Shown here piece after piece: positions 1 through 45,855 of a stretch of DNA of 45,855 nucleotides (the stretch's first letter is position 1; each line of letters begins with the position of its first letter). The stretch spans positions 1-45,855 of the forward strand of contig JALHMG010000042.1 in NCBI GenBank assembly GCA_022844135.1. The letters are read 5' to 3'. This DNA is from Lysobacterales bacterium. Its GTDB lineage: Bacteria; Pseudomonadota; Gammaproteobacteria; Xanthomonadales; SZUA-5. Both the position numbers and the translations under genes were made by a program. The notes beneath the pieces are model-generated. The model saw nothing but the letters and a program-made list of their open reading frames with translations. It had not been told where the DNA came from and made no database searches.

Positions 1-121
1 CAACATCAAAATGGTTGTCTCGTTGATCCAGCCGATCGCGATGGAAGAAGGTTTGCGCTTCGCGATTCGCGAAGGCGGCCGTACCGTCGGCGCCGGCGTG
101 GTTGCCAAGGTCATCGAGTGA
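1..121 (+). CDS. tuf: Elongation factor Tu, C-terminal fragment
   Basis: Only the last 39 codons are in the window, read in frame from base 2 and ending with TGA at 119-121. The translation contains [20 protein letters not shown], followed by [12 protein letters not shown] and a final KVIE, which is the C-terminal beta-barrel (domain 3) of EF-Tu, the GTPase that brings aminoacyl-tRNA to the ribosome. The tRNA-Trp gene follows within 11 bases and secE-nusG after that, the usual tufB-type context in proteobacteria. The gene is cut only by the window edge; no damage is visible. Confidence 0.97.
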
Positions 122-131
122 CACGAGCCAC

Positions 132-207
<76 letters not shown>

Positions 208-273
208 TGTATCGATAGAGAGCAGAGCGCCAGGGTTGGAGACGACCCTGGTGCTTGTGCAGCAGCAGGCGCA

Positions 274-654
274 ATGAACGACAAGACTGAAATCAAGGCC
301 AGCGGCAACTCGCCGATGGATATCGTCAAGCTGACGCTTGGCGTCCTGATCGCTGTGGGTTCTGCGGTCGCGTTCTACTGGTTCGAAGATCAGTGGCCGA
401 TGTACGCCCGCGTCCTGACAGTGTTGGTGGGCGTCGGTGTCGGTGGCGCAGTCGCCGCGATCAGCGGCCCCGGCATTCAATTCCGCAACTTCCTCAAGGA
501 AGCGCAGTTCGAAGTGCGCAAGGTGGTCTGGCCGACGCGTCAGGAAACCTGGCAGACAACGCTGATCGTCGGCGTCGCGGTGCTCATCATTGGCATCGTC
601 ATTTGGATTATCGACATGATCCTGTCCTGGATCGTTCGGTTGATGATGGGCTGA
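274..654 (+). CDS. secE: Preprotein translocase subunit SecE
   Basis: This 126-residue protein is the small essential SecE subunit that clamps SecY in the inner-membrane SecYEG channel. Three hydrophobic segments are visible (roughly residues 13-30, 42-62 and 92-115), the three-helix layout of enterobacterial SecE. The conserved cytoplasmic stretch [20 protein letters not shown] precedes the last helix and is the family signature. The frame is open upstream, but those codons overlap the tRNA, so the ATG at 274 (MNDKTEIK) is the sensible start. nusG starts 4 bases after the stop, so the two are surely one transcription unit. Confidence 0.96.
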
Positions 655-658
655 TGCC

Positions 659-1219
659 ATGAGCAAGCGCTGGTACGTCGTACACGCCTACTCGGGCTTC
701 GAGAACACAGTACGCAAATCGCTGGACGATCGTATCGCTCGTTCCGGTTTGCAAGACCGCTTCGGTCAGGTGCTGGTTCCCACCGAAGAAGTGATCGAAA
801 TGCGCCACGGACAGAAGCGCAAGTCCGAGCGGAAATTCTTCCCGGGCTACGTTCTGGTGCAGATCGAAACGCATGTCGATGGCCGCAGCTTGCGCATCGA
901 CGATGAGTGCTGGCACTTAGTCAAGGAAACGCCAAAGGTCATGGGCTTCATCGGCGGCACAGCGGATAAGCCGCTGCCGATCGCCGATAAAGAGGCTGAC
1001 GTGATCTTGCAACGCGTGCAAGACGGCGTGGACAAGCCAAAACCGAAGGTACTGTTCGAGCCGGGCGAAATGGTCCGCGTCACCGAAGGCCCGTTCAACG
1101 ATTTCAATGCTGTGGTTGAGGAAGTCAACTACGACAAGAACCGCCTCAAGGTGGCGGTCCTGATCTTCGGTCGGTCAACACCGGTCGAATTGGAATTTGG
1201 TCAGGTCGAAAAAGCCTGA
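659..1219 (+). CDS. nusG: Transcription termination/antitermination protein NusG
   Basis: NusG (186 residues) binds the RNA polymerase clamp and links it to Rho or to ribosomal protein S10. The N-terminal NGN domain begins with [13 protein letters not shown] and contains the conserved FFPGYVLVQ stretch (about residues 60-68). The C-terminal KOW domain carries [18 protein letters not shown] and ends [11 protein letters not shown]. Length matches the family (E. coli 181). It lies immediately downstream of secE, its invariant partner. A 123-base gap with a hairpin and heptamer repeats separates it from rplK. Confidence 0.98.
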
Positions 1220-1227
1220 TCGTTAAG

Positions 1228-1275
1228 CGGGACGCGGGGCATGGGGCACGGGGCACGTGCACCAAGCGCGTCCCG
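1228..1275 (+). repeat. Hairpin with three tandem GGGGCAY heptamers between nusG and rplK
   Basis: Arms CGGGACGCG (1228-1236) and CGCGTCCCG (1267-1275) are perfect 9-bp inverted repeats. The 30-base loop holds three head-to-tail heptamers GGGGCAT, GGGGCAC, GGGGCAC (1236-1256; the first shares its first G with the arm). No T-run follows, so it is not a classic intrinsic terminator. It could be a dispersed intergenic repeat or a structured part of the rplK leader. Confidence 0.6.
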
Positions 1276-1279
1276 ATCG

Positions 1280-1342
1280 TCAACCGATGGAGGAGTCCCG
1301 CAGCTTGAAGCGTGCAGACGTTTGAACTCCAGGAGAACTTAA
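1280..1342 (+). promoter_or_regulatory. rplK leader, candidate L1 autoregulatory site
   Basis: The 63 bases before rplK can fold by TGGAG (1288-1292) pairing with CTCCA near 1327-1331, just before the Shine-Dalgarno sequence AGGAG and the rplK ATG. In many bacteria L1 binds such a leader to repress rplKA translation. Here the position and a short stem are all that support it; the asymmetric loop that L1 recognises was not verified. Confidence 0.3.
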
Positions 1343-1771
1343 ATGGCTAAGAAAGTCACTGGCTACATCAAGCTCCAAGTGAAAGCCGGCGAGGCGAATC
1401 CGTCGCCACCGGTGGGTCCCGCGCTGGGTCAGCGTGGTGTCAACATCATGGAATTCTGCAAGCAGTTCAACGCCGCGACGCAGAAGACTGAAAAGGGCAC
1501 GCCGCTGCCGGTGATCATCACCGTCTACAGCGATCGTTCCTTCACCTTCATCACCAAGACACCCCCGGCAACCATTCTGATCAAGAAAGCGATCGGTCTG
1601 GCCAAGGGCAGCTCGCGTCCGAATACCGAGAAGGTGGGCAAGGTCACGCGTAAGCAGCTTGAGGAAATCGCCACCACCAAAATGCCGGATCTCACGGCAG
1701 CTGACCTCGATGCAGCGGTGCGCACCATTGCCGGAAGCGCCCGCAGCATGGGCTTGAATGTGGAGATCTGA
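1343..1771 (+). CDS. rplK: 50S ribosomal protein L11
   Basis: L11 (142 residues, the normal family length) binds the GTPase-associated region of 23S rRNA, where it contacts EF-G, EF-Tu and the stringent-response enzyme RelA. The N-terminal domain shows [20 protein letters not shown] with the proline-rich thiostrepton-contact region, and the C-terminal RNA-binding domain contains [14 protein letters not shown] and [13 protein letters not shown] good Shine-Dalgarno sequence (AGGAG) lies 8 bases upstream of the ATG. The stop codon is 4 bases from the rplA start, so the two genes are co-translated, the arrangement needed for L1 feedback control. Confidence 0.98.
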
Positions 1772-1775
1772 TGCC

Positions 1776-2477
1776 ATGGCCAAAATTTCTAAACGCGTCA
1801 AAGCCCTGCAAGGTGTTGTCACCCCCGGCAAGGCCTATCCAGTCGAGGAAGCGCTGACGATTCTGAAAGCGAACTCGAAGGTGAAATTCGTTGAGGCGGT
1901 GGACGTCGCGGTGCGTCTGGGTATCGATGCCAAGAAGTCCGACCAGGGCGTGCGCGGCTCGACCTTGCTGCCCAATGGCACGGGAAAAACGGTCCGTGTC
2001 GCCGTGTTCTGTCCCCCGGGCGAAAAGGCCGAGGCCGCCAAAGCCGCTGGCGCCGATGCGGTGGGTATGGACGATCTCGCCGAGAAAATGCAAGGCGGCG
2101 ACCTGAGCTTCGGTCGCGTGATCGCAACGCCGGACGCCATGCGCGTCGTCGGTAAGCTCGGTCAGTTGCTCGGTCCCCGCGGCTTGATGCCGAACCCGAA
2201 AGACGGCTCGGTTACGCCGGACGTGGTCACGGCGGTGAAAAATGCCAAGGCAGGTCAGGTCAAGTACCGCAACGACAAGGGCGGCATCGTGCATTGCACG
2301 ATCGGCAAAGCCAATTTTGAAGTGAATGCACTCAAGGAAAATCTGAACGCATTGCTGGCGGATTTGACACGCCTGAAGCCGGCGGCGTCGAAGGGACAGT
2401 ATCTGACCAAGATCAGTCTGTCGACGACGATGGGCCCGGGCGTCATTGTGGACCCGTCGACCATCAGCACGAAGTAG
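1776..2477 (+). CDS. rplA: 50S ribosomal protein L1
   Basis: L1 (233 residues) forms the mobile L1 stalk at the E site and, in the bacteria studied, represses its own operon by binding the rplK leader. The start chosen is ATG 1776 (MAKISKRVK); an in-frame ATG at 1758 lies inside rplK and is rejected. Visible family motifs are [11 protein letters not shown] (about residues 68-78), [18 protein letters not shown] (about 129-146) and, near the C terminus, the loop TMGPG followed by VDPSTI. It is the last gene of the rplKA unit; the following 400-base gap separates it from rplJL. Confidence 0.98.
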
Positions 2478-2521
2478 CAATCGGGCACCGGTCGTCCACG
2501 ATCGGTGCCTTGCCGGATCTC

Positions 2522-2600
2522 GGTTCTTGGTTGTTGGTTCCTGGAAAGAGCGACGGGCTGTTCGCATCGTGCTCTATCCAAGAACCAACAACCAGGAACC
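2522..2600 (+). repeat. Imperfect inverted repeat of a GGTTSTTGG-type intergenic element
   Basis: A left arm at 2522-2544 (containing TGGTTGTTGGTTCCTGG) is matched on the opposite strand by 2578-2600, 21 of 23 positions complementary, around a 33-base spacer. The right arm carries an extra partial copy (AAGAACC) to 2607. The pattern TTGGTTGTTGGTT recurs inside valS near 22440-22466. There is no T-run, so it looks like a dispersed repeat rather than a terminator, though transcription through it would form a strong hairpin. Confidence 0.8.
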
Positions 2601-2607
2601 AAGAACC

Positions 2608-2877
2608 AAAGGTTTTGAGGGCTCTCGCCATTTCACCGACGAGAACGCCGTCAAAGACCGCGGGTGCGACCAGTATTCCGCGCATCGCCAGATGCAACGG
2701 TGCTGGAAGCATAAATCCCGCGCAGATGGTGCCGCCCGCTCCAAAGATATGGAAACGGCAGTACCGCAATGTGGGGCATGACGCCCCGGCGTTCGATCTC
2801 GATGCGAATCGACGAAAGAGCGTTCAACGTGACTCGCCGCTGTGCGCGTTCTGGCAGCGGCTCGCAAGAGGAATGCA
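2608..2877 (+). promoter_or_regulatory. rplJ leader region (probable L10-L12 binding leader)
   Basis: About 270 bases without a credible gene precede rplJ, after the inverted repeat. In proteobacteria this position carries the rplJL promoter and the long leader to which the L10-(L12)4 complex binds to repress its own translation. Short GC-rich complementary segments are present (for example GGGGC and GCCCC around 2773-2783), but I could not fix a -35/-10 pair or derive the full fold. The assignment rests mainly on position and length. The leader ends in a clear Shine-Dalgarno sequence (AGAGGAA) before the ATG at 2878. Confidence 0.45.
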
Positions 2878-3405
2878 ATGGCACTCAATCTCGCACAAAA
2901 GAAAGAGGTTGTTGCGGAACTCGCTCAAGTTGCTGGCAGCGCTTTGTCGCTGGTAGCAGCGCAGTACGACGGCTTGACCGTCGCTCAGCTCACTGCCCTT
3001 CGTGCCAAGGCGCGTAAGGACGGCGTTTACCTTCGCGTCGCCAAGAACACTTTGGTAGCTCGCGCAGTGCAGGGTACGGACTACGAATGCGTCACCGACG
3101 CGCTCAAAGGTCCGCTCCTGTTTGCGTTCTCGAAGGACGACCCGGGTGCAGCTGGTCGCTTGGTCAAAGATTTCGCCAAAGGCAACGACAAGCTCGTGCC
3201 CAAGCTCGTGTCCGTGGGCGGCAAGCTCTACGGTGGAGCCGAGGTCGACAAGCTCGCCAGTTTGCCGACGCGCGAACAAGCCTTGTCGATGCTGCTGGGT
3301 TGCTTGGTACAGCCGGCCACGAAACTCGTGCGCACGCTGGCCGAGCCGGCTTCGAGCCTGGCGCGGGTGATCCGTGCCGCTGGCGAAGCCAAACAAGCCG
3401 CTTGA
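2878..3405 (+). CDS. rplJ: 50S ribosomal protein L10
   Basis: L10 (175 residues) is the base of the ribosomal stalk: its N-terminal domain binds 23S rRNA and its C-terminal helix carries L7/L12 dimers. The start is ATG 2878 ([12 protein letters not shown]) with AGAGGAA as ribosome binding site; upstream in-frame codons are leader. Family features are the N-terminal helix [37 protein letters not shown] (about residues 41-60) and the alanine-rich C-terminal helix [15 protein letters not shown]. rplL follows after 49 bases, and the two are translated as one regulated unit. Confidence 0.97.
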
Positions 3406-3454
3406 TGCGATTTATCGCAACGTTTCCGTTTCCTAAATACTCTGGAGTTTCACC

Positions 3455-3829
3455 ATGTCACTGAGCAATGAGCAAATCCTGGACGCGATCGCGTCGAAAA
3501 GCCTGATGGAGATCATGGACCTCGTCAAGGCGATGGAAGAGAAGTTCGGCGTGTCGGCCGCCGCCCCGGTTGCGGCTGCCGCCGCCCCGGCCGCCGCTGC
3601 TGCCGTCGTTGAAGAAAAGACCGAGTTCACCGTCGTTCTCGCCGCCGCCGGCGAGAAGAAGGTCGAGGTCATCAAGGCCGTCCGTGCGATCACCAACCTT
3701 GGCCTGAAAGAAGCAAAGGACCTGGTCGAAGGCGCCCCGGCGACCGTCAAAGACGGCGTCAGCAAGGACGACGCGAACAAGTTCAAGAAGATGCTGGAAG
3801 AAGCTGGCGCCAAGGTCGATCTCAAGTAA
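3455..3829 (+). CDS. rplL: 50S ribosomal protein L7/L12
   Basis: L7/L12 (124 residues) is the multi-copy stalk protein that recruits translation GTPases. The N-terminal dimerisation domain starts [20 protein letters not shown]. It is followed by an alanine/proline-rich hinge (about residues 33-52), which makes the DNA locally very GC-rich, then the globular domain with [20 protein letters not shown] and [26 protein letters not shown] about 9 bases upstream of the ATG is the ribosome binding site. A hairpin pair before rpoB follows the gene. Confidence 0.98.
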
Positions 3830-3908
3830 TCGAGCGAAGGCACCAGTCGAGCGGTGGTTCAATAGGAGTCATGCGCTGCACATCCTGCTGACAAAAATCG
3901 CTGCTTAA

Positions 3909-3960
3909 CGCCAAAGGTCGGGAGCCGAAAGGTCCCCGGCCTTCTGGCGTCTTGCGTTTT
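3909..3960 (+). terminator. Attenuator-like hairpin between rplL and rpoB
   Basis: Left arm 3909-3922 (CGCCAAAGGTCGGG) pairs with 3935-3949 (CCCGGCCTTCTGGCG) with one bulged C and one G-T pair, closing a 12-base loop. The stem is followed by a T-rich tract, TCTTGCGTTTT (3950-3960). In E. coli a partial terminator in the rplL-rpoB gap reduces RNA polymerase subunit output relative to ribosomal proteins; this hairpin occupies the same place. Confidence 0.7.
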
Positions 3961-3976
3961 GGATTGCCCAGAACGC

Positions 3977-4013
3977 CACTTGCCAAGGCTTCGGATCGAG
4001 GCCTTGGCAAGTG
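3977..4013 (+). promoter_or_regulatory. Perfect 13-bp hairpin before rpoB, candidate RNase III processing site
   Basis: CACTTGCCAAGGC (3977-3989) and GCCTTGGCAAGTG (4001-4013) are exact reverse complements around an 11-base loop, about 100 bases upstream of rpoB. No T-run follows. E. coli has an RNase III cleavage site in this gap, so a double-stranded processing signal is the best guess. It is a separate structure from the upstream T-tailed hairpin. Confidence 0.6.
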
Positions 4014-4109
4014 CATCACCCCTTTGGAGCCGGGCTCTGCAGCTCGGCATCCGCAAGCTTATCTAGTTCACGTCGCTTCACCGCGACACCAAAAAGGCGA
4101 GAGACCTCC

Positions 4110-7100
4110 ATGACCTACTCGTTCACCGAAAAGAAGCGCATTCGCAAGGACTTTGGCAAGACGCCAGGCGTTCTGGCGATTCCGTCTCTGTTGGCGATCC
4201 AAGTCAACTCCTACCGCGATTTCCTGCAACTGGAGGCCTCGCCGAAACAGTTCAAAGACGTCGGCTTGCATGCCGCGTTGAAATCCGTCTTTCCGATTTC
4301 GAGCTATTCCGGCAGCGCTTCGCTTGAGTACGTGACCTATCGCCTGGGCGATCCGCCGTTCGATGTGCGCGAATGCAAGTCGCGCGGGCTGTCTTACGGC
4401 GCGCCGCTGCGTGTGACTGTGCGTCTGGTGGTCTACGATCGCGAGAGCTCGAACAAGGCCGTGAAGTACGTCAAGGAGCAGGAGGTGTACATGGGCGAAT
4501 TGCCGCTCATGACCGACACCGGCACCTTTATCGTCAACGGTACCGAACGCGTCATCGTTTCCCAGTTGCACCGCAGCCCTGGCGTGTTCTTCGACCACGA
4601 TCGCGGCAAAACGCACAGCTCGGGCAAGCTGTTGTACTCGGCGCGCGTGATTCCCTACCGCGGCTCATGGCTCGATTTCGAGTTCGACCCGAAAGACAGC
4701 CTGTACACGCGTATCGATCGCCGCCGCAAATTGCCGGTGACCATCTTGCTGCGCGCGCTGGGTTACAACAACACCCAGATCCTCAACATGTTCTTCGAGA
4801 TCAACCGATTCGAGCTCGCCTCAACGGGCGCCTCCATGGAGTTGGTGCCGGATCGTCTGCGCGGCGAGACCGCCAGTTTCGACATCATGATCGGCAAAGA
4901 GCTCATCGTCGAATCCGGCAAGCGCATCACCTCGCGCCACGTGCGGCAGATGGAGAAGACCAAGGCAAAAACCTTGGACGTGCCGGACGAGTACTTGATC
5001 GGCCGAATCCTCAGCGAGGACGTGGTCGACACCAAGACGGGCGAGGTTCTGGCGCTGGCCAACGACGAGCTGACCGACGACCATCTGGCGGCCTTCCGGC
5101 AGGCGAAGATCGCCAGCATCGGCACGATCTTCGTCAACGATCTGGATCGTGGTCCGTACATCTCGAACACGCTGCGCATCGACCCCAGCCGCACTCCGCT
5201 CGAAGCGCTGGTCGAGATCTATCGCATGATGCGGCCGGGTGAGCCGCCGACCAAGGAAGCGGCGCAGAACCTGTTCCAGAACCTGTTCTTCCAGCAGGAT
5301 CGCTACGATTTGTCGGCGGTCGGCCGCATGAAATTCAATCGTCGTGTCGGCCGCAAGGAAACCACGGGCTCGGGCGTGCTCTCGCACGACGACATCCTGG
5401 CAGTGATGCGCGTGCTGATCGACATCCGCAACGGTAAAGGAATCGTCGACGACATCGACCACCTGGGCAACCGTCGCGTGCGCAGTGTCGGCGAAATGGC
5501 CGAGAACGTGTTCCGCATCGGTTTGGTGCGTGTCGAGCGCGCTGTCAAAGAGCGGTTGTCGTTGGCTGAATCTGAAGGCCTGACGCCCCAGGAACTGATC
5601 AACGCGAAACCGGTCGCGGCGGCGATCAAGGAGTTCTTCGGCTCCTCGCAGTTGTCGCAGTTCATGGACCAGAACAACCCGCTGTCTGAGGTGACGCACA
5701 AGCGGCGTGTCTCGGCACTGGGTCCGGGTGGCTTGACACGCGAGCGCGCTGGATTCGAAGTTCGCGACGTCCACCCCACACACTACGGTCGTGTCTGCCC
5801 GATCGAAACGCCGGAAGGACCGAACATCGGTCTGATCAATTCGCTCGCCGTTTACGCGCGCACCAACGACTATGGCTTTATCGAAACACCGTTCCGCCGC
5901 GTTATCGATGGCAAGGTTACGCCACAGGTCGACTATTTGTCGGCGATCGAAGAGGCCGAGTTTGTCGTCGCGCAGGCCAACGCCGCGCTCGACGAGGAAG
6001 GCAATCTGATTGAGGATCTGGTGACCTGCCGCGAGCGCGGCGAAATCCTGCTCAAGTCGCCGAATGAGGTGAATTACATGGACGTCTCGCCGATGCAGAC
6101 CGTTTCGGTCGCCGCGGCGCTGGTGCCATTCCTTGAGCACAACGACGCCAATCGCGCGTTGATGGGTGCGAACATGCAACGCCAGGCGGTGCCGACATTG
6201 CGCGCCGATGTGCCGGTGGTTGGCACTGGAATCGAGCGCAAGGTGGCGAGCGATTCGGGCGTCACGGTGAATGCGCGACGCGGCGGCATTGTCGAACAGA
6301 TCGACGCCGGTCGGGTGGTTGTCAAGGTGTTCGAGGACGAGGTTGGCGAGAACGACGCTGGCGTCGACATCTACAGCCTGATCAAGTACACGCGCAGCAA
6401 CCAGAACACCTGCATCAATCAGCGTCCGCTAGTGAACGTGGGCGATCGTGTGGCGCCTGGCGATGTCCTGGCCGACGGTCCGTCGACTGACATCGGTGAA
6501 CTGGCGCTGGGCCAGAACATGCTCGTCGCGTTTATGCCGTGGAACGGCTACAACTTCGAAGACTCGATCCTGGTCTCGGAGCGAGTGGTCAAGGAAGATC
6601 GCTACACGACGATCCACATCGAAGAACTGACCTGCGTTGCGCGAGATACCAAGCTCGGGCCCGAAGAAATCACTGCGGACATCCCCAATGTCGGCGAGCA
6701 GGCGCTGTCGCGTCTGGATGAGAGCGGCATCGTTTACATCGGCGCTGAAGTCAACGCTGGCGACATCATGGTCGGCAAGGTCACGCCAAAGGGCGAGACC
6801 CAGCTGACGCCGGAAGAGAAGCTGCTGCGCGCGATCTTCGGCGAAAAAGCATCGGATGTGAAAGACAGCAGCTTGCGCGTGCCGCCGGGCATGGACGGCA
6901 CGGTGATCGACGTGCAAGTGTTCACCCGCGACGGCCTGGAGAAGGACAAGCGCGCTCAGCAGATTGAGCAAACGGAAATCCGTCGCGTCCGCAAAGACTT
7001 CGACGATCAGTTCCGCATTTTGGAAGCGGCGATTTACAGCCGTCTCGCCGATGCGCTGGTCGACAAGGTCGTCAATGGCGGCCCGCAGGGCATCAAGAAG

Positions 7101-8192
7101 GGCGAAACGATCACTCGCGAGTACCTGAAGGGACTCGAGAAGAAAGAGTGGTTTGCGATTCGCATGAAAGACGACGCGGCTGCCGAAGCGATCGAAAAGG
7201 CCCAGGAGCAGATCGAACGCCACAAAGCCGAGTTCGACAAGCGCTTCGAGCACAAGAAATCGAAGATCACTGCCGGCGACGATCTGGCGCCGGGCGTTCT
7301 GAAGATGGTCAAGGTGTATCTGGCCGTCAAGCGCCGCATCCAGCCCGGCGACAAGATGGCAGGTCGCCACGGCAACAAGGGTGTGATCTCGAACATTGTT
7401 CCGGTCGAAGACATGCCGTACATGGCCGATGGCACCAGCGTCGATATCGTGCTGAATCCCCTGGGCGTGCCTTCGCGCATGAACATCGGTCAGGTGTTGG
7501 AGACCCACTTGGGCTGGGCCGCCAAGGGTTTAGGTAAACGCATCGGCGAGATGCTGGAAGCCAAAGCGGCGATCGCCGAACTGCGCAAGTTCCTGGATGA
7601 GATTTACAATCAGAACATGGCGCGCGAGCAGGTGAACTTGAAGGAGTTCACCGATGAGGAACTGATGACGCTGGCGAAGAACCTGAAGAAGGGCGTGCCG
7701 ATGGCCACGCCGGTCTTCGACGGTGCGACCGAGGCCGAAATCAAGCGCATGTTGAAGCTTGCAGGCCTGCCGGAATCGGGCCAGACCACGCTTTACGATG
7801 GTCGCACGGGCGATGCGTTCGAACGTCCGGTGACGGTGGGCTACATGTACATGCTCAAGCTCAACCACCTGGTCGACGACAAGATGCACGCGCGATCCAC
7901 GGGTCCGTACTCGCTGGTCACGCAGCAGCCGCTCGGCGGCAAGGCGCAGTTCGGCGGTCAGCGTTTCGGCGAAATGGAAGTCTGGGCGCTGGAAGCCTAC
8001 GGTGCGGCGTACACCTTGCAGGAAATGCTCACCGTCAAGTCAGACGACGTGCAGGGCCGCAACCAGATGTACAAGAACATTGTCGACGGCGATCACCAGA
8101 TGGTCGCGGGTATGCCGGAATCGTTCAACGTGCTGGTCAAGGAAATCCGTTCCTTGTCCATCCACATTGAACTCGAGAACGAAGCGCAGTAA
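4110..8192 (+). CDS. rpoB: DNA-directed RNA polymerase subunit beta
   Basis: The beta subunit (1360 residues, close to E. coli's 1342) forms one pincer of core RNA polymerase and half of the active-site cleft. The start is ATG 4110 ([17 protein letters not shown]); the frame is open further upstream but that part covers the leader hairpin. The rifampicin-binding region [20 protein letters not shown] lies at about 510-529, with D520, H530 and S535 (E. coli D516, H526, S531) in the wild-type state. Later blocks include [36 protein letters not shown] and the C-terminal clamp segment [20 protein letters not shown]. rpoC follows after 24 bases. Confidence 0.99.
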
Positions 8193-8216
8193 TCGAAGGC
8201 TATTGGAGCTTACGCA

Positions 8217-12422
<4,206 letters not shown>

Positions 12423-12480
12423 TACGCACGCCGTGGGCGCTTGGCTCGCGGCGGAGACTGACCCTGGTGAGATGTTGTTT

Positions 12481-12515
12481 CGACGCCCGAGCTTGCTCGG
12501 GCGTCGTCGTTTTCG
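12481..12515 (+). terminator. Intrinsic terminator after rpoC
   Basis: CGACGCCCGAGC (12481-12492) and GCTCGGGCGTCG (12495-12506) form a perfect 12-bp stem with a 2-base centre (in practice a 4-base loop), followed by TCGTTTTCG. This is a strong GC stem with a short T-rich tail and very likely ends the rpoBC transcript. Confidence 0.85.
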
Positions 12516-12604
12516 TCTCTGGCGCTTCCGCAACAGCTGACGATCGCGTTGTATTGTCGACGCTGCGCATAGTCATCGCTGAACGTTGCAATGAGGAGAG
12601 CCGT

Positions 12605-13246
12605 GTGAAACCACACATTCGCATCGCCATCGTCGACGATCACGCGCTCATGCGGGCCGGGTTTCGTGCGATTCTCTCGGCGTATGCCGATATCGAGATT
12701 GTGGGCGAGGGCGCATCGGGCGAGGAAGCACTCGCGTTGGTGCGCGAAAAAAAGCCGGACGTTCTGCTACTCGATATTTCGATGCCCGGCATGAGCGGTA
12801 TCGATGTCACCCAGCGCCTGATGCGTTCGAAAAGCGCCACGCGAGTGGCAATTGTGACTCAGCATGCGGAAGGGCCTTTACCCAAGTTGCTGCTCGAAAA
12901 CGGCGCTGCCGCATATCTGACAAAGGGCTGCCCGAGCGATGAGCTGCTCGCAGCAGTTCGAAAGGTTGCGCGTGGCGAACGTTATGTCGATACGGCGATC
13001 GCACAGCGACTGGCAATCGCCAACACACAGGGCGAGCGCTGCCATCTGGATGCGCTGACCGCGCGCGAGCTCGAGGTTGCGCTGATGGTCGGCCGTGGCG
13101 ATCGCTCCACTGAGATCGCCAAGCGATTGTCGATCGGCGAAAAGACCGTGCACACCTACAAGGCGCGTGTCTACGCTAAGTTGGGCGTCGACAGCGATCC
13201 GGCGATCGCGTTGATTCTGGTGCGATTCGGGCTGATTTCGCTCTGA
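12605..13246 (+). CDS. gacA: NarL/LuxR-family response regulator, GacA/UvrY-like
   Basis: This is a two-domain response regulator of 213 residues (GacA/UvrY are 214-218). The receiver domain has the acidic pair D11/D12, phosphoacceptor D57 in KPDVLLLDISMPGMSG, and the conserved lysine in AYLTKG. The output domain is a LuxR-type helix-turn-helix beginning LDALTARELEVALMV and continuing EIAKRLSIGEKTVHTYKARV. The sequence LDALTARELEVALMV closely resembles GacA/UvrY, which activate small regulatory RNAs that titrate CsrA. The start is GTG 12605, chosen because GAGGAG lies 7 bases upstream; the frame is open to 12467, but that part crosses the rpoC terminator. No histidine kinase is adjacent, which is usual for GacA. 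The family is certain; orthology to GacA is likely but inferred. Confidence 0.8.
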   Translation: MKPHIRIAIVDDHALMRAGFRAILSAYADIEIVGEGASGEEALALVREKKPDVLLLDISMPGMSGIDVTQRLMRSKSATRVAIVTQHAEGPLPKLLLENGAAAYLTKGCPSDELLAAVRKVARGERYVDTAIAQRLAIANTQGERCHLDALTARELEVALMVGRGDRSTEIAKRLSIGEKTVHTYKARVYAKLGVDSDPAIALILVRFGLISL

Positions 13247-13270
13247 CAACACGACTGCGACCGACCCTCA

Positions 13271-15035
13271 ATGAACGATCTCTTGACCGACTTGCTCGCA
13301 TTGATCGGAGCGATCTGGATGATCGTCCGAGTGATCAAGTTGCGTGCGATCGCGGGTTTGCGGTTTTCGCGCACAACCGCCAAGTTCGTCGACGCGCCGG
13401 TTCCGGGTTCAATCGCAGACCTGATTGAACAGGCAAACATCGAACTTGACGAATTGGGCTTTGAGCCGGCGCGCTGGGCGCACGTGCGCAGGCCAGATTC
13501 CGGCGAATTGATGCAAGTGCGAGTGCACAGGCAGAACCAAGCTGCCTTTGCCGCAGGCGCCGAATCGATTGAATGCATTTGTGGTGACTCGCCTGCTAGA
13601 TGGCGAAACGCTGATCACGCAGGCTTTCGATCCGTATCTGAAGCAGCTCGCAGTGAACAATGCCACGGTCATGGTCAGCGCCGAACCAAGCATAGCCGGG
13701 CTCTGGAGCGCGCACTGCGCGCTGATCGATTCGCGTGGCGACACCGATCCGGGCGGCATCAGCGATGACGGTCTGCTGGGCTTCCACACTGAGTGGATGG
13801 AGCAGCAGCGCCAGGCACTGATTCGCGCCGGATCGCTGAGGCCAATCAATGACGACACGGCATTGCCGAGTTTGGCGTTTGCCTGGACTGCGCTGCGCGC
13901 CACGTTGAATGCCCCCAAGCCACCGCTAGACACGCAGACGGTGCCGCCGGCGCGCGTGGCGTTGCTCGCAACGCTTGCCGAGCGCGCGCGAACGTGCTCG
14001 CCCTCGCGCTCGGTCGAATGGACGCTGTTTCTCATTAGCGTGGCGCTATTCATGGCGTTGGGCGCACTGCTGTGGGATCCCATTACGGCATGGATGATTC
14101 TGGTCGTGGTAGTCATCCATGAACTGGGTCACTATTTGGCGATGCGCGCTTTTGGCTATCAGAATGTGCACATGATGGCTTTGCCGCTGGTGGGTGGCGT
14201 GGCGATTGGTCAGGACGCCAATCCCAGTGCACACCGCAGCGCCTGGATGTCGCTGATGGGACCGCTGCCCGGCATCGTCATTGGCTGGGCTATTGCTGCG
14301 GCGGTCATCGTCGGGGTGTGGCCCGATGCGCTCGGCAGCGGATGGCAATGGGCAACGATCTTTCTGCTGCTCAATTACCTCAACGTCATTCCGGTGCCGC
14401 CGCTCGATGGTGCGCATGTGGTCAAGGCGCTCTTGCCGCCGCGGCAGGCGTGGCTGGAGATCGGATTTATCGCCATCGCTTGCGTGCTTGGAGCGATCGC
14501 AGCCTGGATGTTCGATTTTGTCATCCTTGCGCAGCAACTGGGACGCGGTGCTCGCGTCGCTGGACACCAAGGTGCCCTTTCCGTTGAATCTCCTGGCTGG
14601 AGACGGACCGGCGCTTCCGGGGCCGGCGAGTCGAGCGGATATCGCTGCCGCTGAAGTTCGTATCGGCCGTACGCTGCCGAGCGATTATCTTGAGCTTCTT
14701 GCACACCACGACGGCCATCACATTTTGGGCCTGGCCCGATTGCAGGCGTGCACGTCATCGGCAACGAGCATCTATCGAGTTACGCGCCGCTCGATTCGCG
14801 CCTGATGGCAGACATAGAAGGAGCCTTTCCAGGCGCGATTCCCGTCAAGATTAAGGACGCAAACGAGTTGATTGGTTGCCTGAGCCTGACGCCGCCGGAG
14901 CGTGCGTCGATAGATCTGCTGTTATGCCCGCCCGGCCATCTGCACCAGGGCGTACTCGAGCTGCGCCGTCTATTGCGCTATCCAGATTTGCTGACGATGG
15001 CGCGGTCGCATGCTGCCGTGAAGGCGGCACCGTGA
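13271..15035 (+). pseudogene. Broken M50 site-2-type metalloprotease gene with SMI1/KNR4-like tail
   Basis: One coherent protein seems spread over three frames. Part A (13271 to about 13545) begins MNDLLTDLLALIGAIWMIV and reads as the N-terminal region. Part B (about 13548-14545, shifted one base) holds VVIHELGHYLAMRAFGYQNV, the HExxH zinc motif of M50 intramembrane proteases, and the second metal motif NVIPVPPLDGAHVV, with several membrane helices. Part C (about 14545-14745, shifted again) gives PASRADIAAAEVRIGRTLPS and YLELLAHHDGHHI, resembling the SMI1/KNR4 (SUKH) fold. Part D (14746-15035, back in the frame of B) starts VHVIGNEHLSSYAPL and completes that domain. Each part is free of internal stops, so the damage is recent or reflects read errors. 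Part B alone could still encode a truncated protease. Alternatives are two overlapping genes or programmed frameshifts, which I judge less likely. Confidence 0.65.
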
Positions 15036-15077
15036 CGGATGTCGCCTACACTGGATTTTGATCACAGACGCGTTCAA

Positions 15078-15101
15078 AGCTCTTGGCATTTGCCGAGAGC
15101 T
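15078..15101. terminator. Hairpin between convergent genes
   Basis: AGCTCTTGGCA (15078-15088) pairs with TGCCGAGAGCT (15091-15101) with one G-T pair, 7 bases from the yidC stop codon. It lies between the + strand M50 remnant and the - strand yidC and could end transcripts from both sides. T-runs on either strand are poor, so termination strength is uncertain. Confidence 0.5.
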
Positions 15102-15108
15102 AACGCGG

Positions 15109-16794
15109 CTATTTGCTTGCCTCAATCCGCTTGGTGATCACCACCTGCTGCACGAGGCCCAAAACTCCATTGGCCAGCCAATACAGCACCAGACCGGCCG
15201 GAAAGATCGCGAACATCACGCCCATGATCAGCGGCATCGTCTGGAAAATGCGCTTCTGTATCGGGTCCATGCCGGGCATGGGCGTGAGCTTTTGCGTGTA
15301 CCACATGACCGCCGCATTCAAGATCGGCAGTACGTACAACGGGTCACGCACGGACAAATCCTGAATCCAGCCGAAAAACGGCGCCTGGCGCAACTCGACG
15401 GCCTCGAAAATCACCCAGTACAGCGCAAAGAAAACGGGCAGCTGCAGCAGCAGCGGCAAACAGCCGCCTAGCGGATTGACCTTCTCTTGCTTGAAGAGAT
15501 CCATCTGCGCTTGCGCCATCTTCTGGCGATCGTCCCCGTAGCGTTCCTTCAGCGCCTCCAGGCGCGGCTGCAGCTTGCGCATTCTGGCCATCGAGCGGTA
15601 CTGCGATTCGCTCAAACGATAGAACGCCAGCTTGACCAGCAGGGTCAGCAGGATGATCGCTACGCCCCAATTGCCGACCAGCTTATGCAGCCAGCTCATT
15701 ACCCAAAACAGCGGCTGCGCGATGAAGGCAATCACGCCGTAGTCGACCGTGTACTGCAAGCCATCCGCCACCGTTGGCAGCAAATCCTGCAATTTCGGAC
15801 CCAGGAACAAAGTCGCACCGACGCTCGCTGTCGCGCCTGGGGCGACGTTAATCGCCGGCGTCATCTGTCGCATCACATAGCGCGGATTAGCGCTAGTGGC
15901 GTCGAGGATGGCGGTAGAGTACGTGGTCTGCTCGTCTTTCGCTGGTACGAACGCGCCGACGAAGTAATGCTGCTGCATCGCCGACCAACCGCCGGCGACC
16001 GTGCGCGAGAACGGCGTTTCCGCAAAATCCGTGAACGGTAGTTTCTGGAAGTACTCATCGGGCGTGTAAATGGCCGCACCGACATAGGCGTACAGCTCCG
16101 GATCATTAAAGGCAAACATGCTCGGCTTGGGCGGCGGAACGCGCAGCATCTGCCGATACTGTCCACCGATCCATTCAGTCGCACTTTGATTGTCGATTTC
16201 ATGGCGTACGCCGACCACGAAGCTGCCGCGCGTGAGCGTGAATATCTTGCGCACGACGAGCCCACTGGCGTCGCGCCAAACGAAAGGCACCTCAACGCTG
16301 TTTTGTCCTTCAGACACGGAGAAACGGTCGCCTTCGATTTCAAACGGTGCGGTGTGATCCGGCGCGGGTTGCTCGGCCGACACCAGTCCCGATTGCACGA
16401 CGAACAGCCGGCTCGGTTCTTCGTTGAGAAGTTTCACGGGCGCGTCTTTCTGCTGCAGGCTCAGCGGATATGTCAGTAACTCGGCAACACGAATCTCAGC
16501 GCCGCGGGTAGAAACCGTCAGGCGCAACACGTCGTTTTCTATGGTCACCCGGCGCTCGTTGCTCGCGACCATCTCCCCCGGCACTTGCGTTGCGTGGGAC
16601 GTCGGCGCGGACGGAACGCTCTCGCTGCCTTGCGCGGGTGGACTCGGCACGTCATCGCCGGTCGCAGCGACCACGGCAGGCTCGCTCGGAGTGGTCTCTG
16701 GCCTTGGGCCGTAGTCGCGTTGCCAGGCTGCCCACAATTGCATGCCAACCAGCGCTATTCCCAGCAGCAAGATGATTCGGAGATTGCTCATCAT
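15109..16794 (-). CDS. yidC: Membrane protein insertase YidC
   Basis: YidC (561 residues) inserts and folds inner-membrane proteins, alone or with SecYEG. The N-terminal signal-anchor helix is NLRIILLLGIALVGMQLWAA. It is followed by the large periplasmic beta-supersandwich domain (about residues 60-340) and the conserved C-terminal five-helix core. The core starts near GNWGVAIILLTLLVKLAFYR with the hydrophilic-groove arginine, and continues through NPLGGCLPLLLQLPVFFALY and MPLIMGVMFAIFPAGLVLYW. It ends at 15109 after VITKRIEASK. The gene is 15 bases downstream of rnpA and shares its transcript. No yidD lies between them and no mnmE follows, unlike the common arrangement. Confidence 0.98.
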   Translation of the reverse strand: MMSNLRIILLLGIALVGMQLWAAWQRDYGPRPETTPSEPAVVAATGDDVPSPPAQGSESVPSAPTSHATQVPGEMVASNERRVTIENDVLRLTVSTRGAEIRVAELLTYPLSLQQKDAPVKLLNEEPSRLFVVQSGLVSAEQPAPDHTAPFEIEGDRFSVSEGQNSVEVPFVWRDASGLVVRKIFTLTRGSFVVGVRHEIDNQSATEWIGGQYRQMLRVPPPKPSMFAFNDPELYAYVGAAIYTPDEYFQKLPFTDFAETPFSRTVAGGWSAMQQHYFVGAFVPAKDEQTTYSTAILDATSANPRYVMRQMTPAINVAPGATASVGATLFLGPKLQDLLPTVADGLQYTVDYGVIAFIAQPLFWVMSWLHKLVGNWGVAIILLTLLVKLAFYRLSESQYRSMARMRKLQPRLEALKERYGDDRQKMAQAQMDLFKQEKVNPLGGCLPLLLQLPVFFALYWVIFEAVELRQAPFFGWIQDLSVRDPLYVLPILNAAVMWYTQKLTPMPGMDPIQKRIFQTMPLIMGVMFAIFPAGLVLYWLANGVLGLVQQVVITKRIEASK

Positions 16795-16809
16795 GGATTG
16801 AAGAATGTC

Positions 16810-17169
16810 CTATTTGGCAGCCGCAGCTGCCGTTTGAAGCCGCAATAGCAGCGCGTCGAGATCGCCGCGCAAACTGACCCGGTCGCCGCGACTAACCTCG
16901 CGCCCTGGCGCAACTACGATGTCGATGGCGGGGAGGTGTTCGCGGGCTGCTCGAAACGCCTCACGACCGATGCGCTTGACGAGGTTGCGATCATGCGCTG
17001 CCGGCAGGTGCTTCTTGCCGACGGCAAACCCGATTCGCGCACTTTCAAGACCATTCGGCCGCACGACCGCCATAAAAAAACGGCCGCGTTCACGGCGGCC
17101 GAGTTGAAACGTTGCGTCGAATTCTTCAGGCTTCAGCAATCGGGCCGTGCGCGGAAACGCGCGCGTCAT
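16810..17169 (-). CDS. rnpA: Ribonuclease P protein component
   Basis: RnpA (119 residues) is the basic protein cofactor of RNase P; it binds the 5' leader of pre-tRNA and helps the catalytic RNA. The signature RNR motif region is HDRNLVKRIGREAFR (about residues 59-73). Flanking features are RTARLLKPEEFDATFQLGRR at the N terminus and IGFAVGKKHLPAA in the central beta sheet. The protein ends in an alanine-rich tail. It starts 21 bases after rpmH, the invariant upstream neighbour in bacteria, and yidC follows. Confidence 0.96.
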   Translation of the reverse strand: MTRAFPRTARLLKPEEFDATFQLGRRERGRFFMAVVRPNGLESARIGFAVGKKHLPAAHDRNLVKRIGREAFRAAREHLPAIDIVVAPGREVSRGDRVSLRGDLDALLLRLQTAAAAAK

Positions 17170-17190
17170 GAGGCGAAGCCCGACGCGCGC

Positions 17191-17325
17191 TTACGGGATC
17201 AGCTTGTGACGGCCCTTCGCACGACGACGGTTGATCACGGCGCGACCGTTCTTCGTGGCCATGCGGGCGCGAAATCCATGGGTGCGCGCTTTCTTGAGTT
17301 GACTGGGTTGAAATGTGCGCTTCAT
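17191..17325 (-). CDS. rpmH: 50S ribosomal protein L34
   Basis: This 44-residue, very basic protein starts [20 protein letters not shown], runs through the conserved [20 protein letters not shown], and ends KLIP. It is L34, a small structural protein of the large subunit. The in-frame codons upstream of ATG 17325 are excluded because the family always begins MKRT, and GGAGA sits just upstream of this ATG. It heads the rpmH-rnpA-yidC transcript. dnaA, the usual divergent or upstream neighbour, is replaced here by a phospholipase D gene. Confidence 0.97.
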
Positions 17326-17361
17326 GGCGTCTCCAACGAAACTTGCGAAGAAAAGAGCGGC

Positions 17362-17391
17362 ATAGTAGCGGCATGAACGTCGGCAAGTCAA
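17362..17391 (-). promoter_or_regulatory. Candidate sigma-70 promoter of rpmH
   Basis: On the - strand, TTGACT (17391-17386) and TACTAT (17367-17362) are separated by 18 bases, giving a start site near 17355 and a leader of about 30 bases to rpmH. The -35 box lies inside the first codons of the divergent phospholipase D gene. Box matches are 5/6 and 4/6 to consensus. Confidence 0.6.
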
Positions 17392-18923
17392 AACTTAGCG
17401 GATGGCGGTTAAGCGTGGCGCTGGCTTGCCTGACGCTGAGCGCGTGCGCTGGCATCGATTGGCGCCCGCAGACGCAGTTTGCGCTGGCGCCGGCCACACA
17501 AGGCGAGATCGCAGCGCGCGTCCAGGCACTGAATTTGCCGCCTGGGCAGTCGAGCTACCGCCTGCTGCAATCCAATGGCGACTCGTTGCTGATCAAGATT
17601 GGTACCGCAGAGCGCGCGGTCAGCAGCCTCGATTTGCTCTACTACATGTGGCACAGCGATATCAGCGGTCAGTTGCTGGCCGCTGAGGTCATGCGCGCCG
17701 CCGATCGCGGCGTGCGCGTGCGCTTGTTGGTGGACGACACCTATTTGCGCGGGCTTGATCCAAATCTCAAGGTGATTGATCGCCATGAGAATGTCGAAAT
17801 CAGGGTGTACAACCCTTACCGGACTCGCGATAGCGCGCCGCTCAATGTACTCGAGTTCGTGTTCAGCGGATTTCGGCCGAACCATCGAATGCACAACAAG
17901 TCGTGGATCGTCGATGGGCAAGTCGCGATTGTTGGCGGGCGCAACGTAGGCGACGAGTATTTCGGTCTCGACGAGGGCTTCCATTTCCGCGACCTGGGCG
18001 TGTTGTTGACCGGCGCCGCAGCGTCCCAGGCACAGCAAGATTTCGATGCCTATTGGAATGCTTCGGTGGTCGTGCCGATCGCTGCCATCGAAAACGAAAT
18101 ACCCAACGAGCCGACTTTGGCGCAAGCTCGCGCCATGCTTGAGCGCAGCCGCGAACGCACGGTGAGCAGCGGCACGCTGGCGCGGCTCAATGCAGACTCC
18201 ACGTTGGCTGCGTCGATTGGCCAGGACGGCCTCTATATCGGCACGGCGGCACTGGTCTCGGATCCGGCCGACAAATGGCTGCTGGGAAATAGCGCACCGA
18301 TCGGCGTGGCCGCGACGCTGAAGAAGACCATCGATCGCGCCGAGCGCGAGGTGATCCTGATTTCGCCGTATTTCGTTCCTGGCCAATCCGGCGCGAAGTG
18401 GATCGCCTCGCTGGAGCGCCGAGGAGTCCAGGTCAAGGTGCTGACCAACTCGCTGAATGCCACCGATGTCGCCGCCGTTCATGGCGGATACGCGCGTTAC
18501 CGCAAGCGCTTGCTGAAGGCGGGCGTGGAGATCCACGAGCTGAAACGGTCGGCCGGCAGTCTGCCAATGGAATCCTCGTTCCGCGGTTCGTCGCGTGCCA
18601 GCCTGCACACCAAGGCGGTGATCGTCGATGGCCGAGTCTCGTTCGTCGGCTCGTACAACCTGGACCCGCGCTCGACCTGGCTGAACACTGAAATGGGCGT
18701 GCTGATCGACGATGCTGCGTTCGCCCAGGAAGTCCGCGAACACTACGAACTGGCGCTACTCCCCGGCGCCAGTTTCGAACTTAGCCTTGAGGGCCATCGC
18801 TTGGTGTGGACGGAGACCAAAGACGGCCAGGTGGTCAAGCATTATCGCGAACCAACGCGCAGCTGGTCGCGGCGCATCGTCAGCTTTCTGGCGCGAGTTT
18901 TGCCGGTGGAGCGACATCTTTAG
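17373..18923 (+). CDS. Phospholipase D family lipoprotein (cardiolipin synthase-like, ClsC type)
   Basis: The protein (516 residues) has two HKD catalytic motifs, [18 protein letters not shown] (about residue 173) and [18 protein letters not shown] (about residue 413), each with the Asn/Ser that completes the phosphatidyl-transfer site. The N terminus is a lipoprotein signal ([11 protein letters not shown], lipobox LSAC with Cys about 24), so it should be anchored in the outer or inner membrane. Two-HKD bacterial proteins of this length include ClsC cardiolipin synthases and secreted phospholipases; ClsC-like activity is an inference. The start at ATG 17373 gives a proper signal peptide. It is divergent from rpmH and overlaps the end of the convergent amidohydrolase by 44 bases. 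Confidence 0.85.
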
Positions 18924-20895
18924 CAACCCCTACTGTGCGATACAGCTCGCTCGTATCGTAAATTGCACCGGCCTTGATCGTGGTGCGCACGCGGCGGATG
19001 TCGCTGATATCGGCTAACGGATCGCCATCAATCAAGATCAGATCGGCGCGCCAACCTGGCGCGATGAGCCCAACTTCATGCGCGCGGCGATTCACTTCTG
19101 CCGAGCCCAGCGTGGCCATGCGCAGGATGTCGGCCGTCGGGATGCCGGCGCCGGCATATAGCTCCAGCTCGCGATGCAAACCGAAGCCCGCCAGACTGTC
19201 GGTGCCGGGCACAATCGGCACGCCTGCCTGATGCAGCGCGCCGAGAAAACGCAGCATCGAGGCGAAGGCGCGCGCGTAGCGCTCTTCATCGCCTTTGGCC
19301 GGCGTTAGTCCCCCGAGCAGCAAACTGCGGCGGACTTGCGCCGGCAAACGGTTGGCGATAGCCGCGTAGCTCGGATTCACGCTGCCGCGCTGCGCTTCGA
19401 ACATGCCCTCGAAGATATTGACGGTGGCGTCGAGCACCGTGCGCCGTTCGGCCATGGCCTGGATCAGTTTGCGTTCGCGCGGGCCTAACGGGTCGATCTC
19501 TGCGGCGTGCTTTCCGACTGCCGTAAAGCGCGTCATGTCGCGCGTATCCGATGCTTCCTTGTAGAGAAAATTGAGAAACACGAAGTTCAAATGCTGCAGT
19601 TCGTCGGCGCCCGCGGCAATGAACTGCTCGGCGGTCATGAATGCCGGTACATGCCCCGACAAACGCAAGCCACGACGGTGGGCCAGCCTGGCGATCAACG
19701 GCACCAGCTTAGGCTTGAGCGAGGAATACACTTTGATCTGAACATAGTCGTGATCGGCGTACCAGTTGACCCATTGCTCAGCTTCTTCAGGCGTATCGAC
19801 GAATACCTTGGTGGGTCCCGCAAAGGGCCCTCTGCCGTCCATGAAACCGGCCATGATGATGCGTGGCCCGATTTCCTCGCCCGCCTCAATACGGGCCACG
19901 CGGGCCGGCAATACCGCTTCGTCGTTGGCCATGTCGCGCACGCTGGTGACCCCGGCCGCCAGATGCAACAGGCCATCGCCGTCGCCGAAGTGCACGTGGT
20001 TGTCCCAAAGGCCAGGCATCAGAAACTTGCCTTTAGCGTCGAAGCGTTCGATGTCGGCGGGGAGTTTCATCGCGGCGGCATCGCCGACGCCGACGATTCG
20101 ATCGCCTTCGATCAAGACATCGCTCGCGCGTGCGATTCCGGTACGCGGATCGAACATCTTGCCACCGGCGACCAGCCACTGACCCTGGGGTTTATGGGCC
20201 AGCGCCTGCGCCCATTCCTTGGCGCGCGCCGTCTCGCGCTCGCGCTGAACCGTTTCGAGCTCAGCCTGCAGTGCCTCGCGGCCGATCGGCAGCATCGTCA
20301 TCCAGCCGCCGACCTGCCCCAGGTACTCGCCGTTGGCGTCGAACCACACCGTGCTCGGCAGGAATCCAAGGCCGCTGATTTCGTACGCCACCAGCTCGCG
20401 CTTACGAAACATGCCGCTTTCGCTCGACTTGACGCGCGCCACTTCGGCAATGCGTGCACTGCCGGCCGGGTACAAGTCGATGCTGCGATCCTCGTCGGCG
20501 AGCAGCGCTTTCGCGAGCACACCGAGGAACATCGGTGGAGCTTCGATAGGCCAGTAGAACTTACCGGCTGGCGCCTCACCCGATTCGGCAGCACTGCGCC
20601 AGCGCGCGCTGCCGTTTTCGACAGCGAAGCTCTCGTCCACCGGCGACTTGTAATAGTCCTTACCGCTAATCGAAACGCGCGTTGGGATGCCCGCCGCGTC
20701 CACCGCAAAGCGCACATCGATATCCGCTCCGCGGCCGCGATCGTTGTAGCTGAACTGGACTCGCGTCTCATCGCCGACGGTAATGATTTCTTCGCCAGCT
20801 TGCTTGCCAAGCATCAGCACCGCGTTGCGCGATTCGTTATCGGCGGCAAGGGTGGACAGCGGCAGCAGCAATGACAACCAGACGCATCGGACCAT
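18880..20895 (-). CDS. Secreted amidohydrolase (imidazolonepropionase/prolidase-like)
   Basis: A signal peptide (MVRCVWLSLLLPLSTLAA, cleaved before DNES) leads a roughly 270-residue N-terminal region of no family I recognise, then an amidohydrolase domain. The metal ligands of a binuclear site are all visible: HxH in LMPGLWDNHVHFGDG (about residue 300), a likely carboxylated lysine in DYVQIKVYSSL, His in LRLSGHVPAF and LQHLNF, and Asp in IVPGTDSLAGFGLH. Family members hydrolyse cyclic amides or dipeptides, but the substrate cannot be told. The start at 20895 was chosen because it begins the signal peptide; codons upstream look non-coding. At 671 residues it is longer than typical 400-450-residue relatives because of the N-terminal extension. 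Its 3' end overlaps the phospholipase D gene tail to tail. Confidence 0.85.
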   Translation of the reverse strand: MVRCVWLSLLLPLSTLAADNESRNAVLMLGKQAGEEIITVGDETRVQFSYNDRGRGADIDVRFAVDAAGIPTRVSISGKDYYKSPVDESFAVENGSARWRSAAESGEAPAGKFYWPIEAPPMFLGVLAKALLADEDRSIDLYPAGSARIAEVARVKSSESGMFRKRELVAYEISGLGFLPSTVWFDANGEYLGQVGGWMTMLPIGREALQAELETVQRERETARAKEWAQALAHKPQGQWLVAGGKMFDPRTGIARASDVLIEGDRIVGVGDAAAMKLPADIERFDAKGKFLMPGLWDNHVHFGDGDGLLHLAAGVTSVRDMANDEAVLPARVARIEAGEEIGPRIIMAGFMDGRGPFAGPTKVFVDTPEEAEQWVNWYADHDYVQIKVYSSLKPKLVPLIARLAHRRGLRLSGHVPAFMTAEQFIAAGADELQHLNFVFLNFLYKEASDTRDMTRFTAVGKHAAEIDPLGPRERKLIQAMAERRTVLDATVNIFEGMFEAQRGSVNPSYAAIANRLPAQVRRSLLLGGLTPAKGDEERYARAFASMLRFLGALHQAGVPIVPGTDSLAGFGLHRELELYAGAGIPTADILRMATLGSAEVNRRAHEVGLIAPGWRADLILIDGDPLADISDIRRVRTTIKAGAIYDTSELYRTVGVAKDVAPPAKLAPES

Positions 20896-21087
20896 GACCG
20901 TGGCTCTCAGGTGTTGATGCTGGAAACCTACTACCTTTAGGCACACGGCGCCAACTCGCGAGGCCACCCAGCGCCAATCCAAGGCAGCGAGTCATGCTGG
21001 TTCCTTCAGACGCCGCGAGTGGTTAGGCGATCCGGCTGTGCGATGGGCTGATGGAGGTTTGGCTGTGCCCGCGTTGCCCGCGATCTA

Positions 21088-24045
21088 CTAACCCAGCAGC
21101 CTTTCGGTCCCCTCCAAAGCCACCAACTGCGCGCGAAAATCGGCGATGCGTTGGCGCTCTTGCTCGACGACGGCGACCGGCGCGTTGGAGACGAAGTTGG
21201 CGTTCCCAAGCTTGCCTTCGCACTTGGCAATCTCGCCCTTGAGTCGGGCGATTTCTTTTTTCAGGCGCGCGCGCTCGGCGTCGATATCGACCAGGCCGAG
21301 CAGCGGAATGAGCAGTTTCAACTCGCCGACCACCGCCGTGGCTGCGGCAGGTGCGGACTCATGGGCGCCGAGCCAGCGCATCGCCTCGGGCTCGATGCGG
21401 GCGAGGAACGCGATTTCGCCGCCGAAACGCTCGATGCGATCGCGGCTCGCTGCGTCGCCACCGGCGAGGATCAGTGGCACCAGTTTGCCCGGCGCGATAC
21501 CAAGTTCGCTGCGAATGCGGCGTAGTCCCGTCAGACAGGCTTTCAGCCAGTTGACGTCCTCCATCGCCGCTGCATCGTTCGGGAAGTCGGCGGCTTGCGG
21601 GTAGCGCTCGGCGGCGATGCTGGTGCCGACATCGCGTGGGCTCAGCTGCTGCCAGATTTCTTCGGTGATGAAGGGAATGATCGGATGCAGCGAACGCAAC
21701 ACGGCATCGAGCACCCAACGCAGCGTGCGTTGGGCGCTATCGCGGCGACCTGGATCGGTGCTGGCCAGCGCGGGTTTGCACAGTTCCAGGAACCAGTCGC
21801 AATATTCATTCCAGACAAAGTCGTACAGAGCCTGCGCCGCCAGATCGAAGCGATACTCGGCAATATGCTGATGCACGGCTGCGGTGGTCATTGCCAGCTC
21901 GCTCAGGATCCAGCGCTCTGCCGTGCTCAACGGGAATTCGATATCGCTGGCGCCTCCACGCGCAATGCCAACCAGCGCTGCGGTGGCGTCCACGCTTGCC
22001 ACGGCGCGCGCAACGTCGGGCAAGGTGTCGTCGCTCCTGTCGGCTTGTGCCAGCACAAAGCGCGCCGCGTTCCAGAGCTTGTTGCAAAAGTTCTTGTAGC
22101 CCTCGCAACGCTTCAAATCGAAGTTGATGGTGCGCCCGTGCGTGGCGAGCGCCGCGAACGTGAAGCGCAGCGCATCGGCGCCGACCGCCGTAATGCCGTT
22201 CGGATACTCCTTACGGATGCGCTTTTCGACTTTCTCGCGGACCTGCGGAATCAGCAAACTCACTGTGGACTTCTGCACCAGCGCATCAAGTTCAATACCG
22301 TCGATCAGGTCTAGCGGATCGATGGTGTTGCCCTTGCTCTTGCTCATCTTCTGACCTTCCGCATCGCGCACGATGGCATTGATGTAGACGGTCTTGAAGG
22401 GGACGCGGTTTTTCAGTTCCGCGAAGTGCGGCTCAAACTGGGTTGTTGGTTGTTGGTTGTCGGTTGTTGACGGAAGCCGGCCCACGAAATACGTGGTCGC
22501 CATCACCATGCGCGCGACCCAGAAGAAGATGATGTCGAAGCCGGTCACGAGCACTGAGCTTGGCAGGAAGCGCCGGAAGCTCGACCATTCGTCATTGGCG
22601 TTATCGGCATTGCCCGGCCAGCCCAGGGTCGAGAACGGCCAGAGCGCGGATGAGAACCAGGTGTCGAGTACGTCGTTATCCTGCGTGAGTTCGCCCACCG
22701 GCGGAACAGCCGCGTTGGCGCGCGCGTCGGCTTCGTCGAGGCCGACAAAAACGTTGCCGGCTTCATCGAACCACGCCGGAATCTGATGGCCCCACCAGAG
22801 CTGGCGACTGATGCACCAATCCTGCAGATTGGTCAGCCACTGCACGTAGGTGGTGGTCCAGTTTTCGGGTACGAATTTGATGTGGCCTTCGGTCACTGCG
22901 GCGAGTGCAACGTCGGCGATGGCGGTTTTGCCGCCCGGTCGGCCATCGGGCAACGTCTCGCGCGTCAGATCCAAAAACCACTGATCGGTGAGCATCGGTT
23001 CGATCACGGCCTCGGAGCGCTGACTAATCGGCACCGACAATTTGTGCGGCTTGGTCTCAACCAAGAGTCCTGCGGCCTCAAGATCGGCGAGCACACGCTT
23101 GCGCGCTTCGAAGCGATCGAGGCCCTGGTATGCATCGGGCGCGGACTCGTTGACCTTCGCGTCGAGGCTGAAAATGCTGATCAACGGCAGGCCGTGGCGT
23201 TGGCCCATCTGATAGTCGTTGAAGTCGTGGGCGGGCGTGATCTTGACGCAGCCGGTGCCGAATTCGCGATCGACATAGACGTCGGCGATCACCGGTATCG
23301 TGCGTCCAGTCAAGGGCAGCGTCAGTTGGTTGCCAACAAGGTGCGCGTAACGCTCATCCTCGGGGTGCACTGCTACCGCGAAATCGCCGAGCATCGTTTC
23401 CGGGCGCGTCGTTGCGACGACGACACCTTCGCCGCCATCCGCCGCCGGATAGCGGATCGACCACAAGTGGCCGTCCTTCTCGATGTTCTCAACTTCAAGA
23501 TCCGAGACTGCTGTTCCCAGTACCGGGTCCCAATGCACCAGGCGCTTGCCGCGGTAGATCAGGCCCGCGCGATACCAGTCGACGAACACGCGGCGCACTG
23601 CGGCCGACAGGCCATCGTCCATCGTGAAACGCTCGCGCGACCAGTCGCAGGAGGCGCCCAGGCGACGCATTTGTTCGGTGATGGTCGAGCCCGACTGCGC
23701 CTTCCATTGCCACACGCGCTCGATGAACGCGGCGCGGCCGAGATCGTGTTTGCTCTGGCCCAGTGCCGCAAGCTGGTTCTCGACAATTTTTTGTGTGGCG
23801 ATGCCGGCGTGATCGGTGCCGCATTGCCAGAGCACATCGCGCCCTTGCATGCGCTCGTAGCGGATCAGCAGATCCATGATCGTCTGCTGAAACGCGTGCC
23901 CCATGTGCAGCGTGCCGGTGACATTCGGCGGCGGCAACTGGATGCAAAACGGTTCGCCCCGGCCGCTCGGCGCGAAGTAACCGTTGCGTTCCCATTCGGG
24001 ATACCAACGCTGCTCGATGGCTTTGGGGTCGAAGCTCTTGTCCAT
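21088..24045 (-). CDS. valS: Valine--tRNA ligase, with an internal repeat-derived insertion
   Basis: ValRS (985 residues; E. coli 951) charges tRNA-Val and edits mischarged threonine. The start is ATG 24045 ([14 protein letters not shown]); about 89 upstream in-frame codons are rejected. The class I motifs are HMGH at residues 47-50 ([13 protein letters not shown]) and KMSKS at 566-570. The editing domain contains [11 protein letters not shown] and [16 protein letters not shown], and the C terminus is the coiled-coil tRNA-binding arm ending [10 protein letters not shown]. An extra segment of about 22 residues lies between YFVGR and RVPFKTVY (codons at 22411-22482). It includes [11 protein letters not shown], translated from a GGTTGTTGG-type repeat. 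All catalytic motifs are intact, so the enzyme should be active. Confidence 0.98.
22411..22482 (-). repeat. GGTTGTTGG-type repeat inside valS
   Basis: On the + strand 22440-22470 contains GGTTGTTGGTTGTTGG followed by TTGTCGGTTGTTGAC, the same TTGGTTGTTGGTT word as in the rplA-rplJ inverted repeat. The reading frame of valS is kept, and the region encodes a Gln/Thr/Pro-rich insert absent from ordinary ValRS at this place. Boundaries are estimated from remembered family alignment, so they may be off by several codons. Confidence 0.7.
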
Positions 24046-24137
24046 GGCGGGCTCTGGGCGTGTCAATCGAAAGCCGCGCAGGATAGGGGATGACGCAGCG
24101 AGTCGTGACTCTGGCGAATTCGACGGCGGGATGCGGA

Positions 24138-25319
24138 TCAGGCGCGAGCGAGCTGTCCGGCGACCCATTGCCGCTCGGCGCTGCCGAGCGGGTAACGTAG
24201 TGCAGCCGACAAGTGCGCCCGGCGCTCGGCAGTATGGCCGTTCGAGTGATGGATGTCGGCTGCGATCAGGTGATAGGCGGCATCGCTCGCGGTGTCGCGC
24301 AGCGCGTTCCATTTTTCCAGGGCTTCCACGGCCTGGCCAGCGTGGGCCAGTGCAAGTAATTGATGCCAGCGAGCGGGCGCATGCGCGGTGGTAGCGAACA
24401 GCAGTTCATAGAGCGCGGCGATTTTTCGCCATGGCGTGCGGCCGCTGATCCGGCGCTCGGCGTGTGCGGCGGAGATTGCCGCGCGCACCACGAACGGATC
24501 GTTCGCTTGCGTGGCCGCGCCGCGAGCAAGCAAAGCCGCGGCGACGTGAATACGCACGCCATCCCAAGACTGCGGGTCCTGGCGATCGAGCGGCACCAAC
24601 GAGCCTTGCGAATCGAGCCGCGCGCTGCGGCGGCTTTCGGCGAAAACGATCAGGCTTGCCAGGCCCAGCGCGCTGGGCTGATCCGGGAGCAATTCAGCCA
24701 TCGTCAACGCCAGTTGCTCGGCATCGCGCCCGTAGGCGGCGATCGCCTCGCTGCCGGCGACGTCGGCATAGCTGCGGTCGTACAGTACCTCGATGGCGCT
24801 CAGCACTGGCGGCAGCCGTTCGGCCCAGGTGTCGACCTCCGGCAATTGGAACTCGATACATGTTGCTTCGATCTTGTGCTTGGCGCGCTGCAATCGCTTG
24901 GATACGGTCTGCTCATCGGAATAGAACCACCGGGCGATATCTGCCATCGACAAACCGGCCGCAAAGCGCAGCATCAACATCGCCTGGGTATCGACGCTGA
25001 GTGCCGGATGCGCGCAGAGGAAAAAGGTCGCCAGGCGCTCTTGCACGCTCGGTGCCGGGTCGACGTCTACAGCCGCAAGCGCCGCATGCGCGGCAACGTG
25101 CGCGGCGTGCTTGCGCTGATCGAGTGCGAAGTTCCACGCTGTGCGATACAGCCAGCCTGCAGCATCGCCGGGCCAACCGGTCGCGGGCCAATGCCGCGCA
25201 GCTTTCTCGAATGCGTGCTGCAGCGCTTCTTCGGCGAGGTCCAGATTCCGCAGGCGCTGCGCCAATGCGGCGAGCAAGCTCGCCGCATGACTGCGCCATA
25301 GCGCGTTCCAATCGCTCAC
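24138..25319 (-). CDS. ECF42-type RNA polymerase sigma factor with C-terminal TPR-like domain
   Basis: The 393-residue protein has sigma region 2 at about 10-80 ([20 protein letters not shown] and [18 protein letters not shown]) and region 4 at about 108-155 ([32 protein letters not shown]). A long helical C-terminal extension with TPR-like repeats follows ([37 protein letters not shown]). This layout defines the ECF42 group, whose members are encoded next to DGPF/YCII-family proteins and carry a C-terminal extension in place of a classical anti-sigma partner. The start is GTG 25319, 4 bases after the stop of the YCII gene, so the pair is translationally coupled. The target regulon is unknown. 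Confidence 0.88.
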
Positions 25320-25323
25320 CTGG

Positions 25324-25677
25324 TTAATCTTGATCAGGCAGTGTCGCCCGGATTTCGATTGCGCCATCCGCATGCAGCGGTATGCGCTTGGCCCAGGCGA
25401 TCGCGACGTCCAGCGACGGCACGTCGATGAGATAGAAGCCGCCCAACTGCTCACGTACCTCGGTGTAAGGGCCGTCATGCGTTTGCTGTACGCCGCCTCG
25501 GGTGCGGACCGTGGTAGCCGTGCTGGTGGGTTCCAGGCCGGCGCCGCCGCGCAGGATACCGGCCTGCGCCATTTCGCCCGCGATCTGCATATGCGCGTTC
25601 ACAATGTTGTTCCAGGCTTCCGTGTCCCTGCCGCCGTAGTTGCGTTCGTCTTCGTAAATGGCGAGTAGGTATTGCAT
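25324..25677 (-). CDS. YCII-related (DGPF-domain) protein
   Basis: The 117-residue protein begins MQYLLAIYEDERNYGGRDTE and contains QQTHDGPYTEVREQLGGFYL, the DGPF-type signature (here DGPYTE), then the typical VPSLDVAIAWAKRIP segment. The fold is a small ferredoxin-like YCII domain of unsettled biochemical role. It is coupled to the ECF42 sigma factor gene, and in this group the DGPF genes are usually the direct targets of the sigma factor. A possible ECF-type promoter is noted at 25722-25748. The start, ATG 25677, is preceded by TGGAGAA. Confidence 0.9.
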   Translation of the reverse strand: MQYLLAIYEDERNYGGRDTEAWNNIVNAHMQIAGEMAQAGILRGGAGLEPTSTATTVRTRGGVQQTHDGPYTEVREQLGGFYLIDVPSLDVAIAWAKRIPLHADGAIEIRATLPDQD

Positions 25678-25721
25678 CGTAGTTCTCCAGTCAGTGCGTT
25701 GGGTCGTTCCAACAACCTATT

Positions 25722-25748
25722 GACGATTGAGGGCGCGGCTTTCGGACA
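25722..25748 (-). promoter_or_regulatory. Candidate ECF42-type promoter of the YCII-sigma pair
   Basis: On the - strand TGTCCGA (25748-25742) and CGTC (25725-25722) are separated by 16 bases, about 45 bases before the YCII start codon. Reported ECF42 promoters have a TGTCGA-like -35 box and a CGTC/CGA-like -10 box. The -35 match here carries one extra C, so this is only a candidate. Confidence 0.3.
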
Positions 25749-25761
25749 TGAACGCGAATCA

Positions 25762-27063
25762 TTATGGCCGGTGCGTAAACCAGGCGACGAAAGGTCGGCC
25801 ATCGGCGGTCTTGTCGATCATCAGTCCCTCGCCGTCGCGCGCGCTGCCGCCGTACCAGGTGCCGACGATCCATTGCAAGTCGTTGGCGTTGGCAAAGCCG
25901 ACGCTCTGGCAGCGTTGCGTGGACTCATTGACGATCAGCCGCTCGATGCGATATCCGCCATCGCCGAAACGGGCGCTGTCGGCACCGCTCGACTGCCATG
26001 TGAACTGACCTTCGGTGCAACTGGTGAAGTCGATGCGGAACGAGCCCCAACGCTTGCGTGCGATTGCAGCCGGATTGAACGCACTGCCGAAGGTTGCGCC
26101 GCTGGCGCTGCCGGCGTCGACGATCAGCGTGCGCCCGCTCGCGTTTCCCAGGCCCGCGATCCAGTATTGCGTGCCCACTTGAGCGGTATCGACATTACTC
26201 GCTTTGGGAATCACTGTGACCCAGGTCGGCCCGGAAACGCCGCCAAGGCTGGCATCGGCCAGCAGACCGCGCGCCGCACCGGTGGCCGGATCGTGCTTGC
26301 TGACGCCGCCGACATGCGTGATCAGCACGCTGCCGTCGGGGTGATAGGCAAGGCCGGTCGGCCGTGCCAGTCCAGTGGCAAAGTCGCCGATGAAGTTACC
26401 GCTGGTGCCGAATCGCAGCACTTTGCCGTTGCGCTCGCTGCTGACCAGGAGCGTTGTGCCACCCGGCTCGAACAAGATACCGCGGGTTTCGTCGAGCGTG
26501 CCAGCGCGCGCCGCGATGAAGCCACTGACCACGTTGCTGACCGGATCGAAGCGGATCACGGAATCGCTATCGAATCCAGGTACGTACAAACGTCCGTCGG
26601 GTCCAAAGACCAGTCCGTTGTCGGGTCCGTTCAGGCCTTGCGCATTGCGAGCGAACGCATCGCCGATCAAGCCGCCATCGCTCAATCGATAGCGCTGCAC
26701 GCCGTCGTAGTTGTAGCCGCCGACAAAGATCTCGCCATTGCGGAAATCGAGGCCTGTCGCGCCGAAATTGGCCGGCAACGTCACCGCCACGCCCTCGTAG
26801 GCAAGGGTGGCGGCGTTGTAACGCAGAATCTGGCCGGTGTCTTCGGATACCACGTACAACTTTCCGTCTGGTCCCAGGCGGGTGGCTTGCGCGCCGCGGA
26901 TGCGATTCTGATCGTCGAGCAATCGCTCGTAAGCGCCGGTGCAGGCGTCGAATACGTGCACCGAGCTGAAGTAACCGCTGACCAACAAGCGGTGATTGCA
27001 CGACTGCGCTTGCGCCAGTAGCGGCCCAGCCAGCAAGGCGAGGAGGATGCTTAAGCGAACCAT
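25762..27063 (-). CDS. Secreted NHL/SMP-30-like beta-propeller protein with C-terminal YWxxG-WFT domain
   Basis: The protein (433 residues) starts at ATG 27063 with a signal peptide (MVRLSILLALLAGPLLAQAQ). Residues about 25-275 are repeated beta-propeller blades with GPDGKLYVVSEDTGQILRYN, FGPDGRLYVPGFDSDSVIRF and YHPDGSVLITHVGGVSKHDP, resembling NHL or gluconolactonase-type propellers. The last 150 residues are a separate domain with TQYWIAGLGNASGRTLIVD, EGQFTWQSS, two cysteines, and WYGGSARDGEGLMI ending in FVAWFTHRP. I associate this tail with secreted proteins of Xanthomonadales; I know no function for it. The gene is divergent from the membrane-bound regulator, with 142 bases between starts, so common control is possible. 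Confidence 0.75.
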   Translation of the reverse strand: MVRLSILLALLAGPLLAQAQSCNHRLLVSGYFSSVHVFDACTGAYERLLDDQNRIRGAQATRLGPDGKLYVVSEDTGQILRYNAATLAYEGVAVTLPANFGATGLDFRNGEIFVGGYNYDGVQRYRLSDGGLIGDAFARNAQGLNGPDNGLVFGPDGRLYVPGFDSDSVIRFDPVSNVVSGFIAARAGTLDETRGILFEPGGTTLLVSSERNGKVLRFGTSGNFIGDFATGLARPTGLAYHPDGSVLITHVGGVSKHDPATGAARGLLADASLGGVSGPTWVTVIPKASNVDTAQVGTQYWIAGLGNASGRTLIVDAGSASGATFGSAFNPAAIARKRWGSFRIDFTSCTEGQFTWQSSGADSARFGDGGYRIERLIVNESTQRCQSVGFANANDLQWIVGTWYGGSARDGEGLMIDKTADGRPFVAWFTHRP

Positions 27064-27205
27064 TTTGGACTCCGGGGTTGGGAAGGCGCCAGGGTCCGCG
27101 TTGGCCAATCCCCATACCTTCCGGGCGCCTGAGGAATTCCTCCTCTTTTGCCGAATTCCGCCGCTTTGTCGCCCCTGTGCGGCGTGCCTTGCCTATGCTC
27201 CGCCA

Positions 27206-29221
27206 ATGACTGAACGTCCACGACTGTCCATTGGCGAGGTGCAGCTTTGGGCCGATCGCCATGAGCTGCATCGCGATGGCAACATCGCGCATTTGCCGCC
27301 GCGCCTGGTGCAATTGCTGCTGCGTTTGGCGGCCACGCCGGAACAGACGGTCACGCGCGAGCAACTTCTGGAGGCCGCGTGGCGCCGGCGAGTGGTCAAC
27401 GACGAGGTGTTATCGCGCTCGATCGCCGATCTGCGCCAAGTACTCGGCGACGATCCGCGGGAACCGCGTTACATTGTGACTGTACCGAAACTCGGCTATC
27501 GATTGATCGCGCCAGTGGCGCCGCTGGTTGCAGTTGCGCCAGACCCGCTGGCGCCAATTACGCCGAAGGAATCTGCGCCGACGGCGATGCCGCGGCGTGG
27601 TCGGCTCACTTTGCCTGTGGTGTTGGCGACACTGGGCGCCGTTGCCGCCGTCGCCGTCGCCGTCACGGCATGGGAATTGCGTCGGGTCCCGGAAGATGGC
27701 GCCGCGCGCCTGCTGCGTGCGCAGCCGCTGACGAGCGCGTCTGGCCTTGAGCTCGCGCCGAGATTGTCGAGCGATGGCACTCGCGTGCTGTTCGCCGAGA
27801 GCATCGATGAAAAACGCTCGCGCATCATGTTGCGAACGTTGGCCAGTGGCGAGCAGCGTGCGCTGACGCCAGGAGAAGCCTGGGATACCTGTCCGGTGTT
27901 TGCTGGCGACGACGTGGTCTACACGCGCTTTCAGGGTCGCGACTGCCAGCTTGTGCGGCAATCGCCATCGAGCGACCACGCGCAAGTGCTGACCGCGTGC
28001 GCGCCGGTTCGAAGCTGTCCAGAGAGCGTCGAGGGCGGCATCTGGTTTACAGCGCCTTCGCGCGGACTGGCGCGCCTGACGCTGGCGGATGGCTCGATCG
28101 CCACGCTGACAGCGCCGCCCGACGGTACATTCGATATCGATCCCAGGCGCATCCACGGTGACGTGTACTTCTCCCGCGGCAACAACGACGAGCGCAGCCT
28201 GCATCGGCTCGTCGACGGCCGCGAGGAAACACTGCTGCCTGGCAGCATGCTCTATGGCTATGCGCCGGGTCCCTCGCCAGAGCTAATTCTCGCCACCGAC
28301 ATGCTCGGATTCCGCGCGCTGGTGGCATTCGATCCGGACACCGGCGCGACCGCCTTGCTCGGCGCGCGTGGCGCGCGCTATCCGGACGCCGTCGGCGAAA
28401 CGCTGGTTTTCGAATTGGCGCAATACGATGCCAACCTGTGGCTGCATCGCAGCGGCGAGCCGCCGCGCCGCTTGACGCCATCGAATCGCTACGATGCGTA
28501 TCCAGTGCTGACGCCCGATGATCGCGCCGTGATCTATCAGAGTAATCGCGAGGGCAGCGACTCCTTGTTTCTGATGGACCTCGCCAGCGGCGCCGAGCAA
28601 CGCTTGCCGGCGCCACTCGGCGAGCGTTGGGCGCACCCGGCTTTCATCGACTCGCGCTCGATGCTGTTGACCCGATACCGCAAAGATGCCACCGACATCA
28701 TCCGCTACACGCTCGGCGCCGATCGCGCGGTCGCCCTGTCGCTGCCGTCTGGTGCGCACGATGCGCGGATGGATGCTCAGGGCCGCGTGTGGTACTTGCT
28801 CGGAAGCGGCGAGGCGCAGCGATTGCATCGCGCGGACTCCGAGGCATCTGGCGTCGGGCAGCTGATGCTCGATCGCCGTGTAGACGAGTACGCTCTCGCC
28901 GCCGATTCCTGGGTTGTGCGAACCGGCACGCAAATTGCCCGTTGCTCGGAGCGCTGCGAGCCGCTCGACATCGCGCTCGATGTCGCGCTTGGCGCACACT
29001 GGATGCTGAGTGGTTCGTCGCTGTACGTTGTGCTCGATGGTCAGGGAAACTACACACGAATCGAAGCAGATCGGCGTGCCGCAACTCACTGGCCAGCGTC
29101 GAACACGCTGGCGCGCGGCTTGAGTGTTGCCCGCGATGGGAGTTTTGCAATTGTGGCGCAAACCGACGCACTTGAAGTCGATCTGCACTGGGTGGCGCCG
29201 GCTTCAGGGCAAATGCGTTGA
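27206..29221 (+). CDS. Membrane-anchored winged-helix regulator with TolB-like propeller (CadC-like)
   Basis: The 671-residue protein has an OmpR/PhoB-type winged helix at residues 5-103 (LPPRLVQLLLRLAATPEQTV, VLSRSIADLRQVLGDDPREP, YIVTVPKLGYRLI). A proline-rich linker follows, then one transmembrane helix at about 134-156 (LPVVLATLGAVAAVAVAVTA) and a periplasmic region of WD40/TolB-like repeats such as APRLSSDGTRVLFAESIDEK and LTPDDRAVIYQSNREGSDSL. No receiver domain is present. In CadC-type proteins the DNA-binding domain works directly from the membrane in response to a periplasmic signal; that mode is inferred here. The start, ATG 27206 (MTERPRLSIGE), lies just before the DNA-binding domain. 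Confidence 0.85.
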   Translation: MTERPRLSIGEVQLWADRHELHRDGNIAHLPPRLVQLLLRLAATPEQTVTREQLLEAAWRRRVVNDEVLSRSIADLRQVLGDDPREPRYIVTVPKLGYRLIAPVAPLVAVAPDPLAPITPKESAPTAMPRRGRLTLPVVLATLGAVAAVAVAVTAWELRRVPEDGAARLLRAQPLTSASGLELAPRLSSDGTRVLFAESIDEKRSRIMLRTLASGEQRALTPGEAWDTCPVFAGDDVVYTRFQGRDCQLVRQSPSSDHAQVLTACAPVRSCPESVEGGIWFTAPSRGLARLTLADGSIATLTAPPDGTFDIDPRRIHGDVYFSRGNNDERSLHRLVDGREETLLPGSMLYGYAPGPSPELILATDMLGFRALVAFDPDTGATALLGARGARYPDAVGETLVFELAQYDANLWLHRSGEPPRRLTPSNRYDAYPVLTPDDRAVIYQSNREGSDSLFLMDLASGAEQRLPAPLGERWAHPAFIDSRSMLLTRYRKDATDIIRYTLGADRAVALSLPSGAHDARMDAQGRVWYLLGSGEAQRLHRADSEASGVGQLMLDRRVDEYALAADSWVVRTGTQIARCSERCEPLDIALDVALGAHWMLSGSSLYVVLDGQGNYTRIEADRRAATHWPASNTLARGLSVARDGSFAIVAQTDALEVDLHWVAPASGQMR

Positions 29222-29299
29222 TTTAGCGTGACATCAGATCGAGTACTGCCGCTCCGATCGATTCGGCACCAATGCGCATGTGCTGCGACACGTGCGCGA

Positions 29300-29698
29300 T
29301 CAGATGCGATCGATGGAGTCGAGTAGTTTCTGCAATGCTTTCAACGTCAGTCTCGGATAGGCGCAGGGATCGCTCAGGAAGCGCAGGCGCTGGCGCGACT
29401 GCGCTTCGCTGAGCACCCATACTCGAAACTCGATCGCCCCAGCGAGAAATGCGTAGCCCGGAATCCGGATGGGCGCAGCGCGCGGCGCCTCGGCTTTGCG
29501 CTCCACCATGCGTGTCGGTATGCCGATCGTTTCGAAATGCCCACCGAGCGCATCGACGTGTTCGGCCACGGTGACGATGTGCACGAAGTCCTCCGCTGGC
29601 GGCTCGACGCCGGTCGCCAGAAGGCCCGTCAAGCGCGGATCGAAAGGCTGCAACCGCCGCATGCACTCGATGGCGGCGCGCAATCGCTCTTGCCTCAT
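29300..29698 (-). CDS. Hypothetical protein translationally coupled to mrcA
   Basis: I do not recognise this 132-residue protein. It begins MRQERLRAAIECMRRLQPFD, has a central segment DFVHIVTVAEHVDALGGHFE, and a basic, arginine-rich C-terminal half ending KALQKLLDSIDRI. There is no signal peptide or membrane helix, so it is probably cytoplasmic. Its ATG (29698-29696) overlaps the TGA of mrcA (29700-29698) as ATGA, a sign of translational coupling, so it is likely made in step with PBP1A. The frame is open well upstream into mrcA but that part is shadow. No link to peptidoglycan chemistry can be read from the sequence. Confidence 0.65.
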   Translation of the reverse strand: MRQERLRAAIECMRRLQPFDPRLTGLLATGVEPPAEDFVHIVTVAEHVDALGGHFETIGIPTRMVERKAEAPRAAPIRIPGYAFLAGAIEFRVWVLSEAQSRQRLRFLSDPCAYPRLTLKALQKLLDSIDRI

Positions 29699-32118
29699 CA
29701 GAACACTTCGTATGGGTCTTGCTTGCCGCTGCCGGTATTGCCGCGCGCCAGTCGCTCCATGTCCTCGACGCGAAAGATCTCCATCATGGCGTTGGCGTCG
29801 CCCGCGTTCGTGAGCAGTCCGGACCCTTTGTTGATGCGCGCGGTGGTGATGCCCGTCGGCATGATCGGCGGCACATCGGGAATGTCCTCCAGAGCTTCGC
29901 CCATAAAGCGGATCCACATCGGCAACGCGGTCTTGGCGGCAAATTCGCCCTCGCCCAGCGATGAGAAGTCGTCGAAACCCATCCACGTGGTGGCCACCAT
30001 CGAGTGATTGAAGCCTGAGAACCAGGCGTCGCGATGCTCGTTGGTGGTGCCGGTCTTGCCCGCCAGATCGTTGCGGCCCAGCTCCAGCGCTTTGCGTCCA
30101 GTTCCACGTTTGACGACATCCAAGAGCAGCGATGTCACCAGATACGAATTGCGCGCATCAATCGCGCGCGGCGCGAGCTTGACCGTCTGCGGAGTACCGT
30201 CGGCGTTGGATGCCTGGGCTGCAATCGGTTCCAGTGCGAATTCCTGAGCGATGCGTTCCGGGCACTCTGCGCACGCCCGCGGCGGGTCGGCGGTATAGGC
30301 GGCGACACCGTTGGCATCGTCGATGCGATCGATCAAGTGCGGTTCGACCAGGAAGCCTCCGTTGGCGAAGACCGCGTAGCCGCGTGCCATGGTCAACGGC
30401 GGCGCTGATGAGGTCCCAAGCGCGATCGACAGATTGGGCGGCAAGCTGGCAGGCGTGAAACCGAACTTGGTGATGAACTCGCGGGCATAGTTGACGCCGA
30501 TTGCATCCAGAATGCGAATCGACACCAGATTCTTGCTGCGCACCATTGCCTCGCGAAGGCGAATCGGACCGCTGAACGTTTCGTTGTCGTTCTGCGGCCG
30601 CCAAGCCTTTTCCACGCCAGGAATGTCGAAAACAATCGGCGCATCGTTGACGATCGAGGCCGCCGTAAAGCCTTTTTCGAACGCCGCAGAGTAAACGAAA
30701 GGTTTGAAGCTCGATCCCGGCTGGCGCTCGCTCTGCGTTGCGCGATTGAACTTGCTGCGGCCGAAGCTGTAGCCGCCGATTAGGGCGCGAATGCTGCCGT
30801 CTTCGGGGTCCAGGCCTACCAGCGCGCCTTGTACGGTAGGCAACTGGGTTAGCCGCCATCCGCCGTCATCCGGCAACCGGCGCACGCGAATCACGTCGCC
30901 AGCCTTCAGCACCGACGCCAGATTCGTTGGCGCAGGCCCGCGCTGGTTGGACGAGATCCAACGGCGCGCCCATTTAACCTGTTCAAAGGCCAGCTCGCCC
31001 GTTGTGCCGTCGGCGAACTTCAATTCGGCCTTTTCGGGTGTGGTGCTCAACACCAGTGCCGCGATCAGGCCGCCCGGTGCGGTCAGCCCGCGCAACGTCG
31101 CCAACGCGTCGGTCTCCGGCGTACCTTGGGCAATGGACGCTTCGGGGCCGCGATAGCCATGGCGTTCTTCATAGTCGATCAACGCCGCGCGCAGGGCATC
31201 GTTGGCCGCCACCTGCAAGCGAGAATCGACGGTCGTGTAGACCGAATAACCGCCGGTGAGCGCCTCCTCGGCCCCGAGAATGCGCTCCGCATCCAGACGC
31301 GCCATTTCGGCGACGTAGGGCGCTTCAAGCTCGATCGGCAGCTCGTGCATTTTCGCCAAGTCTGGTTCCGCGTTCGCCTGAGCAAACTCCTCGGCGCTGA
31401 TGAATCCAGCCTCGCGCATCCGCGTCAGTACATACGAGCGGCGATCAAGTGCACGCGCTGGATTCTGAATCGGGTTGAGGTCCGACGGGGCCTTGGGCAG
31501 ACCGGCGATCATCGCTGCTTCCGGCAAGGTCAGGTCCGACAGCGCTTTGCCGTAATACACCTGAGCGGCCGCCGCCACGCCATAGGCGCGATTGCCAAGA
31601 AAGATCTTGTTGAGATACAGCCCGAGAATTTCGTCCTTGGTGATCTCGCGCTCAATCTTGAGCGCCAACAGGATTTCCTTGATTTTTCGTTCGATCTTCA
31701 CTTCTGGTGTCAAAAAGAAGTTACGAGCGAGCTGCATGGTGATCGTGCTGCCGCCAGTGCCGAATTCTCCACCTGCGCGGATGAACTCCCAACCGACGCG
31801 CACCATGCTTTGGTAGTCGACACCTGGATGCTCGTAGAAGCGCTCGTCCTCGGTCGCAATAAACGCGTTCTTCACAAGCGGTGGTACGTCTTCGATGCGC
31901 ACTGGGAAGCGCCGCGCTTCGCCGAAGTTCGCCAGCAGCTTCCCATCGCGGGAATAAACCTTCAGTGGAACCTGGAAGCGAACATCGCGCAGCACCGCCA
32001 CGTCCGGCAGTTGCGGCGCGTAATGGCGATAGACAAGGTACAAGCCTGCCGTGCCCAGCGCGATGCCCGCGAGCAAAAGGATGCCGAGTCGGCGCAGCCA
32101 GCGATAGCGACGTTTCAT
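29698..32118 (-). CDS. mrcA: Penicillin-binding protein 1A (bifunctional glycosyltransferase/transpeptidase)
   Basis: PBP1A (806 residues) polymerises and cross-links peptidoglycan in the periplasm. A cytoplasmic KRRYRWLRR stretch precedes one membrane anchor (about 11-30). The glycosyltransferase domain has catalytic E90 in ATEDERFYEHPGVDY and GTGGSTITMQLARNF. An OB-like insert (ODD region) lies between the domains, containing NLASVLKAGDVIRVRRLPDD. The transpeptidase active site is S469 in GSSFKPF, with RSKNLVS (SxN) and AGKTGTTNEHRDAWFSGFN (KTG) following. The start is ATG 32118 (MKRRYRWL), chosen over upstream in-frame codons that lack homology. It is divergent from pilM, the usual arrangement in gammaproteobacteria. 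Confidence 0.97.
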   Translation of the reverse strand: MKRRYRWLRRLGILLLAGIALGTAGLYLVYRHYAPQLPDVAVLRDVRFQVPLKVYSRDGKLLANFGEARRFPVRIEDVPPLVKNAFIATEDERFYEHPGVDYQSMVRVGWEFIRAGGEFGTGGSTITMQLARNFFLTPEVKIERKIKEILLALKIEREITKDEILGLYLNKIFLGNRAYGVAAAAQVYYGKALSDLTLPEAAMIAGLPKAPSDLNPIQNPARALDRRSYVLTRMREAGFISAEEFAQANAEPDLAKMHELPIELEAPYVAEMARLDAERILGAEEALTGGYSVYTTVDSRLQVAANDALRAALIDYEERHGYRGPEASIAQGTPETDALATLRGLTAPGGLIAALVLSTTPEKAELKFADGTTGELAFEQVKWARRWISSNQRGPAPTNLASVLKAGDVIRVRRLPDDGGWRLTQLPTVQGALVGLDPEDGSIRALIGGYSFGRSKFNRATQSERQPGSSFKPFVYSAAFEKGFTAASIVNDAPIVFDIPGVEKAWRPQNDNETFSGPIRLREAMVRSKNLVSIRILDAIGVNYAREFITKFGFTPASLPPNLSIALGTSSAPPLTMARGYAVFANGGFLVEPHLIDRIDDANGVAAYTADPPRACAECPERIAQEFALEPIAAQASNADGTPQTVKLAPRAIDARNSYLVTSLLLDVVKRGTGRKALELGRNDLAGKTGTTNEHRDAWFSGFNHSMVATTWMGFDDFSSLGEGEFAAKTALPMWIRFMGEALEDIPDVPPIMPTGITTARINKGSGLLTNAGDANAMMEIFRVEDMERLARGNTGSGKQDPYEVF

Positions 32119-32239
32119 GAACAACCCGAGAAAGAGCGGCGGGACGCATTCTAGAGCGTAGCGGTCGTCGCAAATCGGGCGCGCGGATGATGCGTTCACG
32201 TCGATGATTCATTGTGTGAGCGCGCTAGCAAACTTCATG

Positions 32240-33376
<1,137 letters not shown>

Positions 33377-33377
<1 letters not shown>

Positions 33378-33982
33378 TGGCCAGAATAAACTTACTTCCG
33401 TGGCGCGAAGAGCGCCGCAAACAGCGGCAGCAAGAGTTCTACGTCTTATTGGGCGCCTCAGCAGGCGCCGCAATTCTTGCTGTACTGGCAGCCTTGTGGT
33501 TCATCGGTAGCCAGATCGATGCCCAAAACGAACGCAACGCCACGCTCGATCGCGAGATCAAAGCACTTGACGCGCAAATCAAAGAGATCGAAGACCTTGA
33601 TCGCCAGCGCGCTCGTTTGATCGCCAGAAAGGAGATCATCGAGCAGTTGCAAGCTACCCGTACGCAAATGGTCCATTTGTTCGATGAACTGGTGCGCACC
33701 TTGCCAGAGGGCGTCCAACTAACTGGTATTAAGCAAGCTGCGTCCACTTTGACATTGAGTGGTGTCGCCCAATCGAATGCGCGCGTCTCGGCCTACATGC
33801 GCAACCTCGATAAATCACCGTGGCTCAAGGACTCGGAAATCGTCAAGATCGAGGCAACCAACGAAAGCGAGACAGTTCCGTTCATCTTTTCGCTGCGCGT
33901 TAATCTCGAAGACCCTAACGCGCAACCGGCGGAAGATACGGCCGCTGAAGGCGCGACACCGACGGCTGGGGGTGCGCCATGA
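33377..33982 (+). CDS. pilN: Type IV pilus assembly protein PilN
   Basis: PilN (201 residues) is an inner-membrane bitopic protein of the alignment subcomplex. The N-terminal ARINLLPWREERRK carries the INLLPWR motif that docks into PilM. It is followed by one membrane helix (about 24-45), a coiled-coil stretch (ATLDREIKALDAQIKEIEDL) and a ferredoxin-like periplasmic domain. It begins inside the pilM stop codon (TGATG) and its own stop overlaps pilO (ATGA). Confidence 0.95.
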
Positions 33983-34635
33983 GTCTGTTCGACGATCTGC
34001 GCAAAGCGGATATCAACAATCTAGGCTCGTCGCCAACATCGGTCCAGATCGTATTCGCCTCTCTTCTTTTCGCCGTCATTTGCGGTGCGGGGTGGTTCTT
34101 CTACTTCAAGCCGCAACATGAAGCTTTCGATCAGTTAGTCCTCAAAGAAAAGGATCTACGCTTGGACTTTGAGGGCAAGCAAGAGCGCGCGGCCAATCTG
34201 CAAGCCTATAAGGAGCAGTTGCAACAAATCGAACTGGTACTGCAGCAGATGCTGCGCCAATTGCCAGGAAAGACCGACATGCCGGACTTGCTGGTCGACA
34301 TCTCTCAATCGGCGCTGGCCACTGGAATCGAGAATGAGTTGTTTGAACCCTTGGCCGAAATCTCCAAGGAGTTCTACGCCGAAAAGCCGATCGCGCTGCG
34401 GATGATCGGCAACTACCATCAGTTCGGCGATTTCGTCAGCAGTGTGGCGTCCTTGCCGCGGGTTGTCATACTGACGATGCACGATATCTCGCTGAAGCGA
34501 AACGAGAAAGACGATGCCCCGGCCGATCAACTGATACTCGAAGGCACCGTGAAGACCTACCGTTATCTGGACGATGCCGAGATGGCTCAAGGCACCGCCG
34601 ACAACACTACGCCCGCTGCGGCCCCGGCGCGATGA
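33979..34635 (+). CDS. pilO: Type IV pilus inner membrane protein PilO
   Basis: PilO (218 residues) pairs with PilN to form the periplasmic heterodimer that bridges PilM and PilP. A short cytoplasmic head (SLFDDLRKADINNLG) precedes one membrane helix (about 24-43, IVFASLLFAVICGAGWFFYF). A coiled coil follows (AANLQAYKEQLQQIELVLQQ), then the family signature ALRMIGNYHQFGDFVSSVAS and VVILTMHDISLKR. The ATG overlaps the pilN stop as ATGA, and pilP starts 7 bases downstream. Confidence 0.95.
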   Translation: MSLFDDLRKADINNLGSSPTSVQIVFASLLFAVICGAGWFFYFKPQHEAFDQLVLKEKDLRLDFEGKQERAANLQAYKEQLQQIELVLQQMLRQLPGKTDMPDLLVDISQSALATGIENELFEPLAEISKEFYAEKPIALRMIGNYHQFGDFVSSVASLPRVVILTMHDISLKRNEKDDAPADQLILEGTVKTYRYLDDAEMAQGTADNTTPAAAPAR

Positions 34636-34642
34636 GGCACCC

Positions 34643-35182
34643 ATGAACAAAATTGCCATCGCTCGATTTTCGCTCCTGGCCGCCGCCATCGTCGTTCTTG
34701 CCGGTTGCGCCGAAAGCCGCGCGGAACTGGATTTGTATATCGCCGAGGTCAAGCAGCGGCCGGGGCCACCCTTGCCGCCCTTGCCGGTCATGAAGACGTT
34801 TCCGCCATTCGAATATGCTGCTCATGAGTTGCGCGACCCATTCTCGCCGATCAGCGATGACAATGAGGAAGAGGCCCAGGTCGCAGCAGCGTCAGGTACT
34901 GGCATCGCACCTATTGCTGGCCGACGTAAGGAAGAACTGGAGTCGGTACCGCTCGACAGTCTCGACATGGTCGGAACTATCGGAGCGGGCGAGGACATGG
35001 TGGCCTTGATCAAGGATCCGCTCGGCGTGATCCATCAAGTTCGCACTGGCAATTATCTCGGTCAGAACCACGGCCGAATCCTGCAGATCTTCGAAGACCG
35101 AATCGAGCTGACGGAAATATTCCCGAATGGCTTAGGTGGATATGAAGAGCGCCGGTCACCGATTGCGTTAGACGACAAATGA
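34643..35182 (+). CDS. pilP: Type IV pilus lipoprotein PilP
   Basis: PilP (179 residues) is the lipoprotein that connects PilN/PilO to the secretin PilQ. The start ATG 34643 gives a lipoprotein signal with lipobox LAGC (AAAIVVLAGCAES; Cys about 22). The proline-rich linker (RPGPPLPPLPVMKTFPPFEY) precedes the folded domain with ELRDPFSP, SLDMVGTIGAGEDMVALIKD and YLGQNHGRILQI, the conserved beta-sandwich that binds PilQ. It lies 7 bases after pilO and 22 bases before pilQ. Confidence 0.95.
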   Translation: MNKIAIARFSLLAAAIVVLAGCAESRAELDLYIAEVKQRPGPPLPPLPVMKTFPPFEYAAHELRDPFSPISDDNEEEAQVAAASGTGIAPIAGRRKEELESVPLDSLDMVGTIGAGEDMVALIKDPLGVIHQVRTGNYLGQNHGRILQIFEDRIELTEIFPNGLGGYEERRSPIALDDK

Positions 35183-35204
35183 TGTTCTTGAAGGGGTTAA
35201 AGTG

Positions 35205-37469
35205 ATGAACGCACACATCCAACAGCCAAACACAAAGAACATCAAGGCATTGCTACCGGAAGGGGTGGTTTCGATGTTCAAGAATTGGGGCGCAGTTATC
35301 GCCATCTCGCTGGCCGCCGGGGCAGTTCATGCCGAGGACACGCTGAGTTCGATCACCTACGAGGCAAAAGCCGGTGGTGCCGTCGACGTCATATTGAACC
35401 TCGAAACAGGAGCCACTGAAGCAACCGTGTTTGCAACCAGCGAGCCTCCGCGTATCGCTGTCGACTTGCCGAGCACCACGAGCAAAGTCCAAGAGAAAAT
35501 GCTCGACGTATCGGTCGGCGCGACGAAGTCCATCGCTACCGTTGAGGCGGGTGGCCGAACTCGCGTAGTCATCGATCTGTTTCGTGCAGCTCCCTACAAG
35601 TCACGTCGACAGGGCAAGAGCGTCGTCATCGAGGTGGCGAACGGCTTTGCCGAGGTTGTCGATTCCAGTACGCCGATCGATCCCGCCAAACAGGTCATGG
35701 GCGAAGGCAGTGAGTTGACTGGCGTCGATTTCCGTCGCGGCAAAGCCGGCGAGGGCAGGTTGATCCTCAATTTCTCGAACGAAAATGCTACTGCTAATCT
35801 GCGGGAGTCTGGGGGAAGATTGAGCCTGGAATTGGCCAATGTGACGGTTCCCGATCGCTTCGCGCGCAAGCTCGATGTGAATGACTTTGCAACTCCCGTC
35901 GAAGTCATCGACGTCACGCGCCGCGCCAACGGCGCCTCGCTGGTATTCAGCATCAACGGAGACTACGAGAAGCTGGCGTACCAGGCGGGCACCGAATATG
36001 TTGTGGAAATCTCACGCAAAGCCGAGCAAGAAAAAGAGCGCCGCCCGAACGATCCGCCGGTCTATGTGGGCAACCGCGTCACCTTTAACTTCCAAGATAT
36101 ACCAGTCCGATCGGTATTGCAGTTGGTCGCAGACGTCTCTGAGCTCAACATCGTCGTCGCCGACAGCGTCCAAGGCAACGTCACGCTGCGACTGATCAAC
36201 GTTCCGTGGGATCAAGCGCTCGACATCATTTTGCAAGCGAAGGGATTGGACAAGCGCCGCAACGGTCAGGTCATTTGGGTAGCTCCAACCGAGGAAATCG
36301 CCGATCGCGAGCAAGCTCTCGAAGACGCCAGAATCGCGATGGAAGATCGCCAGGAATTAGTGGTTGATTACATCCCGATCAGCTACGGTAAGGCCGAGGA
36401 TATGGCTAAACTACTGACGACTGAGCAGCTCGAAAACCAGAGCGGAAACTCAAGCGCGCAACAGGGTGGCGCGCCACAACAGCAGGGCGTGTTGTCTCCT
36501 CGTGGCACCGTTGCATTCGATTCCCGCACCAATACACTGATCGTCACCGACATCCCAGACCGAATTACCAAAGTGCGCGAACTGGTCGCCATACTTGACC
36601 GCGCCGTGCGTCAGGTCTTGATTGAATCGCGCATCGTGATCGCCGAGGAAGGCTTCCGAAAACAGCTGGGTGCTCGCTTCGGCCTCAGCGGCGCTGGTGA
36701 GGACAGCGACGGCAACCTGATCACGATCGGCGGATCGCTCGCTGGTACCGATCAAATGATTGGTGTTGGTCTTGCCAACCGCCTCGCGGGGAATTCCTCC
36801 GGATTGCCCGTGGGTATCGGTGACTCAACCGGTGGGGGCGTGGTCTCGCCGTTTGCCGGCAATCGACTGAATTTCAACCTTCCGGTGGTTGAACCCGGCG
36901 CCGGAAGCTTTGCCACAAGCATCCTTGGCGCTGATTATATTCTGGATCTTGAGCTATCTGCATTGGAGTCCGAAGAGCGCGGCGAGTTGTTGTCCAGTCC
37001 GAAGGTGATCACTGCAGATCAACAAGAGGCGGTCATCAAGCAAGGCCAGGAAGTTGGCTATGTCACGTTGCAGGCTGGCGGTGGCGCAGGCGTGCCAACC
37101 GCTACAGTTCAGTTCAAGGAAATCGTCCTTGAGCTTCTGGTGACGCCACGTATCACGGCGGACGGCCGCGTGTTTCTGACGCTGAAAGTGAAGAAGGACA
37201 ATCTGGCAGGTTTCATCCAAACGCCGGGCGGCCAGGTTCCGATCATCGACAAGCGCGAAGTGCAAACCGGCGCACTTGTGGATAACGGACAAACCGTCGT
37301 GCTCGGCGGCATTTACGAATTCGAACGCAACAACAGCTTGAGCAAAGTGCCGATTCTGGGCGACATTCCTGCGGTCGGAGGACTGTTCCGCAATCGCGAT
37401 AACCGATCCAGCAAGGTTGAGCTGCTGATCTTTGTCACACCCAAGATCTTGTCGGACGTAAAGCCCTAA
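35205..37469 (+). CDS. pilQ: Type IV pilus secretin PilQ
   Basis: PilQ (754 residues) forms the outer-membrane pore for the pilus. After an unusually long N-terminal leader (signal hydrophobic part at about 25-43, ending AVHA) come two AMIN domains that bind peptidoglycan (about 45-140 and 165-265). They are followed by an STN/N0 domain (VTFNFQDIPVRSVLQLVADV), an N1-type secretin_N domain with the Gln-rich loop near 415-430, and the C-terminal secretin barrel with LSSPKVITADQQEAVIKQGQ, VTPRITADGRVFLTLKVKKD and VPILGDIPAVGGLFRNR. ATG 35205 sits 8 bases after AAGGGG; a GTG at 35202 or the ATG at 35274 are alternatives, and the last would give a normal-length signal peptide. Confidence 0.96.
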   Translation: MNAHIQQPNTKNIKALLPEGVVSMFKNWGAVIAISLAAGAVHAEDTLSSITYEAKAGGAVDVILNLETGATEATVFATSEPPRIAVDLPSTTSKVQEKMLDVSVGATKSIATVEAGGRTRVVIDLFRAAPYKSRRQGKSVVIEVANGFAEVVDSSTPIDPAKQVMGEGSELTGVDFRRGKAGEGRLILNFSNENATANLRESGGRLSLELANVTVPDRFARKLDVNDFATPVEVIDVTRRANGASLVFSINGDYEKLAYQAGTEYVVEISRKAEQEKERRPNDPPVYVGNRVTFNFQDIPVRSVLQLVADVSELNIVVADSVQGNVTLRLINVPWDQALDIILQAKGLDKRRNGQVIWVAPTEEIADREQALEDARIAMEDRQELVVDYIPISYGKAEDMAKLLTTEQLENQSGNSSAQQGGAPQQQGVLSPRGTVAFDSRTNTLIVTDIPDRITKVRELVAILDRAVRQVLIESRIVIAEEGFRKQLGARFGLSGAGEDSDGNLITIGGSLAGTDQMIGVGLANRLAGNSSGLPVGIGDSTGGGVVSPFAGNRLNFNLPVVEPGAGSFATSILGADYILDLELSALESEERGELLSSPKVITADQQEAVIKQGQEVGYVTLQAGGGAGVPTATVQFKEIVLELLVTPRITADGRVFLTLKVKKDNLAGFIQTPGGQVPIIDKREVQTGALVDNGQTVVLGGIYEFERNNSLSKVPILGDIPAVGGLFRNRDNRSSKVELLIFVTPKILSDVKP

Positions 37470-37511
37470 CGCGCGCCGCGTTGGCTTAAGAATTAGAAAC
37501 AGGAGAGCGAC

Positions 37512-40202
37512 ATGAGCGCCTTTACGCGATTCCTGGTTGCCGGTGTCACGGCGGCCGTGCTGGCCGGCTGCGGCGGCGGAGGTTCCAACGGGAACGACAA
37601 CGACGGCTTTGCCCCGCCAGCGCAGGGCCGGATCAGCTTCGAAACAGTAGGGGCGAGAACTTCATTGCCTTCGAACCGGTCCGGAATACCGCCTGAACTC
37701 AATTCACCGTACTACGTTCAGTTGAACGTGCGTGTGCAGCGATCGAACGGCTCTCCGGTCGTAGACGGCACGGTAGTGGGCTTGCGAACGAGCAACGTCC
37801 GGTCAATCGCCCTCTCTCGCCTTGACGATCCTTCGACTACCGACGTGAATGAGTTCACGCAGTTGTTCGGCACCCTTAACAGCCCAACGAGCGGTGGATT
37901 GGCGACGTTTTTCGTTCACTCCCTCAACGACACGGGAACTGCGGTTCTGACGGCTTCGGCCCAGGATCCGGAGCTGGCCTCTCGCCAATTGGCTCAAGAC
38001 TTCACGATGACTGTGACCGAGGGCCCGGCTCCGTTCAAACGCATCTTGATCGAACCCGTACGTACGGTGTTGCCGCCCAACTTGTTTGGCGTTCAACCAT
38101 TTCTCGGATCACCGTTCCTCTCAGAGGTCACAGTCACTCGGCGTGGCGTGGACGGCAGGTTACTGGGGGGAGGCGATATCCAGGCTTCCATCAACCCAGT
38201 GACGTCAGCAGGTTTTTCGCAGCTAGACGATCCGTCGACGACAAACGTCAACGAATTCACCAACATCCTTGGTGCGGGACCGCTCACTATCACGGCGGGC
38301 AAGAAGACGCTCTTCGTTCATTCCTTCACCATTCCGGGGACGGCCACACTGACGATCACCGCAGTGGACCCCGACACAGGCGCACGATTGTCGGAGCAGC
38401 AGGTCTTCACGATCGCAACGCAAACACCGGACCTGCCGGCCGATGTCGAAATCATCCGTCCGACCAATGCACTTTATATCCAAGGTTCCGGCGGCCTCAA
38501 CACGCTGCCGTTGCAGGCGGTCGTAGAGAATGGAGCGGGCGTACCCATTCCTGATCCGCCTGGCCCGTCGATCGTCAATAACGTTCAGTGGGAAATTGTC
38601 GACCAAGGTGCAAATGGCGGAGAGGTTCTTACAGCAGTCAACGGGCAGAACCAGAACGTTGAAGGGCGCTTGGTCAGAGTCCGCACGCAACAGGGTGCGT
38701 CGACCGTCACCTTGCGGTCGGGTACGCGCCAAGGAACATTCGTGATACGCGCAACCGCAGACCGAGCCGACAACAATGTCGACAACGGGATACAGAGCGG
38801 TGTCAGCAAAGACGTTTCCATCATCATCTCGGACGGCAAGTTGTTCTCGCTAAAGATCGTCACGCCAAGCGTCAATGCGTTGCGAGCAAATCTGGTTTCG
38901 GGCGGCGTGGCACCGATCGGCGGTGGTCAGGCTATTCCAACCGACCCGAACGGCACTTACTCGTTGCGTATCAGTGTGCTCGGTACGGACCGTCAAGGTA
39001 ATCCTGTGTTGCCGAACACGCCGATTGATTTTGGCCTGATCGACGCGCCTGTCGCGGGCTATCCCAGCCAGGGCGCTGGCCAGTTCCTGCTCAGTGGCGG
39101 CGATGGCGATCCGCAAGAGGGCGGCAACCTTTTCACTGCCCCCACCGGTCAGTTCACCACGGCGGGCGGCGGTGCTGGACCGGGCGATACACTGATCGTG
39201 TTCGGTGAGCAATCGAACGCCAACCGCGATCTGGAGAGCGCTCGTCGTATCGAACGCATATTGAACGCAACCAGCCTGAACGTAACGCAGCGTTTCAACC
39301 TGAACAACGATACCGGAGCCATTGTCAACTCCGGTCCCGTGCTCCCGTATGTGATAGGCAAGGCAACAGTGGCCAATATCACGCCGAACGTCCTGACCAA
39401 CAATATCGGTGTTGCCACGACGGCTATGAACTATCCGGCCAATCAGCTGGGTCGGTTGGTCGCAGTGTGGGCGCGTGGAGCTGGGGAAACCGTTAACGGT
39501 CAGCAAGAGCTGGTGACGGACGCCGAATTGTTGGTGTTCGCTGGTGCAGGCCCCGCAGCGCTTATTGCGTCGCCGTCGCTGATTGCAGGCAACACAACCG
39601 CCACGGTAACCGTCTGCTTGGCGGATGCTTTAGGCTCGCCGATTCAAGGTGCAGCAATCGGTTTCCGAATCACGCGGCCGGCGACAACGACAACAGTTGA
39701 TGGTCAGCAGGTAACCGGGGTGCTGAATAACCGGACTGGCCGAAACGGTTGCTCAGAGGCGACAGTGGTCACCGCAGGCATCGCAAACGCGAATCAGACG
39801 CCGATCATCACCTTCACCGGCGGCGGGCAAGAGGCCGTGGTCAATGTCTCCGCGCCGAATACGTCGATCCTTCAGGCCTTCCCGTCCGGTTTCTTTGGCG
39901 GTAACGGTGGGCCGATTCAACTGCGGTTGATTGATGGTAACAACACGCCAATTCCGGGCGTACTGATCACCGGAACGTGTACCGGTACCGGTGGTGCCCA
40001 GATCTTCCTGACGGTACCGCCGGGCATTACCGATGCAAACGGGCGCACTCAGGCGACTGTGGTTGCAGTAAACCTTGATCAACCGGAAGGCGAGGGCGGT
40101 GGCAGCTGTGTATTCACCGCGTCCGGTGGATCGCCAACCACTACAGTGACCTTCCAAGGCGTCAACGTCTGCGCGATCTTTGCTTCACCCTCCTGCGGGT
40201 GA
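37512..40202 (+). CDS. Large lipoprotein with tandem Ig-like (invasin/Big_1-type) modules
   Basis: The 896-residue protein has a lipoprotein signal with lipobox LAGC (VTAAVLAGCGGGG; Cys about 20) and a glycine/asparagine-rich spacer. The rest is beta-rich and fits repeated bacterial Ig-like domains. Two modules share DDPSTT-VNEFT (from residues 104 and 238) and later FVHS with TATLT or TAVLTA, a period of 134 residues. The C-terminal part has the Big_1-like pattern TATVTVCLADALGSPIQGAA, then GVLITGTCTG and DANGRTQATV, and a terminal cysteine pair. It starts 42 bases after pilQ with AGGAG as ribosome binding site and is followed by a hairpin, so it probably belongs to the pil operon. A surface or pilus-associated role is inferred; I know of no characterised orthologue. 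Confidence 0.75.
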   Translation: MSAFTRFLVAGVTAAVLAGCGGGGSNGNDNDGFAPPAQGRISFETVGARTSLPSNRSGIPPELNSPYYVQLNVRVQRSNGSPVVDGTVVGLRTSNVRSIALSRLDDPSTTDVNEFTQLFGTLNSPTSGGLATFFVHSLNDTGTAVLTASAQDPELASRQLAQDFTMTVTEGPAPFKRILIEPVRTVLPPNLFGVQPFLGSPFLSEVTVTRRGVDGRLLGGGDIQASINPVTSAGFSQLDDPSTTNVNEFTNILGAGPLTITAGKKTLFVHSFTIPGTATLTITAVDPDTGARLSEQQVFTIATQTPDLPADVEIIRPTNALYIQGSGGLNTLPLQAVVENGAGVPIPDPPGPSIVNNVQWEIVDQGANGGEVLTAVNGQNQNVEGRLVRVRTQQGASTVTLRSGTRQGTFVIRATADRADNNVDNGIQSGVSKDVSIIISDGKLFSLKIVTPSVNALRANLVSGGVAPIGGGQAIPTDPNGTYSLRISVLGTDRQGNPVLPNTPIDFGLIDAPVAGYPSQGAGQFLLSGGDGDPQEGGNLFTAPTGQFTTAGGGAGPGDTLIVFGEQSNANRDLESARRIERILNATSLNVTQRFNLNNDTGAIVNSGPVLPYVIGKATVANITPNVLTNNIGVATTAMNYPANQLGRLVAVWARGAGETVNGQQELVTDAELLVFAGAGPAALIASPSLIAGNTTATVTVCLADALGSPIQGAAIGFRITRPATTTTVDGQQVTGVLNNRTGRNGCSEATVVTAGIANANQTPIITFTGGGQEAVVNVSAPNTSILQAFPSGFFGGNGGPIQLRLIDGNNTPIPGVLITGTCTGTGGAQIFLTVPPGITDANGRTQATVVAVNLDQPEGEGGGSCVFTASGGSPTTTVTFQGVNVCAIFASPSCG

Positions 40203-40229
40203 TTGACACGGTCATCTAATGCAGAATAG

Positions 40230-40256
40230 GCAAGGGCCGCATACTGCGGCCCTTGC
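40230..40256 (+). terminator. Hairpin after the Ig-like lipoprotein gene
   Basis: GCAAGGGCCGCA (40230-40241) and TGCGGCCCTTGC (40245-40256) form a perfect 12-bp stem with a 3-base loop, 28 bases after the stop. There is no T-run behind it, but the position and strength fit the end of the pil-lipoprotein transcript. Confidence 0.7.
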
Positions 40257-40342
40257 TGCATCAGCGGCCCGAGGATTCTGCATCTCGCAGTGTGCCCCCA
40301 TTTGCGCCTATCCTGTCGCACAAGTCATCCAGCCGCCCACCC

Positions 40343-41548
40343 ATGCCCTCTGCGAGCGCCACCAGGATCTTCGCTGCCGGTGAGAGAATCTTTACTGAGG
40401 GGGATCCGCCCGATGTTGCGTACCTGATTGAGTCTGGCCGCGTCGAAGTTTGGGCGAATCAGGGCGCAAAGCGATTGACCCTGAGCTTTCTGGGTGCGGG
40501 TGAAATCCTCGGTGAGATGGCCGTCATCGACCGTGCTCCTCGAAGCGCTTGCGCCGACGCGCTTACCGAAGTGGTCGTCACCGAAATTCGCGCAGATCAG
40601 TTGCGTGAGCGTCTCGACGAAGCCGACCCAGTGCTCCGCAGTCTGCTGATCGGACTGCTTACCAGGTATCGACGCGGACTGCGGGCGGCGCGAGTTGGAA
40701 GCAGTGGTCCGGAACCCGCCGCAGACAACGAAAACCAGGAGCAGCAGCGGCGCATTGCAGACAAGATCCGCTTAGAGCGAGAGCTGCTCGAAGCGATAGA
40801 GCGCGACGAGCTACGCATCGCATTTCAGCCGATATTCGATCTCCTTGAGCAGCGAATCGTTGGCTTCGAAGCGCTTGTGCGCTGGGATCACCCAACGCGG
40901 GGGGCTGTGTCGCCCGCCGAATTCATCGCACTGGCTGAAGAGACGTCCCTGATCGTGCCTGTAGGTCACTACGCGCTACGAAAGTCCTGTCAGCTGTTAG
41001 CGAAGTTGGATGGCACGCTGCCGACCCACATACGTCCCTGGGTCGCAGTCAACATTTCCGCACGCCAATCTGTGGTGCCGGATTTTGCCGACCTTCTTGC
41101 GCGCACGGCCGAGGAGTTTGGCCTTGAGCCCAGGCGCCTGAAGGCCGAGATCACCGAGAGCCTTGCGCTGGATTACGACCGGGTGATGGAGCTGATACGG
41201 CGGTGCCGGCACCATGGCATTGGCGTTGCGCTCGATGACTTCGGCACCGGGCACTCTGGTCTGGGGCACTTGCATCGCCTGGACTTCGACTCGATCAAGC
41301 TGGACCGGGCATTTGTAACCCCACTGCCAGCCGACACCAAGGCTGTCGCGTTGGTGCGGGGTATTGCAACCATGCTCAACGGACTATGTGCCGAGGTGAT
41401 TGCAGAGGGTGTCGAGACATTGGAGCAAGCCCAAACTCTCCATAGGCTTGGCGTTCGCTTTATTCAAGGGTGGCTCGTCGGCAGACCACAAGAGCCGAGC
41501 CTGATCCTTGAGCAACTGCTGACACCACCGAGAGTCGAATTGGTCTGA
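40343..41548 (+). CDS. Cyclic-nucleotide-binding/EAL domain protein (c-di-GMP phosphodiesterase)
   Basis: The protein (401 residues) joins an N-terminal CRP-type cyclic-nucleotide-binding domain (about 5-110) to an EAL domain (about 145-395). The phosphate-binding cassette is recognisable as GEILGEMAVIDRAPRSACAD, with E58 and R67 in the usual places. The EAL domain keeps the catalytic set: E176 of EALVRW, Asn of VAVNISARQ, Glu of ITESLAL, the DD pair of ALDDFGTGHSGL, Lys of DSIKLDRAF, and Glu of AEGVET, so it should hydrolyse c-di-GMP. No DNA-binding domain is present. The start, ATG 40343 (MPSASATRIF), is the first that fits the domain; upstream codons overlap the preceding hairpin. Control of c-di-GMP breakdown by cAMP or another nucleotide is inferred from the fusion. 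Confidence 0.9.
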   Translation: MPSASATRIFAAGERIFTEGDPPDVAYLIESGRVEVWANQGAKRLTLSFLGAGEILGEMAVIDRAPRSACADALTEVVVTEIRADQLRERLDEADPVLRSLLIGLLTRYRRGLRAARVGSSGPEPAADNENQEQQRRIADKIRLERELLEAIERDELRIAFQPIFDLLEQRIVGFEALVRWDHPTRGAVSPAEFIALAEETSLIVPVGHYALRKSCQLLAKLDGTLPTHIRPWVAVNISARQSVVPDFADLLARTAEEFGLEPRRLKAEITESLALDYDRVMELIRRCRHHGIGVALDDFGTGHSGLGHLHRLDFDSIKLDRAFVTPLPADTKAVALVRGIATMLNGLCAEVIAEGVETLEQAQTLHRLGVRFIQGWLVGRPQEPSLILEQLLTPPRVELV

Positions 41549-41573
41549 GGGCGGCATTGCGCCGCCCTCAGAC
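41543..41573. terminator. Bidirectional hairpin between the EAL and OmpA-like genes
   Basis: GTCTGAGGGCGGC (41543-41555) and GCCGCCCTCAGAC (41561-41573) are perfect 13-bp inverted repeats around loop ATTGC. The EAL stop codon lies inside the left arm and the convergent barrel gene ends 7 bases beyond. T-tails are lacking on both sides. Confidence 0.7.
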
Positions 41574-41579
41574 GAACGA

Positions 41580-42140
41580 CTAGAAACGCACTTCGCCGGT
41601 AGCGCCGATGACCGAGTAATTGAAGTCGGCGCCACTATCGCCGACCTTATAGCGGTCGTAGGTCAGGCTAACGCCAAACTGCTCATTAAAGTCATAGCCG
41701 CCACCAACGCCAACGTAGAAATCATTGTCGCTATCGTCGAACGGTACCGTAACGGTACCCGCCCGAACTCGTCCCTCTGCATCCCAGAACAGCAGGCCAG
41801 CGCGCGCACTCAGAAAGAAACCGGCAGTATCGTCGGACAATGGAATGCGACCGCTCACGCCGGCATACAAACCATCGACCTCGACCGAACCCGTGGCCCC
41901 ACCGATGGCAACTTCTTCTTCCACTTTGCCTAGATCCAGGTAGCCAACTTCAGCGCCGAAATTCTCCAGGAAACGCCAGCCACCCCCGATACGAAAGCCG
42001 GTGTCGTTATCGTCAATGCCAGAATCGTCGACGGAGGCACGACCCACCGACCCGTCGATGTAGAAACCCTCATCGGCATACGCCAAGCCCGGTGCGGCGA
42101 AGACGGCCGCAACTGCCAGCGACAGAATGCTCTTGCGCAT
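41580..42140 (-). CDS. Small OmpA-like outer-membrane beta-barrel protein
   Basis: The 186-residue protein has a signal peptide (MRKSILSLAVAAVFAAPGLAYA, cleaved before DEG). Alternating beta strands typical of an eight-stranded barrel follow: GFYIDGSVGRASVDDSG, DTGFRIGGGWRFLENFGAEV, SGRIPLSDDTAGFFLSARAG, DFYVGVGGGYDFNEQFGVSL. It ends GEVRF with the terminal phenylalanine recognised by the BAM machinery. It lacks the OmpA C-terminal peptidoglycan-binding domain. Loops are rich in aspartate. No clear Shine-Dalgarno sequence precedes the ATG; a 7-bp hairpin (TCGCGTC 42168-42174 with GACGCGA 42183-42189) lies in its leader. Function is unknown. Confidence 0.85.
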   Translation of the reverse strand: MRKSILSLAVAAVFAAPGLAYADEGFYIDGSVGRASVDDSGIDDNDTGFRIGGGWRFLENFGAEVGYLDLGKVEEEVAIGGATGSVEVDGLYAGVSGRIPLSDDTAGFFLSARAGLLFWDAEGRVRAGTVTVPFDDSDNDFYVGVGGGYDFNEQFGVSLTYDRYKVGDSGADFNYSVIGATGEVRF

Positions 42141-42314
42141 AAGTCATCACTCATGTTGTTGAGAAATTCGCGTCGATCGTCAGACGCGAGAACTCACAAT
42201 GAGCCCGAAAGTTGTCGATCACCCATGCCGAAAGTCGCAACGGCGAATTCGCGTCAGCGGCCATTTATCGCTATGAACGAACGCCTTACTCGACGCGACC
42301 CTGTTCGCTCGAGA

Positions 42315-43370
42315 TCAAGCTGCTCGGACGCCTGGTGCCAACGTCAAACGATTGCGCCCTCGCTGCTTGGATCGATACAGCGCTTTGTCCGCAGCATCGA
42401 TGATCGCGTCGCTGGTGCGGCGTTCGCGATCACGCTGCGCCAACCCGATGCTGACCGTGACGCTGACTTCGCCTTCTTTGCTGCCGCGGCGAACTGCTTG
42501 CGACTTACCACTTCGCGAGCCGAGCCGGACACGGCGAGCCTCGATAGCGCCCCGCATTGCCTCCAGCGACTGGTCGGCGCTATCGATTCGATGGCCCTCG
42601 AATACGATTGCGAACTCCTCGCCGCCATAGCGATAAGCACGACCGCCGCGGCAACGTTTGAGTTCGCGAGCAACGATCCGTAGCACCTGGTCGCCGGTCT
42701 CGTGGCCATAGCGGTCGTTGAACTTCTTGAAATGATCGACATCAACCATCGCCACGGCGATGCGCCCGGATGTCCGGCTCAAAGCTTCATCCAGCGCCCG
42801 GCGATTCGGCAAGCCGGTCAACGCATCGACGAAGGCCATACGATAGGCACCGATCAGCACCGAAGCTGCGAGCAGGAGCGAACACAAACCCAAGCCGGCG
42901 TTCCACATATCAGGGCGCAGTGTCGCCGCAATCATCGGCGCCAGCGATAGCGCCATGAAGAGATCGAGCGGCAGTCCACGCAACAACCACCTGGACAGCG
43001 CGACGACGCACGCCAGCGAGACAACAGCCGGCGTCAACATGGCCGAACCCCATTCCACCACCGCACCGGCCCAATCAAGAATCACCGCAGTCCGCGCAGC
43101 CAGCATGCCGCAGGCGAGCGCAAACAGCGCACTGCGCCATGACAGTAGTGCAGGCTCCGGCAATGCCACCAGAGCCAGAAACAAGGTCGCCGTCACGAAC
43201 TGAACGGAAGCATCGTTACCAGCCAACAATGCGCCACCGAGAACGAGGGCGCACAGAACAAAACGATTGCGGCGGAAGCCAAGAGCGACAGATCCTGCGA
43301 CCAGAATCGCCCAATGCGCCTCGTTGCCGAGCCACTGGAGCCAATGTACGGCGATTGAATAGTCGATCAC
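42315..43370 (-). CDS. Membrane-bound GGDEF diguanylate cyclase
   Basis: The protein (about 351 residues) has an N-terminal region of roughly six or seven hydrophobic helices (about 20-175), a membrane sensor I cannot assign to a MASE type with certainty. A GGDEF domain follows: FVDALTGLPNRRALDEALSR, VDVDHFKKFNDRYGHETGDQ, and active-site GGEEF at 249-253. The inhibitory RxxD site normally five residues before GGEEF is absent (RCRGG at 239-243), so product inhibition by c-di-GMP is not expected. No ATG fits; GTG 43370 is my choice because it gives a short lead into the first helix and avoids tkt. That start is uncertain and has a weak ribosome binding site. It should make c-di-GMP at the inner membrane, opposing the EAL protein nearby. 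Confidence 0.88.
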   Translation of the reverse strand: MIDYSIAVHWLQWLGNEAHWAILVAGSVALGFRRNRFVLCALVLGGALLAGNDASVQFVTATLFLALVALPEPALLSWRSALFALACGMLAARTAVILDWAGAVVEWGSAMLTPAVVSLACVVALSRWLLRGLPLDLFMALSLAPMIAATLRPDMWNAGLGLCSLLLAASVLIGAYRMAFVDALTGLPNRRALDEALSRTSGRIAVAMVDVDHFKKFNDRYGHETGDQVLRIVARELKRCRGGRAYRYGGEEFAIVFEGHRIDSADQSLEAMRGAIEARRVRLGSRSGKSQAVRRGSKEGEVSVTVSIGLAQRDRERRTSDAIIDAADKALYRSKQRGRNRLTLAPGVRAA

Positions 43371-43433
43371 TAGCGCATCTGAATTCGAGCCGCGCGCATT
43401 GTACCGGCAGCCGCACCCCAAGTAGCCGGCAAT

Positions 43434-43453
43434 CGCGTGACCTGGGTCACGCG
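43434..43453. promoter_or_regulatory. CRP/Clp-like palindrome between the GGDEF gene and tkt
   Basis: CGCGTGACC (43434-43442) and GGTCACGCG (43445-43453) form a perfect 20-base palindrome with 2-base centre. Its core GTGA-N6-TCAC matches the CRP/Clp half-site spacing. It sits 64 bases upstream of the GGDEF start and 159 bases upstream of the tkt start. Confidence 0.5.
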
Positions 43454-43538
43454 TCGTTGTCGCCCATTTCAAAGACAGTGCGCCGTGTGCAGACGAGCTC
43501 GGCCCGCCCAATGTCATGGTGCGACCGAGATCAACGCA

Positions 43539-43563
43539 GCAAAGTTTGCGCAGGAAACTTTGC
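43539..43563 (+). repeat. Inverted repeat 48 bases upstream of tkt
   Basis: GCAAAGTTT (43539-43547) and AAACTTTGC (43555-43563) are perfect 9-bp arms around a 7-base spacer. It may be an operator or a leader hairpin of tkt; no T-run follows, and it does not resemble a terminator. Confidence 0.6.
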
Positions 43564-43611
43564 CCCGAGCAAGGTATGTTGCGCGCCTCGCCGCCCACAT
43601 TGCCCAACACC

Positions 43612-45603
43612 ATGATCCGAACCGACTTAGCCAATGCAATCCGCGCACTGGCGATGGATGCCGTCCAGCAAGCCAACTCCGGACACCCCGGCATGCCCAT
43701 GGGTATGGCCGACATCGCTGAGGTACTTTGGAACGACTTTCTGCGCCACAATCCGAACAATCCCTCCTGGCCCAACCGCGATCGTTTTGTGCTTTCGAAC
43801 GGTCACGGTTCGATGTTGCATTACGCACTGCTGCACCTCGCCGGCTACGATCTGTCTATCGACGAGATTAAGCGCTTTCGACAGTTGCACTCCAAAACCC
43901 CGGGTCATCCGGAAGTGCACGAGACGCCAGGTGTCGAAACAACCACAGGTCCGCTCGGTCAGGGTCTCGCGAATGCGGTCGGCATGGCGCTGGCGGAGAA
44001 GATTCTTGCCAAGCGCTTCAATCGCCCTGGTTTCGATATTGTCGATCACTACACCTACGTATTCCTTGGCGACGGCTGCCTGATGGAAGGCATATCGCAC
44101 GAAGTCGCCTCACTGGCCGCAACTCTGAAGCTCGGTAAGCTGATCGCTATCTACGACGACAACGGTATTTCCATCGACGGAAAGGTCCAGGGCTGGTTTA
44201 CCGACGACACGCCAACGCGATTTCAGGCTTATGGCTGGGAAGTCATACCCGACATCGACGGTCATTCGCCGGAGGCTATCAAGGCCGCGCTCGTCACAGC
44301 AGCAGCCGATCCTGATCGCCCCACGCTGATTTGCTGCAAGACTGTGATCGGATTTGGCGCTCCGAACAAGGCGGGGTCGGAAAGCGCTCACGGGGCGCCG
44401 CTAGGCAAAGACGAAGTCGCGCTGACGCGCGAACGTCTCGGATGGCCTCACGCGCCGTTCGAAGTGCCCGAAGCGATCTATGCCGCATTCGATGCGCGCA
44501 AGAAGGGTGCGGCGTGGCAGGCCGAGTGGGATGCCTTGTTCGCGCGCTACCGTCAAGCCTTCGCGAAGGAGGGCGCTGAATTCGAACGCCGTTTGCGCGG
44601 CGATCTGCCGGAGGATTTTGCAGCCGTTGCCGCTGCGCTGACTGCCGAACTGGCTGGCGAGTCGGCGCCCATGGCGAGCCGCAAAGCGAGTCAGCGGGCG
44701 CTCGAAAAACTGGTGCCGGCAATTCCCGAACTGATCGGAGGTTCCGCAGATCTGGCGCATTCGAACTACTCGATCGTGAAATCCAGCCGCGATGTGAATA
44801 CAGCAAGCGACGGCGGCAACTACGTGTACTTCGGCGTGCGCGAATTCGGCATGAGTGCTATCGCCAACGGCATGGCGTTGCATGGCGGCGTGGTGCCATT
44901 CACCGCGACATTTCTGGTGTTCTCGGACTACGCACGTAACGCCGTGCGCATGAGCGCGCTAATGCACACCAGAGTGATCCACGTGTACACGCACGATTCG
45001 ATCGGCCTGGGCGAGGATGGGCCCACGCACCAGCCGATCGAGCATCTGGCCAGCTTGCGCCTGATCCCGAACAATCGCATCTGGCGCCCCTGCGACGCAG
45101 CGGAAACGGCCGTGGCGTGGAAGCTGGCGCTGGAGCGCACCGACGGACCCACGTGCTTGGCTTTGTCGCGCCAGAACCTTCCACCGCAGCCGCGCGACCC
45201 TGAGCAATTGGCGCTGATCGCGCGCGGCGGATATGTATTGCTCGATACGATGCCGGGCAAGGTCGATGCGATCGTCATCGCCACCGGTTCGGAGGTTGAA
45301 CTCGCTGTACAAGGCGCGAGGCAAGCCGCCGCCGCAGGCCTCGCGGTACGCGTCGTATCGATGCCATGTTGCGAGGACTTCGATGCGCAATCGGCCGAGT
45401 ATCGCGACGCCGTTATGCCGCGCGCCGTCCGCAAGCGGCTGGCCGTGGAAGCCGCCCGCAGCGACTACTGGCGAAAGTATGTTGGCTTGGATGGCGAGGT
45501 GATCGGCATCGACAGCTTCGGCGCATCCGCGCCGGACAAGGCCCTGTATGCGCACTTCGGACTGACGGCGGAGCGCGTAGCTGCAACACTGAGCGCACTC
45601 TAG
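43612..45603 (+). CDS. tkt: Transketolase
   Basis: Transketolase (663 residues, the same length as E. coli TktA) moves two-carbon units between sugar phosphates in the pentose phosphate pathway with thiamine diphosphate. The start is ATG 43612 ([20 protein letters not shown]). Visible motifs are [38 protein letters not shown], the ThDP/Mg site [17 protein letters not shown] with DDNGISIDG, then SADLAHSN and the catalytic-site helix [18 protein letters not shown] of the pyrimidine-binding domain, and [20 protein letters not shown]. No adjacent gap or pgk is seen because the window ends. A hairpin follows 25 bases after the stop. Confidence 0.98.
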
Positions 45604-45628
45604 CGCTGTTGCTGGAGAACAGGGAAAA

Positions 45629-45656
45629 CCGGGCGCCAATTCGATTCGGTGCCCGG
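45629..45656 (+). terminator. Hairpin after tkt
   Basis: CCGGGCGCC (45629-45637) pairs with GGTGCCCGG (45648-45656) with one G-T pair around a 10-base loop. It is the first strong structure after the tkt stop. No T-run follows on the + strand; on the - strand the stem is followed by TTTTCCC. Confidence 0.55.
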
Positions 45657-45674
45657 AACCATCCCTTGCTCTGC

Positions 45675-45855
45675 CCGGCTAGCCCGCATATTTCATGAGG
45701 TCGCGATGAAATGGCTTAGTTTCGTTGTTGCAGCCCGAAATCATCGAGTTGGTCGTACTGACAGAGTGTTCGCTGCCATTTCCTCGCTAACACGGCTGCG
45801 CTTCCTGCTTCGCTCCTCCGGCCAGCGCATCCATGCGCTGGCGTTCGGCGGCGCG
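45675..45855. repeat. Intergenic repeat-like sequence with two inverted repeats at the window edge
   Basis: ATTTCAT (45690-45696) and ATGAAAT (45706-45712) are perfect arms around 9 bases, and CCAGCGCAT with ATGCGCTGG near 45821-45840 form a second perfect 9-bp pair with a 2-base centre. An open frame runs from ATG 45706 to the window end (MKWLSFVVAARNHRV...), preceded by GAGG, but its composition is arginine-rich and I do not recognise it. I read it as repeat-associated rather than a real gene. Confidence 0.4.

Follow-up and report, generated by a model that had tools for sequence, protein, structure and literature searches.

The valS gene of the bacterium studied here raises the question of how a short DNA repeat that elsewhere resides between genes has come to encode part of an essential enzyme. 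The analysed stretch of DNA, hereafter termed the window, comprises 45,855 nucleotides of a Lysobacterales genome, which we refer to as G000. Its open frame at positions 21088-24045 on the minus strand translates into a valyl-tRNA synthetase (ValRS) of 985 residues including the start methionine. The gene is essential and its product charges tRNA with valine. The protein is 86-87% identical to ValRS of the same genus and matches the T. thermophilus ValRS 1gax, and a single full-length valS match is found in G000. A first-pass annotation had pointed to about 22 residues ahead of the KMSKS motif that would not be expected in this family. Relatives and the confidence of the predicted structure indeed delimit a longer loop, which exceeds that of most relatives by 24 residues between YFVG and RVPFKTVY (22408-22479, minus strand), but of these only 10-11 are encoded by a repeat array. 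The reading frame is open throughout valS including the array, and the frame of the host gene is kept, as had been proposed for an element residing in frame in an unbroken essential gene.

The array covers positions 22439-22469 on the plus strand and consists of the units TGGGTTG, TTGGTTG, TTGGTTG and TCGGTTG followed by TTG, with AACAACC as the unit on the sense strand and 11 residues encoded. It is detected by Tandem Repeats Finder at 22441-22469 with a period of 7 and 4.1 copies of the unit GGTTGTT, and the 28 bases of the loop that fit the heptamer best agree with it at 27 positions. The 13-mer TTGGTTGTTGGTT, already described in the first-pass annotation as common to valS and the spacer between rplA and rplJ (gene names as given there), is present exactly at both places (22446-22458 and 2527-2539), and with up to two mismatches it is found 10 times in the window compared to 0.55 times expected from shuffles. 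For the 11 residues of the array, valS uses synonymous codons that are rarer than is usual for the genome (P ~0.002). When these residues are recoded at random with synonymous codons, the observed period-7 regularity is reached at P ~0.0002, from which we conclude that the DNA repeat, and not the peptide alone, explains the sequence of the array. The heptamer TTGGTTG is free of stop codons in all six frames and every sense frame specifies the same cyclic peptide Q-P-T-T-N-N-Q; freedom from stops in six frames is common, as it is a property of about 50% of all heptamers and of 69% at a G+C content of 63%. At the RNA level, the valS array, which is a single, unpaired and non-palindromic arm, displays no structure beyond chance (z -0.07). 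An internal translation start was rejected, as no ATG is present in the sequence within 20 nt downstream of the array, and at the gathering threshold Rfam detects only one tRNA in the whole window.

In G000, the array belongs to a dispersed family. Up to one mismatch allowed, the 13-mer finds 366 matches in the genome, with overlaps counted, and a pattern aimed at the starts of arrays locates 50 places, in line with the many genomic copies anticipated in the first-pass annotation. A reversed-pattern control is useless for the 13-mer count, as it is for a search with three TTGGTT units, since these patterns read the same backwards. We have examined 61 arrays, drawn from two contig samples, the window and 40 further regions, with the 366 matches being known by position in part; at least four known places lie outside this set (C4:76467, C66:17388, C71:15020 and C74:9173). 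As judged by our own gene caller, which is based on codon usage, 57 of the 61 arrays are intergenic, three lie inside genes and one extends over a gene end near the end of a contig, consistent with the proposed dispersed and mostly intergenic family. Two of the three arrays assigned to genes (L211 and L214) are closely followed by an ATG and thus probably reside upstream of the true starts, which leaves valS as the only clear intragenic case, compared to about 51 of 61 that would be expected by chance from the coding fraction of 0.835 in the sample. Being a single event, this case does not allow a rate to be derived. A 400-kb sample of the same genome that was not selected for arrays contains four period-7 arrays, all of them intergenic. 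It also contains nine arrays of period 8, most of which belong to a second repeat family, and the heptamers are therefore not the sole short tandem family in this sample. The second family is mostly intergenic; its arrays are 34 bp long, comprise about four octamers CGAGGGCA and in some cases form convergent pairs, with examples at C1:192499-192532, C2:88927-88960, 89099-89132 and 152991-153137 of G000. Within the order, three consecutive TTGGTTS units occur sporadically, in 7 of 299 genomes and 4 of 85 genera.

The family members show a pronounced asymmetry with respect to neighbouring genes. When the arrays are read along the TTGGTT strand, 54 of 59 lie nearer to their 5' neighbour, with a median distance of 9 nt compared to 128 nt on the other side (one of 60 arrays has no gene on one side, so placement counts refer to 59). 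This neighbour presents its stop in 23 and its start in 36 of the 59 cases, where two of the latter have negative distances since the gene caller extended the genes through the array. Array sizes range from 2 to 17 units, with four units being the commonest (13 of 60) and TTGGTTG the dominant unit, and a convergent partner is found within 700 nt for 20 of 60 arrays. Such a pair constitutes the member between rplA and rplJ (2515-2607), whose two convergent arms (2520-2540 on the plus and 2575-2609 on the minus strand) fold into a hairpin with an RNA folding energy of -63.8 kcal/mol (z -8.4). The term inverted repeat used in the first-pass annotation thus describes this copy but not the one in valS, where a single arm is present. 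Several arrays of the AACCAAC type directly adjoin start codons (L205, 2511-2559; L207, 2455-2531; L231, 2507-2562; L235, 2486-2541). Words resembling a Shine-Dalgarno sequence precede 4 of 29 array-capped ATG starts compared to 58 of 143 background genes with ATG starts (Fisher P ~0.006), where the background starts are those of our own gene caller, and an AACCAAC-type array might possibly serve as a leader devoid of a Shine-Dalgarno sequence. With respect to a possible mobilisation by a RAYT transposase whose gene would be flanked by the repeat, G000 contains four Y1_Tnp matches, and in the three of these loci that were inspected (L274-L276, 3.2-3.3 kb each) no TTGGTT pair and no link to a transposase was found. 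One of them, the Y1_Tnp gene of L275 (G000:C18:90591-90935), is located beside repeated inverted units of the sequences TCCACCCTTCGCTATCACCGT and CGCCCCAACGGGGCG.

The properties of the encoded loop were approached by an AlphaFold2 model of ValRS based on 24 sequences, which was obtained with a mean pLDDT of 80 and a pTM of 0.75. Values of pLDDT below 50 are obtained for residues 413-418, 458-466, 478-482, 523-539 and 669-702. The stretch 523-539 corresponds to the heptamer-coded loop, which is thus predicted to be disordered, whereas residues 669-702 coincide with a linker that holds other repeats in the ValRS of relatives. The loop ahead of KMSKS had initially been described as a Gln/Thr-rich surface loop; because of its predicted disorder we infer a position at the protein surface.

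To place the array in time, we turned to the phylogeny of the loop. Among 80 named ValRS loci, two of which are on one contig, the loop is short in 71, as the first-pass annotation had expected of relatives; it carries a 16-residue extension in six loci and 1 and 7 extra residues in two, and the 24-residue form is found in a single locus, L031, from the same genus. The two loci sharing a contig (L043 and L045, NZ_MUNP01000077.1) are valS loci of Rhodanobacter sp. C06 located about 80 kb apart, which are equally similar to the query and might reflect a duplication or an effect of the assembly. The 16-residue extension in the six loci is of the type YFVGR-QADGSYEPRFAELKD-RVPF and resides at the same place as the loop in the window. 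Only the last 10 residues of latter are recognisably common with the 16-residue form, and by sequence comparison and tree this older part (22408-22437, minus strand) corresponds to YEPRFAELKD of the extension found in the clade; the array sits where the 16-residue form has its first residues and makes the loop longer. A tree calculated from 920 core columns for 36 rows (33 of them different) unites the rows with long loops in one group with a support of 96/92. G000 and its sister species G001 pair at 100/100, and their sister pair L032/L034 carries the 16-residue form without the extra eight residues. Tree and loop lengths together imply that 16 residues were gained first, and once, and that eight more were added on the stem of the genus.

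Over the best-matching 28 bases of the loop, the 27 matches to the heptamer found in G000 compare to 19 in G001 and to 9-12 in the 16-residue form, where the last range refers to nine rows, in some cases the same genome twice. The initial proposal that the whole insert constitutes the element therefore does not hold, as 16 residues of its added length are an old feature of the clade encoded by unrelated codons, and the observation that had been named as evidence against it, an old insert with diverged DNA, is made in part, for the 16-residue extension with its 9-12 matches. The loop DNA is identical in L031 and L112, both from G001, and the core CAACAASCGACARCCAR occupies the same codons in the loops of G000 and G001, while the loop peptide differs between the two species. 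The 19 matches in G001 exceed the maximum of 18 reached by any of 7,307 coding windows sampled from 400 kb of its genome, although the loop was chosen beforehand and its composition, with many Q, P, S and T residues, may partly explain the match. No perfect three-unit TTGGTT array is present in the whole genome of G001 and no period-7 array in the 400 kb, and we therefore regard its valS trace as decayed. Since a sister species shares the loop length and a degraded trace, the heptamer part is not recent.

Relatives contain in-frame inserts in valS at a few sites, which are built of other dispersed repeats. The following counts refer to overlapping whole-genome matches and include the copy in valS. 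L034 (genome G004) carries GGGACCC/GGGTCCC heptamers at two valS sites (334 matches with up to three mismatches), G002 contains GAGTCCC arms (35 matches, four of them within valS), L087 and L102 ATTCACC heptamers (119 and 15), L088 a palindromic repeat (267) and L074 GGGACTC-like arms (59). Repeats of the CCCTCTCCC type are found in valS of L037, L041, L053, L068, L084 and L099 with 46, 24, 8, 13, 9 and 19 matches, counts for which the backward control is not independent as the pattern is nearly symmetric (G011: 34 backward vs 46 forward). The inserts of L032 and L093 and one insert of L102 look like repeats as well. In Rhodanobacteraceae and relatives (L037, L041, L053, L068, L084, L088 and L099), REP-like palindromes reside in frame in the valS linker near alignment columns 655-660. 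In L032, a run of N near alignment column 480 lies within an inverted insert of GGGGGCA-type heptamers; the insert may have broken the assembly, or the run of N may be a masked stretch. A 396.5-kb sample of G004 contains 45 period-7 arrays, 37 of them intergenic, three over gene ends and five inside genes; period 14 accounts for 36 arrays and any other period between 4 and 15 for at most one. Three of the intragenic arrays are in valS and two in the gene of one 1112-residue protein, which by its sequence we take to be an RND-type transporter. In this RND-like gene (L277-L286 joined, G004:C1:31450-34785, minus strand), a GGGACCC/GGGTCCC pair is found in frame with its arms about 80 residues apart end to end. 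As a control we inspected ileS, for which 31 rows were aligned, four of them partial. Repeat-like inserts are present in 7 of 29 genomes (L254, L259, L267/L273, L269, L270, L271 and L272), and they are of the CCCTCTCCC or CCCTCCCC type and mostly inverted. In all six of the seven genomes that were searched, the pattern also used for the CCCTCTCCC-type repeats in valS is dispersed, with 7 to 44 matches. The idea that valS would be a unique sink for repeats is not supported in view of these inserts. The 29 genomes, all among those of the 80 loci, were picked mostly for inserts in valS and are not a fair sample, and the control therefore provides no rate.

Taken together, we consider it probable that a heptamer array entered, or grew in, a loop of valS that was already disordered and variable in length in the ancestor of the genus, and that it was tolerated there. 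By this account, the valS loop of the clade ancestor would have gained 16 residues once, and an array of AACAACC units (TTGGTTG on the other strand) would subsequently have inserted or grown within this loop in the ancestor of the genus. A net gain of 24 nt, equivalent to eight residues, would have kept the frame, and the stop-free repeat would have provided a polar and presumably disordered loop of the Q-P-T-T-N-N-Q type, which could be tolerated without a function of its own. The heptamers would have stayed recognisable in the species of G000, while substitutions would have worn them down in the sister species. Speaking against an insertion is the fact that a source array for the G001 loop is not visible today, given that this genome contains no perfect three-unit TTGGTT array, and no empty site was found in a very close relative.

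A less probable but still credible origin is slipped-strand expansion in place, where the ancestral loop would have held one or two AACAACC-like words to which units were added in frame, without arrival of any element. It would account for the variation of arrays in G000 from 2 to 17 units, for the one-armed valS copy, which differs from the paired element between rplA and rplJ, and for the core CAACAASCGACARCCAR at the same codons in both species. The loops of relatives with 16 residues, however, are devoid of heptamer-like words (9-12 of 28), the unit found in valS is also the prevailing one among the arrays of G000, and the same length in two diverged species implies that there was no net growth since their split; as a milder argument, the net gain of 24 nt does not correspond to whole 7-nt units, as 21 would.

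It appears unlikely that, in the lineage of G000 only, an intergenic copy had overwritten a pre-existing polar loop of equal length by gene conversion or recombination. The identical loop length in G000 and G001 and the presence of three-unit TTGGTT arrays in the former but not the latter genome would fit such an event, but the G001 loop contains a heptamer trace of its own that is stronger than in any of the 7,307 coding windows sampled from this genome. We regard it as similarly doubtful that the arrays constitute an actively spreading class targeted to gene borders, whose AACCAAC-type leaders next to start codons replace the Shine-Dalgarno sequence, with valS and ileS as preferred internal acceptors in which a repeat in the mRNA or a disordered linker would be useful, and with the valS array as a captured regulatory leader. 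Least plausible is a chance resemblance between the repeat and the DNA of an old, functional protein loop since, despite the 16 residues of added length that are an old feature of the clade, the synonymous codons of the other part are rare and follow a period-7 repeat (P ~0.0002), and the peptide differs between the two species and is predicted to be disordered.

The preferred account, with an array that entered or grew in a tolerant loop, has implications beyond this gene. The valS array shows that not only REPs and RPEs but also a non-palindromic tandem repeat can be turned into coding DNA of an essential enzyme, a step that is in this case datable against the older 16-residue loop. Several unrelated families of intergenic repeats have in-frame copies in the valS genes of Xanthomonadales relatives, and ileS contains repeat-like inserts as well; class Ia synthetases thus lend themselves to studying under which conditions repeat-coded loops are neutral. 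In genome annotation, such loops should be taken neither for conserved domains nor for sequencing errors.

The closest parallel to the family in G000 are the GGGAATC heptamers of Xanthomonas, which passages of the work of Rehm et al. describe as dispersed and mostly intergenic 7-nt tandem repeats, often in convergent pairs and with four units being the commonest (Rehm et al., 2015, PMC4692102). They are near to the gene on their 5' side, in whichever direction this gene points, with average distances of 28 vs 160 nt, and 11% (Xcc) and 7% (Xac) overlap with genes at least in part (PMC4692102). The G000 family resembles them in its period of 7, its mostly intergenic location, the nearer gene on the 5' side and its convergent pairs. 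It differs in that its unit TTGGTTG/TTGGTTC contains GG but not the GGG tracts of the Xanthomonas heptamers, which are able to form G-quadruplexes, and the consulted passages of PMC4692102 mention no named essential enzyme with such an in-frame loop. A heptamer of different character is the TAACTGA repeat of Beggiatoaceae, which according to passages of its description mostly resides a few nt upstream of start codons and in a minority of cases in coding sequences (MacGregor, 2015, PMC4679880). On one strand TAACTGA runs into a stop in each of the three frames, in contrast to TTGGTTG with its six stop-free frames. In the open-access literature searched, we found neither a TTGGTTG heptamer family nor a heptamer array encoding a loop of ValRS.

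Repeats inside genes are known from other systems. Many intragenic REPs were located in genes of replication and repair and, as passages of the same study report, also in tRNA synthetase genes of X. oryzae, E. litoralis and S. alaskensis, with flexible linkers or loops viewed by the authors as possible neutral sites (Di Nocera et al., 2013, PMC3733652). The valS array resembles these cases in being a normally intergenic repeat inside a gene, but REPs are, in the parts of the literature consulted, palindromes of 20-40 bp with GTAG or CGTC tags, whereas the valS array is tandem and non-palindromic. Rickettsia palindromic elements (RPEs) are about 150 bp long and nearly half of those of R. conorii lie in genes, as stated in passages of a review (PMC10969869). 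With them the valS array shares its nature as a dispersed repeat in a protein gene whose frame is kept, but while many in-frame copies in unrelated genes of one genome are typical of RPEs, in G000 a single one of the 61 arrays has a clear position within a gene. REPs and RPEs in genes and heptamers in coding sequences are thus already known, and to these a TTGGTTG array encoding a loop of ValRS adds a new variant.
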